Shown here: one piece after another, positions 1 through 64,000 of the stretch
Layout of the letters: the number at the start of each line of letters is the position of its first letter
Numbering within the stretch: position 1 is the stretch's first letter
From: Nocardioides furvisabuli
Lineage (GTDB): Bacteria > Actinomycetota > Actinomycetes > Propionibacteriales > Nocardioidaceae
Direction of reading: 5' to 3'
Length of the DNA stretch: 64,000 nucleotides
Assembly (NCBI RefSeq): GCF_021083185.1
Contig: NZ_JAIGQB010000001.1
Location: 248,001 to 312,000 of the forward strand
Translations under genes and position numbers: made by a program
The notes under the pieces: model-generated
The model's database searches: none
The model's input: only the letters and a program-made list of their open reading frames with translations
Told to the model about the DNA's origin: nothing

Positions 1-1051
1 CGGAGTCGGCGACGTGCACCGTGCCCGGCACGTCGGCAGGTCGTGCGGTCCACGGCACCGGTCCCGACAGCGCCCAGTCCACCTTCACGGTGCCCGGGTC
101 GAGCTCGAAGTGGCGCATCCCGCGCACCACGCGGGCCGGCAGGTCCTCTGCGCGCACCAGGTCACCGAACAACCGCGGGGCGACCACGTCGGCGAGCACG
201 GCCGGGGCGGCGTACCAGCCCCCGTCGGCCGTCACCACGCCGCTCACGCGCCCGCCACGCACGACGACGCGCGTGACGGGCGTGCCGGTCGTCAGGGTGC
301 CGCCGCGACTGACCAGCCGCGCGACGAGGGCGTCGGTGAGCGACTGCGCGCCGCCGCGCGGCACGGGAAAACCGACCGTCTGGCCGAGCATCGTCATCAG
401 CACCCCGAAGACGCCGGAGCCGGGGGACGCGAGCGGGAAGTCGGCGTGGCCGGCGTTGCCGGCGAGCAGCAACGGGGCCGCCGGCCCGGAGAACAGCTCG
501 CGGCCCAGGGACGCGACCGGTGTGGCCAGGCGGCGTACGACGTCGAGGCCGCCGGCACGCGCCAGGGCCGGCAGCAGCCGCGCGCCGGCGCGGACGGGCG
601 GGAACGGCGAGGTGAGGCCGTCGACGAGGGACGGACCGATGCGGTCCCAGGTGGTGCACAGCTCGAGCCACGCCTCACCGTCGCCGGCACGCAGCTCGTC
701 GAGGCCGGCGGCAGTGCGCTCGCGGTCACGGTGCAGCAGCGCCCACTGCGCGTCGCCGTAGGGATGCCCGAGCACGGCCGGGGCGTGGTCCCACACCAGT
801 CCGTGATCCTCGAGCCGCAGCGAGGTCATCGCCCGGGAGGCGCGGGCGAGGGGGTAGAAGGCGCTGAAGGTGTCGTGGACGAAGTCCGGGTGCACCTCGC
901 GGTCGCTGCGGACGGCCCCGCCCGGGGTGTCCTGGGCCTCGAGGACCAGCACGCGCCAGCCGGCGTCGGCGAGCATGTTGGCGGCGACCAGCCCGTTGGG
1001 ACCGGCGCCGACGACGATCGCGTCGTGCGCGGCGGCCGCGGCCGTCCTCAC
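1..1051 (-). CDS. NAD(P)/FAD-dependent oxidoreductase, CrtI-like (3' end outside window)
   Basis: The frame is open from a GTG at 1051 to the window edge, so the C-terminus is missing. The N-terminus shows the FAD Rossmann fingerprint VVGAGPNGLVAAN followed by an acidic ribose-binding residue and a Gly pair (LEAQDTPGGAVRSD). This layout is typical of phytoene-desaturase-like and amine-oxidase-type flavoproteins. The start codon overlaps the TGA of the SRPBCC gene in a GTGA arrangement, so the two are probably translationally coupled. The substrate cannot be told: no carotenoid genes are visible on this side. Family is well supported, reaction is not. Confidence 0.85.
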   Translation of the reverse strand, partial: MRTAAAAAHDAIVVGAGPNGLVAANMLADAGWRVLVLEAQDTPGGAVRSDREVHPDFVHDTFSAFYPLARASRAMTSLRLEDHGLVWDHAPAVLGHPYGDAQWALLHRDRERTAAGLDELRAGDGEAWLELCTTWDRIGPSLVDGLTSPFPPVRAGARLLPALARAGGLDVVRRLATPVASLGRELFSGPAAPLLLAGNAGHADFPLASPGSGVFGVLMTMLGQTVGFPVPRGGAQSLTDALVARLVSRGGTLTTGTPVTRVVVRGGRVSGVVTADGGWYAAPAVLADVVAPRLFGDLVRAEDLPARVVRGMRHFELDPGTVKVDWALSGPVPWTARPADVPGTVHVADS

Positions 1052-1485
1052 CGGGCCCGGCCCTCCGCCACGAACGCGAGGCGGCGCAGGGTCTCGGTGT
1101 TGCGCAGGTGGAGCTGGACGTCCTGGACGGGCTTGGGCACGAGGGCGCCGGGGCCGGCGGTCGCGTTCTCCACGATCGTCACGACCGTGGAGTCGGCGGT
1201 GGGGCGCAGCAAGATCTCGACGCGTGCCTCTCCCGCGGGCCAGCCGCGCGCCCTGAGGACGATGCGCCGCTCCTCCTCGACCTCGAGGACCTCGGTCGTG
1301 TCGTCGATCAGCAGTGGCCACGTGCCGACGCTGTGGTGCAGGCGCGACCCGACCGCGGGCCACGTGTCGTCGACCTCGCGCATCCGTGACGCGCCCACGA
1401 CGAACAAGGGGTAGAGCCAGCCGTCGGCGAGGACCGACCAGACCTGCTCGGGGGTCGCGGACATGGGGCGGCTCGTGGTGCTCAT
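1048..1485 (-). CDS. SRPBCC family protein (polyketide cyclase/START-like)
   Basis: This is a 145-residue protein with the helix-grip pattern of SRPBCC proteins: an early SATPEQVWSVLADG segment, then alternating strands, and a long C-terminal helix (VQDVQLHLRNTETLRRLAF). The family binds hydrophobic ligands in a deep pocket; many members are of unknown function. The ATG at 1485 is chosen because homologous sequence begins there. The 3' end overlaps the flavoprotein start by 4 bp, so the two products may act on the same lipid-like or aromatic compound; that link is inference. Confidence 0.82.
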   Translation of the reverse strand: MSTTSRPMSATPEQVWSVLADGWLYPLFVVGASRMREVDDTWPAVGSRLHHSVGTWPLLIDDTTEVLEVEEERRIVLRARGWPAGEARVEILLRPTADSTVVTIVENATAGPGALVPKPVQDVQLHLRNTETLRRLAFVAEGRAR

Positions 1486-1543
1486 GCGAGGTTCTCCGGC
1501 ATGTGGTCGACGTACCCCCACCTCCGCGGCTCCATGCGCGGTG

Positions 1544-1564
1544 CACCCATCCCCAGGGTGGGTG
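1544..1564 (-). terminator. Weak hairpin after the GAF-ANTAR gene
   Basis: A perfect 6-bp inverted repeat (CACCCA / TGGGTG) with a 9-nt loop lies 26 nt past the stop of the GAF-ANTAR gene and before the SRPBCC gene. There is no T-tract. It could end or attenuate the regulator transcript. Confidence 0.3.
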
Positions 1565-1589
1565 TCGCGCCGACGAGGGACGCGACCGT

Positions 1590-2300
1590 TCAGGCGGGCA
1601 GGGCCCCGTGCTCGAGGACGTGCTCGGCGACGACCCCGATCTTGGTGCGGCTGGTGCGGGCCGCGGTGCGCAGCGCGTTGAAGGCGGCGACCGGGTCGGT
1701 CGACTCCTTGGCCATGAGGAAGCCGACGGCCCGCTCGATGACGACGCGGTAGTCGAGGGCGTACTGGAGCTGTCGCGCGAGCTCGCCCGCGGTGTGCGCC
1801 TGCACAGCGGCCATGAGCGTGGTGGCGATGACCTCCGCGTAGCGCGCGAGCGCCGTCACCTCGCTCTCGTCCCACTCGTGGGCGTGCTCGCGGTAGACGT
1901 CGAGGGTTCCGACCGGCACGCCGCCGACACGCACCGGCGTGCCGAGCACGGCGCGCACGGGCTGCGCGGCCATGGCGCGGGCCAGGGCGGGCCAGCGCTC
2001 CGGCTCGGCAGTCACGTCGTGCGTGGTGACCACACGCGCCTCGACGAAGGCCTCCGTGCACGGGCCCTCACCCGCCGCGGCCTCGGTCGTCTCCAGGAGC
2101 CGACCCGGGCCCTCGGTGGACGCGACGTAGCGGAGCATGTCCTGCTCGTCGGCGACCAGCAGGCCCGCGCCCCGGACGTCGAAGAGGTCGACGCAGGCGT
2201 CGAGCACGGCCTCCAGGGCGGAGACGACGCTGCCGTTGTCCTCGCGCGACAGGGTCAGCCGGCGCAGGCTCTCGGCCAGCGCCGCTGCATCGATGCTCAT
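1590..2300 (-). CDS. GAF and ANTAR domain transcription antitermination regulator
   Basis: A 236-residue protein with a GAF domain over about residues 20-165 (DACVDLFDVRGAGLLVADEQ, GTPVRVGGVPVGTLDVYRE) and an ANTAR domain over about 175-232 (YRVVIERAVGFLMAKES, FNALRTAARTSRTKI). ANTAR domains bind paired RNA hairpins and prevent termination; the GAF domain usually senses a ligand or redox state. The ATG at 2300 overlaps the TGA of the upstream ANTAR gene (ATGA). No response-regulator receiver domain is present, and the signal and RNA target are unknown. Confidence 0.88.
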   Translation of the reverse strand: MSIDAAALAESLRRLTLSREDNGSVVSALEAVLDACVDLFDVRGAGLLVADEQDMLRYVASTEGPGRLLETTEAAAGEGPCTEAFVEARVVTTHDVTAEPERWPALARAMAAQPVRAVLGTPVRVGGVPVGTLDVYREHAHEWDESEVTALARYAEVIATTLMAAVQAHTAGELARQLQYALDYRVVIERAVGFLMAKESTDPVAAFNALRTAARTSRTKIGVVAEHVLEHGALPA

Positions 2301-2644
2301 GGAGCGAGATCTTCCCCCGTCCACGGACCCGTTGGCCAGCCGGAGGCGGGCAGATGGTCCACGAAGGTCTCGAGCACTGCGGCGTCGTCGGCGCCCGCGG
2401 TGCCGTCGTGGGTGGCCACGAGCACGCGCGCGACGGTGCGGACCTTGGTGTTGCTGTCCTGCGAGACGCGCTGCATGGTGCGCCAGGCCTGCTCGGTGCT
2501 GCACCCGTACCGGGCCGAGACGAGACCGACGGCCATGCCGATGTCGCGCTGCGACCGCACCGCCTCGTGGAGCTGCGCGACCTCGTCACGCAGGGCGGCC
2601 ACGGGCTCGGTGGAGCCGTCGGAGGGCAGGGATGTCCCAGACAT
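2297..2644 (-). CDS. Stand-alone ANTAR domain protein
   Basis: A 115-residue protein that is little more than an ANTAR domain (VRSQRDIGMAVGLVSARYG, EQAWRTMQRVSQDSNTKVR), preceded by a short helix suited to coiled-coil pairing. The start at 2644 is favoured over an upstream in-frame codon because AGAGGTGA lies about 5 nt before it. It overlaps the GAF-ANTAR gene by 4 bp. ANTAR proteins act as dimers, so co-translation could allow heterodimers; that is inference. The C-terminal 35 residues have no recognisable domain. Confidence 0.82.
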   Translation of the reverse strand: MSGTSLPSDGSTEPVAALRDEVAQLHEAVRSQRDIGMAVGLVSARYGCSTEQAWRTMQRVSQDSNTKVRTVARVLVATHDGTAGADDAAVLETFVDHLPASGWPTGPWTGEDLAP

Positions 2645-2820
2645 GAGGTCACCTCTCAATGACGTCAGTCCGCGGACACAGGGCGGAGCACGATCGAGCC
2701 CGACCATGCTACAGGGTGGGGCCGACCGCCCGACTGGGCAGGTGAGAGCAGGTGGTCTAGTCTGGCGAACGGCTCGAGCACACGGGTCGTTGAACTCCTC
2801 CTCCCTGGGGGTGGTGGCCG

Positions 2821-3792
2821 GTGCCGCACTCGATCTCCAAGCGCGTTCCGTCCGGGACCTATGACTTCGAAGGCGTCGGCGACGACGCCCGCGCGTGGCT
2901 CGACCGGGCCTACGGCACCTCCCTGCGGCTGTCGGGCCGCGTCGGGACGGTGCGCCACAGCCGCGTCGACCACGGCACCGTCGCGTTCGACCACCTGCTG
3001 ATCGACTCGGCCTTCACCGTCGACTCCGACCCCATGCCGGCCCTCGTGGTCGTCGACCTCATCGGCGGCGACTCGCAGTACTCCCGCGAGGAGGTCACCA
3101 GCCGCAACCGCGACGGCGACTCCGTGCTCGTCGCCGGGTGGGACATGCCGTTCACCAACACGAGCCACGGCTTCGAGGTGCGCACGACCACGCTCACCAC
3201 CGAGGCCGTGACCGCCGCCGTGGAGGAGCTCGTCCCCGACTGCTCGTGGCAGCAGATCAGCTTCAGCTCCTACGTCCCGCGTACGCCGTCCGCCGGGGCG
3301 CGCTGGCGCGCCACCGTCGACCAGCTGAGCCACCGCACCCCGACCACAGCCGCCGAGAAGGCCGAGGTCGGTCGCCTGCTGGCCCAGACCCTGCTCCAGA
3401 CCTTCCCCAACAACGTGATGGCCCGGGCCTCCCGCCTCGACCGCGGGTCGGGCAGCCGCGACGCCACCCCGTCGCTGGTGCGCAACGCGATGCACCTCAT
3501 CGAGGTCCGCGCCTACGAGGACCTGAAGCTCGACGACCTGGCGAGCGCGTGCGGGGTCTCCCCGCGCGCCCTGCAGTACGCCTTCCGCCGCCACCTCGAC
3601 TGCACGCCGATGGACTACCTCCGCCGGGTCCGGCTCGACCTCGTCCGGCGATCCCTGCGCGAGGGCTCCGTCCCGAGCGTGACCGACGCGGCGGCTCGGC
3701 TCGGCTTCTTCAACCCCGGTCGCTTCGCCTCGAGCTATCGCGCGGTCTTCGACGAGAACCCGCGCGACACCCTGCAACGCGCAACGTCCTGA
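2821..3792 (+). CDS. AraC family transcriptional regulator
   Basis: A 323-residue protein with GTG start. The last 100 residues hold the two AraC helix-turn-helix motifs (LKLDDLASACGVSPRALQYA and VTDAAARLGFFNPGRFASSY), ending in the typical ENPRDTL tail. Residues 1-200 resemble the AraC N-terminal sensing domain found in actinobacterial regulators of aromatic or alcohol catabolism, but the ligand is unknown. It is monocistronic and divergent from the ANTAR pair. No obvious operator repeat was found in the 176-bp intergenic space. Confidence 0.88.
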   Translation: MPHSISKRVPSGTYDFEGVGDDARAWLDRAYGTSLRLSGRVGTVRHSRVDHGTVAFDHLLIDSAFTVDSDPMPALVVVDLIGGDSQYSREEVTSRNRDGDSVLVAGWDMPFTNTSHGFEVRTTTLTTEAVTAAVEELVPDCSWQQISFSSYVPRTPSAGARWRATVDQLSHRTPTTAAEKAEVGRLLAQTLLQTFPNNVMARASRLDRGSGSRDATPSLVRNAMHLIEVRAYEDLKLDDLASACGVSPRALQYAFRRHLDCTPMDYLRRVRLDLVRRSLREGSVPSVTDAAARLGFFNPGRFASSYRAVFDENPRDTLQRATS

Positions 3793-3915
3793 CCCGACGT
3801 CCTGGCCCGAACGGTTCGTTATTCGGCTGTCGTGCCGCCGGCGTCGGTGTCAGGCTCGTGACAGATGACTTGCTGGAGACCACGGCAAGATCTTCGACTA
3901 CCGAGAGGAACTCTC

Positions 3916-4671
3916 GTGGTCCCCGTGTCGAATGCCCCGCTGCACCTCGCCCATCCCTCCTCTGCCCGCGAGCCCGTCCCGTCGGACCGGCGCACCCCGG
4001 AGGAGCTCATCGCCCAGCACATCCCGCTGGCACGCTCGATGGCCGCCCGCTACCGCAACCGTGGCATCGACCTCGACGACCTCGAGCAGGTCGCCCTTCT
4101 CGGGCTGACCAAGGCCGCCCGCCGCTTCGACGGCGACGCCGGTCACGACTTCCTGTCCTATGCCGTGCCCACCGTTCGCGGTGAGCTGCGCCGCCACTTC
4201 CGCGACGCCGGCTGGACCGTCCGCCCGCCCCGGCGCATCCAGGAGCTCCAGGCGAGGATCGCCGCTGCCCAGGAAGAGCTCGGCGGCAGGCTCGGTCGCT
4301 CACCGCGCCCCACCGAGATCGCCGCCCACCTCGGCGCCGGCCTCGACGACGTGGTCGAGGCACTCGGCGCCGACGGTTGCTTCACGCCGACCTCGCTCGA
4401 CGTCCCCGTCGGTGAGGGCGGCTCGCCGCTCGGCGAGCTGATGGGTCGCGAGGACCGGGACATCGCCCAGGCCGAGGCGCGCATCGTGCTCGCTCCGGTC
4501 GTACGCCTCCTGTCCCCCCGCGACCGGCGGATCGTGCACCTGCGATTCTTCGACGAGCGGACGCAGCAGGAGATCGCCGACGCGGTCGGGCTCACGCAGG
4601 CGCAGGTGTCGCGGGTGCTCACCCGGATCCTCAAGGACCTGCGTGCCGAGCTCGCGGAGTCGGCCGCCTGA
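3916..4671 (+). CDS. RNA polymerase sigma factor, SigB/SigF type
   Basis: A 251-residue group 3 sigma factor with region 2 (DLDDLEQVALLGLTKAARRF and the DNA-melting segment FLSYAVPTVRGELRRHFRD), region 3 (LGRSPRPTEIAAHLG) and region 4 HTH (TQQEIADAVGLTQAQVSRVL). The GTG at 3916 is chosen because GAGAGGA stands 7 nt upstream; a GTG at 3925 is possible. Sigma factors of this type control stress or developmental regulons and usually have an anti-sigma kinase nearby. None is seen here, so its control is unclear. Confidence 0.9.
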   Translation: MVPVSNAPLHLAHPSSAREPVPSDRRTPEELIAQHIPLARSMAARYRNRGIDLDDLEQVALLGLTKAARRFDGDAGHDFLSYAVPTVRGELRRHFRDAGWTVRPPRRIQELQARIAAAQEELGGRLGRSPRPTEIAAHLGAGLDDVVEALGADGCFTPTSLDVPVGEGGSPLGELMGREDRDIAQAEARIVLAPVVRLLSPRDRRIVHLRFFDERTQQEIADAVGLTQAQVSRVLTRILKDLRAELAESAA

Positions 4672-4680
4672 CCCACGACC

Positions 4681-5253
4681 TCAGTGCTGCTCGTCCGGCA
4701 CCCCGACGTCGAAGACGTCGAGGAGCTGGGCGAGGGTGCGGTAGTAGCCGACCAGCACCACGAGCTCGGTGATCGTCGTCGTGCCGATCGCGGTGTGCAA
4801 CCGCGCGTAGACCTCGTCGTCGACGTGTGAGGTGTCCTGGAGCAGGCGCCGGCAGAAGTCGTACGCCGTCTGCTCGATGGCGTCGTCGGAGGTGAAGCGT
4901 CCCTCGGCCAGGGCCGCCAGCTCCGTGTCGTGGAGTCCGGCGGCCCGGCCGATGCGTGCGTGCGCCCACTGCTCGAAGGCGCTGTCGGTGGCCGCGGCGA
5001 CCGCCAGGATCGCGATCTCCCGCACCCGGTCGGACAGGCCCGTCGCGTAGCGCACCGCGCTGCCGAGCTCTTGCAGCGGGGCGCCGAGGGCCGGCTCGTG
5101 GAGCATCACCTGGAACGGCCCGGTGAGGGCGCCGTCGGGCGTCGTCAGGGGGAAGTGCTGGGTCCCGCTGCCGCGCGGGCCGCCGATGATCCGCGCACGC
5201 AGCGCGCGCTGGGCGTCGGTCAGGTCGGCAGGGTCGAGGTCGGGCAGGCGCAT
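4681..5253 (-). CDS. Carboxymuconolactone decarboxylase family protein
   Basis: A 190-residue all-helical protein of the CMD/AhpD superfamily. The core (LSDRVREIAILAVAAATDS, FEQWAHARIGRAAGL) keeps the Glu and His positions but lacks the CxxC pair of AhpD peroxidases, so a thiol peroxidase role is unlikely. True gamma-carboxymuconolactone decarboxylase activity is not implied. The start at 5253 fits the family length; an upstream ATG would add about 12 residues. It converges on the sigma gene and diverges from a hypothetical gene 45 bp away. Confidence 0.82.
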   Translation of the reverse strand: MRLPDLDPADLTDAQRALRARIIGGPRGSGTQHFPLTTPDGALTGPFQVMLHEPALGAPLQELGSAVRYATGLSDRVREIAILAVAAATDSAFEQWAHARIGRAAGLHDTELAALAEGRFTSDDAIEQTAYDFCRRLLQDTSHVDDEVYARLHTAIGTTTITELVVLVGYYRTLAQLLDVFDVGVPDEQH

Positions 5254-5298
5254 GGGACACAGGATGCCCGCAGTGGCAGGGTCCGGCATGCTGGACGC

Positions 5299-5694
5299 AT
5301 GCGTTTCACCGAGCACGAGCTGACCGTCGCCGTGACCGCGGCCGCCAAGGTCGTCGCCGGCGCCAAGGGGCGACGCCGCGCCAGGGGCGGGGAGGCGTGG
5401 GAGTCGATGAGCAAGATCGAGCGCTACCACCTGCTCGAGGCCGTCGGCAGCCAGGTGCTTCCGGTGCTGCTCGCCCTGCCCGACGTCGAGGTCCCGGCCG
5501 GCACCCGGCCCACCTTCACCGACGCCCAGATCGCCACCGCCGTGGAGGAGACCCTGGGCGAGAGCGGCGTGGGTCGGATCCGCCAGAAGGTGGCGGTCGC
5601 CGCGCGCCTCACCCTCGTGCGCACGGCCCTCGCCCAGCTGCCGGTGCGGCAGGACCCGGACGCGCTCGTCGTGCCGGACACCCTGCCCGACTGA
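5299..5694 (+). CDS. Hypothetical protein, 131 aa
   Basis: I do not recognise this gene. It encodes a soluble, helix-rich 131-residue protein with a basic stretch near residues 23-30 and a second half resembling a small helical bundle (TFTDAQIATAVEETLGESGV). No signal peptide, membrane segment or metal motif is seen. Codon use matches neighbouring real genes, and third-position GC is high throughout, which supports coding. It diverges from the CMD-like gene. Confidence 0.65.
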   Translation: MRFTEHELTVAVTAAAKVVAGAKGRRRARGGEAWESMSKIERYHLLEAVGSQVLPVLLALPDVEVPAGTRPTFTDAQIATAVEETLGESGVGRIRQKVAVAARLTLVRTALAQLPVRQDPDALVVPDTLPD

Positions 5695-5758
5695 CGGCCC
5701 GGCCAGCCCTGCCGAACCTGAGGAGCGCGCTCAGGTTCGGTGCGTACCGTCGAGCGCG

Positions 5759-6523
5759 ATGACTCACACGATGCGCACCCACCGAACCCGTACGTCCCTC
5801 GGCGCCCTCGCGGTCGCCGCGGTGCTGACCCTCTCGGCCTGCGGAGGTGGCGACGGCTCCTCCGCCGACGCCGACAAGGACGCCCCGGCCGCCACGTCGA
5901 GCGACTCGGAGCAGTCCGAGGCCGGTGCCGGCATCCCCGACGTCGTCGCGGAGGTCAACGGCGAGGAGGTCACCAAGGACGAGTTCGTCCCGATCTACGA
6001 GGCGCAGCTCGAGCAGGCCACGGCGCAGTCGCAGACGACCGGCGAGGCCCCCGACGAGGAGGCGCTCAAGCGGGCGACCCTCGACGACCTGGTCGACACC
6101 GAGCTGCTCGCGCAGGAGGCCGAGGCCCGCGGGATCGAGGTCACCGACGAGGACGTCGACGCCGAGCTCGCCTCGCTCGCCGAGCAGAACGGGATGGAGA
6201 GCGGCGAGGAGCTGCTCGCCGCCATCGCGCAGCAGGGCATGGACGAGGAGACCGCGCGCGCCCAGGTCGAGACCCAGGTCCTGGTCGAGCAGCTCGTCGA
6301 GGACGAGAGCGGGCCGTTCGAGCCCACCGAGAAGGAGCTCCGCGCGATCTACGACGCCGCGAAGCAGCAGGCGCAGTCGGGCCAGGGCGGCCAGCAGATC
6401 CCGCCGTTCGCCCAGGTGCGCAGCCAGCTCGTCGAGCAGGCCAGGGCCCAGGAGACCGGCTCGGTCGCCGGGGCGCTCGTGGCGGACCTGCGCGAGGCCG
6501 CGGAGATCACCGTCAACCTCTGA
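5759..6523 (+). CDS. SurA N-terminal domain lipoprotein
   Basis: A 254-residue exported lipoprotein: basic N-terminus, hydrophobic segment and lipobox LSAC with the lipidated Cys at 28, followed by a Gly/Ser/Asp-rich linker. Residues 60-210 match the SurA N-terminal chaperone fold (VVAEVNGEEVTKDEFVPIYE, DLVDTELLAQEAEARGIEVT). No parvulin rotamase domain follows, so any foldase role would be chaperone-like rather than prolyl isomerase. ATGs at 5759 and 5771 are both possible; the first is used. Confidence 0.85.
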   Translation: MTHTMRTHRTRTSLGALAVAAVLTLSACGGGDGSSADADKDAPAATSSDSEQSEAGAGIPDVVAEVNGEEVTKDEFVPIYEAQLEQATAQSQTTGEAPDEEALKRATLDDLVDTELLAQEAEARGIEVTDEDVDAELASLAEQNGMESGEELLAAIAQQGMDEETARAQVETQVLVEQLVEDESGPFEPTEKELRAIYDAAKQQAQSGQGGQQIPPFAQVRSQLVEQARAQETGSVAGALVADLREAAEITVNL

Positions 6524-6674
6524 CCCCGACGCGCCGAGGTCGTGGACCCGGTGGTCCGGGGCTGCGGCGATGCTGCCGGGTGGGTGCGGGAGGCACTATT
6601 GTTGCTCCCGTGTGTCCGTCCTGTGTGCGTGCGTGCCCCGTCGGCACGTGCCTGTCGCCCCGTGTGAGCCGACG

Positions 6675-8690
6675 GTGACGACCCGCCCCGCCCTGCGGGT
6701 GCGGTGGGTGATGGCCTTCGCCGGGACGTACACCGTGCTGGCCGTCCTGGCACGGCTCACCGTGGTCGAGGGCCAGGCGGTGAGCCTGATCTGGCCCGGG
6801 GCCGGGGTGGCGGTCATCTGGCTGCTCGCGGAGAGTCCGCGCCGCCAGCGCTTCGTGCTCGTGCCCCTGCTGCTGCTGCACGCGGCGGTCGTCTGGGCGA
6901 CCGGAGCCCCGCCGGTGGTGGTGCTGCTGGGATCTGTGTCGGTGACGGTGCAGACCTGGCTGACGGTGGTGCTGCTGCGGCGCTGGTGCCCCTCCCTCCT
7001 CGGCGCGGGAGGGACCGAGAGCTTCCGTTCGCCCCGCACGCTCTCCCACGTGTTCGCGGCCGGCGCCCTCGGCAGCCTCGTCGGCGCCCTCCTCGGCGCG
7101 CTCGGGGTGTGGCTGTCCGGCACCGGGTGGGACGTCTGGGTCGCGCCCGCCTGGTTCGCGAGGCACGTCACCGGCATCCTCGTCGTGGGCTGCATCGGCC
7201 ACCTCGCCTGGGAGTGGCGGACGCAGCCCGTCCCGCCGCGTGCCCGTGGCGGGAACCGCGTCGAGCTGGTCGTCCTGTGGGGCGTGTCCGTGGTGGCCGT
7301 CGCGGCGATCTACTCCCAGCCGCTCCCCATCGCGTTCCTCCTGGTGCCGCTGGCCGTCTGGTCCGCCGCCCGCTTCCGGACCTTCCTCGCCGCCCTGCAC
7401 GCACTCGCGCTCGGTGTCGCCGCTGTGGTGCTGCCGGTGGTCGGACGCGGACCGACCTCCGGCATCGAGAGCCCGGTGCAGCAGGTCGTCGTCGCCCACG
7501 TCTTCCTGGTCGCCGTGGTGCTCACCGCCCTGGCCGTGGGCACGCTCGGAGACCGCATCGACGAGCTCGTCGTGCGGATGGGCCAGGCCCGTGCCCGAGC
7601 GGCCGAGCAGGCCGAGCTGCTCGCCGAGATGACCGAGAGCATGGACGAGGGCCTCGTCGTGCTCGCCCGCGACGGGTCGATCGAGCGCAGCAACGGCGCC
7701 AGCCGCCGCCTCGCCCAGCGCGTACGCCCCGGGGCACCCGACGACGTCGCGCTGGTCGCGCTGGTGGACCTCGTCATGGACCCGGCGCCGCGCCACACCG
7801 GCGCCTCCCACGCCGAGCTCGGTGTCGGCGACGTGCAGGTGCCGCTCGACTCCGGCGACGAGCTGGTGCTCGCCGTGAACCGCACCTCCCTCTCCGGGGA
7901 GGGTGGCGGCCGCTCCGGCACGCTGCTCGTCCTGCGCGAGGTGACCGAGCACCGGCGCGGCCTGCGCCCGCTGGTGGGCTTCGCCTCGACCGCCGCGCAC
8001 GACCTGCGCGGACCGCTCACCGCGATCCGCTCCTGGCTCGACCTGGCGCTGATGGACCTCGACCCCGCCGGCGACACGGCGACCTCGATCGATCGCGCCC
8101 AGAGCGCGGCGAACCAGATGGCCGGCCTCATCGACGACCTCCTCGCCCACGCCGTGGCACAGGCCGGCGACCTGGCCGCCTCCGACATCGCCCTGTGCGG
8201 GCCGGGCGGCGCGCTGACCCAGGCAGCCGCGCTCCTCGGACCCGACGACGTCCTCGAGGTGCCCGACGGGCTGCCTGGCGTGCACGCCGACGAGGTCGCC
8301 CTGCGCCAGCTCTTCGCCAACCTCGTCGGCAACTCCGTCAAGTACGCCCGCCCCGGGGTGCCGGCGGTCGTGCGGGTCCGGGCCGAGCGCCACGGCGCCC
8401 GCGTGGTCGTGGAGGTCGAGGACAACGGTGTCGGCGTCGACGAGCGCGAGCGCGTCCTCATCTTCCAGCGCTTCCACCGCAGCGACAGCGTGCGCGCAGG
8501 ATTCCGCGGCAGCGGGATGGGACTGTCGATCTGCCAGACCATCGTGCACCGCCACGGCGGCACCATCGAGTGCCTCGGCGCCGACCCGGGCCCGGGGTCG
8601 GTCTTCCGCTTCGACCTGCCCGCGGCCACCTCGTCGGCCGCACCCGGGCCCCCGGTGTCGCCCGCGCGCGACGTCCTCAGCAGCGCCTGA
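6675..8690 (+). CDS. MASE1-type sensor histidine kinase
   Basis: About 671 residues. The first 290 form 8-9 hydrophobic segments like a MASE1 sensory domain. A short helix and PAS-like region follow, then the HisKA box with His442 (AAHDLRGPLTAIRSW) and the ATPase boxes N (LFANLVGNSVKYA), G1 (VEDNGVGVD) and G2 (RGSGMGLSI). It should phosphorylate a response regulator after sensing a membrane-related cue. No response regulator is adjacent. The start is uncertain: GTG 6675 is used, with other in-frame GTG codons upstream and an ATG at 6711. Confidence 0.88.
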   Translation: MTTRPALRVRWVMAFAGTYTVLAVLARLTVVEGQAVSLIWPGAGVAVIWLLAESPRRQRFVLVPLLLLHAAVVWATGAPPVVVLLGSVSVTVQTWLTVVLLRRWCPSLLGAGGTESFRSPRTLSHVFAAGALGSLVGALLGALGVWLSGTGWDVWVAPAWFARHVTGILVVGCIGHLAWEWRTQPVPPRARGGNRVELVVLWGVSVVAVAAIYSQPLPIAFLLVPLAVWSAARFRTFLAALHALALGVAAVVLPVVGRGPTSGIESPVQQVVVAHVFLVAVVLTALAVGTLGDRIDELVVRMGQARARAAEQAELLAEMTESMDEGLVVLARDGSIERSNGASRRLAQRVRPGAPDDVALVALVDLVMDPAPRHTGASHAELGVGDVQVPLDSGDELVLAVNRTSLSGEGGGRSGTLLVLREVTEHRRGLRPLVGFASTAAHDLRGPLTAIRSWLDLALMDLDPAGDTATSIDRAQSAANQMAGLIDDLLAHAVAQAGDLAASDIALCGPGGALTQAAALLGPDDVLEVPDGLPGVHADEVALRQLFANLVGNSVKYARPGVPAVVRVRAERHGARVVVEVEDNGVGVDERERVLIFQRFHRSDSVRAGFRGSGMGLSICQTIVHRHGGTIECLGADPGPGSVFRFDLPAATSSAAPGPPVSPARDVLSSA

Positions 8691-8704
8691 GCGCCCCTGC
8701 TCAG
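8687..8704. terminator. Shared hairpin over two convergent stop codons
   Basis: A perfect inverted repeat CTGAGC / GCTCAG with a 6-nt loop contains the TGA of the histidine kinase gene on one arm and the TGA of icmF on the other. Its position between convergent genes suits a small bidirectional terminator; no T-tract is present. Confidence 0.45.
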
Positions 8705-11700
8705 ACGTTGCGGCGGTACTGCCCGCCCACCTCGAAGAAGGCCTCGGTCACCTGCTGGAGCGAGCACACGCGCGCGGCGTCCATCAGCACGGCGAAGACG
8801 TTGTCGCCCGAGACCGCGGCGTCCTTGAGGCGTGAGAGCGCCTCCTGGGCCTCGGCGCCGTGCGCGGCCTGGAAGGCGCGTACGCGGGAGAGCTGCGACT
8901 CCTTCTCCGCCTCGGTCGCGCGGGCCAGCTCGATCTCCTGGGGCTGGGCGTCGGCGGCCGACTCCTTGACGAAGGTGTTGACGCCGATGATCGGCAGCGA
9001 GCCGTCGTGCTTGCGGTGCTCGTAGAGCATCGACTCGTCCTGGATCCGCCCGCGCTGGTAGCCGGTCTCCATCGCGCCGAGAACGCCGCCGCGCTCGTTG
9101 ATGCGGTCGAACTCCTCCAGGACGGCCGCCTCGACGAGGTCGGTCAGGTCGTCGATGACGAAGGACCCCTGGAGCGGGTTCTCGTTCATCGCCAGCCCCC
9201 ACTCGCGGTTGATGATCAGCTGGATCGCCAGCGCGCGGCGCACGGAGTCCTCGGTCGGGGTCGTCACGGCCTCGTCGTAGGCGTTGGTGTGGAGGCTGTT
9301 GGCGTTGTCGTAGATCGCGATGAGCGCCTGCAGCGTGGTGCGGATGTCGTTGAAGTCCATCTCCTGCGCGTGCAGCGAGCGGCCGCTCGTCTGCACGTGG
9401 TACTTCAGCTTCTGCGAGCGCTCGGAGGCGCCGTACTTCTCCTTCATCGTCACTGCCCAGATGCGTCGCGCGACCCGGCCGAGGACGCTGTACTCGGGGT
9501 CCATGCCGTTGGAGAAGAAGAACGACAGGTTCGGCGCGAAGTCGTCGATGTCCATGCCGCGCGCGAGGTAGGCCTCGACGTAGGTGAAGCCGTTGGCGAG
9601 GGTGAACGCGAGCTGGCTGATGGGGTTCGCCCCGGCCTCGGCGATGTGGTAGCCGGAGATCGACACGGAGTAGAAGTTGCGGACCTGCCGCTCGATGAAC
9701 CACTCCTGGATGTCGGCCATCATCCGCAGCGAGAACTCGGTGGAGAACAGGCACGTGTTCTGGCCCTGGTCCTCCTTGAGGATGTCGGCCTGCACCGTGC
9801 CGCGCACGTTGGCGAGGGCGTACGCCTCGAGCTCGGCGCGCTCCTCGTCGCTCGGCTCGCGGCCCTCGCGCTCGCGGAAGGCGTCGACCTGCTGGTCGAT
9901 CGCGGTGTTGAGGAAGAACGCCAGCACCGTCGGGGCGGGGCCGTTGATCGTCATGCTCACCGACGTGGTGGGCGAGACCAGGTCGAAGCCGTCGTAGAGC
10001 GCCTTCATGTCGTCCAGCGTCGCCACGGAGACGCCCGAGGTGCCGACCTTGCCGTAGACGTCCGGGCGGGGGTCGGGGTCGCGGCCGTAGAGGGTCACGG
10101 AGTCGAACGCGGTGGACAGGCGGGTGGCGTCGTTGCCCTCGGAGAGGATCTTGAAGCGGCGGTTGGTGCGCGCGGGGTCGCCCTCGCCGGCGAACATGCG
10201 CGCCGGGTCCTCGTCGTCGCGCTTGAAGGGGAAGACGCCGGCGGTGAAGGGGAAGTAGCCGGGAAGGTTCTCGCCCCGCCAGAACGTCACCAGCTCACCG
10301 TGGTCGGTGGATCGGGGCAGCGAGACGCGCGGGATCTTGTTGCCGCTGAGCGACTCCCGCGTGAGCCTGGTCGTGATCTCACGGTCGCGGACCACCACCG
10401 TCTGCTCGTCGCCGGAGTAGGACTCCACGACCGCCGGCCACCGCTCGATCTGGTCGGTGACCTCGTGGGGCACGGCCTTGCGCGCGGCCTCGAGCAGCGC
10501 CGGGACGCCCCCCGCGTCGCCGTCGCCCAGTGCGTCGGCGACGTGCTGCAGGCGCTGCAGGTTCCGCGCCGCCTCCGCCAGCTCGACCGTGCGGGCGTGG
10601 TAGCCGCGGACCGTCTCGGTGATCTCGGCGAGGTAGCGCACCCGGTCGGCCGGCACGACCTGCCGGATGCCGGAGGAGTGGCGTACGTCGACGTGGCGCA
10701 GCGTGCCCTCGCTGACGGCCAGACCGGCGTCGGCGAGCGCGGCGCGCAGGTGCTGGTAGAGCGCGGTGACGCCGTCGTCGTTGAAGGTCGCGGCGCTGGT
10801 GCCGAACACCGGCATGTCGTGCGGCTGCTTGCCGAACGCCTCGCGGTTGCGGACCAGCTGGCGCCCCACGTCGCGCAGCGCGTCCTTGGCGCCGCGGCGC
10901 TCGAACTTGTTGATCGCCACGGTGTCGGCGAAGTCGAGCATGTCGATCTTCTCCAGCTGCGAGGCGGCGCCGAACTCCGGCGTCATGACGTAGAGGGAGT
11001 GGTCGACCAGCGGCACGATGCCCGCGTCGCCCTGGCCGATGCCGGGGGTCTCGACGATGACGAGGTCGTGGCCGGCGGCCTTCATCACGTCGATGACGTC
11101 GGCGAGGTGGGCGGGGACCTCGTGCGCGCCACGGGTCGCGAGCGAGCGGAAGAAGACCCGGTCGCCGTCGAGGGAGTTGGCGCGGATCCGGTCGCCGAGC
11201 AGCGCGCCGCCACCCTTGCGGCGGGTCGGGTCGACGGCGATGACGGCGATGCGCAGCTTGTCCTGCTGGTCGGTGCGGAAGCGGCGTACGACCTCGTCGG
11301 TGAGCGAGGACTTGCCCGAGCCCCCGGTGCCGGTGATGCCGAGGACCGGGACGACCCGGCGCGCGGCCGCGGACCGGATCTCCCCGAGCGTCGCCTCGTC
11401 GAGACGCCCGCCTTCGGCACCGGTGACGGCGCGCGCCACGGCGAAGCGGTCGCCCGAGAGCACCTGCTCGGCGGTGACCGCGGTGTCGGACCAGAGGTCG
11501 ATGTCGCAGTCGGCGACGACCGAGTTGATCATCCCGACCAGGCCCATCTTCTGGCCGTCCTCGGGGGAGAAGATCGTCACGCCCGACTCGCGCAGGCGCT
11601 GGATCTCGCGGGGGACGATCACGCCCCCGCCGCCGCCCACCACGCGGACGTGGCCGGCGCCCTGGGCGCGCAGCGACTCCACGAGGTACTCGAAGTACTC

Positions 11701-11925
11701 CACGTGCCCGCCCTGGTAGGACGACACCGCCACGCCCTGCACGTCCTCCTCGAGCGCCGCGTCGACGACCTCCTGGACGGAGCGGTTGTGGCCGAGGTGG
11801 ATGACCTCGCAGCCCTGGCTCATGAAGATCCGCCGCATGATGTTGATCGAGGCGTCGTGGCCGTCGAACAGCGCGGACGCTGTGACGAGGCGGATCGGGT
11901 TCTCGGGGCGGTGCAGGTCGGTCAT
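8701..11925 (-). CDS. icmF: Fused isobutyryl-CoA mutase / G-protein chaperone
   Basis: A 1074-residue fusion with three parts: an N-terminal B12-binding domain (base-off motif D21-G-H23), a MeaB/ArgK-like GTPase with P-loop GITGTGGSGKSS at 196-207, and a C-terminal acyl-CoA mutase barrel. IcmF interconverts isobutyryl- and n-butyryl-CoA with adenosylcobalamin, the GTPase domain guarding cofactor loading. Two substrate-selecting positions support this over methylmalonyl-CoA mutase: Phe578 (MFAGEGDP) where methylmalonyl enzymes have Tyr, and Gln722 (EDQGQNT) where they have Arg. A TACTAT box 6 nt before the ATG suggests a leaderless transcript. Confidence 0.95.
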   Translation of the reverse strand: MTDLHRPENPIRLVTASALFDGHDASINIMRRIFMSQGCEVIHLGHNRSVQEVVDAALEEDVQGVAVSSYQGGHVEYFEYLVESLRAQGAGHVRVVGGGGGVIVPREIQRLRESGVTIFSPEDGQKMGLVGMINSVVADCDIDLWSDTAVTAEQVLSGDRFAVARAVTGAEGGRLDEATLGEIRSAAARRVVPVLGITGTGGSGKSSLTDEVVRRFRTDQQDKLRIAVIAVDPTRRKGGGALLGDRIRANSLDGDRVFFRSLATRGAHEVPAHLADVIDVMKAAGHDLVIVETPGIGQGDAGIVPLVDHSLYVMTPEFGAASQLEKIDMLDFADTVAINKFERRGAKDALRDVGRQLVRNREAFGKQPHDMPVFGTSAATFNDDGVTALYQHLRAALADAGLAVSEGTLRHVDVRHSSGIRQVVPADRVRYLAEITETVRGYHARTVELAEAARNLQRLQHVADALGDGDAGGVPALLEAARKAVPHEVTDQIERWPAVVESYSGDEQTVVVRDREITTRLTRESLSGNKIPRVSLPRSTDHGELVTFWRGENLPGYFPFTAGVFPFKRDDEDPARMFAGEGDPARTNRRFKILSEGNDATRLSTAFDSVTLYGRDPDPRPDVYGKVGTSGVSVATLDDMKALYDGFDLVSPTTSVSMTINGPAPTVLAFFLNTAIDQQVDAFREREGREPSDEERAELEAYALANVRGTVQADILKEDQGQNTCLFSTEFSLRMMADIQEWFIERQVRNFYSVSISGYHIAEAGANPISQLAFTLANGFTYVEAYLARGMDIDDFAPNLSFFFSNGMDPEYSVLGRVARRIWAVTMKEKYGASERSQKLKYHVQTSGRSLHAQEMDFNDIRTTLQALIAIYDNANSLHTNAYDEAVTTPTEDSVRRALAIQLIINREWGLAMNENPLQGSFVIDDLTDLVEAAVLEEFDRINERGGVLGAMETGYQRGRIQDESMLYEHRKHDGSLPIIGVNTFVKESAADAQPQEIELARATEAEKESQLSRVRAFQAAHGAEAQEALSRLKDAAVSGDNVFAVLMDAARVCSLQQVTEAFFEVGGQYRRNV

Positions 11926-11931
11926 GCCTCG

Positions 11932-11937
11932 ATAGTA
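11932..11937 (-). promoter_or_regulatory. -10 box of icmF, leaderless
   Basis: TACTAT on the minus strand ends 6 nt before the icmF ATG, so transcription should begin at or next to the start codon. An imperfect palindrome ACTTCCAAGT immediately upstream (11940-11949) could be the operator of the neighbouring MarR protein; this is inference. Confidence 0.55.
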
Positions 11938-12000
11938 GGACTTCCAAGTATTACGCGCGAGTATCCGTCCCGCTGGCGTTGCAGCGGGTGGCCCGGCAGC

Positions 12001-12492
12001 TCAGGCGGAGTCGCCCAGCCCTGCCCGCAGGGCGGTCAGCCGGCCGGTCAGGTCGCGTACGTCGTCCGCGGGCAGGCCCGGCACCTCGAAGACCTCGGCG
12101 TTGAGCGCCGCCGTGGCCTCCTCGACCGCCTCGCGGCCGGCGTCGCTCAGCACCGCGCGCACGACGCGCTTGTCGGCCTCGCCGCGCACGCGCTCGACGT
12201 AGCCCTGCGCGACGAGCCGGTCGACCGCGTTGGTGACGCTCGTCGGGTGCACCTGGAGCAGCGAGCCCAGCCGTGACATCGGCATGGCCGCCTCGCGGGT
12301 GAAGGACAGCAGCCGCAGCACCTCGTAGCGGGCGAAGGTCAGGTCGCGTGGACGGAGCACGGCGTCGATCCGCTCCATCAGCAGCTGGTGCGCGCGCACG
12401 ACCGAGGTGACCATCGCCATCCCGTCGGCCGCGCCGGGCCAGCCGTGGGCCACCCACTGGCGGTGGGCCTCGCTGATCGGGTCGCGGGTCAT
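12001..12492 (-). CDS. MarR family transcriptional regulator
   Basis: A 163-residue winged-helix protein. The HTH and wing are visible as MSRLGSLLQVHPTSVTNAVD followed by YVERVRGEADKRVVRAVLSD, the usual MarR signature with Asp-Lys-Arg in the wing. MarR dimers repress nearby genes and release DNA on binding small phenolic or acyl ligands. It sits between a BtuF-like gene and icmF on the same strand and likely controls one or both. The ATG lies 6 nt from a TAGCCT box made partly from the upstream gene's stop codon. Confidence 0.9.
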   Translation of the reverse strand: MTRDPISEAHRQWVAHGWPGAADGMAMVTSVVRAHQLLMERIDAVLRPRDLTFARYEVLRLLSFTREAAMPMSRLGSLLQVHPTSVTNAVDRLVAQGYVERVRGEADKRVVRAVLSDAGREAVEEATAALNAEVFEVPGLPADDVRDLTGRLTALRAGLGDSA

Positions 12493-12498
12493 GGCTGG

Positions 12499-12504
12499 AG
12501 GCTA
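12499..12504 (-). promoter_or_regulatory. -10 box of the MarR gene overlapping the upstream TAG stop
   Basis: TAGCCT on the minus strand, 6 nt before the MarR ATG. Its first three bases are the stop codon of the BtuF-like gene. The spacing fits a leaderless transcript. Confidence 0.5.
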
Positions 12505-13245
12505 GCCATCGATCGCGGCCAGCATGGCGCAGGCCTCGACCATCGCCGGGCCGTACCAGGTGAGCAGCCGCCCCGACACCAGCCGGGTCGGCGTCGCGAA
12601 GGCCTCCGGACCGTCGTCGGCGGTGAAGACATAGGGCTCGTCGGGCAGCAGCACGACGTCTGCTCCGGCTCGATCGACCGCGGCCGGAGTGACGGTCGGG
12701 TAGCGGCCGTCGAGGTGGGCGAGGACGTTGACCAGCCCGGCTCGGGTGAGCAGGTCGTCGGTGTAGGTCGAGGTGCCGACGACCATCCACGGGTCGCGCC
12801 AGATCGGCACGGCGACCGACAGCCGGCGAGGTGCGGGCGTCGCCCACAGCGACCACGCCCGGGCGAGCCACGCCGGGTCCGCGAGGTCGAGGGCCTCGGT
12901 GAACAGCCGCGCCATCGACGCGAGCGCCTCCTCGACCGTCTCGATCCGGGTGACCCACACGGCGACCCCGGCCTCCCGCAGGCGGCGTACGTCGAGCTCG
13001 CGGTTCTCCTCCTGGTTGGCGACGACGAGGTCGGGAGAGAGGGTGCGGATCGCGGCGAGGTCGGGATTCTTGGTGCCGCGCACCCGGGCGACGTCGAGGT
13101 CGGCGGGGTGGGTGCACCAGTCGGTGGCGCCGACGAGCCGGTCGGGCGCGGAGGCGGCGATCGCCTCGGTCAGCGACGGGACGAGGGAGACGATCCGGCG
13201 TGCCGGGCCGGCGAGGGGGACGTCGGCACCGAGGTCGTCGCGCAT
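12502..13245 (-). CDS. BtuF-like helical-backbone metal/cobalamin receptor domain protein
   Basis: A 247-residue protein of the periplasmic-binding fold used by BtuF and siderophore receptors (RRIVSLVPSLTEAIAA, RLVGATDWCTHPADL, LSPDLVVANQEENR, WMVVGTSTYTDDLL). Such proteins normally capture vitamin B12 or metal complexes outside the membrane. This one has no signal peptide or lipobox and starts almost directly with the domain, so it is probably cytosolic, and no ABC permease is nearby. Its position two genes upstream of B12-dependent icmF suggests a cobalamin link. A TAACCT box lies 6 nt before the ATG. Confidence 0.8.
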   Translation of the reverse strand: MRDDLGADVPLAGPARRIVSLVPSLTEAIAASAPDRLVGATDWCTHPADLDVARVRGTKNPDLAAIRTLSPDLVVANQEENRELDVRRLREAGVAVWVTRIETVEEALASMARLFTEALDLADPAWLARAWSLWATPAPRRLSVAVPIWRDPWMVVGTSTYTDDLLTRAGLVNVLAHLDGRYPTVTPAAVDRAGADVVLLPDEPYVFTADDGPEAFATPTRLVSGRLLTWYGPAMVEACAMLAAIDG

Positions 13246-13251
13246 GGGTCG

Positions 13252-13257
13252 AGGTTA
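13252..13257 (-). promoter_or_regulatory. -10 box of the BtuF-like gene, leaderless
   Basis: TAACCT on the minus strand with 6 nt to the ATG at 13245. No convincing -35 was identified. Confidence 0.4.
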
Positions 13258-13480
13258 GGCCTACCGCCGCACTCCCTTGCGCCACGCGCTCGGCGAGCGC
13301 GGATCCGGTGCGGGCGTGGAGGTGGCGGGGGTACTCGTGCCACATCAGCTCGTCGCGGCAGCGGTTGCGGTCCGAACGTCGGGGCGTCGGCCGGAGGGAA
13401 GGCACCTGGTCACCTTGTCACCGCCATCCCAGCCCGACCGGGTGATGGGACCTGCGACCCCGACGTGGTGGAGTTCTCCC

Positions 13481-14620
13481 ATGAGCAAGCACGCCCGCTC
13501 CTCGGGACTGCCGGTCGACGGGGTCGAGGTCGCCACCGCCGAGGGCTGGACGTTCCCGGCGCGCAACCCCACCACCGGCGAGGTGCTGTGGGACGTCCCC
13601 GACGCCGGGGTCCCGGACGCGCGGGCCGCGGTGGCCGCCGCCCGCCGGGCCTACGACGAGACCACGTGGAGCACCGACACCGAGCTGCGTCGTGAGGCCC
13701 TCTCGCGGCTCCAGGACGCCCTCCTCGAGCGGTCCGACGACCTGGCCCTCCTCATCGCCGCGGAGACCGGCGTCCCGGTCGGGCTCCGTGCCGCGCACGT
13801 CGACGCACCGATCGCCGGGATGCGCGGCGAGCCGGGGCCGCCGCCCGTGCAGCCGCCCGGCGTGACCGCGGTCGTCACCCCGTCGACCTCGCCGCTGGCC
13901 GTCGCGGTCGCCGAGATCGGCCGGGTGCTGGTCGCGGGCGGGACGGTGGTGCTCAAGCCGGCACCCGAGACGGCGAGCGCAGCGCTCGAGCTCGGCCGCA
14001 TCGCGCTCGACATCCTGCCGCGCGGGGTGCTCAACGTCCTCACCACGCGCGACGTCGACGTCGCGATCGCTCTCACGCTCGACCCGCGCGTCGACGACGT
14101 CTCCTTCACCGGCTCGGCTGTCGCCGGCGAGCGGGTGCGCGAGGCCGCGGAGCGGGCCGGCAAGCGCGTACGCCTCGAGGTCGGCGGCCCGCAGGCCGTC
14201 ACGGTGGCCGACGAGGACGACCTCGCTGCCGTCGTCTCCGCCGCGGCCGTCGCGGTCGCCGCGAACGCCGGGCAGGCGTGCCACGTGCCTGCCAGCGTCG
14301 TCGTGCCCGCCCACCGCCTCCACGAGGCGTTGGACGCGGCGGTCGCCGCCATGAGCGACGTCGTCGTCGGCGACCCGACCGAGCCAGCGACCGTGTGCGG
14401 GCCGCTGCGCTCGCCGGTCGCGCGCGACCGGGTGCTGCGCTACCTCGACCTCGCGCGGTCCGAGGGTGGCGACGTCGTGCTCGGCGGGCAGCGGCTCGAC
14501 CGGTCCGGCTGGTGGGTCGCGCCGACGGTGGTCGGCGGGCTGTCGCGTCAGTCCCGGCTGGTGCGCGAGGAGGTGCTCGGCCCGGTGCTCGCGGTGATCG
14601 CTGCGGGACCGAACAGCTGA
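13481..14620 (+). CDS. Truncated aldehyde dehydrogenase-like protein
   Basis: A 379-residue product clearly related to NAD(P)-dependent aldehyde dehydrogenases, with Glu233 (LEVGGPQ) and Cys267 (NAGQACH) at the canonical 34-residue spacing. It lacks the last 90-100 residues of the family, ending just after EEVLGPVL. The conserved PWN motif reads PST, with Thr136 replacing the oxyanion-hole Asn, and the segment before it is about 15 residues short. It is therefore probably inactive, or a pseudogene kept open. Its 3' end overlaps a convergent membrane-protein gene by 73 bp. Confidence 0.75.
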   Translation: MSKHARSSGLPVDGVEVATAEGWTFPARNPTTGEVLWDVPDAGVPDARAAVAAARRAYDETTWSTDTELRREALSRLQDALLERSDDLALLIAAETGVPVGLRAAHVDAPIAGMRGEPGPPPVQPPGVTAVVTPSTSPLAVAVAEIGRVLVAGGTVVLKPAPETASAALELGRIALDILPRGVLNVLTTRDVDVAIALTLDPRVDDVSFTGSAVAGERVREAAERAGKRVRLEVGGPQAVTVADEDDLAAVVSAAAVAVAANAGQACHVPASVVVPAHRLHEALDAAVAAMSDVVVGDPTEPATVCGPLRSPVARDRVLRYLDLARSEGGDVVLGGQRLDRSGWWVAPTVVGGLSRQSRLVREEVLGPVLAVIAAGPNS

Positions 14621-15000
14621 GCCGCCGCGGTGGCGCCGAGGACGCCCCCGCCGAGCACCAGCACCAGGCCGGGTCCGGGTACCCAGCCGTTCATGCCGAC
14701 CAGGGTGAGCAGGTGCACCACCTGCCACACCGGGACGACGACGGCTGTGGCGGCGAAGACCGTCGCGTGGACCGCCGCGACCCGGCGGAGGGGGATCAGC
14801 ACCGCTGCGAGTCCCAGCATCGCGGCGTAGAAGGTCCAGAGCCCGGCGCCGCGGGCCCCCGACACCGAGCCGACGGCGGTGTCGATCCAGGGGAGGAAGG
14901 AGCCGAGGAGCACCATCGCGACCGCTCCGGCCAGCCGGCGCCTCGCCGGGTCGGGCCGGCGCCGCGCCCGGACTCCACCGGCAGCCGTTGCACCGCTCAT
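14548..15000 (-). CDS. Small four-helix membrane protein
   Basis: A 150-residue protein with four hydrophobic segments (MVLLGSFLPWIDT; FYAAMLGLAAVLIPL; VFAATAVVVPVWQVVHLL; LVLVLGGGVLGATAAA). An Arg-rich cytoplasmic N-terminus precedes them. Similar small hypothetical membrane proteins with the FLPW motif are common in actinobacteria; no function is assigned. The C-terminal 24 residues lie in the overlap with the truncated aldehyde dehydrogenase and look unstructured, so the present end may be a result of the same rearrangement. Confidence 0.65.
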   Translation of the reverse strand: MSGATAAGGVRARRRPDPARRRLAGAVAMVLLGSFLPWIDTAVGSVSGARGAGLWTFYAAMLGLAAVLIPLRRVAAVHATVFAATAVVVPVWQVVHLLTLVGMNGWVPGPGLVLVLGGGVLGATAAAQLFGPAAITASTGPSTSSRTSRD

Positions 15001-15041
15001 GGGGGGACTGTACGGAACGCGCCAGGCGGTCGGGCCGCAGC

Positions 15042-15193
15042 GAGGAACGGCGAGTGGTCGCCGCGCACGACGAACGGTCGCCGCATGCACGACGAGCGGT
15101 CGGTCTCGCGCGACGAACGGCGCCGGCGGCGGTCTCGAGCGGCGGGCGAGGGCCGCGACGCGCCATCGACCGACGGAATCCGACCGCTCGTCG
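15042..15193. repeat. Degenerate short repeats upstream of the symporter operon
   Basis: Four copies of a GASGARCGG core occur at 15042, 15069, 15091 and 15112, spaced 21-27 bp. A 13-bp segment CGACGAGCGGTCG (15090-15102) recurs as an exact inverted copy at 15181-15193, just before the CRP-type site. No coding potential was recognised here. They could be regulator sites or relics of a repeat. Confidence 0.45.
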
Positions 15194-15198
15194 AAAAG

Positions 15199-15214
15199 TG
15201 TGAGCAGCATCACA
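15199..15214. promoter_or_regulatory. CRP/GlxR-type cAMP receptor protein operator
   Basis: TGTGA-N6-TCACA is present as a perfect consensus palindrome, 77 bp before the symporter operon start. CRP/GlxR proteins of actinobacteria bind this sequence and often control uptake of carboxylic acids such as acetate. A TTGACC hexamer at 15223 may be the -35 just downstream, so the site is placed for activation. Confidence 0.7.
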
Positions 15215-15290
15215 TCGGCCTGTTGACCCCGCTCACGCCGCGCTGTTTCGCTGCCGGACACGCAAGTCCGTCGTCAGCCAGGAGGACACC

Positions 15291-15565
<275 letters not shown>

Positions 15566-15569
<4 letters not shown>

Positions 15570-17248
15570 GCGACATCCAGACCTGGACCCTCGTCTTCGT
15601 GGTCCTCACCTTCAGCGTCTACATCTTCGTCGCCTACCGCAGCCGGGTCAGCACGACCTCGGGGTTCTACGTCGCCGGCGGCGGCATCCCGGCGCCCGCC
15701 AACGGCGCGGCCATCGCAGCCGACTGGATGAGTGCGGCCTCGTTCATCTCGATGGCCGGCATCATCGCCTTCGCCGGCAACGGCTACGGCGGCTCGGTGT
15801 ACCTCATGGGCTGGACCGGCGGTTACGTGCTCCTCGCGCTGCTGCTGGCCCCCTACCTGCGCAAGTTCGGCAAGTACACGATCCCCGACTTCGTCGGTGA
15901 CCGCTACAACGAGACGGCCCGGCTGGTGGCGGTGGTCGCAGCCATCGTCGTGTCCTTCGTCTACGTCGCCGGCCAGATGGCGGGCGTCGGCCTGGTCTTC
16001 ACCCGCTTCCTCAAGGTGGACCCGACCACCGGTGTCATCATCGGCATGGCCATCGTGTTCTTCTACGCCGTCCTCGGCGGGATGAAGGGCATCACCTGGA
16101 CCCAGGTCACCCAGTACACGGTCCTGATCATCGCCTACCTGATCCCCGCCGTGGCCGTCTCGGCGAAGGTGACCGACGTGCCGGTCCCGCAGATCGGGTT
16201 CGGCACGATCCTCGCCGAGCTCGACGCGCTCCAGGCCGAGCTCGGGATCCCGGAGTACACCGCCGCCTTCGGCAGCACGAACATGCTCAACATGCTGCTG
16301 ATCACGGCGTCGCTGATGTTCGGCACCGCGGGCCTGCCGCACGTGATCGTGCGCTTCTACACCGCCAAGAGCGTGCGGGCCGCGCGCTACTCGGCGCTGT
16401 GGGCGCTGTTCTTCATCGCCCTGCTCTACACCACCGCCCCGTCGGTGGCGGCCTTCAGCAAGCTCCAGATCATCGAGGACGTCAACGGGACGGCGTTGAG
16501 CGACATGCCGTCATGGTTCGACACCTGGTCGGAGGTCGGCCTCATCACGCAGGCCGACGGCTCGGCGATCTCGGCGCTCCCGGCGGACGCCACGGTCGCC
16601 TACGGCGACATCCTCATCAACAACGACATCATCGTCCTGGCCTCGCCCGAGATCGGTGGCCTCCCGGCGCCGATCGTCGGCCTGGTTGCGGCCGGTGCCC
16701 TGGCGGCGGCGCTGTCCACGGCGTCCGGCCTCCTGCTGGTCATCTCCAGCGCGGTCGCGAACGACGTCTACTTCAAGAAGATCAACCCGCAGGCCACCGA
16801 GGCGCGCCAGCTGATGGTCGGTCGCATCGCGATGGCCGGGGCGATCGTGGTCGCCGGCTACCTCGGCATCAACCCGCCCGGATTCGTGGCCCAGGTCGTG
16901 GCGCTGGCGTTCGGGCTGGCAGCAGCGAGCTTCTTCCCGATCCTGGTGCTCGGGATCTTCTGGAAGAACTGCACGGCCATGGGCGCGACGGCAGGCATGC
17001 TCGCCGGACTCCTCACGACGATGGCCTACATGCTGTGGACGATCGACATCTACGGCAACGGGGACGGCATCTTCGGGATCCTGGAGACCGGCTTCGGCAC
17101 GATCGGCATGCTGATCAACTTCGCGGTGACGATCATCGTGTCGCAGTTCACCCCGAAGCCCAGCCCGGTCATGCAGGAGCTGGTCGAGGAGATCCGCTAC
17201 CCCGGCAAGACCGAGCTCGTCGCCAAGCACGCGCAGGGCGAGGTCTGA
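15566..17248 (+). CDS. Sodium:solute symporter family protein (VC_2705 type)
   Basis: A 560-residue integral membrane protein with about 13 helices, related to acetate/carboxylate permeases of the SSS family (GAAIAADWMSAASFISMAGI, GMKGITWTQVTQYTVLIIAY, GALAAALSTASGLLLVISSA). It should import an organic acid with sodium. The family pairing with DUF4212 and the upstream CRP-type site suggest acetate, propionate, pyruvate or lactate, but the substrate is not proven. A periplasmic loop at about residues 305-360 is longer than in ActP. Confidence 0.9.
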
Positions 17249-17261
17249 CCGAGCGCACCGT

Positions 17262-17897
17262 TCAGTGACGTCTGCGCCACCAGGCCACGAGGCGGTCGAG
17301 CCACGGCTCGCGCCGGCGTACGTCGCCCAGGCTGAGGGGGCGGCTCGCGCCGAGCTCCGCGGCCTGGGCGAGGTAGAGCTCGGCGCAGGCCAGTGCGTCG
17401 CCGAGCGCGTCATGGGCTGCCGTGACCGGCAGCCCATGACGAGCCCGTGCCCTCCATAGGCGGAGCTCCCCCGGGCCGATCTCGCGGTGGCGGCCCAGCA
17501 GGCGCCGCTGGAGCTCCAGGGTGCACACGGCCGGCGGCAGCGCCGGTCGCTCACCCACCGCGCGGAGGGCTGCGTCGAGGAAGGCCAGCTCGAACGGCGC
17601 GTGGTGGGCGAGGAGCACGCGTCCGGCCAGGGCGTGGCGCAGCTCGGCCAGCACCTCCGCGAGCGGCCGACCCTCCTCGAGATCGTCGTGGGTCAGGCCG
17701 TGGATGGCGACCGCCTCGCCGGGATCGTCGTGGCGTACGACGTGGCGCCGGCCGCCGGAGAGGTCGATGCGCACCCCGTCGACCGGCACCCAGCCCACGG
17801 CCAGCACCTGGTCCCGGGCAGGGGAGAGCCCGGTGGTCTCGAGGTCCACGGCCAGCAGGCGCAGCTCGTCGAGCGGGGTGCGGTCGTCGGGGGTCAC
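17262..17897 (-). CDS. DEDDh 3'-5' exonuclease (DnaQ/epsilon-like)
   Basis: A 211-residue nuclease with the three Exo motifs: ExoI DLETTGL, ExoII LAHHAPFELAFLD, ExoIII with AAHDALGDALA, the His five residues before Asp marking the DEDDh class. It lacks the polymerase-binding tail of DnaQ. The ATG overlaps the TGA of the CNMP-CBS-nucleotidyltransferase gene by 4 bp. In many bacteria this pair accompanies an acetate-type symporter, as here on the facing strand. The physiological substrate is unknown. Confidence 0.9.
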   Translation of the reverse strand: MTPDDRTPLDELRLLAVDLETTGLSPARDQVLAVGWVPVDGVRIDLSGGRRHVVRHDDPGEAVAIHGLTHDDLEEGRPLAEVLAELRHALAGRVLLAHHAPFELAFLDAALRAVGERPALPPAVCTLELQRRLLGRHREIGPGELRLWRARARHGLPVTAAHDALGDALACAELYLAQAAELGASRPLSLGDVRRREPWLDRLVAWWRRRH

Positions 17898-19768
17898 GTC
17901 AGCTCACGCACGGGATAGCGCTGTGCGATGGCGCCCTGCGCCGACCGGATGACGCCGAATGCCGCCTTGAGGTGCCGCTTCTCGAAGTCGCTGAGCGCCG
18001 ACGGGTCGACCCAGTTGTCGGCCGGTCTCCCCGCGCGCACCTGCTCGACCTGGTGCCGCAGCCGCAGGTGCCCGAGGAACTCCCACGCGTCGCGCAGGTC
18101 GGCCGCCAGCGTCGGGCTGACGCGACCGGCGGCGACGGCGTCCTCGAGCCGGGCGAGGGTCGACGTCGCCGACGACCCGCACGCCAGCCCGTGCAGGCGG
18201 GCGATCTCGACGATCGTGTTGATGCCGCCGCGCTTCACGTCCAGGGTGTCGCGGTGCTCCCCGGAGCGGTCCACGACCAGCCCGCGGAAGAAGCCGAGCG
18301 GCGTGTGGTGCGACGCCGCGGCGGCCGCCAGGTGGGCCAGGAAGATCGGCGTGGCCTGCGCGGCCCGACGTTGGTGGGCCACCAGTGCTGCGGTCAGGCC
18401 GGGATCGCCGTACTGGTGGCGCAGGTCGAAGAACACGCTGGCCTCCAGGATCGCCTCCGGGGTGGGCGTGCCGACCCACCTGGCGACGTGGCGGTGCCAG
18501 GTGCCGAGCGGCTGGCGCCAGTGGGGGTTGGTGGCCATCTTGTCCCCGCGGCACCGCGGGTAGCCGACGGTCTCCAGGGCGTTCGTGACCTGCTCGGCGA
18601 GCTCGGCGAAGTACGACGCGTGCAGGTCGGGCACGTAGTCGTCGTGCAGCACCAGCGCGTGGTCCTGGTCGGGGGCCAGGGCCTGCTCGAAGCGGGCCCG
18701 GGAGCCCAGCGTCAGCCAGGCGTACGGCACCGGTGGCGGGCCGAGCCCGGCCTCGGTGAGCGCGATGACCCGCTGCTCGATGGCGTCCCCGACGGTGCTG
18801 ACGACGCGGCCGGCGTCGTGGGCCGACGTGCCCTGCCGGACGAGCCCCGCCACCACCCGCTGCAGGCGGGTCGCCAGGTCCGCGACGGTGGCGACGTCCG
18901 GCGCCTTGGCGATGTCGCCGACGAGGAAGACGGGGTTGGCCTGCTGCAGCCGGAGCAGGTCGGTGGCCGTGACCATGCCGACGGGTCGCTCGTCCTCGAC
19001 CACGGGCAGGTGATGGATGTTGCGGCGCACGAGCTCGAGCAGCGCCTCCAGGGCGGGCGCGTCGGGGTGGGTGGTCGCCGGGTCCGGCGTCATCACCGCG
19101 GACACGGGACCCGCCGGGTCCACCGAGGCGGCCAGGACCCGGGTGCGCAGGTCGCGGTCCGTCATGATGCCGACGAGGGCCTCGCCCTCGGTCACCAGCA
19201 CCGAGGAGATGCGCTCCGCCGACATCAGCCGGGCCGCGTCCAGGACGGAGGCGTCGGCCCGGATGCTCACCGGGCCCCGGGTCACCAGGTCGCGCACCGT
19301 CCCGGACAGCACCGACCGGTCGGCTCCGCTCACGTGCTCTCGCTGCCGGGCCACGGCGTCGCGCAGCATGCCGGCGCGGTGCTCGAAGAAGGCCGAGAAC
19401 TCGGCGTGCTGCTCACGGAGCTGGTGGAACAGGTCGGCAGGGCAGGCCAGGACGAGGGTGTCCTCGATCGCCCGGACGGTCACCGCCTGCGGCGTGCCGC
19501 TCGCCAGCGCGGCGCCGCCGACGCAGGTCCCGGCGGCACCCCGCTCGACCAGCTCGCCGCCGGGCTCCCGGAGCTCGACGGCGCCGGACCTCACCACCAG
19601 CAGCTCGACCGGGGCGCTGCCCCGGGCCAGCACCACGCTGCCGCGGCGGTGGTAGCCGATGCTCAACCGGGGCGGGACGGACTCGAGGACGGTGGCCGGG
19701 AGGGAGTCGAAGGGGACGTGGCCGGCGAGGAAGTCCCGGATCTCCGCGAGCTCGACGTTGAGTGGCAC
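17894..19768 (-). CDS. CNMP-binding, CBS pair and DUF294 nucleotidyltransferase-like protein
   Basis: A 624-residue signalling protein. Order: cyclic-nucleotide-binding beta-roll (about 15-130), two CBS domains (about 155-285, including SAERISSVLVTEGEALVGIM and NIHHLPVVEDERPVGMVT), then a DUF294 nucleotidyltransferase with GSRARFEQ and the metal pair DQD, and a helical C-terminal domain. The combination suggests nucleotide-sensed control of a transferase, possibly protein or metabolite nucleotidylation. GTG start at 19768. It faces the symporter operon, a conserved guild. Confidence 0.88.
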   Translation of the reverse strand: MPLNVELAEIRDFLAGHVPFDSLPATVLESVPPRLSIGYHRRGSVVLARGSAPVELLVVRSGAVELREPGGELVERGAAGTCVGGAALASGTPQAVTVRAIEDTLVLACPADLFHQLREQHAEFSAFFEHRAGMLRDAVARQREHVSGADRSVLSGTVRDLVTRGPVSIRADASVLDAARLMSAERISSVLVTEGEALVGIMTDRDLRTRVLAASVDPAGPVSAVMTPDPATTHPDAPALEALLELVRRNIHHLPVVEDERPVGMVTATDLLRLQQANPVFLVGDIAKAPDVATVADLATRLQRVVAGLVRQGTSAHDAGRVVSTVGDAIEQRVIALTEAGLGPPPVPYAWLTLGSRARFEQALAPDQDHALVLHDDYVPDLHASYFAELAEQVTNALETVGYPRCRGDKMATNPHWRQPLGTWHRHVARWVGTPTPEAILEASVFFDLRHQYGDPGLTAALVAHQRRAAQATPIFLAHLAAAAASHHTPLGFFRGLVVDRSGEHRDTLDVKRGGINTIVEIARLHGLACGSSATSTLARLEDAVAAGRVSPTLAADLRDAWEFLGHLRLRHQVEQVRAGRPADNWVDPSALSDFEKRHLKAAFGVIRSAQGAIAQRYPVRELT

Positions 19769-19775
19769 GCTCCCA

Positions 19776-20213
19776 TCATGCTCGCGCCCGACGCATCGGC
19801 ACGTGCATGATCCCGTCCTCGTCGAACTCGGGCCCGGCCACCGCGAAGCCGTAGCCGGCGTAGAATCCGGTCAGCGGGGTCTGCGCGTCGAGGCGCACCT
19901 CGCGGTCACCGCACAGCGCCATCGCCTCGTCCATCAGCATCGCGGCGAGACCACGACCTCGGGCCGACCGCGCGACCACCACCCGGCCGATGCGTGCCCA
20001 GCCGCCGTCGTCGAGCACGCGCAGGGTGCCGAGGACCGTGTCGTCCTCGAGCAGCACGACGTGGCGCGTCGCCGGCTCGAGGTCGCGGCCGTCGAGGTCG
20101 GGGTAGGGACAGTCCTGCTCGACCACGAAGACGTCCTGCCGCAGCCGCCACACGGCGTACGCCGTCCGCGCGTCGAGGTCGTCGACGGTGGTCGTCAGCA
20201 CGCGGACGCTCAT
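19776..20213 (-). CDS. GNAT family N-acetyltransferase, ElaA-like
   Basis: A 145-residue acetyltransferase resembling ElaA: VWRLRQDVFVVEQDCPYPDLDGRD near the N-terminus is typical, and the acetyl-CoA loop is ARSARGRGLA. A family C-terminal motif FYAGYGF is present. The substrate is unknown. The ATG at 20213 overlaps the TGA of the lipase gene by 4 bp, and only 7 bp separate it from the CNMP-CBS gene downstream, so these genes form an operon-like set. Confidence 0.85.
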   Translation of the reverse strand: MSVRVLTTTVDDLDARTAYAVWRLRQDVFVVEQDCPYPDLDGRDLEPATRHVVLLEDDTVLGTLRVLDDGGWARIGRVVVARSARGRGLAAMLMDEAMALCGDREVRLDAQTPLTGFYAGYGFAVAGPEFDEDGIMHVPMRRARA

Positions 20214-21109
20214 CGCAGGAAGTCCACGACCTGGGTGAAGGCGCGGCGTGCCTCGGGGATGAGCGGGAGGAGGCCGTAGACGTGGATGAGGTCCGGCTCC
20301 TCGATCGAGGTCAGGTCCCAGCCGGCGTCGGCGCCACGGCGCGCCAGCAACCGGCAGCCGGGGTGGAGCAGGTCGCGGGTGCCGTGGAGCATGAGTGCCT
20401 TCGGCAGCCCCGCCAGGTCGGCGAGGGCGGGGGAGACCTCGGGGCGGCCGAGGTCGGCCTCCGAGCCGGCCCACCACAGGGCGTACGCCTGGAGCTTGCT
20501 GTAGAACAGCCACGGGTCGACGGCGTCCACCTCGCGGGTCTCGGGCGTCGACGTGGTGAGGTCGACCCACGGCGCGTGCATCACCAGGTGCGTCGCGGGT
20601 GTCAGGCCCCGGTCCCGCATCGACAGCGCCATCGCGAGCGCCAGGCCGCCGCCGGCGGAGTCGCCGGCCAGCACGATGCCGCCCTCCTCGTCCGCCCAGC
20701 GAGCGGCGTCCGACACGAGGGCGTCGTGCGAGTCGGCCCAGGTGTGCTCGGGGGCGAGGGGATAGTCGGGCATCACGACCCGGGCACCGATCGCGTCGGC
20801 GAGCCGGGTGGCGTAGCGCACGTGGACCGCGTCGACCGGGGCCATGAAGGCGCCGCCGTGGACGTAGTAGAGCGTCCGGTGCACGTGGCGCAGGCGCGGG
20901 GTCAGGACGTGTGCGGGGAAGCCGATGTCGGCGACCTCGACCGCCCACCTCTGCGCGAAGCGGGGCGTGCCGCGCGTGGGGAGGCTCCGGTCGAGGGTCC
21001 GGTGACAGGCCTCGACCCGGGCCCGCTCGAGCGGCTCGGAGTCGAGGTCGCCGGCCTTGCGGAGGCGCGGGATGACAGAGGCCAGCAGGGCGTGGCGGAG
21101 GCTGGGCAT
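20210..21109 (-). CDS. Alpha/beta hydrolase, HSL-type esterase/lipase
   Basis: A 299-residue hydrolase with the HSL-family oxyanion motif YYVHGGAFMAP and nucleophile elbow GDSAGGGLAL; a likely catalytic Asp lies in LHGTRDLLHPG and the His in DLIHVYG. Such enzymes hydrolyse short or medium acyl esters. The start at 21109 follows a TACGCT -10 box by 6 nt. An in-frame ATG farther upstream would run into the divergent thiamine riboswitch region. Confidence 0.88.
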   Translation of the reverse strand: MPSLRHALLASVIPRLRKAGDLDSEPLERARVEACHRTLDRSLPTRGTPRFAQRWAVEVADIGFPAHVLTPRLRHVHRTLYYVHGGAFMAPVDAVHVRYATRLADAIGARVVMPDYPLAPEHTWADSHDALVSDAARWADEEGGIVLAGDSAGGGLALAMALSMRDRGLTPATHLVMHAPWVDLTTSTPETREVDAVDPWLFYSKLQAYALWWAGSEADLGRPEVSPALADLAGLPKALMLHGTRDLLHPGCRLLARRGADAGWDLTSIEEPDLIHVYGLLPLIPEARRAFTQVVDFLR

Positions 21110-21115
21110 GGGGCG

Positions 21116-21121
21116 AGCGTA
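21116..21121 (-). promoter_or_regulatory. -10 box of the lipase-GNAT-CNMP-exonuclease set
   Basis: TACGCT on the minus strand with exactly 6 nt to the lipase ATG, the arrangement of leaderless actinobacterial transcripts. Confidence 0.45.
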
Positions 21122-21140
21122 GGGGCAGCGACCCCGGGGA

Positions 21141-21146
21141 TAGGGT
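21141..21146 (+). promoter_or_regulatory. Candidate -10 box of the thiamine transporter operon
   Basis: TAGGGT lies about 13 nt before the riboswitch aptamer, so a transcript starting near 21153 would contain the complete aptamer. No clear -35 seen. Confidence 0.4.
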
Positions 21147-21158
21147 GGTCCCACAAGA

Positions 21159-21243
21159 CAGGGGAGCACGCGCAGGCGTGCTGAGAGTGCGGACCAGCCG
21201 CAGACCCTACGAACCTGATCCGGTTAGCACCGGCGATAGGGAG
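21159..21243 (+). ncRNA. TPP riboswitch (THI element)
   Basis: All conserved blocks are present in order: GGGGAGC, GCTGAGAGTGC, GCAGACCCT, GAACCTGATCCGGTTAG and CACCGGCGATAGGGA. The element senses thiamine pyrophosphate. The closing P1 strand AGGGAG also serves as the ribosome site, ending 5 nt before the thiB ATG. Ligand binding would therefore hide the ribosome site directly, a translational off-switch. Confidence 0.95.
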
Positions 21244-21248
21244 TCACC

Positions 21249-22346
21249 ATGCACCGACCGACCGTCCGCGCTGCCCTCACGACGGGCCTCACCCCGTTCC
21301 TGGCCGCGCTGCTCCTGAGCAGCTGCAGCCTCGCCGGCGGCGAGGCCACCGACCCGTCGACCTCCGCGTCCGAGGGGCAGACCGGCCCGACCGGCGAGGC
21401 CGGCGGCACCGTCGTCCTCGCCACGCACGAGTCCTTCAATCTCCCGAAGAAGCTCGTGCGCGCCTTCGAGGACGAGACCGGCTACACCCTCGAGGTCCGC
21501 GCGGCGGGCGACGCCGGCACGCTCGCGACCAAGCTCAGCCTCACCGCCGACAACCCGATCGCCGACGCCGCCTTCGGCATCGACAACACCTTCGCGTCCC
21601 GCCCGCTCGGCGAGGGCGCCTTCGCCGAGATCACCACGTCGGTGACGCCGCCGGAGGACTACGCGCTCGCCGACGGCAGCGACCGCCTCGTCGCGATCGA
21701 CTCCGCGAGCGTGTGCGTCAACGTCGACACCGCCTGGTTCGACGAGGAGGGCCTGGAGCCCCCGCAGACGCTCGCCGACCTGACCGACCCGGCGTACGCC
21801 GACCTGCTCGTCACGCCCGGCGCCTCGACCAGCAGCCCGGGCATGGCCTTCTTCCTCGCCACCGTCGCCGAGCACGGCGACGGCTGGCAGGACTACTGGA
21901 CCGACCTGCTCGCCAACGGCGCCAAGGTCGTCGACGGCTGGGAGGACGCCTACTACGGCGACTTCACCGCCGGCTCGAAGAACGGCACCCGCCCGATCGT
22001 GGTGTCCTACGACTCGTCCCCGGCCTTCACCGTCGCCGACGGGGAGACCACCACGTCCGCGCTGCTCGACACCTGCTTCCGCCAGGTGGAGTACGCCGGC
22101 GTGCTGGCCGGCGCCGACAACCCCGAGGGCGCTGCCGCGCTGATCGACTGGATGCTGACCGACGAGGTGCAGGGCGCGCTCCCGGAGTCGATGTACGTCT
22201 TCCCGGTGATGCCCGACGCGACCGTCCCCGCGGACTGGGCGCAGTTCGCACCGCAGCCGACCGACCCCTACGAGGTGTCGCCGGAGGAGATCGCGGCCAA
22301 CCGGGAGCAGTGGCTGACCGAGTGGACGGACGTCATCTCGCGTTGA
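21249..22346 (+). CDS. thiB: Thiamine ABC transporter substrate-binding lipoprotein
   Basis: A 365-residue exported lipoprotein with lipobox LSSC (Cys26) and the fold of iron/thiamine periplasmic-binding proteins (VVLATHESFNLPKKLVRAFE, GIDNTFASRPL, ALIDWMLTDEVQGALPESM). It should bind thiamine at the cell surface and deliver it to ThiP. The riboswitch directly upstream supports the thiamine assignment. The TGA overlaps the TTG start of thiP. Confidence 0.93.
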   Translation: MHRPTVRAALTTGLTPFLAALLLSSCSLAGGEATDPSTSASEGQTGPTGEAGGTVVLATHESFNLPKKLVRAFEDETGYTLEVRAAGDAGTLATKLSLTADNPIADAAFGIDNTFASRPLGEGAFAEITTSVTPPEDYALADGSDRLVAIDSASVCVNVDTAWFDEEGLEPPQTLADLTDPAYADLLVTPGASTSSPGMAFFLATVAEHGDGWQDYWTDLLANGAKVVDGWEDAYYGDFTAGSKNGTRPIVVSYDSSPAFTVADGETTTSALLDTCFRQVEYAGVLAGADNPEGAAALIDWMLTDEVQGALPESMYVFPVMPDATVPADWAQFAPQPTDPYEVSPEEIAANREQWLTEWTDVISR

Positions 22347-23977
22347 GGCGCATCGTCGGGCTGCTCGCGCTGGCCGCCGGGCCGGTGCTGGTGCTCGGCG
22401 TGCTCTTCGTGCTGCCGGTGAGCGGCATGCTCGCGGAGGGCTTCGTCGTCGACGGCCGGCTCGCTCCGGGCGCGGTGCTCGAGGTCCTCGCCCGCCCCAG
22501 GGTGCACCGGGTCGCGTGGTTCACCGTGTGGACCTCAGGCACGGCGACGCTGCTGGCGGTCGTCCTGGGCCTGCCGGCGGCGTACGCCCTGCACCGGCTG
22601 GCGCTGCCCGGCCGGACCGCGGTGCGTGCGGCGCTGCTGGTGCCGTTCGTGCTCCCGACGGTGGTGGTGGGTGTCGCGTTCCGCCAGCTGCTGGGGGAGG
22701 GTGGCCCCCTCGGCTTCCTCGGCCTGGACGGCACACCGGTGGCGATCGTGTGCGGCCTGGTCTTCTTCAACGTCGCCGTCGTGGTGCGCACCGTCGGCGT
22801 CGCGTGGGAGTCGCTCGACCCCCGCCCGGCGCAGGCGGCAGCCGCCCTCGGCGCCTCCCCCCGGCAGGTGCTGCGCACCGTGACCCTGCCGGCCCTGCGT
22901 CCGGCGATCGTCGGCGCCGCGAGCATCGTCTTCCTCTTCTGCGCGACCGCCTTCGGCATCGTGCTCACCCTCGGCGGGGTCCGCCACGCGACGGTGGAGA
23001 CCGAGATCTACCTGCTGACCACCACGGTCTTCGACCTGCGTGCGGCCGCCGCGCTGTCGGTGCTGCAGATCGTGGTGGTGGTGGGCCTGCTCGCGCTGGC
23101 GGCGCGGCTGCGCGCGACCCCCGACCCGACGGCCCAGCGTGCCGTGACCCCGGTGCGGGCCGTACGAAGCGGGGACGCGCCCGTCGTCGTCGCCACGCTG
23201 CTGGTGCTCGGCGCGATGCTGCTGCCGATCCTCACGCTCGTGGCCGGCTCCCTCAGCGTCGACGACGGCTGGGGGCTGGACAACTACCGCGCCCTCACGA
23301 CGGCGGGGGACAACCAGGCCCTGCTGGTGCCGGTGACGACGGCGCTCGCGACCAGCCTGCGCACGGCCGTCGACGCGACGTGGATGGCACTGCTGGTCGG
23401 CGTGCTGGTCTCCGTCATCGTGACCCGGCGCTCGCACTCGGTCGTCGAGCGCCGGGTGCGCTCGAGCCTCGACGGCTTCTTCATGCTGCCGCTCGGGGTG
23501 AGCGCGGTGACGCTCGGCTTCGGCTTCCTCATCACCCTCGACCAGCCGCCGCTCGACCTGCGCGACTCGCCGCTCCTGGTGCCGATGGCCCAGGCGCTCG
23601 TGGCGCTGCCCCTCGTCGTGCGCACCCTGACCCCGGTCCTCGGTGGCATCGACGACCGCCAGCGCCAGGCCGCAGCCTCCCTCGGCGCGTCGGCGTGGCG
23701 CACCCTGCTGACCGTCGACCTGCCGGTGGCGTGGAAGCCGATGCTGGCTGCGAGCGGCTTCGCCTTCGCCGCCTCGCTGGGCGAGTTCGGTGCGACGTCC
23801 TTCCTCGCCCGCGACGAGAACCCGACGCTGCCCGTCGTGATCTTCCGGCTGATCGGCCACCCCGGGGAGATGAACTACGGCATGGCGCTCGCCGCCTCCG
23901 TCGTGCTCGCCGTCGCCACGGCCGTGGTGATGCTGGCCGTCGAGCGGCTCCGGGTGCCGGGTGTGGGAGCGTTCTGA
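22343..23977 (+). CDS. thiP: Thiamine ABC transporter permease
   Basis: About 544 residues with two fused permease halves, each carrying an EAA-like loop (AQAAAALGASPRQVLRTVTL and RQAAASLGASAWRTLLTVDL). About 12 membrane helices are visible. The single-chain double permease is normal for ThiP/FbpB-type importers. Translation likely starts at TTG 22343 overlapping the thiB stop (TTGA); later in-frame GTG codons would cut the first helix. The end overlaps thiQ by one base. Confidence 0.92.
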   Translation: MRRIVGLLALAAGPVLVLGVLFVLPVSGMLAEGFVVDGRLAPGAVLEVLARPRVHRVAWFTVWTSGTATLLAVVLGLPAAYALHRLALPGRTAVRAALLVPFVLPTVVVGVAFRQLLGEGGPLGFLGLDGTPVAIVCGLVFFNVAVVVRTVGVAWESLDPRPAQAAAALGASPRQVLRTVTLPALRPAIVGAASIVFLFCATAFGIVLTLGGVRHATVETEIYLLTTTVFDLRAAAALSVLQIVVVVGLLALAARLRATPDPTAQRAVTPVRAVRSGDAPVVVATLLVLGAMLLPILTLVAGSLSVDDGWGLDNYRALTTAGDNQALLVPVTTALATSLRTAVDATWMALLVGVLVSVIVTRRSHSVVERRVRSSLDGFFMLPLGVSAVTLGFGFLITLDQPPLDLRDSPLLVPMAQALVALPLVVRTLTPVLGGIDDRQRQAAASLGASAWRTLLTVDLPVAWKPMLAASGFAFAASLGEFGATSFLARDENPTLPVVIFRLIGHPGEMNYGMALAASVVLAVATAVVMLAVERLRVPGVGAF

Positions 23978-24981
23978 TGGTGTTGAGGCTCCAGGACGTG
24001 ACCGTCCGCTACGGCGAGGCCGTCGCGGTCGACGACGTCACGCTCGATCTCGCTCCGGGGCAGGTGCTGGCCGTGCTGGGGCCGTCCGGCTGCGGGAAGT
24101 CGACCCTGCTGCGGACGGTGGCCGGCCTCGAGCCGTTGTCGGCCGGCTCGATCTCCTTCGACGGCACCGACCTGGCCGGCACGCCGACCCACAAGCGCGG
24201 ATTCGCGCTGATGTTCCAGGACGGCCAGCTCTTCGCCCACCTGAGCGTCGCGCGCAACGTCGCCTACGCGCTGCGGCTGCGGCGTACGCCGTCCGCACAG
24301 GTCGCGGCGCGGGTGGAGGAGCTGCTCGCGCTCGTCGGCCTGTCCGGCTTCGGCGACCGGCTGCCGGGCACCCTCTCGGGTGGCGAACGCCAGCGGGTGG
24401 CGCTGGCGCGGGCGCTGGCGGTCGAGCCCCGCCTGATCCTGCTCGACGAGCCGTTGTCGGCTCTCGACGCGACGTTGCGCGAGCGGCTCGCCGGCGACCT
24501 CCGCGAGATCCTGCACGCCGCCGGCACCACCGCCCTGCTCGTGACGCACGACCACGAGGAGGCCTTCGCGCTGGCTGACCGGCTCGCGGTGATGCGTGAG
24601 GGCCGGGTGGTGCAGTCCGGCGGCATCGACGAGGTCTGGCGCGAGCCGCTGGACGAGGACACCGCGCTGTTCCTCGGCTACGCGCGGGTGCTCCGCGACC
24701 ACGCTGCCCGGCTGGTGCTGCAGGCGGCCGGGCTCCCGCCGGCGCCCGCGGTCGCCGTACGCCGCTCCGCGCTGGTCGTCGACGACTCCGGACCGGTGCG
24801 CGCAAGCGTCGACTCCGCGCGCGTCACCCCGGAGCAGGTGCGCCTGGTGGTGCAGGTCGAGGGCGTCGGCGCCGTCGACGCCGTCGCGGCGCTGGGCAGC
24901 CGCGTCGCGCCCGGCGACGAGGTCCCGGTGCGCGTCGATGTGACACGTCTCGCGGTCCTGCCGATCACGACCGCCCCTTGA
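23977..24981 (+). CDS. thiQ: Thiamine ABC transporter ATP-binding protein
   Basis: A 334-residue ATPase: Walker A GPSGCGKST (35-43), signature LSGGERQRVALARAL, Walker B LILLDEP and switch His in VTHDHEEA. It has a C-terminal extension of about 100 residues with TOBE-like strands, longer than enterobacterial ThiQ. It powers ThiP. The ATG shares one base with the thiP stop (TGATG), completing the riboswitch-controlled operon. Confidence 0.92.
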   Translation: MVLRLQDVTVRYGEAVAVDDVTLDLAPGQVLAVLGPSGCGKSTLLRTVAGLEPLSAGSISFDGTDLAGTPTHKRGFALMFQDGQLFAHLSVARNVAYALRLRRTPSAQVAARVEELLALVGLSGFGDRLPGTLSGGERQRVALARALAVEPRLILLDEPLSALDATLRERLAGDLREILHAAGTTALLVTHDHEEAFALADRLAVMREGRVVQSGGIDEVWREPLDEDTALFLGYARVLRDHAARLVLQAAGLPPAPAVAVRRSALVVDDSGPVRASVDSARVTPEQVRLVVQVEGVGAVDAVAALGSRVAPGDEVPVRVDVTRLAVLPITTAP

Positions 24982-24989
24982 CCCGTCCC

Positions 24990-24995
24990 TACACT
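24990..24995 (+). promoter_or_regulatory. Candidate -10 box of the PAP2 gene
   Basis: TACACT with 7 nt to the GTG at 25003, consistent with a leaderless transcript separate from thiBPQ. Confidence 0.35.
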
Positions 24996-25002
24996 GACGT
25001 CC

Positions 25003-26049
25003 GTGTACAGACCGGCCTATGCCCTGCTCGTGGGAGTCGCAGCCCTCATGGGCGCGCTCGCGCTGACGGCCTCGATCGCACTCGACCGGCCGCTGGTGGA
25101 CCCGGAGGGCTTCCTCGGGCCGTCGTGGCTGCGGCTGCCGCTGCTCGTCTTCGGCGCCTTCCTGCTCGACCTGCTGCCTCGGACGCTGTGGTTCTCGCGG
25201 ATGAAGCCGGCGCTGATGCCCGACATCGTGCGCGAGCGGATCCGGACCCACTGGGACCGCGAGCGGATCGTGCTGGTCGTGCTCGGCCTGGTGTCCTTCT
25301 ACATCACCTACGTCTGCTACCGGAACCTCAAGTCCTTCCTGCCCTTCATCATGGGCGAGGACAAGTACGACCGCGAGCTGCACCTCATCGACCGCGCGCT
25401 GATGTTCGGCAACGAGCCGGCCACGATCCTGCACACCATCTTCGGCACCGGGATCTCCGCGCACTTCCTCTCCACGATCTACCTGTGGTTCCTGCCGCTC
25501 GTGCCGCTGGCGCTCGCCGCCTGGCTGGTGTGGTCGCGCAACATCACCTTCGGCTACTGGTTCGCCACCTCGCAGTGCCTGGCCTGGACGCTCGGCACCG
25601 CGTCCTACTACGCGCTCCCGACGCTGGGCCCCGGCTTCCAGTACTCCTACCTCTACACCGACCTCGCGCCCACGGGGTCGACGGCGCTGATGGAGGCGTT
25701 GTCCTACGGACGTGACGGTGTGCTGCGCCGCGGTCTCGAGGGATCGGTGCAGTCCGTCGCGGGCTTCGCGTCCCTGCACGTCGCGATCACCCTGCTCGTC
25801 GCGCTGATGGTGCAGTACACGCTGCGCAACCGGATCCTCCACATCGTCTTCTGGGCCAACTTCGCGATCACCGTCGTGGCCACCCTCTACTTCGGCTGGC
25901 ACTACATCGCCGACGACCTCGCCGGCGTCGTCATCGCGCTCTTCTCGTTCTGGCTCGGCGGGCTCGCCAGCGGGCAGAAGTTCGACCGGCACGGGTTGGC
26001 GTCCCACCCGACCTCCACGACCCGCCAGGTCCCCGTCGACGCCGACTGA
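25003..26049 (+). CDS. PAP2-superfamily integral membrane enzyme (Aur1/Ipt1-like)
   Basis: A 348-residue protein with about six membrane helices. The phosphatase/transferase motifs are GFASLHVAIT and GWHYIADDLAG, as in the PAP2_3 branch that includes inositol phosphoceramide synthases and actinobacterial phosphotransferases. It probably moves a phospho-head group between lipids or dephosphorylates a lipid at the membrane. GTG start follows thiQ by 21 bp but it is unlikely to be part of thiamine uptake. Substrate unknown. Confidence 0.82.
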   Translation: MYRPAYALLVGVAALMGALALTASIALDRPLVDPEGFLGPSWLRLPLLVFGAFLLDLLPRTLWFSRMKPALMPDIVRERIRTHWDRERIVLVVLGLVSFYITYVCYRNLKSFLPFIMGEDKYDRELHLIDRALMFGNEPATILHTIFGTGISAHFLSTIYLWFLPLVPLALAAWLVWSRNITFGYWFATSQCLAWTLGTASYYALPTLGPGFQYSYLYTDLAPTGSTALMEALSYGRDGVLRRGLEGSVQSVAGFASLHVAITLLVALMVQYTLRNRILHIVFWANFAITVVATLYFGWHYIADDLAGVVIALFSFWLGGLASGQKFDRHGLASHPTSTTRQVPVDAD

Positions 26050-26053
26050 GCGG

Positions 26054-26110
26054 CGTCGCGATCCCCGGGTCCCGTCGCGATCCCCGGGTGCCGTCGCGAT
26101 CCCCGGGTAC
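26054..26110. repeat. Three tandem 19-bp repeats
   Basis: Three head-to-tail copies of CGTCGCGATCCCCGGGTNC, starting at 26054, 26073 and 26092, differ only at the eighteenth base (C, G, A). They begin right after the PAP2 stop codon and run into a palindrome. Confidence 0.9.
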
Positions 26111-26147
26111 CCGGGGAAACCCGAGGTTCACCCCCGAAGTTTCGGGG
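26101..26147. repeat. Two inverted repeats after the 19-bp tandem array
   Basis: CCCCGGGTACCCGGGG (26101-26116) is a perfect 16-bp palindrome overlapping the last tandem copy. CCCCGAA / TTCGGGG (26132-26147) follows with a 2-nt centre. Together they could end transcription of the PAP2 gene or bind a dimeric protein. Confidence 0.7.
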
Positions 26148-26292
26148 TGGAGGCTCCAGTTCGGGGGGACAACCTCCTCCAGCCACAGGTTGGCGGCAGC
26201 CTGCTCGAATGACAGCTGTGTAGTTCGAGATGACAAGACTGTCGTTCGTCAAGGCGACACGCCGCAACAAAGTGAAGAAGTGGGGAAAACTG
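26148..26292. other. Non-coding stretch with lower GC
   Basis: This part of the 331-bp space between the PAP2 and NlpC/P60 genes is visibly richer in A and T than its surroundings. I see no gene, tRNA or known riboswitch consensus in it. An imperfect GGGAA/TTCCC inverted repeat lies at 26283-26297, at its downstream edge. Confidence 0.5.
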
Positions 26293-26321
26293 TTCCCAGT
26301 GTGACGAAAGTTCACTAGCGT
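26293..26321 (+). promoter_or_regulatory. Candidate promoter of the NlpC/P60 gene
   Basis: TTCCCA (26293-26298) and TAGCGT (26316-26321) are separated by 17 bp, giving a predicted start near 26328 and a leader of about 50 nt containing a stable hairpin. Confidence 0.4.
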
Positions 26322-26331
26322 GCCTCGAGTT

Positions 26332-26359
26332 GCCCGTGCGAAGGGGAAGTCGCACGGGC
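26332..26359 (+). promoter_or_regulatory. 10-bp leader hairpin before the NlpC/P60 ribosome site
   Basis: GCCCGTGCGA pairs perfectly with TCGCACGGGC around an 8-nt loop AGGGGAAG. The GAGGAG ribosome site begins about 11 nt later. It may stabilise the mRNA or gate translation of the wall hydrolase. Confidence 0.55.
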
Positions 26360-26380
26360 CCCTACCCCCGAGGAGCCACC

Positions 26381-27817
26381 GTGCCGGACGCACCGCTCGC
26401 CCACGCGCGACGTCGTACGACGTCGCGCTGGGCCAGCGCCTGTGTGCTGGTCGCCGGGCTCGCCGTCGGCGGAGGCCACGGTGTGGCGTTCGCCGACGAC
26501 CACGACGGCCGCGAGGTGCCGAGCGAGGCGGACGTCGCCCGCGCCGAGCAGGCGGCGGCCGACAAGGGGCGTGACGTCGCGGCCGTGCAGGCCGACCTGA
26601 TCCGCGCCGATCTCGCCCTCGAGTCCGCCGGCGACGCAGCGGCGCGGGCCTCCGAGGAGTTCAACGGTGCCCGCTGGCGCGCCGAGCAGGCACGTGAGGA
26701 CGCCCGCCAGGCCGAGGCCGCCGCCACCTCGGCGCGCGCCGACGTCGAGGCGCAGCGGCAGCTGTACGCCGACACGGTGGTGCGGTCCTACGAGGAGGCC
26801 TCGCAGGTGCAGGGCCTCTCCGCTGTGGTGGAGGCCGACGGCATCGAGTCGCTCATCGACCGCACCGTGACCATCGCCCACACCTCCGACGCCCTCGACA
26901 GCCAGTACGACGCCTTCGTCGCCGCCTCCGCCGTCGCGGAGGTCACCGCCACGACAGCCACCCAGGCTGCCGAGCGGGCAGCGACAGCCGAGCGCGAGGC
27001 CGCGGCGGCCCGCGACGCGGCCGAGGCTGCGCAGGCCCAGGCAGGGGCCCAGGCGGAGGCGATCGGCTCCGCCAAGGCCGGCCTCATCGCCGAGCTCGCC
27101 GAGCTGCAGGGGATCAGCGTGCGCCTGGCCGAGAAGCGCCAGAGTGCGCTCGAGGAGGCTGCGGCCGCAGCTGCCGCGGCGGCCGCGCAGGCCCAGGCGG
27201 AGGTGGACGCCCAGGCGGAGGCGGAGTCCCAGGAGCAGGAGGAGGGCGAGCAGGAGGCGAAGCCGACGCCCACCCCGACGGCCACGCCCACCCCGATGGC
27301 CACGCCCACCCCGATGGCCATGCCCACCCCGACGCCCACGCCCACCCCGACGCCGACGTCCACCCCGACGGCCACGCCCACCCCGACGCCCACCCCGGCG
27401 CCCACGCCCACTCCCACTCCGACACCGCCCACGCCGACGCCCCCCACCCCGAGCACCGGCGCTGACGCCGCGATCGCCTTCGCCCGGGCCCAGGTCGGCG
27501 AGCCCTACCGCTACGGCGCCGCCGGCCCGGATGCCTGGGACTGCTCGGGGCTCACCTCGGCTGCGTGGGCCACCGGCGGCGTCTCGCTGCCGCACTACTC
27601 CGTCGCGCAGTACACCCAGTCGACGCGCATCACCGCCGCCCAGCTCGCGCCCGGCGACCTCGTGTTCTGGGGCTCCTCGAGCAACCCGAGCTCGATCTAC
27701 CACGTCGCCCTCTACGTCGGCGACGGGCAGATCATCCACGCGCCCCGTACCGGGCGCGACGTCAGCCAGGAGTCGATGTACTACTGGCGGGCGCCCACCT
27801 TCTTCGCGCGCCCCTGA
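26381..27817 (+). CDS. Secreted NlpC/P60 peptidoglycan endopeptidase
   Basis: A 478-residue exported protein. A signal peptide (about 1-37) is followed by a long Ala/Glu-rich coiled coil (about 45-290), a Thr-Pro-repeat linker (about 295-358) and a C-terminal NlpC/P60 domain with Cys388 ([11 protein letters not shown]), His441 (YHVALYVG) and His453. It cleaves peptide stems during growth or division, like RipA-type hydrolases whose coiled coil acts as an inhibitory or partner-binding arm. The GTG at 26381 is chosen because GAGGAG lies 6 nt upstream; an upstream TTG lies inside the leader hairpin. Confidence 0.92.
27263..27453 (+). repeat. Low-complexity Thr-Pro codon repeat
   Basis: About 190 bp of near-repeated CCCACCCCGACG-like hexamers encode the TP-rich linker, with occasional Ala and Met replacements. 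Such DNA is prone to slippage, so linker length probably varies between strains. Confidence 0.9.
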
Positions 27818-27836
27818 TCGTGGGGAGGGGCGCGCG
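27805..27836. terminator. Strong hairpin between convergent NlpC/P60 and sulfotransferase genes
   Basis: CGCGCGCCCCT and AGGGGCGCGCG form a perfect 11-bp stem with a 10-nt loop. The stem holds the first base of the NlpC/P60 TGA. There is no T-tract, as is common for actinobacterial terminators. Confidence 0.65.
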
Positions 27837-27838
27837 GC

Positions 27839-28714
27839 CTACGTGACCTTGCGAGCGAACCTGGCGGCCAGCTCGCCGGGGTCGAGGTCGCCGTCGAGGA
27901 CGCGGCGCGTCGGCCACGGCGAGGTGTCGATGCCGGAGAGCTCCTCGAAGAGCGCGAGATCCTTGGCGTAGACCTCGGCCAACCGGGCCAGGTCGTCGGC
28001 GGTCGGCGCGGTGCCGGGCACCTGCCCGGCGCCGGCGTGCCAGTTCTTCAGCGGCGGCACCCGCTCGAAGCGCGGCAGGTCGAGGAAGTCGGTCGTGCGG
28101 TGCACCGTCGCCTCGAAGTCGCCGAGCATCGAGCGCATCTCCAGCAGCAGCCACTGCTGGCGCCCGAACAGCTCGAAGCCCCGCTGGAGCTGCTCGCCGT
28201 AGAAACCGCGCGCCAGGCCGGTCATGTGCCGCCACCGCATCGTGCGTACGTCGTCGGGCACCGCGTCGGGCAGGGAGGTGTGCGGCCACTCGGTGAGGAA
28301 GTCCGGCCAGTCGGGCCACGCGAGGTTGCGCGAGCGCAGCATCACCCAGTGCGAGAACAGCCGCTCCAGCGGGTCGCGGAACACGGCGACCAGTGGCATG
28401 TCGGGGTTGTAGGCACGCATCCGCTCCAGTGCGTGCGGCCAGTAGAGGTAGGTGGGGCTGGCGTCGCCGAGCAGGCGGTGCACCCGCGCGCGACGCGGGG
28501 CGGTGTAGTCGGTGGCGTAGTCCGGCGACGACCAGTCCACGGTCTCGTCGTCGAAGTAGTGCCGCTCCTTGTCGGGTGCCTGGCACACGAGCGGGTGCTG
28601 GTTGAGCGTCACCGCGAGCGTCGACGTACCGCCCTTCTGCACGCCGACGACGGCGAAGTTGTAGGCCATCACGCCCAGCGGGTCGCCCGGGGGGGTGGCA
28701 TCGGACACGTTCAT
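27839..28714 (-). CDS. Sulfotransferase domain protein
   Basis: A 291-residue PAPS-dependent sulfotransferase-like protein. The 5'-phosphosulfate loop is FAVVGVQKGGTSTLAV (about 19-34) and the 3'-phosphate region VFRDPLERLFSHW is present (R and S). It would transfer sulfate to a carbohydrate or lipid acceptor. The ATG at 28714 follows a TAGGTT box by 7 nt. It is divergent from the acyl-CoA oxidase gene 36 bp away. The acceptor is unknown. Confidence 0.85.
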   Translation of the reverse strand: MNVSDATPPGDPLGVMAYNFAVVGVQKGGTSTLAVTLNQHPLVCQAPDKERHYFDDETVDWSSPDYATDYTAPRRARVHRLLGDASPTYLYWPHALERMRAYNPDMPLVAVFRDPLERLFSHWVMLRSRNLAWPDWPDFLTEWPHTSLPDAVPDDVRTMRWRHMTGLARGFYGEQLQRGFELFGRQQWLLLEMRSMLGDFEATVHRTTDFLDLPRFERVPPLKNWHAGAGQVPGTAPTADDLARLAEVYAKDLALFEELSGIDTSPWPTRRVLDGDLDPGELAARFARKVT

Positions 28715-28721
28715 CGCGGAG

Positions 28722-28743
28722 AACCTACCGTCCGGACTACTTT
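28722..28743. promoter_or_regulatory. Divergent -10 boxes, sulfotransferase and acyl-CoA oxidase
   Basis: TAGGTT on the minus strand (28722-28727) and TACTTT on the plus strand (28738-28743) each end 7 nt before their start codons. Only 36 bp separate the two genes, so both transcripts are probably leaderless and their promoters overlap. Confidence 0.45.
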
Positions 28744-28750
28744 GGGCGGT

Positions 28751-30811
28751 ATGGCCACCGAGCAGGTCCCGCCGATCGCCGACGAGATGCCCACACCTGT
28801 GCCCGACGCTGCGGCCCCGGACCGGGTCGAGGACGACGCCGTCCACGCCGACGACCGTGGCTACCGCCAGCCGGACGTCGACGTCGACGCACTGCGCGCC
28901 CTGCTCGACGGCCGCTACCGCGAGGTCCGCGACCTGGTGCGCACCAACCTCGCTGAGCACGCGCAGGTCCTCCTCGACGAGGAACAGATGAGCACCGCGG
29001 ACTTCCGCGAGCGCGTCAAGGACGTCGTGGTGATGATGGCCGGGACGGGCCAGACCGGGATGGGCTTCCCGCAGGAGTACGGCGGCGGCGGTGACATCGG
29101 CGCCTCTGTCGCCGCCTTCGAGACCCTCGCCTACGGCGACCTGTCGGTGCTGGTGAAGGTCGGCGTGCAGTTCGGTCTCTTCGGCGGCGCGATCCTCCAG
29201 CTCGGCACGAAGACCCACCACGACGCCCACCTCGCCGACCTCGTCACCGGACGCACCATGGGCTGCTTCGCGATGACCGAGACCGGTCACGGCTCCAACG
29301 TGCAGGCGCTCGGCACGGTCGCGACGTACGACGTCGGGGCGGAGGAGTTCGTCATCACGACCCCTGACGACGCGAGCCGCAAGGACTACATCGGCAACGC
29401 GGCCGCCCACGCCGAGCTCGCCGTCGTCTTCGCGCAGCTCGAGGTGGCGGGCGAGCGCCACGGCGTGCACGCCTTCGTCGTCCCGATCCGCGACGGTGGA
29501 CGGGTGCTGGAAGGCGTACGCATCGAGGACTGCGGGCCGAAGATGGGACTCAACGGCGTCGACAACGGCCGGCTCTGGTTCGACGGCGTCCGCGTGCCGC
29601 GCACCGCGCTGCTCAACCAGTTCGCCGAGGTGACCCCCGAGGGCCGCTACCTCTCGCCGATCGACAACCCCAACAAGCGCTTCTTCACCATGCTCGGGAC
29701 CCTCGTGCAGGGCCGGGTGTGCGTCGGCGGCGCGGGCATCAACGCCGCCAAGGTGGCGCTCACCATCGCCACCCGCTCCGCCGTGCGGCGCCGGCAGTTC
29801 GAGGCGGTCTCGCCCGACGAGGAGCAGGTGCTCCTCGACTACGGCATGCACCAGCGCCGGCTGCTGCCACTCATCGCACGGACGTACGCCCTCCACTTCG
29901 CGCAGGAGGTCGTCGCCGCACAGCTGCACGAGGTCTTCTCCGGCCCCGGCGCAGGTGAGGAGGGCAGCGACGAGCACGCGCGCCGGATGCTGGAGTCGCG
30001 CGCGGCTGGCACCAAGGCGTTGGGCACCTGGCACGCGACCCGCACGATCCAGGAGTGCCGTGAGGCGTGCGGCGGCGCGGGCTACCTCAGCGAGAACCGC
30101 TTCGCCGCGCTCAAGGCCGACACCGACGTCTTCACCACCTTCGAGGGCGACAACCACGTGCTGCTCCAGCTCGTCGCCAAGGGCCTGCTCACCGACTACG
30201 CCGGCGAGTTCGAGGACATGGACCAGCTCGGCATGGCCCGCTTCGTGGCCGGGCTGGCCGTGGAGACCGTCGTCGAGCGCACCGCGGTCCACAAGCTGGT
30301 GCAGTCGGTGCGCGACCTGCTGCCCGGCGGCGACACGTGGGACCAGGAAGCCGGACTGCTCGACCCCAACTACCAGCTGGCCATGCTGCGCTTCCGCGAG
30401 GAGCACATGATCGGCGGCGTCGCCCGGCGCCTCAAGCGCGGCGTCGACCAAGGGATGGACCCCGGCGCGGTGTTCTCGCGCGTGCAGGACCACGTCATCG
30501 CCGCGGCGCGCGCCCACACCGAGCGCCTCGTGCTCGAGGCCTTCATCGCCAGGACGGCGTCGTTGCCCGACGGTGACCTCAAGGTCGCGCTCAACCTGCT
30601 GTGCGACCTGCACGCGCTGACCACGATCGAGGCCGACCGGGCCTGGTTCATGGAGCACGGACGGTTGTCCAGCACCCGTTCCAAGGCCATCAGCCGGGAG
30701 GTCAGCGCGCTGTGCCGCAAGGTCCGCCCGCTCGCCGTCGACCTGGTCGACGCGTTCGGCGTCCCCGAGGAGATGCTCCGCAGCCCGGAGCTGCTCGCCT
30801 GGGGCGAGTGA
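28751..30811 (+). CDS. Acyl-CoA oxidase/dehydrogenase family protein
   Basis: A 686-residue flavoenzyme. FAD and substrate motifs CFAMTETGHGSNVQALGT and a C-terminal FEGDNHVLLQLVAKGL, with the catalytic Glu in FEGDN as in acyl-CoA oxidases, are visible. Length matches acyl-CoA oxidases rather than the 380-residue dehydrogenases. It would oxidise acyl-CoA to 2-enoyl-CoA in fatty-acid breakdown. Together with icmF upstream it hints at branched or short-chain acyl-CoA use, but the genes are not linked in one operon. Confidence 0.9.
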   Translation: MATEQVPPIADEMPTPVPDAAAPDRVEDDAVHADDRGYRQPDVDVDALRALLDGRYREVRDLVRTNLAEHAQVLLDEEQMSTADFRERVKDVVVMMAGTGQTGMGFPQEYGGGGDIGASVAAFETLAYGDLSVLVKVGVQFGLFGGAILQLGTKTHHDAHLADLVTGRTMGCFAMTETGHGSNVQALGTVATYDVGAEEFVITTPDDASRKDYIGNAAAHAELAVVFAQLEVAGERHGVHAFVVPIRDGGRVLEGVRIEDCGPKMGLNGVDNGRLWFDGVRVPRTALLNQFAEVTPEGRYLSPIDNPNKRFFTMLGTLVQGRVCVGGAGINAAKVALTIATRSAVRRRQFEAVSPDEEQVLLDYGMHQRRLLPLIARTYALHFAQEVVAAQLHEVFSGPGAGEEGSDEHARRMLESRAAGTKALGTWHATRTIQECREACGGAGYLSENRFAALKADTDVFTTFEGDNHVLLQLVAKGLLTDYAGEFEDMDQLGMARFVAGLAVETVVERTAVHKLVQSVRDLLPGGDTWDQEAGLLDPNYQLAMLRFREEHMIGGVARRLKRGVDQGMDPGAVFSRVQDHVIAAARAHTERLVLEAFIARTASLPDGDLKVALNLLCDLHALTTIEADRAWFMEHGRLSSTRSKAISREVSALCRKVRPLAVDLVDAFGVPEEMLRSPELLAWGE

Positions 30812-30812
30812 G

Positions 30813-31478
30813 GTGAGGATCCCGGGTCTCGGCGGCTGGAGCGAGGACCCGCTGTGGTCCTACGCCTACCCCCGGCTCGTCGACTCCGGTCCGCTCGGTC
30901 GCGCCGCCTGGCGCGCCGGGATGGGCAGCGACCTCACGCTCCTCCACGAGGCCGCCGCCGAGATCGGCACGCTGCCCGCGGGCTCCCGCGTCCTCGACGT
31001 GCCGACCGGGTCCGGTGTCGCGCTGCGCGGCGTGCGCCCCGGCCAGGGGGTCGAGGTCGTCGCCGCCGACATCTCCACCACCATGCTCGCCCGGGCGAGC
31101 GCCGCCGCGAGGCGGCTCGGCGTGGCCGACCAGGTCAGCCCTGCGGTGGCCGACGTCGGCGACCTGCCCTTCGACGACGCCACCTTCGACCTCGTCGTGT
31201 CCTTCACCGGCCTCCACTGCTTCCCCGACCCGCGACGCGCGATCGGGGAGTTGGTGCGTGTGCTGGCGACCGGAGCGGCACTGACGGGCAGCTCGCTCTT
31301 CGCCGACACAGGTCCCCGCTGGGTGCCACTGCGCATCGCGGGCACCCGGGCCGGCGTCCTGGGGCCGATGTGCACCTCGGTCGAGGCGCGCCGCTGGCTG
31401 CGCGAGGCCGGTTGCGAGGAGGTCGAGCTCGCGCTCCACGGTGCGCTGGGCTACTTCCGCGCCGTCCGCGCGGCATGA
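30813..31478 (+). CDS. SAM-dependent methyltransferase (class I)
   Basis: A 221-residue methyltransferase of the Methyltransf_11 type: motif I VLDVPTGSGVAL, the acidic residue in VVAADIS, and motif IV/post FDLVVSFTGLHCFPDP. The GTG at 30813 lies 1 bp after the acyl-CoA oxidase TGA, so it is probably co-transcribed. The acceptor is unknown. Confidence 0.85.
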   Translation: MRIPGLGGWSEDPLWSYAYPRLVDSGPLGRAAWRAGMGSDLTLLHEAAAEIGTLPAGSRVLDVPTGSGVALRGVRPGQGVEVVAADISTTMLARASAAARRLGVADQVSPAVADVGDLPFDDATFDLVVSFTGLHCFPDPRRAIGELVRVLATGAALTGSSLFADTGPRWVPLRIAGTRAGVLGPMCTSVEARRWLREAGCEEVELALHGALGYFRAVRAA

Positions 31479-31485
31479 TCGGGCC

Positions 31486-32061
31486 ATGACGTTCGGAGGA
31501 CTGCCCACCCGGTGGGAGCCCGCCGGCACGAGCCGCGGACTGGCCCTCGTCGCGCCCGGACGTGCCTACGCGCCGTCCGCGCCGCTGCTCGACTTCGGCC
31601 GGATCGCGCTGCTGCAGCACGGGTTCACCGTCCGGCAGCTGTGGTGGGACTCCACCACCCGGGGCGAGGAGGAGCCGGAGCCCTGGGTGCGCCGCCACGT
31701 CGAGGCAGCGCTCGCGGGCGAGGACGCCGACCACGTCTTGGTGGTCGGCAAGTCGCTCGGCACCCGCGCCGCGTCGTACGCCGCCGAGCGCGGGCTCGAC
31801 GCCATCTGGTTCACCCCGCTGCTCGTCGACCCGGCCGTGGCCGAGGCCGTCGCTGCCAACCCCGGCCGGCAGCTGCTCGTCGGTGGGTTGGGCGACGAGT
31901 TCTGGGACGCGGCGATCGCGCGCGAGCTCGGCGACAACGGCTGTGCGGTGCTGGAGGTCCCCGACGCCGACCACGCGATGGCCACGACCGACGCCGTGCG
32001 CACAGCCGAGGTCCACCTCGAGGTGGCGCGGGCCGTCCACGCCTTCCTGTCACAGCTCTGA
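31486..32061 (+). CDS. Small alpha/beta hydrolase
   Basis: A 191-residue compact hydrolase with nucleophile elbow GKSLGTRAA and a catalytic His in DADHAM; an Asp near GLGDEFWD completes the probable triad. It lacks a lid domain. The ATG at 31486 is 7 bp past the methyltransferase stop, making a three-gene run with the acyl-CoA oxidase. The substrate is unknown. Confidence 0.82.
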   Translation: MTFGGLPTRWEPAGTSRGLALVAPGRAYAPSAPLLDFGRIALLQHGFTVRQLWWDSTTRGEEEPEPWVRRHVEAALAGEDADHVLVVGKSLGTRAASYAAERGLDAIWFTPLLVDPAVAEAVAANPGRQLLVGGLGDEFWDAAIARELGDNGCAVLEVPDADHAMATTDAVRTAEVHLEVARAVHAFLSQL

Positions 32062-32112
32062 GCCGGCCGATGTCTCCATGTCGTCCACGTCCGGTCCACC
32101 CCAGGAGATGAC

Positions 32113-32452
32113 ATGCCCAGCCAGTTCCGGATCCCCCGGCCCGCCTCGACGGCGCCTACGGAGCGCTCATGACGCGTGTGGCGCGGCGGGATGTGGGGCG
32201 AGGTGCCCGACAACGCCCGCGTCCCGTGGCACCACAGGCCGGTGATGCGCGCCGTCTTCGGCTTCGAGCAGAAGGTCGCGCGCTGGTCGGCGCTCGACCC
32301 CCACCTCAAGGCGTACGCCGAGATGGCGAGCGCGGGGGTGATCGGCTCTCAACCCGATCCGCGGTCGCGACGAGGTGCTCCGCTTCCTCGCCGGTGTCAC
32401 GCCCGCCGCGCTCGAGCTCGAGCCGGTGTGGCTCAACGGGTCCCCGGCGTTA
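32113..32452 (+). pseudogene. Decayed carboxymuconolactone decarboxylase fused to an ECF41 sigma C-terminus
   Basis: An ATG with AGGAG before it opens a reading (MPSQFRIPR) that matches the start of CMD-family proteins but shifts frame twice: near 32136, and near 32195 where one extra G follows GGCGG. The CMD part resumes as MWGEVPDNARVPWHHRPVM and breaks at 32346 (AEMASAGVIG). From 32348 another frame encodes NPIRGRDEVLRFLAGV to NGSPAL, which looks like the SnoaL-like C-terminus of an ECF41 sigma factor. CMD genes are classic neighbours of ECF41 genes, so a deletion seems to have joined remnants of one such locus. Confidence 0.75.
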
Positions 32453-32471
32453 CAAGGCGCCGGAGCTGTGC

Positions 32472-33011
32472 TCAGGCGTCCTCGCCGAGGTCCTCGTCGG
32501 CGATGTTGTCGAGGTCGTTGCCGTGGCCCTCGGTCTTGAAGCGCTCGAAGGAGGCGTGGACCTCCTCCTCGGCCTCGACGCGGCCGACCCAGTCAGCGCC
32601 CTCGACGGACTTGCCGGGCTCGAGGTCCTTGTAGACCTCGAAGAAGTGCTGGATCTCGAGGCGGTCGTACTTGGAGACGTGGTTGATGTCGCGCAGGTGC
32701 TCCAGACGCGGGTCGTGCGCGGGCACGCACAGGACCTTGTCGTCGCCGCCGGCCTCGTCGGTCATGCGGAACATGCCGATCGCGCGGCACTCGATGAGGC
32801 AGCCCGGGAAGGTCGGCGACTGCAGGATCACCAGCGCGTCGAGCGGGTCGCCGTCCTGGCCGAGGGTGTTCTCGATGAAGCCGTAGTCGGCCGGGTAGGC
32901 GGTCGAGGTGAAGAGCATGCGGTCCAGGCGGATGCGCCCGGTCTCGTGGTCGACCTCGTACTTGTTGCGCTCACCCTTGGGGATCTCCACCAGCACGTCG
33001 AACGTCAGCAC
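32472..33011 (-). CDS. ppa: Inorganic pyrophosphatase (family I)
   Basis: A 179-residue soluble pyrophosphatase with the family motifs [32 protein letters not shown] and the Asp-rich metal site (DGDPLDALV). It hydrolyses pyrophosphate from biosynthetic reactions. The GTG at 33011 is preferred because GGAGGAAG lies 4 nt before it; an ATG eight codons upstream (33035) lacks a ribosome site and is longer than usual. Divergent from dacB. Confidence 0.93.
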
Positions 33012-33128
33012 GTCTTCCTCCACACTCTCCGGCACGCCTTCGGGCCCAGTTCATGGTCGGGCCCGGGTCGAGCCCCCGTCGCGTCCGGCACTCACCCGAC
33101 GCGTTGTCTGGGGGCAGTGTCGCGCACA

Positions 33129-34619
33129 ATGGGCCTGATGCGCGAAGCGAGAGGGTCGAAACGTCGAGGACGTGACGTACGCCACTCCGGCGGGTTCGTC
33201 CGCAACTGGCTGCCGCCGCTGCTCGTCGTCGCGCTGCTCGCCAGCGGCCTGGCCGCCTACCGCTTCGAGTGGGGCCAGCGCTACCTGCCGTGGCTGGCCG
33301 CCGACCCGGCGACCGAGCCCGAGCAGGTGCTGCTCCCGGCGGGGCTCGAGCTCCCCGAGTGGTCCCCGCCGACCGCCCCCACCGCGGTCGACGGCACAGC
33401 AGCAGTCGTGCCGGACCGCGTCGCCGCCGCGCTGGGCGCCGACCTGGCCGACCCCGACCTCGGCCGGCACGTGGTCGGCGCGGTGTCCTCGCTCGACCCC
33501 GGGGCCGAGGCCTGGACCTCGGGGGACGGACGGTTCCTGCCCGCCTCGACCACCAAGCTGCTCACCGTCGGCGCAGCGCTGGAGACCCTCGGCCCCGACC
33601 ACACCTTCACCACCCGCGTCGTGCGCGGCGACGCGCCCCGCGAGGTGGTGCTGGTCGGTGGGGGAGACCCGCTGCTGGCGAGCGAGCCCTTGACCGTCGC
33701 GGAGGCCGCGACGGCGTATCCCGCCCGTGCCGACGTCGCCACCTTGGCCCTCGAGGCCGCGGACGCGCTCGGCGGGGGCGGGCGGGTGCGGGTGCGCTAC
33801 GACGACACCCTCTTCACCGGCCCCACCGACAACCCCGCGTGGCGCCGCGACTACGTCCCCGACGACATCGTCAGCCCGATCACCGCTCTCATGGTCGACG
33901 GCGGCGTGGCGCCCGACGGGCTCTCGCGCTCCGACGACCCCTCCCTGGCCGCCGCCGACGCGTTCGCCGACGCCCTCGGCGCCGCCGGCCTCCGGGTGGT
34001 CGGCGAGCCCCGCCGCGACGTCGTACGCCCCGGGGCGGAGCAGCTGGCCGTCGTCGAGGGCGCGCCGCTGGCCCAGGTCGCCGAGCGGGTCCTCGACGTC
34101 AGCGACAACGAGGGCGCCGAGGTCCTGGCGCACCACGTCGGCATCGCCACGTCCGGCACGGGCTCGTTCGAGGCGGGAGCCGCCGGGGTGCTGGCGACGC
34201 TCGCCGGGCTCGGCATCGACGTGTCCGGCGACGAGGTGTACGACGGCTCGGGCCTCTCGCGCCGCAACCGGATCTCCACCTCGACGGTCCTCGGCCTGCT
34301 CCAGCGGGCCGCCGGCGACGAGGGGGAGCCGCTGCGCACCCTCGTCACGGGCCTGCCGGTCGCTGGGTTCACCGGCTCGCTGACCTACCGCTTCGACGAG
34401 GGCCCCGCCCTCGCCCGCGGCCTGGTGCGGGCCAAGACCGGCACCCTCACCGGTGTCCATGCACTCGCCGGGATCGCGGTCGACCGCGACGGCGTGCCGC
34501 TCGCCTTCGTCCTCGCCGCCGACAAGGTGGCGCCGGAGGACCGGTACGACGCACAGGACGCGCTCGACCGGGCGGCGGGCTCGCTCGCGACCTGCCGCTG
34601 CTCGCGCACCCCCGGCTAG
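33129..34619 (+). CDS. dacB: D-alanyl-D-alanine carboxypeptidase/endopeptidase (PBP4 type)
   Basis: A 496-residue class C penicillin-binding protein. An N-terminal membrane anchor (about 25-45) is followed by a PBP4 domain with Ser140-T-T-Lys143, Ser325-D-N327 and Lys436-T-Gly438. It trims D-Ala-D-Ala stems and crosslinks in the wall. Two ATGs (33129 and 33138) are possible. The TAG stop forms the start of a TAGGGT box for the next gene. Confidence 0.93.
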   Translation: MGLMREARGSKRRGRDVRHSGGFVRNWLPPLLVVALLASGLAAYRFEWGQRYLPWLAADPATEPEQVLLPAGLELPEWSPPTAPTAVDGTAAVVPDRVAAALGADLADPDLGRHVVGAVSSLDPGAEAWTSGDGRFLPASTTKLLTVGAALETLGPDHTFTTRVVRGDAPREVVLVGGGDPLLASEPLTVAEAATAYPARADVATLALEAADALGGGGRVRVRYDDTLFTGPTDNPAWRRDYVPDDIVSPITALMVDGGVAPDGLSRSDDPSLAAADAFADALGAAGLRVVGEPRRDVVRPGAEQLAVVEGAPLAQVAERVLDVSDNEGAEVLAHHVGIATSGTGSFEAGAAGVLATLAGLGIDVSGDEVYDGSGLSRRNRISTSTVLGLLQRAAGDEGEPLRTLVTGLPVAGFTGSLTYRFDEGPALARGLVRAKTGTLTGVHALAGIAVDRDGVPLAFVLAADKVAPEDRYDAQDALDRAAGSLATCRCSRTPG

Positions 34620-34622
34620 GGT
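34617..34622 (+). promoter_or_regulatory. -10 box of the zincin gene overlapping the dacB stop
   Basis: TAGGGT; its TAG is the dacB stop codon and exactly 6 nt follow before the ATG at 34629. Confidence 0.5.
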
Positions 34623-34628
34623 CGAGGA

Positions 34629-35645
34629 ATGAACCTCGTCGACTGGGACTTCGCCGTGACCGTGGGGTCGAGGGTGGCGGGCCCCGGGCCCGAGGTCAGC
34701 GCCGAGGAGGCTGCTGCCGCCGTGCTGGAGCTGCGCGAGGGCGCGGCGCGCTCCACGCCGCTGGTGCGCGAGTTCACCGGCCTCCACGCCGCCGCTGCCA
34801 CCGCCCCGGTGCTCGTGGTCGACCGCGCCGGCTGGCTGCGGGCCAACGCCGACGGGTTCGCCACGATCCTCGCGCCCATCGTCGACAAGCTGACCGAGAA
34901 GAAGGGCCCGCCGTCGGCGATCGCCGAGGCCATCGGATCCCGCGTGACCGGCGCCGAGGTGGGGCTGATGCTCGGCTTCCTCGGCTCGAAGGTGCTGGGC
35001 CAGTTCGACCCGTTCTTCGCTCCGCACGGCCGCCTGCTGCTGGTGGCGCCCAACATCGTCCACATCGAGCGCGAGCTGTCCGCCGACCCCACCGACTTCC
35101 GGCTGTGGGTGTGCCTGCACGAGGAGACCCACCGCGTGCAGTTCACCGCGAACCCGTGGCTGGGCGACCACCTGCTCGCCCAGATGCACGCGGTGGCCGA
35201 CACCATCGAGCCGAGCGCCCTGCTCGAGGGCCTGCGCCGTGGCGCGGAGTCGATCCGCAGCGGCAACGGCAGCGTGCTCGACCTCGTCTCCTCGCCGGAG
35301 CAGAAGGAGATCCTCGACCGGGTCACCGGGGTGATGTCGCTCCTCGAGGGCCACGCCGACGTGGTGATGGACGGCGTCGGTCCGTCGGTGATCCCGTCCG
35401 TCGCCGAGATCCGCACGAAGTTCAACCAGCGCCGCAAGGGCGCCGGCAGCCTCGACAAGCTGTTGCGCCGGCTCCTGGGCCTCGACGCAAAGATGGCGCA
35501 GTACCGCGACGGTGCGGTCTTCGTGCGCCACGTCGTCGACAAGGTCGGCATGGAGCAGTTCAACGCTGTGTGGACCGGTCCGGAGACGCTGCCGTCCAAG
35601 GCCGAGATCACCGACCCCGACGCGTGGGTCGCCCGCGTGCTGTGA
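34629..35645 (+). CDS. Zinc-dependent metalloprotease (zincin_2/DUF2342)
   Basis: A 338-residue protein with the gluzincin-like motif HEETH (His164, His168) followed by a downstream Glu-containing helix (LLEGHADVVMD). It belongs to an actinobacterial family often annotated as F420-biosynthesis-associated, though the role is unproven. It has no signal peptide. Its place between dacB and tilS is conserved in this phylum. The TGA overlaps the tilS GTG by 3 bases. Confidence 0.88.
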   Translation: MNLVDWDFAVTVGSRVAGPGPEVSAEEAAAAVLELREGAARSTPLVREFTGLHAAAATAPVLVVDRAGWLRANADGFATILAPIVDKLTEKKGPPSAIAEAIGSRVTGAEVGLMLGFLGSKVLGQFDPFFAPHGRLLLVAPNIVHIERELSADPTDFRLWVCLHEETHRVQFTANPWLGDHLLAQMHAVADTIEPSALLEGLRRGAESIRSGNGSVLDLVSSPEQKEILDRVTGVMSLLEGHADVVMDGVGPSVIPSVAEIRTKFNQRRKGAGSLDKLLRRLLGLDAKMAQYRDGAVFVRHVVDKVGMEQFNAVWTGPETLPSKAEITDPDAWVARVL

Positions 35646-36616
35646 CGCTCCACCCGTCGATCGCGGCGGTCCGGCTCCCGGTCCGACGCGCCCTGTCGGT
35701 CCTCGCTCCCGGTGACGTCGTGGTCGTGGCGTGCAGCGGTGGCGCGGACTCGCTCGCGCTCGCATCGGCCGCGGTCTTCGAGGGCCACAAGCGGGCGCTG
35801 CGCGTCGTCGGCGCCACGGTCGACCACGGCCTCCAGCCCGGCTCGGATGCCCAGGCCGAGCGCGTGGTCGCCCAGCTCGCGGCGATGGGCGTCGACGAGA
35901 CGCTGACCGCACGCGTGCGGGTCGACACCGGGGGCGGGACAGGACCGGAGGCCGCCGCCCGGGAGGCGAGGTACGCCGTCCTCGAGCAGGTCGCCGAGCA
36001 CTTCGGCGCGCGGGCGGTGCTGCTCGGGCACACCCTGGACGACCAGGCCGAGACGGTGCTGCTCGGCCTGGCCCGCGGCTCGGGCGGACGCTCGCTGCAG
36101 GGCATGCGGCCCGGCTTCGGGGTCTTCGTGCGTCCGCTGCTCGGCGTACGCCGTGACGACACCGTCACCGCCTGCCAGGTCGAGGGCCTCGACGTCTGGG
36201 ACGACCCGCACAACCACGACCCGGGCTACACCCGGGTCCGGGTGCGCGAGCGGGTGCTGCCGGTCCTCGAGTCCGAGCTCGGCCCGGGGGTCGCGTCGGC
36301 GCTGGCGCGCACGGCCGACCGGCTGCGGGAGGACACGGCCCTCCTCGACGACCTCGCGAGCGCTGCGCTGGAGCGGGTGCGCCGCGACGTCGGCCTCGAC
36401 GTGGACGTCCTCGCCGCCGAACCGCCGGCGATCCGCCACCGGGTCGTCCACCGTGCCGCCCTCGACGCGGGCGCCCCGGCCTCGGAGCTCAATCGCGACC
36501 ACGTCCTGTCCGTCGACGCGCTCCTCACCGGCTGGCGCGGGCAGAAGTGGATCGACCTCCCGGGCCCGCTGCGTGCGCTGCGACGTGACGGGATCCTGGC
36601 CTTCGAGCGTCCCTGA
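35642..36616 (+). CDS. tilS: tRNA(Ile)-lysidine synthetase
   Basis: A 324-residue N-type ATP pyrophosphatase with PP-loop SGGADS (32-37), GATVDHGLQPGSD and GHTLDDQAETVLL. It adds lysine to C34 of the CAU tRNA so that it reads AUA, an essential function. It lacks the long C-terminal domains of enterobacterial TilS, usual for actinobacteria. The next conserved gene should be hpt; a DUF559 gene and repeats intervene. Confidence 0.94.
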   Translation: MTLHPSIAAVRLPVRRALSVLAPGDVVVVACSGGADSLALASAAVFEGHKRALRVVGATVDHGLQPGSDAQAERVVAQLAAMGVDETLTARVRVDTGGGTGPEAAAREARYAVLEQVAEHFGARAVLLGHTLDDQAETVLLGLARGSGGRSLQGMRPGFGVFVRPLLGVRRDDTVTACQVEGLDVWDDPHNHDPGYTRVRVRERVLPVLESELGPGVASALARTADRLREDTALLDDLASAALERVRRDVGLDVDVLAAEPPAIRHRVVHRAALDAGAPASELNRDHVLSVDALLTGWRGQKWIDLPGPLRALRRDGILAFERP

Positions 36617-36629
36617 GTCCGGCGACGCT

Positions 36630-36657
36630 GGATTTCCACTCGCTCGAGTGGAAGTCC
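36630..36657. repeat. 28-bp palindromic repeat, copy 1
   Basis: Outer arms GGATTTCCACTCG / CGAGTGGAAGTCC around CT; one arm mismatch. Followed by TTCGCCGGTCGAGCGTGGA. Copy 2 starts 64 bp downstream. Confidence 0.9.
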
Positions 36658-36693
36658 TTCGCCGGTCGAGCGTGGACAGCCCCTCGACCGCCT

Positions 36694-36721
36694 GGACTTC
36701 CGCTCCTGTGAGTGGAAGTCC
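36694..36721. repeat. 28-bp palindromic repeat, copy 2
   Basis: Arms GGACTTCCGCTC / GAGTGGAAGTCC around a 4-nt centre. Followed by ATTGCCGGGACCGCGG, like the context of copy 4. Confidence 0.9.
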
Positions 36722-36792
36722 ATTGCCGGGACCGCGGTGGTGCCTGTGGATGACGTACGCCGTCCCTGCTCGTTCGTGGGCACGCTGGATCG

Positions 36793-37728
36793 ATGCACCG
36801 CAACCGCCCCTTCGACCGGCGCCAGCCGTTTCCCCGGTTCCGGGCGCTCCAGGCGGGCCTGCCGCGTTCGGTGGTCGACTCCCCGGCCTTCCGGCGCCTC
36901 CTGCACGGAGTGATCGTCGACGCGGACGTCCCCGACTCCGCCCTGCTGCGGGTCAAGGCCGCTCTCGCCTGCTTCTTCGACGACGCGCACGCCAGCCATG
37001 CGTCGGCAGCCCGCGTCTGGGGCGTGCCGGTGAAGACCCGTCCCGGGGAGCACGTCAGCGTGCCCGAGGACGGTCAACGCCTGCGACGCGCGGGCGTCAC
37101 CAGCCACCACCGACCCGACGCCGCGGTGGTCGTACGCCGGGGGGTGCGGGTGTCCGTCCTCACCGACCTCTTCGTCGAGCTCGCGGAGGAGCTCGCGCTC
37201 GTCGAGCTCGTCGTCGCCGGCGACTGGATGGTGCGTCGCCACGGCGTACGCGTCGCGGACCTCCGACGCGCGGCGCGGGACGCTCCCGGGCGCGCGGGCG
37301 CCCTCGCTCGCAGGGCGGCGAGCCACGTCCGCGCCCGCGTCGACTCGCCGATGGAGTCGCGCCTGCGGATGCTGCTCGTGCTCGCCGGCATCCCCGAGCC
37401 CCGCGTCAACATGAGCGTGCACGACGTCGACGGCCAACCGGTGCGGCGATTCGACCTGAGCTGGCCGGAGGTGCGCGTGATCGTGGAGTACGACGGTCGC
37501 CACCACGTGGAGCGGATCGAGCAGTGGGAGTCCGACCTCGCGCGGCGCGAGGAGATCGACGACGAGGGATGGCGGATCCTCGTGGTCGTCGCGTCGGGCG
37601 TCTACGTCGACCCCGGACGGACGGTCGAGCGCGTGCACGGCCTGCTTCGCGCGCGCGGCCTCGAGGGACTGCCCGAGCGGCCGAGCCCGGACTGGCGCCC
37701 GCACTTCCCGGGGCGGGAGGCGGCCTGA
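36793..37728 (+). CDS. DUF559 (Vsr-like) endonuclease-domain protein
   Basis: A 311-residue two-domain protein. Residues 1-100 resemble the winged-helix N-terminus seen in AbiEi-like and other DUF559 proteins. The C-terminal DUF559 domain has the PD-(D/E)xK-like constellation: Glu188 (MESRLRML), Asp221 (RFDLSW), Glu232 (VIVEYDGRHH) and the closing GWRILVVV strand. Relatives include very-short-patch-repair-like nucleases of unknown target. It interrupts the conserved tilS-hpt order and is bracketed by paired 28-bp palindromes; its stop codon lies across the first base of copy 3. It may act on those repeats; that is a hypothesis. Confidence 0.85.
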   Translation: MHRNRPFDRRQPFPRFRALQAGLPRSVVDSPAFRRLLHGVIVDADVPDSALLRVKAALACFFDDAHASHASAARVWGVPVKTRPGEHVSVPEDGQRLRRAGVTSHHRPDAAVVVRRGVRVSVLTDLFVELAEELALVELVVAGDWMVRRHGVRVADLRRAARDAPGRAGALARRAASHVRARVDSPMESRLRMLLVLAGIPEPRVNMSVHDVDGQPVRRFDLSWPEVRVIVEYDGRHHVERIEQWESDLARREEIDDEGWRILVVVASGVYVDPGRTVERVHGLLRARGLEGLPERPSPDWRPHFPGREAA

Positions 37729-37754
37729 ACTTCCGCGCGTACGGGTGGAAGTGC
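37727..37754. repeat. 28-bp palindromic repeat, copy 3
   Basis: Core CTTCCGCGCGTACGGGTGGAAG keeps the inner arms but the outer bases have drifted (GAA / TGC). Followed by ATCGTCGGTCGAGCGCGGA, matching copy 1 context. It overlaps the last bases of the DUF559 stop codon. Confidence 0.85.
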
Positions 37755-37790
37755 ATCGTCGGTCGAGCGCGGAAGGGTGATCCGGGGCCT

Positions 37791-37818
37791 GAACTTCCGC
37801 GCGCACGAGTGGAAATGC
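37791..37818. repeat. 28-bp palindromic repeat, copy 4
   Basis: Starts exactly 64 bp after copy 3, the same spacing as copies 1 and 2. The outer bases are changed as in copy 3. Followed by ATCGGGTGGGGACCGCG, like copy 2 context. Confidence 0.85.
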
Positions 37819-37852
37819 ATCGGGTGGGGACCGCGCACCCGGACCAGCGCCC

Positions 37853-37858
37853 TAGGCT
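37853..37858 (+). promoter_or_regulatory. -10 box of hpt, leaderless
   Basis: TAGGCT with exactly 6 nt before the hpt ATG at 37865. Confidence 0.5.
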
Positions 37859-37864
37859 GCGTCC

Positions 37865-38416
37865 ATGGACTCGTCCCACGTGGAGCACGACCTGGTCAAC
37901 GTCCTCTTCACCGAGGCCCAGATCCAGCAGAGGCTGGGGGAGATGGCCCTCCAGATCACCGACGACTACGCCGGTCGCGACCTGCTCGTGGTCGGTGTGC
38001 TGCGTGGCGCGGTGATGGTGATGGCCGACCTCGCGCGAGCGATGCCCGGTCACCTGGAGATGGACTGGATGGCGGTCAGCTCCTACGGCTCCGGCACCAA
38101 GTCCAGCGGCGTCGTGCGGATCCTCAAGGACCTCGACACCGACATCAGCGGTCGCGACGTGCTGATCGTCGACGAGATCATCGACACCGGCCTCACGCTG
38201 AGCTGGCTGGTCAACAACCTCTCCAGCCGCAACCCGGCCAGCGTCGAGATCGCCACTCTCCTGCGCAAGCCGGAGGCGCTGTCGATGCCGGTGGAGCCGA
38301 AGTACGTCGGCTGGGACATCCCCAACGAGTTCGTCGTCGGCTACGGCCTCGACTACCGCGAGCGCTACCGCAACCTGCGTGACATCGGCACCCTCGCACC
38401 CCACGTCTACTCCTGA
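37865..38416 (+). CDS. hpt: Hypoxanthine phosphoribosyltransferase
   Basis: A 183-residue type I phosphoribosyltransferase. The PRPP-binding motif is VLIVDEIIDTGLTLS, with the flexible-loop region SSYGSGTKSSG and the purine-site VKY-like segment EPKYVGWDIPNEFVVGYG. It salvages hypoxanthine and guanine to IMP and GMP. The order hpt-ftsH-folE is conserved in actinobacteria. It has its own leaderless-type promoter. Confidence 0.95.
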   Translation: MDSSHVEHDLVNVLFTEAQIQQRLGEMALQITDDYAGRDLLVVGVLRGAVMVMADLARAMPGHLEMDWMAVSSYGSGTKSSGVVRILKDLDTDISGRDVLIVDEIIDTGLTLSWLVNNLSSRNPASVEIATLLRKPEALSMPVEPKYVGWDIPNEFVVGYGLDYRERYRNLRDIGTLAPHVYS

Positions 38417-38428
38417 GCGGGTCGCGCG

Positions 38429-38469
38429 CGGGCGCCCGGCTTCACCCTGCCTGAAACAATGGGCGCCCG
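38429..38469 (+). terminator. Hairpin between hpt and ftsH
   Basis: CGGGCGCCC (38429-38437) and GGGCGCCCG (38461-38469) can form a 9-bp stem with a 23-nt loop. It may end hpt transcription. Confidence 0.4.
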
Positions 38470-38518
38470 AGCGGCCTGTAGCGTCGCCCCACCAACTCCG
38501 AACCGGTGAAAGTTGCCT

Positions 38519-40578
<2,060 letters not shown>

Positions 40579-40582
<4 letters not shown>

Positions 40583-41199
40583 CCGACCCGGTCACCGTCC
40601 CGGAGCGTGCGCCCGAGGACGTCCCGGACTTCGACCACGAGCGCGCGGAAGCCGCCGTGCGCGAGCTGCTCCACGCGATCGGGGAGGACCCCGAACGTGA
40701 GGGCCTGCTCGAGACCCCGGCCCGCGTCGCCCGGGCGTACGCCGAGCTGACGCAGGGCCTGCGCCAGACCGCGGAGGACGTGCTCACCACCACCTTCGAC
40801 CTCGGCCACGAGGAGATGGTGCTCGTGCGCGACATCGAGCTGTGGTCGATGTGCGAGCACCACCTCGTGCCGTTCACCGGCGTGGCGCACGTCGGCTACA
40901 TCCCTTCCGAGACCGGCAAGATCACCGGTCTGTCGAAGCTCGCGCGCCTCGTCGACGTCTACGCCAAGCGCCCGCAGGTGCAGGAGCGGCTCACCACGCA
41001 GGTCGCCGACTCCCTCATGGAGATCCTCGAGGCGCGCGGCGTCATCGTGGTGATCGAGGCCGAGCACCTCTGCATGACGATGCGCGGCGTCAAGAAGGCC
41101 GGTGCCCGCACCATCACCTCCGCGGTCCGCGGCGCGTTCCTCACCCACCAGGCGACGCGCGCCGAGGCGATGGCGCTGATCCACTCAGGCACCAGGTGA
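40579..41199 (+). CDS. folE: GTP cyclohydrolase I
   Basis: A 206-residue FolE1 with zinc and catalytic motifs [18 protein letters not shown] and a second Cys in [13 protein letters not shown]. It makes dihydroneopterin triphosphate, the first step of folate synthesis. It begins in the ftsH stop and ends in the folP start (GTGA), forming an overlapped fol operon. Confidence 0.95.
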
Positions 41200-42077
41200 C
41201 CGAGGGCGCCGTCCGCCACGCCCCCCGGGTGATGGGGATCGTCAACGTCACCCCCGACTCCTTCTCCGACGGCGGTCGCTACGACACCACCGAGCGGGCC
41301 GTGGCCCACGGACGCGCGCTGCTCGCCGACGGTGCCGACCTGCTCGACATCGGGGGCGAGTCCACGCGGCCCGGTGCGACCCGTCCGCTGGTGGCCGAGG
41401 AGCTCGACCGGGTCGTCCCGGTGATCCGTGAGCTCGCCGGTGGCGGGGCGGTCGTCTCGGTCGACACGATGCGCGCCGAGGTCGCCGAGGCGGCGCTCGG
41501 GGCGGGAGCAGCCATCGTCAACGACGTCTCCGGCGGCCTGGCCGACCCGCGGATCCTCGACGTCGTCGCGGCGGCCGGCGCGACCTACGTCGCGATGCAC
41601 TGGCGCGCCCACGCCGACCGGATGCGGGACTTCACCGACTACTCCCCGGACGGCGTCGTGGCGTCCGTGCGCCGTGAGCTCACCGAGCGCCTGTCCGCGG
41701 CCGAGGCCGCCGGCATCGCGCGCGAGCGGATCGTCCTGGACCCCGGGCTGGGCTTCGCCAAGGAGCCCCACCACAACTGGGAGCTGCTGGAGAACCTCGA
41801 CCAGCTGGCCGCCCTCGGCTGCCCGCTGCTCGTCGGCGCGAGCCGCAAGTCGTTCCTCGGTGCCCTGCTGGCCACCGACGGCGTCGCCCGCCCGGTCGAG
41901 GACCGCGAGCACGCCCACGCCGCGCTGGTCGCCGTGCTGGCCGGTCGCAGCGTCGACGTGCTGCGCGTGCACGACGTACGCGCCACGCGTGACGCGCTGG
42001 CCGTGGCGGCCGCGATGGGCGTACGCCACGAGGACGAGCCCCACCTGCCGGCCCACCGGAAGAAGGACGAAGGATGA
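41196..42077 (+). CDS. folP: Dihydropteroate synthase
   Basis: A 293-residue TIM-barrel enzyme. Signatures [16 protein letters not shown] and [11 protein letters not shown] mark the pterin and pyrophosphate sites, with [12 protein letters not shown] near the C-terminus. It joins p-aminobenzoate to the pterin and is the sulfonamide target. GTG start overlapping folE; 3' end overlaps folB by 4 bp. Confidence 0.95.
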
Positions 42078-42487
42078 CCGACGAGCCCATCGGGACGGGC
42101 GCAGGGCGCCCTCCCCAGGATCAGCTCTCGATCACAGGAATCGAGTGCTTCGCCCACCACGGTGTCTTCGACTTCGAGAAGCGCGAGGGCCAGGTCTTCG
42201 TCGTCGACCTCGTCCTCGGCATCGACACCCGGGCGGCGGCCGCCTCCGACGACCTCGAGGACACCGTGAACTACGGCTCCCTCACCATGGACGTGAAGGC
42301 CGCAGTGGAGCGCGACCCGGTCGACCTGATAGAAACCGTCGCGCAACGCATCGCCGATGTGTGCCTGTTGGACCCTCGTGTTGAATGGGCGCGAGTCACG
42401 CTCCACAAACCTGATGCACCCATCGACGCGACGTACTCGGACGTCGCGCTGACGATCACCAGAACGCGAGGCAACGCTCATGACTGA
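42074..42487 (+). CDS. folB: Dihydroneopterin aldolase
   Basis: A 137-residue FolB with the motif GIECFAHHGVFDFEKREGQ and the later VNYGSL and KPDAPI segments. It converts dihydroneopterin to hydroxymethyl-dihydropterin. About 100 bp in its second half (42330-42430) are richer in A/T than the rest of the operon, without loss of family similarity. The 3' end overlaps folK by 8 bp. Confidence 0.95.
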   Translation: MTDEPIGTGAGRPPQDQLSITGIECFAHHGVFDFEKREGQVFVVDLVLGIDTRAAAASDDLEDTVNYGSLTMDVKAAVERDPVDLIETVAQRIADVCLLDPRVEWARVTLHKPDAPIDATYSDVALTITRTRGNAHD

Positions 42488-43049
42488 GACCCCCAACCCC
42501 AACATCGTGGACACCGACTCCCTCACCGGAGAGATGCACCCGATCCGGCGGGTGGTGGTGGCTCTCGGATCCAACCTCGGGGAGCGGATGGCCACGCTGC
42601 AGGGTGCGGTCGAGGCGCTCGCCGACACCCCTGACTTCTTCGTCACCGGCGTCTCCCCGGTCTACGAGACCGACCCGGTGGACGCTCCCGAGGGCTCCGG
42701 CCCCTACCTCAACGCCGTGCTCCTGGCCGACACCACGCTGCCCGCCCGCCGCCTGATGGAGCGCGCGCTGGCGATCGAGGACGCCTTCGAGCGCGAGCGG
42801 GGCGAGGTCCGCAACGCGCCCCGCACCCTCGACGTCGACCTCATCGTGGTCGGCGACCGCCGCTCCAACGAGGACTTCCTGCGCCTGCCGCACCCGCGCG
42901 CCCACGAGCGCGCCTTCGTGCTTCAGCCGTGGCACGACCTCGAGCCCGACGCCGTGTTCCCCGAGCGGGGGCCGATCGCCGATCTCCTCGACACCACCGA
43001 CGTCACCGGGGTGCGCAGGCGCGAGGACCTCGCGCTCGAGGTCGGGTGA
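42480..43049 (+). CDS. folK: Hydroxymethyl-dihydropterin pyrophosphokinase
   Basis: A 189-residue HPPK: VVALGSNLGERMATLQ at the N-terminus, SPVYETDPV, and the metal/ATP signature RTLDVDLIVVGD with HPRAHERAFVL. It activates the pterin for FolP. A 20-30-residue N-terminal extension precedes the core. The TGA overlaps the DUF3180 GTG (GTGA). Confidence 0.95.
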   Translation: MTETPNPNIVDTDSLTGEMHPIRRVVVALGSNLGERMATLQGAVEALADTPDFFVTGVSPVYETDPVDAPEGSGPYLNAVLLADTTLPARRLMERALAIEDAFERERGEVRNAPRTLDVDLIVVGDRRSNEDFLRLPHPRAHERAFVLQPWHDLEPDAVFPERGPIADLLDTTDVTGVRRREDLALEVG

Positions 43050-43540
43050 GGGACCCCGAGCCCGAGGAGGAGCGCCCGGAGCCGCGCGGCACCCTGCACC
43101 CCACCTCGGCGGGCGCGCTGACGACCCTCGCGGTCGTCGGCCTCGTCGCGGGGTGGGGACTGCACCCGCTCATGGACCGGCTCGTGGGACGACCGCCCCT
43201 GGTCTCGTGGGTGCAGGCCCTGGCTCTGGTGCTGGTGGCCGCGATCATGTCGTTCGTCGCCTGGCAGACCTGGCAGACCGTGCAGGTGCGAGGCGAGCGC
43301 CTCGAGCCGCACCGCTCGGTGAACCGGCTCGTCCTGGCCCGGGCCTGCGCGCTGGCGGGCGCGCTCGTGACCGCCGGCTACGTCGGCTACGCCATCAGCT
43401 GGTTGGGCGACGAGTCCGCGCTGGCGGACCGCTGGATCGTCCGCTCGGTCGTCGCCGCGCTCGGCGCGGCGGGCGTGATGCTCGCCTCGCTGGTGCTGGA
43501 GCGTGCGTGTCGCACCGACGGGGGCCGACCGCGGCCCTAG
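43046..43540 (+). CDS. DUF3180 family membrane protein
   Basis: A 164-residue protein with four hydrophobic segments, recognised as DUF3180 by its place after folK and by sequence features such as HPTSAGALTTLAVVGLVAGW. The family is restricted to actinobacteria and has no known function. The TAG stop provides the first bases of the next gene's -10 box. Confidence 0.85.
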   Translation: MRDPEPEEERPEPRGTLHPTSAGALTTLAVVGLVAGWGLHPLMDRLVGRPPLVSWVQALALVLVAAIMSFVAWQTWQTVQVRGERLEPHRSVNRLVLARACALAGALVTAGYVGYAISWLGDESALADRWIVRSVVAALGAAGVMLASLVLERACRTDGGRPRP

Positions 43541-43543
43541 TCT
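43538..43543 (+). promoter_or_regulatory. -10 box overlapping the DUF3180 stop
   Basis: TAGTCT; its TAG is the DUF3180 stop, and 6 nt separate it from the ATG at 43550. Confidence 0.5.
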
Positions 43544-43549
43544 GGCGCC

Positions 43550-44167
43550 ATGTCCTCCCAGCAGCCTCAGCAGTCACAGGCGTCCCGCACCCCGGCTCGT
43601 CGCCGCCAGCGCAGCACGCGCCTGGTCGTGGCCGTGGCCCTGCTCGCCGTCTCCGCCGCGATCGTCCTCGGCGCCCTCGCGTCGTCGTCGGCCGGCCTCA
43701 CCGCCGTCGCTGCTGTCCTCGCCGTGGTCCTCGGTGCCGCCGCGACCCGCATCACGCACTCCGAGGTGATGCAGGCCCGTCGCGACGCCGCGCGTGAGCG
43801 TGCCGAGCAGGCCCAGGAGTACCGCGCCCTCACCGAGCGGCGTACGGCCGAGTCCGCGGTGTTCGCCGCCGACATGCGCCGCAAGATCCTCGAGCGCGAG
43901 GAGGCCATCGACGTGCTCGAGCGGGCCCTGTCGTCGGCGCAGAAGAACGCCGCCGAGCAGACCCTCAAGCGCGGCCAGGAGGCTCGTCGTGCCGACGCTG
44001 CCGACGCCGGCCGCGAGGCCGCCGAGCGCGGTCGCGACGAGGCCGAGACCCGTGCGGCCGAGGCGATCGTCATCATCGCCGAGCTCGAGGCCGAGATCGA
44101 CGTCGTGCGCGCCGAGCTCGACTCGCTGCGCGCCGCTGCCGCGCGCCGCAACCACCGCAGCGCCTGA
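43550..44167 (+). CDS. Hypothetical membrane protein with long coiled coil
   Basis: A 205-residue protein. A basic, Gln/Ser-rich N-terminus (1-24) is followed by two adjacent membrane helices (about 25-68) and then a charged Ala/Glu/Arg-rich helix of about 130 residues predicted to be coiled coil. Such proteins often tether or scaffold at the membrane. Function unknown. A GC hairpin follows its stop. Confidence 0.75.
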   Translation: MSSQQPQQSQASRTPARRRQRSTRLVVAVALLAVSAAIVLGALASSSAGLTAVAAVLAVVLGAAATRITHSEVMQARRDAARERAEQAQEYRALTERRTAESAVFAADMRRKILEREEAIDVLERALSSAQKNAAEQTLKRGQEARRADAADAGREAAERGRDEAETRAAEAIVIIAELEAEIDVVRAELDSLRAAAARRNHRSA

Positions 44168-44173
44168 CCACCT

Positions 44174-44194
44174 CGCCCCGGTTCCCCCGGGGCG
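44174..44194 (+). terminator. GC hairpin after the coiled-coil gene
   Basis: CGCCCCGG and CCGGGGCG form a perfect 8-bp stem with a 5-nt loop, 7 nt past the stop codon. No T-tract. It directly abuts the 118-bp inverted-repeat element. Confidence 0.55.
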
Positions 44195-44311
44195 GTGAGT
44201 GAGACATCTTTCCAGCGCCGAGAACCTGCTCCACGCACCACCGCCCGAGCTGATGCCGGGTGCGCGGTGGGTGAGGCAGGTTCTCTGCCGTCCGAACATG
44301 TACCACTCACC
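44194..44311. repeat. 118-bp near-palindromic element
   Basis: Two arms of about 50 bp face each other around a 15-bp centre. Matching blocks are GGTGAGTG / CACTCACC at the outer edges, an ACAT block inside them, GAGAACCTGC / GCAGGTTCTC, and CACNCACC innermost. The arms are similar along most of their length, so the element looks like two inverted copies of one sequence. It fills the space before the tandem-GNAT gene. Confidence 0.85.
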
Positions 44312-44350
44312 GCTGCGCCCGACGGCCGCCAGTTCGTGGAGTACGGAACA

Positions 44351-45451
44351 ATGGCGCTCGTGATCCCCGAGGACAACCGGTTCGAGAGCGACCCCGACGA
44401 CGCGCTGCCCGAGGACCCGGGGCTTCCCGAGGGCTGGACGGCCGAGGCGCCGGACGGCTCCGACCCCGCCACGGTCGCCCGCCTGGCGGAGCTGCTGCGC
44501 GGTCACGAGCGTGCCGGACGCGGCTGGGCCGGCTCGGGCGAGGACGAGGTCCGCGTCGAGGTGTCCGAGCACGGTCTGGCCATGCGCGAGAACCTCGTCG
44601 TCCGTGACGCCGACGGCCTGATCCGTGCCTGGGGCAGCGTGCACGACCGCGCCGAGGGCCGGATGCTCTTCGTCCACATCGTCGACCGCGAGGTCGACGA
44701 GCGCCTGGCCGGACGCTGCAGCGACGTGCTCTTCGAGTGGGCCGAGGCGCAGGCGCGCGCGGTGGGTGCCGCGCGCGGCCTGGCCGTGCAGCAGATCGAC
44801 ACCGGTGCCTTCGCCGACGACGAGCGCCAGCACGAGTGGCTCGCCGCCGCCGGCTTCGAGCGCGTACGCACGTGGTGGCAGATGAGCCGCTCCGTGGAGG
44901 CCGCGGAGGCCGAGCTGGTGCCCGACCCGGCCCGGTGGGAGCGCAAGGGCGTGGTCTTCCGCCTCGTCGAGCGCGAGGGCGGCCCCGGCAGCATGCCCGA
45001 CGTGGCCGACCTCCGCGCGGTGCACCAGGTGCTCGAGGGAGCGTTCACCGACCACTTCAACTCCGCCGAGGAGACCTTCCAGGAGTTCATCCACCGCGTG
45101 CGCGAGGACCCCGGCCACCGCTGGGACCACTGGTGGCTGGCCGAGATCACCGACGGCGACGGCGACCCCGAGCCGGCGGGCGCCCTCGTCGGCACGGTGA
45201 GCGAGTCCGACACCGGCCCCGACGGGTCGTACGTCTCCTACCTCGGCGTCCTGGAGTCCGCGCGCGGACGCGGCGTGGCCACCGGTCTGCTCCGCACGAT
45301 CATCGCCGACGCCGCGTCCCGCGGCCGCGACCGCGTCGGCCTCGAGGTGGACGCCGACTCACCGACCGGTGCCGACGGGCTCTACACCTCGATGGGCTGG
45401 GGGACGAAGTACGTCACCGAGTCCTGGCACCGGGATGTGCCGGTCACGTAG
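44351..45451 (+). CDS. Tandem GNAT acetyltransferase (mycothiol-synthase-like architecture)
   Basis: A 366-residue protein with two GNAT domains; the second keeps the acetyl-CoA loop SARGRGVATGLL and the closing GLYTSMGW. The two-domain layout resembles mycothiol synthase MshD, but key substrate residues could not be checked, so only the family is claimed. The ATG at 44351 is favoured; an upstream GTG in frame at 44195 would run through the inverted-repeat element and encode an unlikely extension. Confidence 0.82.
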   Translation: MALVIPEDNRFESDPDDALPEDPGLPEGWTAEAPDGSDPATVARLAELLRGHERAGRGWAGSGEDEVRVEVSEHGLAMRENLVVRDADGLIRAWGSVHDRAEGRMLFVHIVDREVDERLAGRCSDVLFEWAEAQARAVGAARGLAVQQIDTGAFADDERQHEWLAAAGFERVRTWWQMSRSVEAAEAELVPDPARWERKGVVFRLVEREGGPGSMPDVADLRAVHQVLEGAFTDHFNSAEETFQEFIHRVREDPGHRWDHWWLAEITDGDGDPEPAGALVGTVSESDTGPDGSYVSYLGVLESARGRGVATGLLRTIIADAASRGRDRVGLEVDADSPTGADGLYTSMGWGTKYVTESWHRDVPVT

Positions 45452-45501
45452 GGCGTGAGGAACGAGCGCCCTGCGTGGATCCGGCCAGGTTGAGCAAGTC
45501 G

Positions 45502-45525
45502 CCCGGCTGAGCCTGCGAAGCCGGG
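45502..45525 (+). terminator. Hairpin between tandem-GNAT and opuCA genes
   Basis: CCCGGC and GCCGGG pair as a perfect 6-bp stem with a 12-nt loop between two convergent genes. The surrounding 45452-45550 stretch looks like a repeat relic (see findings). Confidence 0.4.
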
Positions 45526-45564
45526 GCCGACGCGCCGAAACCACGCCGGTCGCCTGAGTGAGGC

Positions 45565-46548
45565 TCAGCGCAGCGACGCCCGCAGCGCCCGGTGCACGCC
45601 CGCCGGAGTGAGCACGCCGAGGAAGGTGGGGCCGCGGCGCACGCCGACCATCGGCTTGTCGTCGCGCAGCATCGCGGCGAGGGCGTCCTCGAGCGAGGAG
45701 TCGATGTCGATCGCCGACCCGAGGTCTCCGGTCGAGACGCCGTCGAGGGGCTCGAGGTGCTCCTCGCGCAGCCGGGTGACGGTGAGCGTGCGCAGGCCGC
45801 CGGAGCCCACGAAGTCGGCCACCTGCTCGTCGGCCGGGTGGGCCAGCAGGTCGGCGGGGGTGGCGTACTGCGCGAGGCGGCCGCCGGCGGCGAAGACCGC
45901 CACCCGGTCGCCCATCCGGATCGCCTCGTCGATGTCGTGGGTCACCAGCACCACGGTCTTGCCGAGCTCGGCCTGGAGGCGGCGGAACTCGTCCTGCAGC
46001 CGGCCGCGCACGACGGGGTCGACGGCGCCGAAGGGCTCGTCCATCAGCAGCACGGGCGGGTTCGCCGCGAGCGCGCGGGCCACGCCGACCCGCTGGCGCT
46101 GACCGCCCGAGAGCTCGTGGGGGTAGCGGCGGGCGTACTGCTCGGGGTCGAGTCCGACCGTGCTCAGCAGCTCGTGGGCGCGCTCGCGTGCGATCGACCG
46201 CGACTCGCCGTAGAGCAGCGGGACCGTCATCACGTTCTGCTCGATGCGCTGGTGCGGGAACAGCCCGATCTGCTGGATGACGTAGCCGATGCCGCGGCGC
46301 AGCTCGACCGGGTCGACCTCCGTGACGTCGTCGCCGTCGAGCCAGATCCGGCCGGTGGTCGGCTCGATGAGCCGGTTGATCATCTTGAGCGTCGTCGACT
46401 TGCCGCAGCCGGACGGGCCGACCAGGCAGACCATCTCGCCGCGCGCGACGTCGAGGTCGAGCTCGTGGACCGCGACGGTCCCGTCGGGATAGGTCTTGCC
46501 CACGCCCTGGAGCCGGATCATCGGCTCGTCGCCCCGTGTAGCGTCCAT
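45565..46548 (-). CDS. opuCA: Compatible-solute ABC transporter ATP-binding protein
   Basis: A 327-residue ATPase of the OpuCA/ProV class: Walker A GPSGCGKST (44-52), YVIQQIGLFPHQ Q-loop region, LSGGQRQRVGVARAL signature, and a C-terminal CBS-like region (LEDALAAMLRDDKPMVGVRR). It should power uptake of glycine betaine, choline or proline. It is divergent from the permease genes, with only 3 bp between start codons if ATG 46548 is used; an internal ATG at 46521 (MIRLQGVG) is also plausible. Confidence 0.9.
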   Translation of the reverse strand: MDATRGDEPMIRLQGVGKTYPDGTVAVHELDLDVARGEMVCLVGPSGCGKSTTLKMINRLIEPTTGRIWLDGDDVTEVDPVELRRGIGYVIQQIGLFPHQRIEQNVMTVPLLYGESRSIARERAHELLSTVGLDPEQYARRYPHELSGGQRQRVGVARALAANPPVLLMDEPFGAVDPVVRGRLQDEFRRLQAELGKTVVLVTHDIDEAIRMGDRVAVFAAGGRLAQYATPADLLAHPADEQVADFVGSGGLRTLTVTRLREEHLEPLDGVSTGDLGSAIDIDSSLEDALAAMLRDDKPMVGVRRGPTFLGVLTPAGVHRALRASLR

Positions 46549-46551
46549 GCG

Positions 46552-47250
46552 GTGACCATACTGGGGGCCGCTGACTCAGGACCGAGCTGCTACAGCCGGT
46601 TCGTCAACGAATGGTTCTGCTGGCAGTACGTCGAGGACCGCCAGGGCCAGATCACCGACGCCCTCGTGGAGCACGTGCTCATCACCCTCTCCGCCCTCGC
46701 GCTCGGCATCGCGATCGCGATCCCGCTGGCCCTGCTCGCGCGCCGCGTCCCGCGCCTGGAGTCGGCGGTGCTGGGCTTCAGCACCGGCGTCTACACGGTG
46801 CCCTCGCTCGCGCTGCTGCCGCTGCTGGTGCCGTTCACCGGTCTCTCGGCGGCCACGGTGGTGATCGGGCTCGGCCTCTACGCCCTCACCATCCTGGTCC
46901 GCGCGCTTCTCGACGGTCTGCGCTCGGTGCCCGACGACGTGCGCGAGGCGGCCCGCGGGCTCGGCTACGGCCGCGCGCGGATGCTGACCCGCATCGAGAT
47001 GCCGCTGGCCCTGCCCGTCGCGATGGCCGGCCTGCGCGTCGCGGCGGTGTCGACCATCGCGCTCACGACGGTGGGCACGCTGGTGTCCTACGGAGGTCTC
47101 GGCGACCTGATCTCGCACGGCGTGCAGCGCGACTTCCGCGCCGAGCTGATGACCGCCGCGGTGCTCTGCGTGGTGCTGGCGGTCGTCCTCGACGTGCTGC
47201 TGGTGCTGCTGCAGCGGGTGCTGACCCCGTGGACGGCGGGGGCGCGCTGA
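46552..47250 (+). CDS. opuCB: Compatible-solute ABC transporter permease
   Basis: A 232-residue permease with five to six helices and the EAA loop VREAARGLGYGRARMLTRIE. The N-terminus (GPSCYSRFVNEWFCWQYV) resembles that of actinobacterial OpuCB proteins, supporting the GTG at 46552. It overlaps opuCD by one base. Part of a betaine/choline-type importer. Confidence 0.88.
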   Translation: MTILGAADSGPSCYSRFVNEWFCWQYVEDRQGQITDALVEHVLITLSALALGIAIAIPLALLARRVPRLESAVLGFSTGVYTVPSLALLPLLVPFTGLSAATVVIGLGLYALTILVRALLDGLRSVPDDVREAARGLGYGRARMLTRIEMPLALPVAMAGLRVAAVSTIALTTVGTLVSYGGLGDLISHGVQRDFRAELMTAAVLCVVLAVVLDVLLVLLQRVLTPWTAGAR

Positions 47251-48008
47251 TGGACCTCTTCGCCGAGACCTGGCAGTACCTCCTCGACGCCGACAGCTGG
47301 ACCGGTGGCGGCGGTCTCGTCGCGCGCCTGCTGGAGCAGCTCCTCCTCACCGCGACCGCGCTCGCCGCCGCGATGCTGCTCGGCCTGCCGCTCGCGCTGT
47401 GGCTGGGCCACCTCGGGCGCGGCGGGTTCCTGGCGGTCAACATCTCCAACGTGGGCCGCGCGATCCCCACCTTCGCGCTGCTCGCCCTGCTCGTCGCGGC
47501 CGACTGGCCGGGGTCGAGCGACTTCGGTCCCTACGGCCGCGCCGGGCTCGCCACCCTGATCGCGCTCGTGCTCTTCGCCCTCCCGCCCCTCATCACCAAC
47601 GGCTACGTCGCCATGCGCGAGGTGTCGACCGACGTGAAGGAGGCCGCCGACGGCATGGGGATGTCGCGCCTGCAGCGCTTCCGCCGCGTCGAGCTGCCCC
47701 TGGCGCTGCCGGTGGTCGCCTCGGGCGTACGCCTCGCGCTGGTGCAGGTGTGGGCCACCGCCACCATCGCCGCCCTCGTCGCGGGTCCCGGGCTCGGGCG
47801 CATCATCACCGAGGGCTTCGCCCGCAACGACTACGCCCAGGGCATGGCCGGGGCGGTCGTCGTCGCGCTCGTGGCGCTCGTGCTGGAGGTGGCGGCCGCG
47901 GCGCTCCAGCGCGCGGTGGACCCGATGCCGAGCGGACCGTCACCGGATCGTGATGACGGTTTGTCGGTGGACTCGACTAGCGTGGCAGTGGCTCCCACCG
48001 GGAGCTGA
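47250..48008 (+). CDS. opuCD: Compatible-solute ABC transporter permease, second
   Basis: A 252-residue permease paired with OpuCB; the EAA loop is VKEAADGMGMSRLQRFRRVE and VGRAIPTFALLALL is typical of the family. ATG shares a base with the opuCB stop (TGATG). A short hairpin GCTCCC-ACC-GGGAGC (47991-48005) ends just before its own TGA. Confidence 0.88.
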   Translation: MDLFAETWQYLLDADSWTGGGGLVARLLEQLLLTATALAAAMLLGLPLALWLGHLGRGGFLAVNISNVGRAIPTFALLALLVAADWPGSSDFGPYGRAGLATLIALVLFALPPLITNGYVAMREVSTDVKEAADGMGMSRLQRFRRVELPLALPVVASGVRLALVQVWATATIAALVAGPGLGRIITEGFARNDYAQGMAGAVVVALVALVLEVAAAALQRAVDPMPSGPSPDRDDGLSVDSTSVAVAPTGS

Positions 48009-48073
48009 GCGGACCCGCTCGCATCACCGGACACGCGCGGCCCAGCGTCGCGGGACACAGAAGGTTGACACTC

Positions 48074-49021
48074 ATGCACGTACGACGTCCGCTGCTGGCG
48101 GTGACCGGACTGGCACTCACCGCCCTCCTCGCCGGCTGTGCCGGCGACGACCTCGCGGCCGAGAACGACGAGCCCACCTCGGGCTCGGGAGGCGGCGAGG
48201 GCACCTCCGTCGTCATCGGCAGCCAGAGCTTCGACGAGGCCGCGCTCGTCACCGCGATGTACCAGCAGGTCCTCGAGGCCCAGGGCTACGAGGTCGAGAC
48301 CCGCCTGGTCGACACCCGCCCGGTCTACCTCAACGAGATGCCCGACGCGGTGCAGATCGCCCCCGAGTACGTCGCCGGCATCGTCGACCAGCTCAACACC
48401 GACGCCAACGGCCCCGACGCCGAGCCGCTGTCGACCAGCGACGCCCAGGAGAGCATCGACGCCGGCGCCTCGCTGCTGGAGGAGAAGGGCATCACCCTGC
48501 TCGAGCCGTCGGAGGCGTTCTCGGCCAACGGCTACTTCGCGAGCCAGGAGTTCTCCGACGCCGAGGGCGTGACCAAGCTGTCCGACCTCGAGGGACAGTC
48601 CGTCACCCTCGCCGCGGCGCCCGACTGCAAGGGTCGCGCCGACTGCGAGAAGGGCCTGAGCGACACCTACGGCATCGACATCACCCTCGAGCCGCTCGGC
48701 TACGCCTCCACCGAGACGTTCCAGGCGGTCCTCGACGGCGAGGCGCAGCTGGGCCAGACCAGCACGCTGGACGGCACGCTCGAGGACCAGGGCCTGCTCC
48801 TGCTCGAGGACGACCGCGGCATCCAGCCGGCGCAGAACCTCGTCCCCGCGGTGTCGACGGACTTCCTCGCCGACAACCCCGACGTCGAGGGCCTGCTCAA
48901 CGACCTGATGGCCGCGCTGGACAACGAGACGCTGGGCGAGCTGCTCGTCAGCGTCCAGATCGACCGTGAGCAGCCGGCCGACGTGGCCCAGGAGTTCCTG
49001 GAGTCCGAGGGCCTGCTGTAG
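48074..49021 (+). CDS. opuCC: Glycine betaine/choline-binding lipoprotein
   Basis: A 315-residue lipoprotein: lipobox LAGC (Cys22), Ser/Gly-rich linker and the OpuAC fold (SVVIGSQSFDEAALVTAMYQ, APEYVAGIVDQL, GLLLLEDDRGIQPAQNLVP). It binds the solute outside the cell. ATG 48074 follows AGAAGG; a TTG three codons upstream is less likely. The gene order ATPase (divergent), permease, permease, receptor is unusual in having the ATPase on the other strand. Confidence 0.9.
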   Translation: MHVRRPLLAVTGLALTALLAGCAGDDLAAENDEPTSGSGGGEGTSVVIGSQSFDEAALVTAMYQQVLEAQGYEVETRLVDTRPVYLNEMPDAVQIAPEYVAGIVDQLNTDANGPDAEPLSTSDAQESIDAGASLLEEKGITLLEPSEAFSANGYFASQEFSDAEGVTKLSDLEGQSVTLAAAPDCKGRADCEKGLSDTYGIDITLEPLGYASTETFQAVLDGEAQLGQTSTLDGTLEDQGLLLLEDDRGIQPAQNLVPAVSTDFLADNPDVEGLLNDLMAALDNETLGELLVSVQIDREQPADVAQEFLESEGLL

Positions 49022-49025
49022 CTCC

Positions 49026-50138
49026 TCAGACCTCGTGGTCCCGGAGCGCCAGCGCCTCCGGGACCACGGTGGTCTCGTCCAGCACCGACGGCGGCACCGA
49101 CAGACGCCACGCTCCGGTCCCCATGTCCTGCGCCCGTGGCGCAGGTCCGTCGAGGGTCTCGACCCACTCCATGAGCGCGGCGACGTCCGCGTGGCGGTCC
49201 TGCTCGACGAGCCAGCCCGCGAGCCGGTGCACCGGCGGGAGGCCGCTGTGCACCAGGGACCGCTGTCCCCAGAGCTCCAGCACACCGGAGCGCAGGAGGC
49301 GCCACCACTGCGGGCTGCACCCGGGAACGAGCAGGAAGTAGCGCCACAGGTCCCCGGCCAGCACCCGGTCGACGAAGACCTCCTCCACCTCGCGCGAGCC
49401 GTGCGCCCGCACCGAGGCGAGCGCCATCCGCTTGGTCTCCCAGCGGTCGGCGAGGTCCTGCACCGACGAGGCGCGGGTCTGGGTGATCGAGCCCTCGCGG
49501 ATCCGCCAGCGGTAGACCACCTCGTCGAGCACGTCGAAACGGCCCTCGAGGAAGGCCCGCGTGGTGGTCGGCTGGTCCTCGTAGCGCACGCCCTCGGGCC
49601 ACTCCAGGCCGGCCGCGTCCCACCAGGACCGGCGGAACACCTTGTTCCAGGCGAAGACGTCGCCGAGGACCTCGGGCCGCTCCTCGACCCGCGCGCCGCG
49701 CAGGGGGCGGTGCAGGCGCCGCATCCACGGCGGCTCGACCAGGTCGTCACCCTCCCAGCGCACGATCGAACCGGTGGCGAAGTCGGAGCCGGACCGGGTG
49801 AGCGCGCCCAGCAGGTCGGCGTACGCCGTGGGCGGCAGCACGTCGTCGGAGTCGAGGAAGGCGAGGTAGTCGCCGCGCACCTGCAGGGTGCCGAGGTTGC
49901 GGGCCGCACCGAGACCGCCGTTGACCGAGTGCACCACGCTGACGCGACTGTCGCGACGTGCCCAGCCGTCGGCGATCTCGCCGGTCCGGTCGGTCGACCC
50001 GTCGTCGACGATCACCGCCTCCCAGCGGGTGTGCGTCTGGGCGAGGAGGGAGCGGACGCAGTCGTCGAGGTAGTCCTCCACGCCCCAGGCGGGGATCACC
50101 ACGCCGAGGAGGGGAGCGCGCGAGAAGAGCCTCTTCAT
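49026..50138 (-). CDS. Glycosyltransferase family 2
   Basis: A 370-residue GT-A enzyme: VVIPAWGVEDYLDDCVRSLL, nucleotide motif VDDGSTDRTG and DXD-like FLDSDDVL. The C-terminal half includes WLLLVPGCS-type hydrophobic stretches but no clear membrane helix. It adds a sugar to a surface polymer or teichoic-acid-like glycan. The 3' end carries a 13-bp hairpin that may also stop the convergent opuC transcript. A TAGGCT box lies 8 nt before the ATG. Confidence 0.88.
   Translation of the reverse strand: MKRLFSRAPLLGVVIPAWGVEDYLDDCVRSLLAQTHTRWEAVIVDDGSTDRTGEIADGWARRDSRVSVVHSVNGGLGAARNLGTLQVRGDYLAFLDSDDVLPPTAYADLLGALTRSGSDFATGSIVRWEGDDLVEPPWMRRLHRPLRGARVEERPEVLGDVFAWNKVFRRSWWDAAGLEWPEGVRYEDQPTTTRAFLEGRFDVLDEVVYRWRIREGSITQTRASSVQDLADRWETKRMALASVRAHGSREVEEVFVDRVLAGDLWRYFLLVPGCSPQWWRLLRSGVLELWGQRSLVHSGLPPVHRLAGWLVEQDRHADVAALMEWVETLDGPAPRAQDMGTGAWRLSVPPSVLDETTVVPEALALRDHEV
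49034..49068. terminator. 13-bp hairpin inside the 3' end of the glycosyltransferase gene
   Basis: CGTGGTCCCGGAG and CTCCGGGACCACG form a perfect 13-bp stem with a 9-nt loop. It begins 13 nt after the opuCC stop and also encodes the end of the convergent glycosyltransferase, so it likely ends the opuC transcript. Confidence 0.6.
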
Positions 50139-50146
50139 GGGCCGCG

Positions 50147-50189
50147 AGCCTAGTGGTGCCGAAGGCCCGGACCCGGCCGCCGGTAGGCT
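50147..50189. promoter_or_regulatory. Divergent TAGGCT boxes
   Basis: TAGGCT on the minus strand (50147-50152) is 8 nt from the glycosyltransferase ATG, and TAGGCT on the plus strand (50184-50189) is 7 nt from the sulfotransferase GTG. Both transcripts are probably nearly leaderless. Confidence 0.4.
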
Positions 50190-50196
50190 GCCCGCC

Positions 50197-51300
50197 GTGA
50201 CCGAGCAGCCGAGAGCCATCGACGAGATGAACCCCGACGGAGTCGCGCGCAAGGTCCTCCTCGTCGCCGGCGCCGGCCGCAGCGGGACCAGCACCTTGGC
50301 CGGCATCGTGTCCCGCCTCGGCATGCACGTGCCGCTCCCCGAGGTTCCGCCGGACGACTCCAACCCGCGCGGCTTCAGCGAGCCGCAGTGGGTCGTCGAC
50401 GTCCACGACGAGTGGCTCTCCGAGGCGCTCGTGCAGGTCAGCGACTCCCGTCCGGGCGCATGGTTCGACACCGGGCGGATCTGCAGCCGCGAGCCGGCCC
50501 GGATCCGGGTGAGCGAGTGGCTCGAGCCGCACTTCGCCGAGCATCCCGAGCTGGTCGTCAAGGACCCGCGCCTGAGCTGGTTCCTCGGCCTGTGGCGCGT
50601 CGCCGCGATCCGCACGGGCGCGACGCCCGTCTTCGCCACGATGCTGCGCCCGCCGGCGGAGGTGGTGGGCTCGAAGCAGAAGTACTACGCCAACAAGCTC
50701 GGCTCGTCCCACCTGGCCGCCAGCTGGGTCAACATGCTCCTCCACACCGAGCGTGCCACCCGTCCCGCCGAGGGCGACGGCGGCCGGGTCTTCGTCCGCT
50801 ACGAGGACCTGCTGACCGACTGGGTGAAGACGACGACCGCGCTCGGCCACGCGCTCGACCTCCAGACGATCATCCACACCCGCAGCGACCAGATCCGCGA
50901 GGTCCACCGCTTCATCGACCCCACCCTGCGCCGGGTCTCCTCCAGCCTCGACGACCTGGCCCTGCCCAGGCGGCTGCACGAGCTCACGGGCCAGACCTGG
51001 GAGGAGCTCAACAAGCTCGCCGACGAGGGCGGCGACACCGCCGAGGCGCACCGCACCTTCGACGAGCTGCGCGCTGAGTACGTCGACCTCTACGAGGAGG
51101 CCGAGGCGATCAGCCGCTCCAGCGCCGAGCACGTCCGCCTGCGGGCACGCCGCCGGGCGCTGGCCGAGGCCGCGGAGGCCCCGCACTCGCTCGCCGACCG
51201 GCTGCCCCACGACGTACGCGCCGCGATCCCTCCGTCGGTGCGCCGCGGCGTGCGCAAGGCGCTCGGGCGCGAGCGCGGGTCCGCGGGGGACGGGCAGTGA
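50197..51300 (+). CDS. Sulfotransferase-family protein
   Basis: A 367-residue protein with a PAPS-like P-loop VLLVAGAGRSGTSTLAGIVSR and a later region LVVKDPRLSWFLGLWR that suits the 3'-phosphate site. The C-terminus is helical. It may sulfate or otherwise modify glycans made by the flanking glycosyltransferases. GTG at 50197 is used. It is translationally coupled to the following gene (GTGA). Confidence 0.8.
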   Translation: MTEQPRAIDEMNPDGVARKVLLVAGAGRSGTSTLAGIVSRLGMHVPLPEVPPDDSNPRGFSEPQWVVDVHDEWLSEALVQVSDSRPGAWFDTGRICSREPARIRVSEWLEPHFAEHPELVVKDPRLSWFLGLWRVAAIRTGATPVFATMLRPPAEVVGSKQKYYANKLGSSHLAASWVNMLLHTERATRPAEGDGGRVFVRYEDLLTDWVKTTTALGHALDLQTIIHTRSDQIREVHRFIDPTLRRVSSSLDDLALPRRLHELTGQTWEELNKLADEGGDTAEAHRTFDELRAEYVDLYEEAEAISRSSAEHVRLRARRRALAEAAEAPHSLADRLPHDVRAAIPPSVRRGVRKALGRERGSAGDGQ

Positions 51301-52247
51301 CGGTCCCGATCGGGTCCGGCCACGGGATCACCAACCTCGAGGGCCACGAGGACTTCGACATCGTGTGGCCGTGGAACCAGCCCGGAGGGCTGCGCCGCGG
51401 AGCCACCGCGGTGCTGCGCGTGAAGAACGAGGCGCCGGGTCTGCGCTTCGTCCTGCCGCCGCTGCTGCGCGCGTGCGACCACGTGCTGCTGGTCGACAAC
51501 GGCTCCGACGACGGCACCGGCGAGGAGGCGCTGCGCGTCGCTGCCGAGCACGGCCTCGAGGACCGGTTCACCCTGGAGGAGTACCCCTTCCAGGTGGCCC
51601 GCGCCGGGGCCGAGCACCTGTCGGTCAACGAGCGGTCGGTGCACTCGCTGGCCTACTTCTACAACTGGTGCTTCTCCCACGTCCGCACCCGCTACTCGTG
51701 GAAGTGGGACGGCGACATGGTCCTCACCACCGAGGGTGAGGTGTCGATGGCGGACCTGTCGTGGCAGGTCGGCACGGCGGAGGCCGTGATCCGCTTCCCG
51801 CGCCACGGCCTCTACATCGAGTCCGACCGGCGCGCCTTCCTCGACCTGGGCCTGCGCAACATCGAGGAGTGGGGCTTCCCGATGAGCCCCGACTACGTCT
51901 ACACCAAGGCGCCGGAGTGGGAGATCCGCACGACGCCCGACCACATCGAGATGTTCGCGCTGCCGCAGGGCCTGTGCGTGGAGCTCAAGTGGCTCGACGG
52001 CGACGAGTTCGCCCACTGGACCAACCCGGAGTCCTTCGCGACCTCGATCCGCAACCGCCGCAAGCGTCGCGAGTGGCTGGTGTGGAACGCGCTGCACGCC
52101 GGTGAGGTGCCCGAGGGCGTCGTGGAGATCGTGGCGCCCGAGGGCGTCCACGTGGTCGACCACGTGACCCACACCTGGCTGCCGCGTGCGCCGCGCCCCT
52201 TCGTGGTCGACGACCCCGACCACGCCAGGCTGCACCTGCGCGCGTGA
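51297..52247 (+). CDS. Glycosyltransferase family 2-like protein
   Basis: A 316-residue protein with a GT-A start (VLRVKNEAPGLRFVLPPLL, VLLVDNGSDDGTGEEAL) and WKWDGDMVLTTEGE in place of a standard DXD. It lacks membrane helices. Its start overlaps the sulfotransferase stop, so the two probably build the same surface sugar structure. The product is unknown. Confidence 0.82.
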   Translation: MTVPIGSGHGITNLEGHEDFDIVWPWNQPGGLRRGATAVLRVKNEAPGLRFVLPPLLRACDHVLLVDNGSDDGTGEEALRVAAEHGLEDRFTLEEYPFQVARAGAEHLSVNERSVHSLAYFYNWCFSHVRTRYSWKWDGDMVLTTEGEVSMADLSWQVGTAEAVIRFPRHGLYIESDRRAFLDLGLRNIEEWGFPMSPDYVYTKAPEWEIRTTPDHIEMFALPQGLCVELKWLDGDEFAHWTNPESFATSIRNRRKRREWLVWNALHAGEVPEGVVEIVAPEGVHVVDHVTHTWLPRAPRPFVVDDPDHARLHLRA

Positions 52248-52254
52248 GCGGCTC

Positions 52255-52983
52255 CTAGCGCTGGATCAGCAGCCAGGGCAGCGCCATCACCGCGGTGAGC
52301 ACCGGGAAGAGCCACGGCGTGAGCCGCTGCAGGCCTCGCGACACTGCGCCCTCCGCCATGGTCCCTGCGCCGCCGGCCTCCGTGGGCCCGACGACGGGGT
52401 CGGCCGGCTCGGCGATGCGCAGTGCCATCGCGGTGCTGGCGCCGAGGAGCACCACGCCGACGACCAGGGTCCAAGCCGGCGGCAGGGCCACGAGGGTCTG
52501 TCGACCGAGCAGCAGGATCGCCACGAAGAGACCGATCGGGGCCAGCGCGCCGACCACCGCCACCCACCAGTGCCGCACCACTGCGCGGAGTACCCGGTCG
52601 GCGTAGCGCACGACCAGGGTGGTGCCGAGCACCGCGAGCGCGACCACGAGCACCAGCCCGGTGGTGAGCTCGACCTGCGTGCCGGACCGGCTCGCGCCGA
52701 CGGCGCCGAGCGTGAGCATCATGCCGCCGAGCCCGAGGGCCGCCGGCACCAGCTCACCGCGCCAGTCCAGCGACACGGTGCCGTCCGGCGCCAGCTCGAC
52801 GGCGTACGCCGTGGGGTCGCCGAAGGCCTCGTGGGCGCTCTCGCCGCTCTCCGCGCAGTGGGCCTCGACCTCCGCGAGGGCCGCGCCGATGCGACGACCG
52901 TCGACGCCCCGCAGCCGGAGCTCCACCACGAAGGCTTCGGCCCATGCGGGCTCGACGTGGGGCGTGTGGGTGTCGATCTTCAT
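52255..52983 (-). CDS. HAAS-type membrane protein partnered with PadR
   Basis: A 242-residue protein: a cytoplasmic helical N-terminus of about 80 residues (FVVELRLRGVDGRRIGAALA), like the HAAS domain that accompanies PadR regulators, then five membrane helices. Such pairs are common but poorly understood; the membrane partner may be a sensor or PadR target. The ATG overlaps the PadR stop (ATGA). Confidence 0.78.
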   Translation of the reverse strand: MKIDTHTPHVEPAWAEAFVVELRLRGVDGRRIGAALAEVEAHCAESGESAHEAFGDPTAYAVELAPDGTVSLDWRGELVPAALGLGGMMLTLGAVGASRSGTQVELTTGLVLVVALAVLGTTLVVRYADRVLRAVVRHWWVAVVGALAPIGLFVAILLLGRQTLVALPPAWTLVVGVVLLGASTAMALRIAEPADPVVGPTEAGGAGTMAEGAVSRGLQRLTPWLFPVLTAVMALPWLLIQR

Positions 52984-53348
52984 GACGGGTCCTTCCCGGA
53001 GGTGGGTACGGCGGTGCTGACGAAGGTGGTGGTGACCTCGGTGAAGGCCTGCCACTCGGCGGTCTGGCGCTGGTGCTCGGTGCGGCCGGCGTCGGTGAGG
53101 TCGTAGAACTTGCGGCCCGGGCCACCGTCGCCGGCGCGCCACTCGACGGTGACCAGCCCGGCCTCCTCCAGCCGCGCGAGGAGGGGGTAGAGGGTGCCCC
53201 CCTTGATCGCGCCGAGACCGGCCTCGGCCAGAGCGCTGGCGATGGCGTAGCCGTAGGTGGGGCCGTCGGCGATCACGTGCAGCACGCACATGCTGAGGGC
53301 GCCGCGCAGCCACTCCGTGGGCCATGGCTGTGGGGCGGTCGTCGGCAT
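52980..53348 (-). CDS. PadR family transcriptional regulator
   Basis: A 122-residue winged-helix protein with PadR hallmarks: YGYAIASALAEAGLGAIKGGTLYPLLARLEEAGLV is present (spread over the HTH and wing) and PGRKFYDLTDAGR forms the wing. PadR proteins repress genes for membrane proteins or stress efflux. It starts the padR-HAAS pair and likely represses it. Confidence 0.9.
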   Translation of the reverse strand: MPTTAPQPWPTEWLRGALSMCVLHVIADGPTYGYAIASALAEAGLGAIKGGTLYPLLARLEEAGLVTVEWRAGDGGPGRKFYDLTDAGRTEHQRQTAEWQAFTEVTTTFVSTAVPTSGKDPS

Positions 53349-53354
53349 GGCTAG

Positions 53355-53383
53355 ATAGTGACGCCAACTAGTCAGGCTGTCAA
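53355..53383 (-). promoter_or_regulatory. Leaderless promoter of padR with overlapping palindrome
   Basis: On the minus strand TTGACA (53378-53383) and CACTAT (53355-53360) are separated by exactly 17 bp, and 6 nt remain before the ATG. An imperfect palindrome, CTAGATAGT-6 nt-AACTAGTC, spans the -10 and spacer and is a plausible PadR operator. Confidence 0.65.
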
Positions 53384-53510
53384 TCTACTCATCGTCGCGC
53401 GTGGCGTGCGTCACGCCCGCGGCGGTTCCCACCGCGGAATCCGCAGGCGTAGGCTCGCTGTTGATCGCAGTAGATCGGTACCCGCGAGGGACTGAAACGA
53501 AGAGGTCGAC

Positions 53511-54428
53511 ATGACGAGGCATGAACACTCCATCGGCGTGGTCGGCGCCGGCAGGGTCGGTGCCGTGCTGGCAGCCGCCCTCCGCTCCGCGGGTCATGAG
53601 GTCGTGGCGGCCGCGGGCGAGTCCGACGCCTCCCGCCGGCGCATCGCCGCGCTCCTGCCCGGCGTCACGGTGGCCAAGCCCACCGACGTCGCTCGTGGCT
53701 GCGACCTGCTGCTGCTCACCGTGCCGGACGACATGCTGTCCAACGTGGTCAGCGTGCTCAGCGCCAGCGGTGCGATCCGCGAGGGCCAGGTCGTCGTGCA
53801 CACCAGCGGTCGCCACGGCCTCGCGGTGCTCGAACCGGCCCGCGAGATCGGTGCCCGCACGATCGCCGTCCACCCGGCGATGACCTTCACCGGCACCGAG
53901 GTCGACCTGCCGCGCCTGCCCGGCTGCGTCTTCGGCGTCACCGCGGACGATGCCGACCGGGGCCTGGCCGAGAGCGTCGTCGCCGACCTCGGCGGCCGGC
54001 CCATGTGGGTGCCCGAGGAGCGGCGCGCGCTCTACCACGCAGGTCTGGCCCACGGCGCCAACCACCTCGTCACCCTCGTCACCGAGGCGATGGAGATCCT
54101 CTCCGCCGCCGGTGCCGACGACCCGGCCGCCACGCTGCGCCCGCTGCTCACCGCCGCGCTCGACAATGCGCTGGCCGACGGCGACGCCGCGCTGACCGGT
54201 CCCATCGTCCGCGGCGACGTCGAGACGGTGCGGGCCCACGTCGCCGGGCTGCTCGCCGACGCCCCCCAGACGCTGGCGTCGTACGTCGCCCTGGCGCACG
54301 CCACCCTCGACCGTGCCGTGACCGACGGTCGGCTGCTGCCGATCCGGGCCTCCCGGATGCTCCGGGTGCTGGCCGACGCCGAGGCTGCCGCTGGGTCCGC
54401 CGGCACCCCGGCCGACCACCGTCGATGA
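53511..54428 (+). CDS. Rossmann-like/DUF2520 protein
   Basis: A 305-residue protein with an N-terminal NAD(P) Rossmann motif ([20 protein letters not shown]) and a C-terminal helical DUF2520 domain ([20 protein letters not shown]). It is similar in outline to ketopantoate reductase. The family is nearly always encoded before panC in actinobacteria, so a role in pantothenate synthesis is likely but unproven. An AAGAGG ribosome site lies 5-6 nt before the ATG. ATGA overlap with panC. Confidence 0.88.
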
Positions 54429-55360
54429 CGTCGACCCCCGTCCTCGCGAGCGCCCGCGAGGAGCTCTCCGGGTTGCTCTCCGCCGCTCGGCGCGAGGGCG
54501 AGCGCGTCGCCTTCGTGCCCACGATGGGCGCCCTCCACGACGGGCACGCCAGCCTGGTGCGCACGGCTCGCTCTGCCACGACCGGACCCGTCGTGGTCAG
54601 CATCTTCGTCAACCCGATGCAGTTCGCCCCGACCGAGGACCTCGACCGCTACCCCCGCACCCTGGAGGCTGACCTCGAGGTCTGCGCGCGCGAGGGCGTC
54701 GACGTCGTCTTCGCGCCCGGTGTCGAGGAGATGTACCCCGGCGGCTTCAGCCACGACTCGGTCCACGACGGGGTCACCGTGGCACCCGGTGCGCTGGCCG
54801 CGATCCTCGACGGCGCGTCGCGCCCTGGCCACTTCGACGGTGTGCTCACCGTCGTCGCCAAGCTCTTCGGGCTGGTGCGTCCCGATGTCGCCGTCTTCGG
54901 CGAGAAGGACTTCCAGCAGCTCACGCTGGTCCGCCGGATGGTGCGCGACCTGTGCCTGGACATCGAGGTCGTGGGCGGGGAGACGGTGCGCGAGCCCGAC
55001 GGTCTCGCCCTGTCGAGCCGCAACCGCTACCTCGACGCCGACCAGCGTCGTTCGGCCCTCGCGCTGAGCCGCGCGCTGCGCGCGGCGCAGGACAAGGCGG
55101 CGTACGGCGTCCCTGCCGCGCGCCGGGCGGCGATGGCGGTGCTCGACATGGAGCCGGGCCTCGAGCTGGACTACCTCGCGCTCACCTCGCCCGACCTCGG
55201 CGAGCCCCCGGAGACCGGTCCCGGCCGGATCCTGGTGGCTGCACGGGTCGGCACCACGCGGCTGATCGACAACCTGCCGCTCACCTTCGACCGGGTCGCC
55301 CCGGACGTGTCAGCGGGGACCGCTCCTGCGGCCTCGACCACCAGTGAGAGGAGCGGCTGA
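54425..55360 (+). CDS. panC: Pantothenate synthetase
   Basis: A 311-residue PanC with [16 protein letters not shown] (HxGH-type ATP motif), [26 protein letters not shown] and LSSRNRYLD. It ligates pantoate and beta-alanine. The C-terminal 25 residues are low-complexity. Overlaps the DUF2520 gene and is 5 bp from panD. Confidence 0.95.
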
Positions 55361-55365
55361 GACTG

Positions 55366-55782
55366 ATGCTGCGCACGATGATGAAGTCCAAGATCCACCG
55401 CGCCACCGTGACCCAGGCCGACCTGCACTACGTCGGGTCGGTCACCGTCGACGAGGACCTGCTCGATGCCGCCGACCTCCTGGCCGGGGAGCTGGTGCAC
55501 ATCGTCGACGTCACCAACGGTGCCCGCCTCGAGACCTACACGATCGCCGGCGAGCGCGGCTCCGGCGTCATCGGCATCAACGGTGCCGCCGCCCGCCTGG
55601 TGCACCCCGGGGACACGGTGATCCTCATCGCCTACGCCCAGATGGAGACCGCGGAGGCCAGGGAGCTCAAGCCCCACGTGGTCTTCGTCGACGCGGACAA
55701 CCGGGTGATGGCGACCGGCTACGACCCGGCCGAGACCTTCGGGGACGCCTCGCTGACGCGTGGCGACGCCGTGGCTCGCTAG
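55366..55782 (+). CDS. panD: Aspartate 1-decarboxylase proenzyme
   Basis: A 138-residue pyruvoyl enzyme. It self-cleaves at Gly24-Ser25 (HYVGSVT) to form the pyruvoyl group, then makes beta-alanine for Pan[13 protein letters not shown] and [12 protein letters not shown] are typical. Its TAG stop begins the TAGCCT box of nadB. Confidence 0.95.
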
Positions 55783-55785
55783 CCT
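55780..55785 (+). promoter_or_regulatory. -10 box of nadB overlapping the panD stop
   Basis: TAGCCT; TAG is the panD stop and exactly 6 nt precede the nadB ATG, suggesting an extra leaderless transcript inside the gene run. Confidence 0.5.
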
Positions 55786-55791
55786 GCACGG

Positions 55792-57465
55792 ATGACTGAC
55801 CACCGGCCGGTCCCGGGCCGCCTGCGCGCGCCCGCACCCGGTTGGACCACCCGCGCCGACGTGGTGGTGGTGGGATCCGGCATCGCCGGGCTCACCGCCG
55901 CCCTGCGGATCCATGCGGCTGATCCCTCCCTCCACCTCCTCGTCGTCACCAAGGACGTGCTCGCCGCGGGCTCCACGCAGTGGGCCCAGGGCGGCATCGC
56001 TGCGGCCCTCGGGCCCGGCGACACCCCCGAGCAGCACGAGCACGACACTCTCGTCGCCGGTGCGGGCGCGTGCGACGTCGACGCGGTCCGTGCGCTGGTG
56101 ACCGAGGGCCCCGACGCGGTCCGGGAGCTGATCGCGCTCGGCACCCAGTTCGACCACCACCCCGACGGGGAGCTCTCGCTGACCCGCGAGGGCGGGCACC
56201 ACCGCGATCGCATCGCGCACGCGGGCGGTGACGCGACCGGCGCGGAGATCCAGCGTGCCCTCATCGCCGCGGTCGAGCAGTCGCCACTGATCGAGGTGGT
56301 CCAGCACGCGCTCGCGGTCGACCTGCTCCTGGCCGGCGACGGCGGCGTCGCGGGGGTGACGCTCCACGTGCTCGGCGAGGGCCAACGCGACGGTGTCGGC
56401 GCGGTCCACTGTCGTGCCGTCGTCCTCGCGTCCGGCGGGCTGGGGCAGGTGTTCAGCCAGTCCACGAACCCGAGCGTCTCGACCGGTGACGGCATGGCGG
56501 TCGCCCTGCGCGCCGGCGCCCGACTGCGCGACCTCGAGTTCGTGCAGTTCCACCCGACCGTGATGTGGCTCGGCCCCGACTCGCAGGGCCAGCAGCCGCT
56601 CATCTCCGAGGCGGTCCGCGGAGAAGGGGCCTTCCTCGTCGACGACGAGGGCCGGCGCTTCATGCAGGGCGAGCACCCGCTCGCCGACCTCGCCCCGCGC
56701 GACGTGGTCGCCAAGGCCATCACCCGCCGGATGCTCGAGACCGACCGCCCGCACATGTGGCTCGACGCCCGCCACCTCGGCCCCGAGTTCTGGAGCAGGC
56801 GCTTCCCGACGATCCTGCGCGTCTGCCGTGAGCACGGGGTGGACCCGGTCACCGAGCTGATCCCGGTCGCCCCGGCCCAGCACTACGCCTCCGGCGGCGT
56901 CGCGACCGACCTGTGGGGGCGTACGTCCGTGCCGGGCCTCTACGCCACCGGCGAGGTCGCCTGCTCGGGCGTCCACGGTGCCAACCGGCTGGCGTCCAAC
57001 TCCCTGCTCGAGGGCCTGGTGTTCTCACGCCGCATCGCCGACGTGCTGCCCGGCGAGCTGCGCCCGTGGGCCGGGCCCGCTGCCGACGAGCGGGTCGAGG
57101 GGCTGGTCTCCGGTGACCGGCGCCGGGGCCTGCAGGAGGTCATGACGACCCGGGTCGGCGTGCTGCGCCACGCCGACGGGCTGGCCGAGGCGCTCGACTT
57201 CCTGCATCGTCTCGACCCGGGTGACCCCGTCGTCGAGCCCGCAGCGTGGGAGACCACCAACCTGCTCGCGATCAGCACCGCGCTCGCCGAGGCCGCCGCC
57301 CTGCGCACCGAGACCCGCGGCTCCCACTGGCGCGAGGACTTCCCCGACCGCGACGACACGAGGGCCGGCCACGTCGACTCGTGGCTGGACGACGACGGCA
57401 CCGTCCGCGTCGAGTGGATCGCTACCCCCTCGACCGACCCCAGCACCGAAGGAGCCCGGGCATGA
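55792..57465 (+). CDS. nadB: L-aspartate oxidase
   Basis: A 557-residue flavoprotein of the succinate dehydrogenase/fumarate reductase group: FAD motif VVVVGSGIAGLTAALRI, AAGSTQWAQGGIAAAL, and GVHGANRLASNSLLEGLVFS. It makes iminoaspartate for quinolinate synthesis. The expected partner nadA is not in the window. The end overlaps nadC (ATGA). Confidence 0.95.
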   Translation: MTDHRPVPGRLRAPAPGWTTRADVVVVGSGIAGLTAALRIHAADPSLHLLVVTKDVLAAGSTQWAQGGIAAALGPGDTPEQHEHDTLVAGAGACDVDAVRALVTEGPDAVRELIALGTQFDHHPDGELSLTREGGHHRDRIAHAGGDATGAEIQRALIAAVEQSPLIEVVQHALAVDLLLAGDGGVAGVTLHVLGEGQRDGVGAVHCRAVVLASGGLGQVFSQSTNPSVSTGDGMAVALRAGARLRDLEFVQFHPTVMWLGPDSQGQQPLISEAVRGEGAFLVDDEGRRFMQGEHPLADLAPRDVVAKAITRRMLETDRPHMWLDARHLGPEFWSRRFPTILRVCREHGVDPVTELIPVAPAQHYASGGVATDLWGRTSVPGLYATGEVACSGVHGANRLASNSLLEGLVFSRRIADVLPGELRPWAGPAADERVEGLVSGDRRRGLQEVMTTRVGVLRHADGLAEALDFLHRLDPGDPVVEPAAWETTNLLAISTALAEAAALRTETRGSHWREDFPDRDDTRAGHVDSWLDDDGTVRVEWIATPSTDPSTEGARA

Positions 57466-58367
57466 CGAGCCTCGCCGACGTCCCTGCCGAGCTGCGCGAC
57501 GAGCTGGTCGCCGCAGGCCTCGACCCCGAGGCGCTCTGGCGCCAGGTCCGCGTCGCGGTCGAGGAGGACCTGCCCGACGGCACCGGCGTCGACCCGACCA
57601 GCTGGGCCACCATCGCGGACGACGCGACCGCGCAGGCCGTCCTCGGGGCCCGCGAACCGGGTGTCGTGGCTGGCCTCGGTGTCGCCGCACTGGTCTTCCA
57701 CGCCTTCCTCGGGACCGACGTCCGGATCGACGATCGGCTCCCCGACGGCACGCGGGTGGAGAGCGGTGACGTCGTGATGCGGGTGTCCGGTCGCACTCGT
57801 CAGCTCCTCGTCGCCGAGCGCACCGCGCTGAACCTCGCCTGCCACCTCTCCGGCGTCGCCACCGCGACCGCCCGCTGGGTGGAGGCGCTCGAGGGCTCTG
57901 CGACACGGGTCCTCGACACCCGCAAGACGCTGCCGGGCCTGCGCGCGCTCCAGAAGTACGCCGTGCGCTGCGGCGGCGGCGTGAACCATCGCACGAGCCT
58001 GCAGGACATGGCGATGGTCAAGGACAACCACGTCATCGCCGCCGGTGGAGTGCTGCCGGCGCTCGAGGCGATCCGCGGTCGTTTCCCCGGCCTGCCGGTG
58101 GAGGTCGAGGTGACCACCCTCGACCAGCTCGACGACCTGCTCGCGCTGCCCGCGCCGCCGGAGCGGGTCCTGCTCGACAACATGGACGACGAGACGATGA
58201 CCGAGGCCGTACGCCGTACGGCCGGGCGGGTGCCGCTCGAGGCGAGCGGCGGGATCACGCTCGAGCGGGCCGCGCGCATCGGCGCCACCGGCGTCGACTA
58301 CGTCTCGGTGGGCGCGCTCACCCACTCGGTCGTCGTGCTCGACCTCGGGATGGACCTCGTGGAATGA
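57462..58367 (+). CDS. nadC: Quinolinate phosphoribosyltransferase
   Basis: A 301-residue type II phosphoribosyltransferase: LDTRKTLPGLRALQKYAV, GGGVNHR and MVKDNHVIAAGG are diagnostic, with ERVLLDNMDDETM and LEASGGITLE in the barrel. It converts quinolinate to nicotinate mononucleotide. Overlaps nadB and coaX by 4 bp. Confidence 0.95.
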   Translation: MTSLADVPAELRDELVAAGLDPEALWRQVRVAVEEDLPDGTGVDPTSWATIADDATAQAVLGAREPGVVAGLGVAALVFHAFLGTDVRIDDRLPDGTRVESGDVVMRVSGRTRQLLVAERTALNLACHLSGVATATARWVEALEGSATRVLDTRKTLPGLRALQKYAVRCGGGVNHRTSLQDMAMVKDNHVIAAGGVLPALEAIRGRFPGLPVEVEVTTLDQLDDLLALPAPPERVLLDNMDDETMTEAVRRTAGRVPLEASGGITLERAARIGATGVDYVSVGALTHSVVVLDLGMDLVE

Positions 58368-59134
58368 GCCTGCTCGCCGCCGACATCGGCAACAGCCACA
58401 CCTTCGTCGGTCTCCTCGACGGCGCCGAGGTGACCGCCCACTGGCGGGTGGCGACCGACGAGCGCCGCACGGCCGACGAGTGGTCGGTGCTGCTGCGCGG
58501 CCTGCTCGCCGACCGCGTCGCCGACGTCGACGGCATCGCGGTGTGCGCGACCGTGCCGGCCGTGCTGCACGAGTGGCGCGAGATGCTCGAGCGCCACTTC
58601 CCCGACGTCGCCGCGATCGTCGTCGAGCCCGGTGTGCGCACCGGCATCCCGGTGCTGATGGACAACCCCCGCGAGGTCGGCAGCGACCGCATCGTGAACT
58701 CGCTCGCCGCCGCCACCCTCTACGGAGGCCCGGCGATCGTCGTCGACTTCGGCACCGCGACGACGTTCGACGTCGTCAACGGCAAGGGACAGTACGTCGG
58801 CGGTGCGATCTCCCCGGGCATCGAGATCTCCCTGGAGGCGCTGGGCCGGCGGGGTGCACAGCTGCGCAAGGTGGAGCTCGTACGCCCCCGCTCGGTGATC
58901 GCGAAGAACACCGTCGAGGCACTGCAGAGCGGGATGGTCTTCGGGGTCGCGGCGCAGGTCGAGGGCCTGGTCGCGCGGATGATCGCCGAGCTCGGAGAAC
59001 CCGCCGCGGACGTCACGGTGATCTCCACCGGCCATCTGGCGTCCTTGCTCGTCGATGACTGCGGGTGTTTCACCGTGCATTCCCCGTGGCTGACTCTGCA
59101 GGGTCTACGGCTCGTCTTCGAACGCAACTCCTGA
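58364..59134 (+). CDS. coaX: Type III pantothenate kinase
   Basis: A 256-residue ASKHA kinase: LLAADIGNSHTFVGLLDG is the ATP/phosphate site, NPREVGSDRIVN and VVDFGTATTFDVV are family signatures, then GGAISPGIEISL. It phosphorylates pantothenate to start CoA synthesis. Last gene of the pan-nad-coa run; it converges on the beta-helix protein gene. Confidence 0.95.
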   Translation: MSLLAADIGNSHTFVGLLDGAEVTAHWRVATDERRTADEWSVLLRGLLADRVADVDGIAVCATVPAVLHEWREMLERHFPDVAAIVVEPGVRTGIPVLMDNPREVGSDRIVNSLAAATLYGGPAIVVDFGTATTFDVVNGKGQYVGGAISPGIEISLEALGRRGAQLRKVELVRPRSVIAKNTVEALQSGMVFGVAAQVEGLVARMIAELGEPAADVTVISTGHLASLLVDDCGCFTVHSPWLTLQGLRLVFERNS

Positions 59135-59146
59135 GCCGTCGACCAC

Positions 59147-62100
59147 CTAGGGGGCGGCGGACACCGCCGCGCACGTCTCGTCGAGGCACCACGGGTCGAC
59201 GTCCACCGGGCCGACGACGTCCGTGCCCGTCGTCCACGACGTGGCGACGACGGGGGCGCCGGAGTGGCCCCACCAGTTGCGCTCGGCATCGACGGTGGAC
59301 TCCCCGTAGTGCTGGAGCCGCGGACCCGAGAGGCCGACGAACGCGTTGCCGGTGAGTCGCAACGACGTGGCGCCGCTGGAGATGCCTGTGCGGTCGAAGA
59401 GGTTGCGATCGAGCTGCGCGGCCCCGTTGAGCACCACTGCGACCCGCTCGCTCGGCATGACGAAGGTCGAGTCGCGCACGACCAGGTCGCCGTACGACTC
59501 GACCTGGACGTTGTGTTCCCGGATCTCGCGCAGGTCGACGTGGTCCAGGGTCGTCACCGAGGTGGGCTCGGGGGCCGAGAGGAAGCGCTGGGTGCCCCGT
59601 ACGTCGGTGTGGGCGAGAGCCAGCCGTCCGGCTCCGCGCAGCTGGATGCCCTGCCACACCTCGCCGTTCATCCAGCTGTCGACCGGGGTGGCGCCGCCGG
59701 TCGGGTCCGAGCGATGGGTGAGCGTCACCGGCGCCGCGTCCGTGCCGAGAGCGGACATGGCCCCGTCGACGACGAAGGCCGAGGCCTGAGGGCTCCACCC
59801 TCCCGTGCTCTGGCCCTTGACGACGGCTCCCGCGGCCAGGGTGAGCGTGCTGTCGGCCGGCACCCCGACCCGTCCGTCGAGCAGGAAGGGGATGCCTGAC
59901 GGCCACACCACGTCGCCCGTCGTGTCGCCCGGCGAGACGAGCACGGCACGCACGGCCCCCCCGGTGGTGCGGACGCTGCTCCAGTCGGTTCCTGCTCCGC
60001 TCGGGGAGGCGCGGAGCGCCGACGCGGCCCCACGGACCTCCACGTCCTCCAGTCGGACGTCGGCCGCGTGCACCTGCAGCGGCGTGTCCACCACCGTGGC
60101 GCGGCGCAGCGAACCGCTCGTCATCACGACGTCACGTGCGTCCAGGACCGAGTCCTCGACCAGCGCGTCGGGGCTCTGGACGGCCAGCAGGGTCTGCGAC
60201 CTCCAGGTGACGTGACGGAGCGTGACGGTCGAGCCCGGCGCGAACAGGGTGTCCTGGTCGAGGCCCTCGACGCGGGTGTGGGTGAGGTCCAGCGAGCCTC
60301 CTGCCCACACGCTGGGGCCACCCCACGAGTACCCGTAGCCGCTCGCGTCGACCAGCTCGAGGGAGGGGTCCGAGGCGTTGGTCATCGTCACGGGGGCTGT
60401 GCTCGTCCCCGAGGCGACGAGCCGTCCTTCGACGACGAAGCCCCCCGAGGACCCGAAGTAGCCGACCTTGGCGAGACCGACGACCACGGAGCCTGGTGGT
60501 AGGGAGAGGCGCACGTCAGGCAGCACCCGTACGTGCCCGGACAGTGTGTGGACCACGTCGGAGGACCACGACACGTCGCGGTAGACAGAGCCCTGGTCCA
60601 CGTAGAGGCGCGGCCGGCCACCGCCGCTCACCCGGGTCCCGGAGAAGTCTGCGCCCGCGCCGTCGCTGGACGCCTGCAGCCGGACGTCCTGCCCGAGCGC
60701 GTTGCGCTCGAAGCCGACGTCCGAGCCGGTGATGTAGACGCTGCCTCCGAGGACGGTGCTGTCACTGACCCGGGCCTCGCCGTTCAGCGCGAGCCCGTGC
60801 CACGACTCGGCCTCGAAGCGCGATGCCGTCGCCGAGTGAGGGCCGTGGTAGAGCTGGACGGCACCGGCTCCGGCCATCTGGTGGACGCGGGTCAGCGTGG
60901 TGGGTCCGCTGCTGGTGGTCTGCAGCACGGATGACTGGCGAAGCTTGACGTCGCTGAACGAGCTGGCGCCGGTCCCGGTGAGGGTGACGCCGGTCCAGCG
61001 GAGATCGACCCCCCTCGCGACGAGGCTGCCGGCCTCGCTGACGGACATGGGAGCCGAGCCGGCGTAGTTGTGCTCCGGCGCGACGCCGTCGGTGTCGCCG
61101 CCGACCGAGTCGTCGCGGTAGGCCGTGACGATCACGGGTCGCGACGGGTCGCCCCCCATGTTCACGGTGCCCTGCACGTTGAGGCACGACCCGGCCGGGA
61201 GGTGGACGGTCCAGTAGCAGTGGCCGACCTTGATGCGGGTCCCGGGCGGGATCGTCAGGGTGATGCCCTCGGGGACGACCAGGGTGGTGTGGAAGTAGTG
61301 CCCGGGGACATCTGTGCGCAGCGTGTAGTCGCGCTGGAGCACGTAGGCGTTGTTCTGGGTGGGGTAGGCCGCCCCCTCCTTCTGCATCTCCGGCAGGGTC
61401 CACAGCCACGGTCCGCTCGAGCCTGCGTCCGGCGGGGTGTCGGTCACGTCGATCGACAGGGCCACCTCGACCGCAGCCATGCCCGCCGTGTCCACGAAGC
61501 CGACCGAGAACGTCGCCTTCTCCTCGAAGCCGTTGGCGGTGCCCGAGACGACACCGGTGACGGAGTCGAGCGCGAGCCCGGGCGGCAGCTGGCCCGATGC
61601 CAGGCGCCACGAACCCGGCCGGTCGTCCGCGGTGGCGAGGCGGGTGTCGTACGCCGCGCCGAGCTGCGCAGGAGGAAGCGCGGTGGTGACGATGACCGGT
61701 CGGCCCGTCGAGGTGCCGGAGGGGCACTCGGCCACCGTGGTCTGCGGCAGGTCGAACGAGTGCTCCAGCGTCCCGACCGTCTTGTTGATCATCTTCTCGA
61801 GCATGGCCGGGGTGGAGAGCCCGATCCGGGCCAGCGGCCCGTGCGAGACCTTGCACGAGATGCCGGTCTCGGTGTCGCCCGTGATGGAGGCGTCCCCCTG
61901 GTAGCCGAGGTCGACGTACGGCCCCACGACCGAGTAGAGCTCGAGGGAGACCTTGCCGTAGACCTCTCCGTGCAGGTCGCCGGATGCCCGGGCGTGCGCG
62001 ACACGGGAGCCGGCGGTCGACGTCTGCTGGTAGGCGTGGGGACGCAGCCCGTCGGAGGAGTCGCCGCGGAGGCCGACGATGTTCGCCCCGCTGCGGTTCC

Positions 62101-63556
62101 ACGTGATCGAGGCGTCGACGCTCCCGCTCGCGTCGATCTCGGCGTGGACCGACCCGGTCACCTCGACCCACACGGGGACGGCGCCGATGAAGCCGCCACG
62201 CACCATCGAGACCTCGAACAGCTTCTTCTTCCACTCCTGCTCGAACTGCATCTGGGCGGCGACCCGGAGGGAGTCGCGGACCTTCAGTCCGGCCCCCACG
62301 CGGTAGGACCTCACCTCGAACCAGTCGACGTCGAGGCCCATCTCCACGACGGGGGTCACGACCACTGATCCCGTCAGGCTGGCCTGGGCCGACGCGTCGC
62401 CCTGCGTGGTCTCCAGCTCCACGGCGACATCCGCGACGACCTCGGGGCCGTCGAGGCTGACCAGGCCCGAGGGAGCGCTGAGTCCGGCGGATGCGCGGGG
62501 TGAGGGCAGCACCGAGACGCGCACGCCGTCACCCACGTCGGTGACCACGGGAGCGCCCACGGCGGTCATGGCGATCTCATCGGCTCCCGCCGGGACGTCC
62601 TTGACGACGTCGGGAAGAGCGGCCGGCGTGCTCGTCATGACGGTGCCGGTGGCGAGCGCGGCGACGGACGTGACCTTCACCAAGGTGCCCGAGTCGAGCT
62701 GTGGGCGCGGAGGTACGGCGACGAAGTCACCCACCGCGATGTCGCGCACGCTGGCAGGCGCGCCCTGGCCGAAGGTGAGCAGTCCGGTCGCAGGGTCGAA
62801 GGACAGTGCCGCGGACTCGGCCGGCGTCAGCGCCTCGAGCTTGGGTGTCACCACGACCGGGTCCGGGGCGACTGTGAGCGAGGCTGCTGTGCTCGACACC
62901 GCCGGAGCGCCCGCGAGCGCCGCGGCCGTGAGCCGGTAGTCGAAGGTCCCGGTGGCCGCAGCCCCGAGGTGTGCCGACACCGTGCCCGCTGCGTCCTGCG
63001 CCATCGTCGTGACGGTCACCCAGTCCGCCCCCGAGCGTTGCTGGAGGCTCACGGGTCGCCCGGGGCGAGCCGGGCTGAAGGCGCCGGTCACGGTGACCGC
63101 CTTGTTGACGAAGGTGCTCGGCGGGAGCGCGATGGTGGCGCCCTGCGCCGTCGCGGTCACGGAGCGGACCGGGGTGAGGAGCGCGCGGGCCTGTCGTCGG
63201 GGGACCGGGGCCAGCCGCACCCGCAGGCGCGCCTTCCCCGTCCCTGCGATCCGGGGCACGACGCTCACGCGGAAGGCGCCGCGCTTGGTGGTCGTGCCCT
63301 TCGCCACCGACTTCCACCGCTTGCCCTGCTGCTGCTGCACGACGAGACGGCGCTTGATGCGAGGGGACGACCGGCCGGTCAGCACGACGGCCTCGCCCGG
63401 CACCACGGAGCCCGGCGTGACAGTGAGGCTCGCCTTGGCCCGCGGAGCGGCTGCGCGCCCCGGCTCTGCCGCGGCCGTCGCCGGCACCGCCATCACGCCC
63501 GGCCCGAGCGCTGCCACTGCCACTGCCACTGCCACTGCGCGCCGCAGTCCGACCAT
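59147..63556 (-). CDS. Large secreted right-handed beta-helix protein
   Basis: A 1469-residue exported protein. A signal peptide (about 1-30) is followed by two Ig-like strand domains (about 42-230), a central beta-rich region with no recognised family (about 235-640), a putative-Ig segment (LPPGLALDSVTGVVSGTANG, about 700) and a parallel beta-helix from about 740 to the end. Three modules in the helix repeat a pattern of LPPG-like turn, hydrophobic strands, GxLxAxGT and PVxxT. It has no sortase or membrane anchor and few Cys. A surface or polysaccharide-binding role is guessed. It separates coaX from lsr2. Confidence 0.8.
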   Translation of the reverse strand: MVGLRRAVAVAVAVAALGPGVMAVPATAAAEPGRAAAPRAKASLTVTPGSVVPGEAVVLTGRSSPRIKRRLVVQQQQGKRWKSVAKGTTTKRGAFRVSVVPRIAGTGKARLRVRLAPVPRRQARALLTPVRSVTATAQGATIALPPSTFVNKAVTVTGAFSPARPGRPVSLQQRSGADWVTVTTMAQDAAGTVSAHLGAAATGTFDYRLTAAALAGAPAVSSTAASLTVAPDPVVVTPKLEALTPAESAALSFDPATGLLTFGQGAPASVRDIAVGDFVAVPPRPQLDSGTLVKVTSVAALATGTVMTSTPAALPDVVKDVPAGADEIAMTAVGAPVVTDVGDGVRVSVLPSPRASAGLSAPSGLVSLDGPEVVADVAVELETTQGDASAQASLTGSVVVTPVVEMGLDVDWFEVRSYRVGAGLKVRDSLRVAAQMQFEQEWKKKLFEVSMVRGGFIGAVPVWVEVTGSVHAEIDASGSVDASITWNRSGANIVGLRGDSSDGLRPHAYQQTSTAGSRVAHARASGDLHGEVYGKVSLELYSVVGPYVDLGYQGDASITGDTETGISCKVSHGPLARIGLSTPAMLEKMINKTVGTLEHSFDLPQTTVAECPSGTSTGRPVIVTTALPPAQLGAAYDTRLATADDRPGSWRLASGQLPPGLALDSVTGVVSGTANGFEEKATFSVGFVDTAGMAAVEVALSIDVTDTPPDAGSSGPWLWTLPEMQKEGAAYPTQNNAYVLQRDYTLRTDVPGHYFHTTLVVPEGITLTIPPGTRIKVGHCYWTVHLPAGSCLNVQGTVNMGGDPSRPVIVTAYRDDSVGGDTDGVAPEHNYAGSAPMSVSEAGSLVARGVDLRWTGVTLTGTGASSFSDVKLRQSSVLQTTSSGPTTLTRVHQMAGAGAVQLYHGPHSATASRFEAESWHGLALNGEARVSDSTVLGGSVYITGSDVGFERNALGQDVRLQASSDGAGADFSGTRVSGGGRPRLYVDQGSVYRDVSWSSDVVHTLSGHVRVLPDVRLSLPPGSVVVGLAKVGYFGSSGGFVVEGRLVASGTSTAPVTMTNASDPSLELVDASGYGYSWGGPSVWAGGSLDLTHTRVEGLDQDTLFAPGSTVTLRHVTWRSQTLLAVQSPDALVEDSVLDARDVVMTSGSLRRATVVDTPLQVHAADVRLEDVEVRGAASALRASPSGAGTDWSSVRTTGGAVRAVLVSPGDTTGDVVWPSGIPFLLDGRVGVPADSTLTLAAGAVVKGQSTGGWSPQASAFVVDGAMSALGTDAAPVTLTHRSDPTGGATPVDSWMNGEVWQGIQLRGAGRLALAHTDVRGTQRFLSAPEPTSVTTLDHVDLREIREHNVQVESYGDLVVRDSTFVMPSERVAVVLNGAAQLDRNLFDRTGISSGATSLRLTGNAFVGLSGPRLQHYGESTVDAERNWWGHSGAPVVATSWTTGTDVVGPVDVDPWCLDETCAAVSAAP

Positions 63557-63735
63557 CAGCTTCCCCCACCTCGAGCGTCCGGCAGACGCCGGCGCGGCCG
63601 AGGCTAAGGCGTGCGCGAGTCACCCACGTGGGTTTTCAGCCATCGCGGTTCGCGCAACCGTGGCACGCGGCGACCGCCGGTTGCTCCGGGTCTCGTCGAG
63701 AAAGGGAGCGTCGCTGAATTGCGCCACAATGGCGA

Positions 63736-63783
63736 CGCGCCTTTTTCCATTAATTGGCGCGCATGCAGAAAAGCATCAATAAT
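63736..63783 (+). promoter_or_regulatory. Candidate lsr2 promoter with inverted repeat
   Basis: CGCGCC (63736-63741) and GGCGCG (63756-63761) form an inverted repeat around a T-rich centre. TTGGCG (63754) and AATAAT (63778-63783) at 18 bp spacing give a possible promoter. The region is markedly AT-rich for this genome. The rest of the 273-bp space holds nothing else I recognise. Confidence 0.45.
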
Positions 63784-63829
63784 ACGTCGTGGGGGAATTC
63801 GATTCGCTCTCATAGAAATGGAAAAGACC

Positions 63830-64000
63830 ATGGCGCAGAAGGTCAACATCGTCCTCGTGGACGACCTCGACGGCACCGAGGCCACCGAGACCGTCACGTT
63901 CGGCCTCGACGGCGTGAGCTACGAGATCGACCTCAACGACGGCAACGCCGCCGCGCTGCGCGAGGCGATGAGCGGCTATGTCGGCCACGCCCGCAAGGTC
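63830..64000 (+). CDS. lsr2: Lsr2 nucleoid-associated protein (3' end outside window)
   Basis: The first 57 residues are visible: MAQKVNIVLVDDLDGTEA then VTFGLDGVSYEIDLND, the N-terminal dimerisation domain of Lsr2; the AT-hook-like DNA-binding half lies past the window. Lsr2 bridges AT-rich DNA and silences foreign genes. An in-frame ATG four codons upstream (63818) is an alternative start; neither has a strong ribosome site. Confidence 0.93.
   Translation, partial: MAQKVNIVLVDDLDGTEATETVTFGLDGVSYEIDLNDGNAAALREAMSGYVGHARKV

Follow-up and report, generated by a model that had tools for sequence, protein, structure and literature searches.

A gene for a predicted two-part nuclease lies between tilS and hpt in Nocardioides furvisabuli, with a cassette of two palindromes on either side of it. 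The cassettes keep a fixed spacing, are matched privately to individual members of the protein family, and are dispersed without the gene. The protein probably binds the palindromes and cuts a core between them, which would let gene-less cassettes spread; we infer that the protein itself moves the cassettes. We also lean towards a broader reading, in which the module represents a new class of mobile repeat that is widespread in Actinomycetota. In this class, an AbiEi-type reader would be joined to a homing-endonuclease blade, and a private, phased, bipartite cassette would frame the gene and be copied round the chromosome. Such a system would be an analogue of REPIN-RAYT assembled from toxin-antitoxin and homing parts, and its members would form a natural library of pairs of nuclease and 60-bp target.

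The window is the whole stretch of DNA analysed (64 kb), and all positions given below refer to it. The module in the window (genome G000) has the following features.

36617..37849, whole module, between the tilS stop and the CCCTAGGCTGC stretch preceding hpt; delimited by the tilS-hpt gap of 10-18 bp in relatives
36630..36657, cassette 1, palindrome 1
36668..36675, + strand, cassette 1, core GAGCGTGG beside the cassette centre, the fixed-place core of type A cassettes
36694..36721, cassette 1, palindrome 2, 64 bp from palindrome 1
36793..37728, + strand, gene for an AbiEi-like/EDxHD-nuclease-like protein (DUF559), 311 aa, ATG to TGA
36805..37332, + strand, predicted AbiEi-like DNA-binding fold, residues 5-180
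37339..37665, + strand, predicted Vsr/I-Bth0305I-like nuclease fold, residues 183-291
37727..37754, cassette 2, palindrome 1, overlapping the stop codon of the gene
37765..37772, + strand, cassette 2, core GAGCGCGG
37791..37818, cassette 2, palindrome 2, 64 bp from palindrome 1

The neighbours of the module in the window are proteins with a TilS domain and a phosphoribosyltransferase domain; hpt is the name used in an earlier note on this DNA, and phosphoribosyltransferase is the domain found. That note had placed four 28-bp palindromes here, in two pairs spaced 64 bp start to start, and had taken the pairs as direct repeats of one two-palindrome cassette. The palindromes are real and lie at those positions, the spacing holds for both pairs, and the pairs are such direct repeats. 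With up to 3 mismatches allowed, its exact consensus recovered no copies other than 1 and 2 (0 expected, from 100 shuffles); the second pair, copies 3 and 4, is less well preserved, yet in register. A shorter consensus matched all four copies on the + strand at 0 mismatches and gave 9 matches in total at up to 3 mismatches, against a chance mean of 3.2. The repeat unit is the two-palindrome cassette and not the single palindrome. An RNA element was considered and rejected, as Rfam returned only three matches to miRNA precursors, far under the gathering scores.

The open reading frame at 36793-37728 encodes a protein of 311 aa. It scored 23.0 bits against DUF559 (PF04480), above the Pfam cut-off of 20.6 bits, and 24.5 against MTES_1575, below the cut-off of 38.2 for that family. 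In the predicted structure, an AbiEi-like DNA-binding fold is joined to a nuclease fold of the Vsr/I-Bth0305I (EDxHD) type. Residues E188, D221, H238, and D248 are conserved in the predicted nuclease fold and would form its active site; the E, D, H, and D residues of EDxHD enzymes occur together with a predicted catalytic-domain fold, and the AbiEi-like fold of the N-terminal part is likewise a prediction. In homologue searches, plasmids gave 4 weak matches, all to the nuclease part alone, and phages gave no match. Carriage of the gene by plasmids or phages was rejected on these searches.

The earlier note had held that tilS and hpt are normally adjacent. This is true of the five genomes closest by hpt (G018, G016, G011, G021, and G029; 95-98% identity), in which the gap is 10-18 bp; one such junction without the module reads GACCCTAGGCTGCAGCCC. 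Across the 30 hpt loci read, the claim holds in part, with a gap of 5-257 bp at 19, other inserts at 5, the module at 2, and no usable tilS match at 4. Five named loci carry the gene with its 64-bp cassettes at the tilS-hpt site: L133 (N. lacusdianchii), L134 (N. allogilvus), L135 (N. ganghwensis), L137 (N. glacieisoli), and L140. In L136, a gene with 67% identity also occupies the tilS-hpt site. Elsewhere, L142 holds a gene (79% identity) with cassettes at a locus with no tilS, hpt, or ftsH within 4 kb, and G398 holds a gene (81% identity) between cassettes. This distribution indicates that the module changed place or was gained and lost.

Some tilS-hpt gaps hold material of a different kind. 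The other inserts (L113, L114, L115, L118, and L123) measure 823-1014 bp and contain reading frames. A cassette-like repeat of a different type, GACTTCTGGCCCC...AAGTCCTACACGTGTG, occupies the 97-bp gap of L109 (G020) without a gene; it resembles the flanks of the G005 C3 homologue L088. A hairpin, TTTCCCCGG...CCGGGGAAA, lies in the gap just before hpt in L126 (G023) and L113 (G003).

In the cassette found in the window, here called type A, the two palindromes stand exactly 64 bp from each other and enclose a conserved GAGCGTGG-like core in the middle. When 24 palindrome-bearing stretches (the window, 4 from its own genome, 10 from G005, 4 from G018, and 5 named loci) were scanned for distances of 40-90 bp, 29 of 31 pairs lay at 64 bp; the spacing is therefore no local coincidence. 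Three G018 stretches (L100, L101, and L102) have a lone type A palindrome with no partner at 64 bp. The core matches GAGCGTGG in at least 6 of 8 bases, at a fixed place adjoining the centre, in 45 of the 53 distinct type A cassettes pooled from everything fetched, each cassette being read in its better-scoring orientation.

Site spacing was then tabulated by protein cluster (n = 31). It is 50-53 bp in 24 clusters, 62-64 bp in 3 (the type of the window, L138, and weakly L193), and 41 bp in 1 (L190), and the other 3 clusters fall outside these classes at 21, 45, and 104 bp. At about 52, 64, and 41 bp, the classes approximate whole helical turns of B-DNA (five, six, and four, respectively). L136, which shares the locus of the window's gene, has type-A-like half-sites 52 bp apart. 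Among nine periods tried in a helical-turn test, vector strength peaked (0.84) at 10.4-10.5; 8 of the 9 periods exceeded 0.7 because spacings of 51-52 bp dominate, so that the phasing rests mainly on the classes at 41, 52, and 64 bp and on L136. The arms of the 64-bp type keep the half-site TGNANTTCCACNCG. Covariation is at chance at arm positions 7 and 14 and above chance at position 5 (p 0.0012). Since most variable arm positions lack covariation, the sequences favour the view that the palindromes resemble double-stranded protein sites more than REP-type hairpins; given the result at position 5, a hairpin role may also exist.

The genome of the window (4.1 Mb) contains six cassettes, two at the gene and four elsewhere (C12, C23, C28, and C32), all with the 64-bp spacing, as counted with a single-palindrome pattern plus tolerant inspection of flanks. 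The single-palindrome pattern matched 7 of 58 genomes, own genome included, and matched more than once only in G000, G005, and G018. A two-palindrome pattern for type A matched 12 of 215 Nocardioides genomes including the window's own, that is, 11 of 214 others, and the reversed pattern gave 0 matches in the 215. A type A gene was found in 8 of the 12 cassette-bearing genomes (G000, G005, G398, G402, G406, G418, G490, and G518); of the other four (G018, G429, G445, and G478), the gene search covered G018. G018 has type A palindromes and no type A gene at E 1e-30 (best identity 51%), and none of the 5 cassettes of G445 has the gene inside the stretch read. Up to 13 type A cassettes occur in G490.

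Type A cassettes are largely intergenic. With a simple gene caller, 25 of 27 overlap no called gene by more than 2 bp; the cassette of L099 lies inside a called gene and that of L094 overlaps one by 30 bp. Among 15 solo cassettes, the genes on either side are convergent for 7 and divergent for 2, and 10 cassettes start no more than 44 bp past the end of the left-hand gene as called by the same simple program.

Orthologous sites in close relatives were compared for the presence of cassettes. G418 (N. lacusdianchii), a close relative, has orthologues of three G000 solo cassettes, with 93-95% flank identity. The C23 solo cassette of G000 is a clean 120-bp insertion at the stop codons of two convergent genes, which meet directly without a cassette in G418 and G406. 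Conversely, the G418 cassette at C45:181239 measures 119 bp by comparison with G402 and is absent from G000, G402, G406, and G398. G018 lacks the G418 cassette at C45:311041 (gap of about 98 bp, 75% flank identity); this is a weaker case because the G000 site matched on one side only. The ends of these insertions (98, 119, and 120 bp) are not sharp, no clear target duplication was seen, and none of the two to four relatives aligned showed a gene-bearing copy at a polymorphic site. Cassettes are thus dispersed without the gene, and their presence at one site varies between close relatives.

Other repeats are present at the C23-orthologous site in G402 and G398; in G398 (L310) and G011 (L219), this site holds another inverted repeat, ATAGTCCGCTGCGA...TCGCAGCGGACTA in CACACCCCC arms. 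In addition, a segment of 415 bp (1318-1732 of L283, G418 C48) that is absent from G000 lies beside the C32-orthologous cassette.

Homologues of the protein were searched for in the genus and beyond. At E 1e-30, 30 proteins were found in 24 of 59 genomes of the genus, often flanked on both sides by repeats of quite different sequence. The window's own genome has 5 other homologues, of which 4, at G000 C27:303663, C30:90918, C28:80483, and C2:55619 (L025-L028), are each accompanied by different, private flanking repeats. Since most cassettes escaped a search of the homologues' surroundings for strong palindromes, the upstream flank was compared with the downstream flank instead. Among the best 80 of 368 named loci, drawn from Nocardioides, Phycicoccus, Knoellia, Ornithinimicrobium, Microlunatus, and others, the two flanks shared a repeat at 1e-6 in 55 of 77, compared with 89 of 5852 mismatched flanks. 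Under a stricter rule, the figures for these best 80 were 55 of 73 loci against 0 of 185 neighbouring genes at the same loci, and 18 of the 73 homologues had no flanking repeat at 1e-6. A phylum-wide search, in which 41 of 296 genomes matched and at most 7 candidates were scored per genome, gave 29 distant actinobacterial homologues, or 27 after removal of two short-contig artefacts. Flanking repeats were found for 13 of the 27, against 2 of 812 mismatched pairs; one of the 13, L230, resembles an ordinary terminator hairpin.

The repeats diverge together with the proteins. A cassette was common to 72 of 80 ordered pairs with at least 70% protein identity, to 6 of 106 pairs at 60-70%, and to 9 of 5364 below 60%; close pairs may share a cassette via common descent at one locus, so that these counts indicate co-divergence and not experimental specificity. 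The earlier note had proposed that the protein recognises or mobilises the repeats and had named the lack of further copies near DUF559 genes elsewhere as evidence to the contrary. Such copies were found. Cassettes with the 64-bp spacing frame 7 of 8 further type A genes examined (at least 67% identity); those of the remaining, most divergent gene (L136, 67%) are degenerate and spaced at 52 bp. Recognition of the repeats by the protein is well supported by this co-divergence of sequences, and appears probable.

A second type of repeat was characterised. Type B is an inverted site, ACACGTGTCCG...TGGCCC-N17-GGGCCA...CGGACACGTGT, which is 61 bp long in 23 of 25 cases (22 G018 stretches). Its pattern matched 57 times in G018, 28 in G021, 18 in G011, and 28 in G065, and at most 6 times in the other 55 genomes. 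A gene flanked by type B is present in three of these four type B-rich genomes; G065, with its 28 matches, has none at E 1e-30. For a type C pattern, the reversed-pattern control was noisy (0-8 matches each way per genome), and type C is therefore used as a hint only. Type B and type C half-sites often adjoin in G021, G011, and G065, in G021 repeatedly 83 bp apart, and mixed half-sites such as GCACGTGCGGCGGTTCTCGCCC occur in these genomes, as if hybrids form.

A gene between its own cassettes, together with gene-less copies elsewhere, suggests that the protein recognises and spreads the cassette. The combination of an AbiEi-type and an I-Bth0305I-type fold, a two-part site of about 60 bp, and a conserved centre points to binding at the arms and action in the middle. 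The predicted protein would bind both phased palindromes of each cassette of about 100 bp, the AbiEi-like part reading the half-sites (TGNANTTCCACNCG here), and the nuclease part would nick or cut near the conserved central core. The cut would start the spread of the cassette, either by repair-dependent copying or transfer or by excision and reinsertion, and gene-less copies would thereby reach new intergenic sites. The upstream cassette may double as the operator of the gene.

Regulation could instead be the whole function. The cassettes would then be operators of an AbiEi-type repressor, the upstream one controlling the gene and the scattered ones controlling other genes, with the nuclease in a secondary role. 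This is possible but unlikely. The predicted AbiEi-like N-terminal fold agrees with it, as do a cassette geometry that suits a double-stranded site, the two solo type A cassettes between divergent genes, and the description of AbiEi and Rv2827c as binding pairs of 23-bp inverted repeats at the promoters of their own genes (PMC7319586). However, the gene is as a rule followed by a further cassette downstream, 7 of the 15 solo cassettes have convergent genes on either side, a setting in which promoters are not expected, 10 of the 15 closely follow the end of the left-hand gene, and site occupancy differs between close species. Solo cassettes might also be scars, left when a cassette-gene-cassette unit inserts and is then lost via recombination between its direct repeats, with one cassette remaining as in a solo LTR. 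We consider this improbable: although the two cassettes at the gene repeat each other directly in G000 and in G005, and L142 has the whole unit at a different locus, one matching gene was found for as many as 13 type A cassettes (G490) or for 25 type B cassettes (those read in G018), and the relatives aligned at polymorphic sites showed no gene-bearing copy.

A scenario in which the nuclease gene is a passenger and the cassettes are moved in trans by a different enzyme, be it a RAYT or another transposase, is highly improbable. Some cassette-bearing genomes do lack a matching gene, but the sequence of the cassette follows that of the protein. Furthermore, a search at E 0.001 that covered the Y1_Tnp family only (PF01797) found no match in any of the 8 genomes examined, G000, G005, and G018 among them, whereas control genomes matched in 5 of 14 cases; a RAYT was rejected as the driver on this result. 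Terminators or a chance local duplication, unrelated to the gene, are barely credible as explanations. Copies do sit directly after stop codons, but the region 36400-38000 has no terminator-like site with a T run, on which ground a transcription terminator was rejected as a candidate. Simple local duplication, which the earlier note had set against its own proposal, does not account for 64-bp doublets with a common core in 12 genomes, with reversed-pattern controls at 0. The preferred reading remains that the protein binds the palindromes and cuts the core of the cassette.

REP-type repeats are a long-standing puzzle, and REP elements without a matching enzyme gene in the same genome are also known. 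To our knowledge, one kind of driver has been described for them, the Y1 transposase. If the preferred reading is true, the module would supply a second, unrelated driver, and partnerships between domesticated enzymes and private repeat doublets would have evolved more than once. It would also provide a testable job for DUF559, a Pfam family of unknown function, and the family would offer matched pairs of protein and long target from which AbiEi-like DNA reading could be learned.

The module resembles AbiEi and Rv2827c of type IV toxin-antitoxin systems in its predicted N-terminal fold and in its paired inverted-repeat sites. The site bound by AbiEi in its own promoter consists of two 23-bp inverted repeats separated by 3 bp, and that bound by Rv2827c in its own promoter consists of paired 23-bp repeats separated by 13 bp (PMC7319586). 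By summing, the Rv2827c pair as described there spans 59 bp in all, and the type B site (61 bp) is close to it. Unlike these proteins, the present one is fused to a nuclease, and its cassettes occur on both sides of the gene and in dispersed positions. No toxin gene (AbiEii/DUF1814) adjoins the gene in the window or in the six tilS-hpt loci, and the module is therefore not an AbiE pair. On its target, which measures nearly 60 bp, I-Bth0305I forms a dimer (PMC3943268). The protein of the module shares the EDxHD residues and, by prediction, the fold of this enzyme, and the 61-bp type B site comes close to its target in length. In contrast to I-Bth0305I as described, no intron or intein was seen here, and the site lies on both sides of the gene and is scattered without it. 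Vsr/DUF559 proteins such as Caulobacter VsrA have no AbiEi-like part in the description available for them.

A search of the open-access literature found no description of a mobile-repeat system of this kind. In REPIN-RAYT systems (REPtrons), the enzyme gene lies next to private doublets, and further doublets are dispersed (PMC3116915). The module likewise has private palindrome doublets on both sides of the enzyme gene, has fixed-spacing doublets scattered between genes, and shows co-divergence of enzyme and repeat, all traits shared with REPIN-RAYT (PMC3116915; PMC8266576). It differs in its predicted enzyme, AbiEi-like and EDxHD/Vsr-like and not a Y1 HUH transposase, and in its sites, which look more like phased double-stranded half-sites than like REPIN-RAYT hairpins. 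Because Y1_Tnp was not found in the 8 genomes, the module is not filed as a member of REPIN-RAYT, although its way of life is alike, and the earlier note's description of it as REP/RAYT-like with another enzyme is borne out. By analogy, the module likely acts like a REPIN with its enzyme, built from other, unrelated parts.
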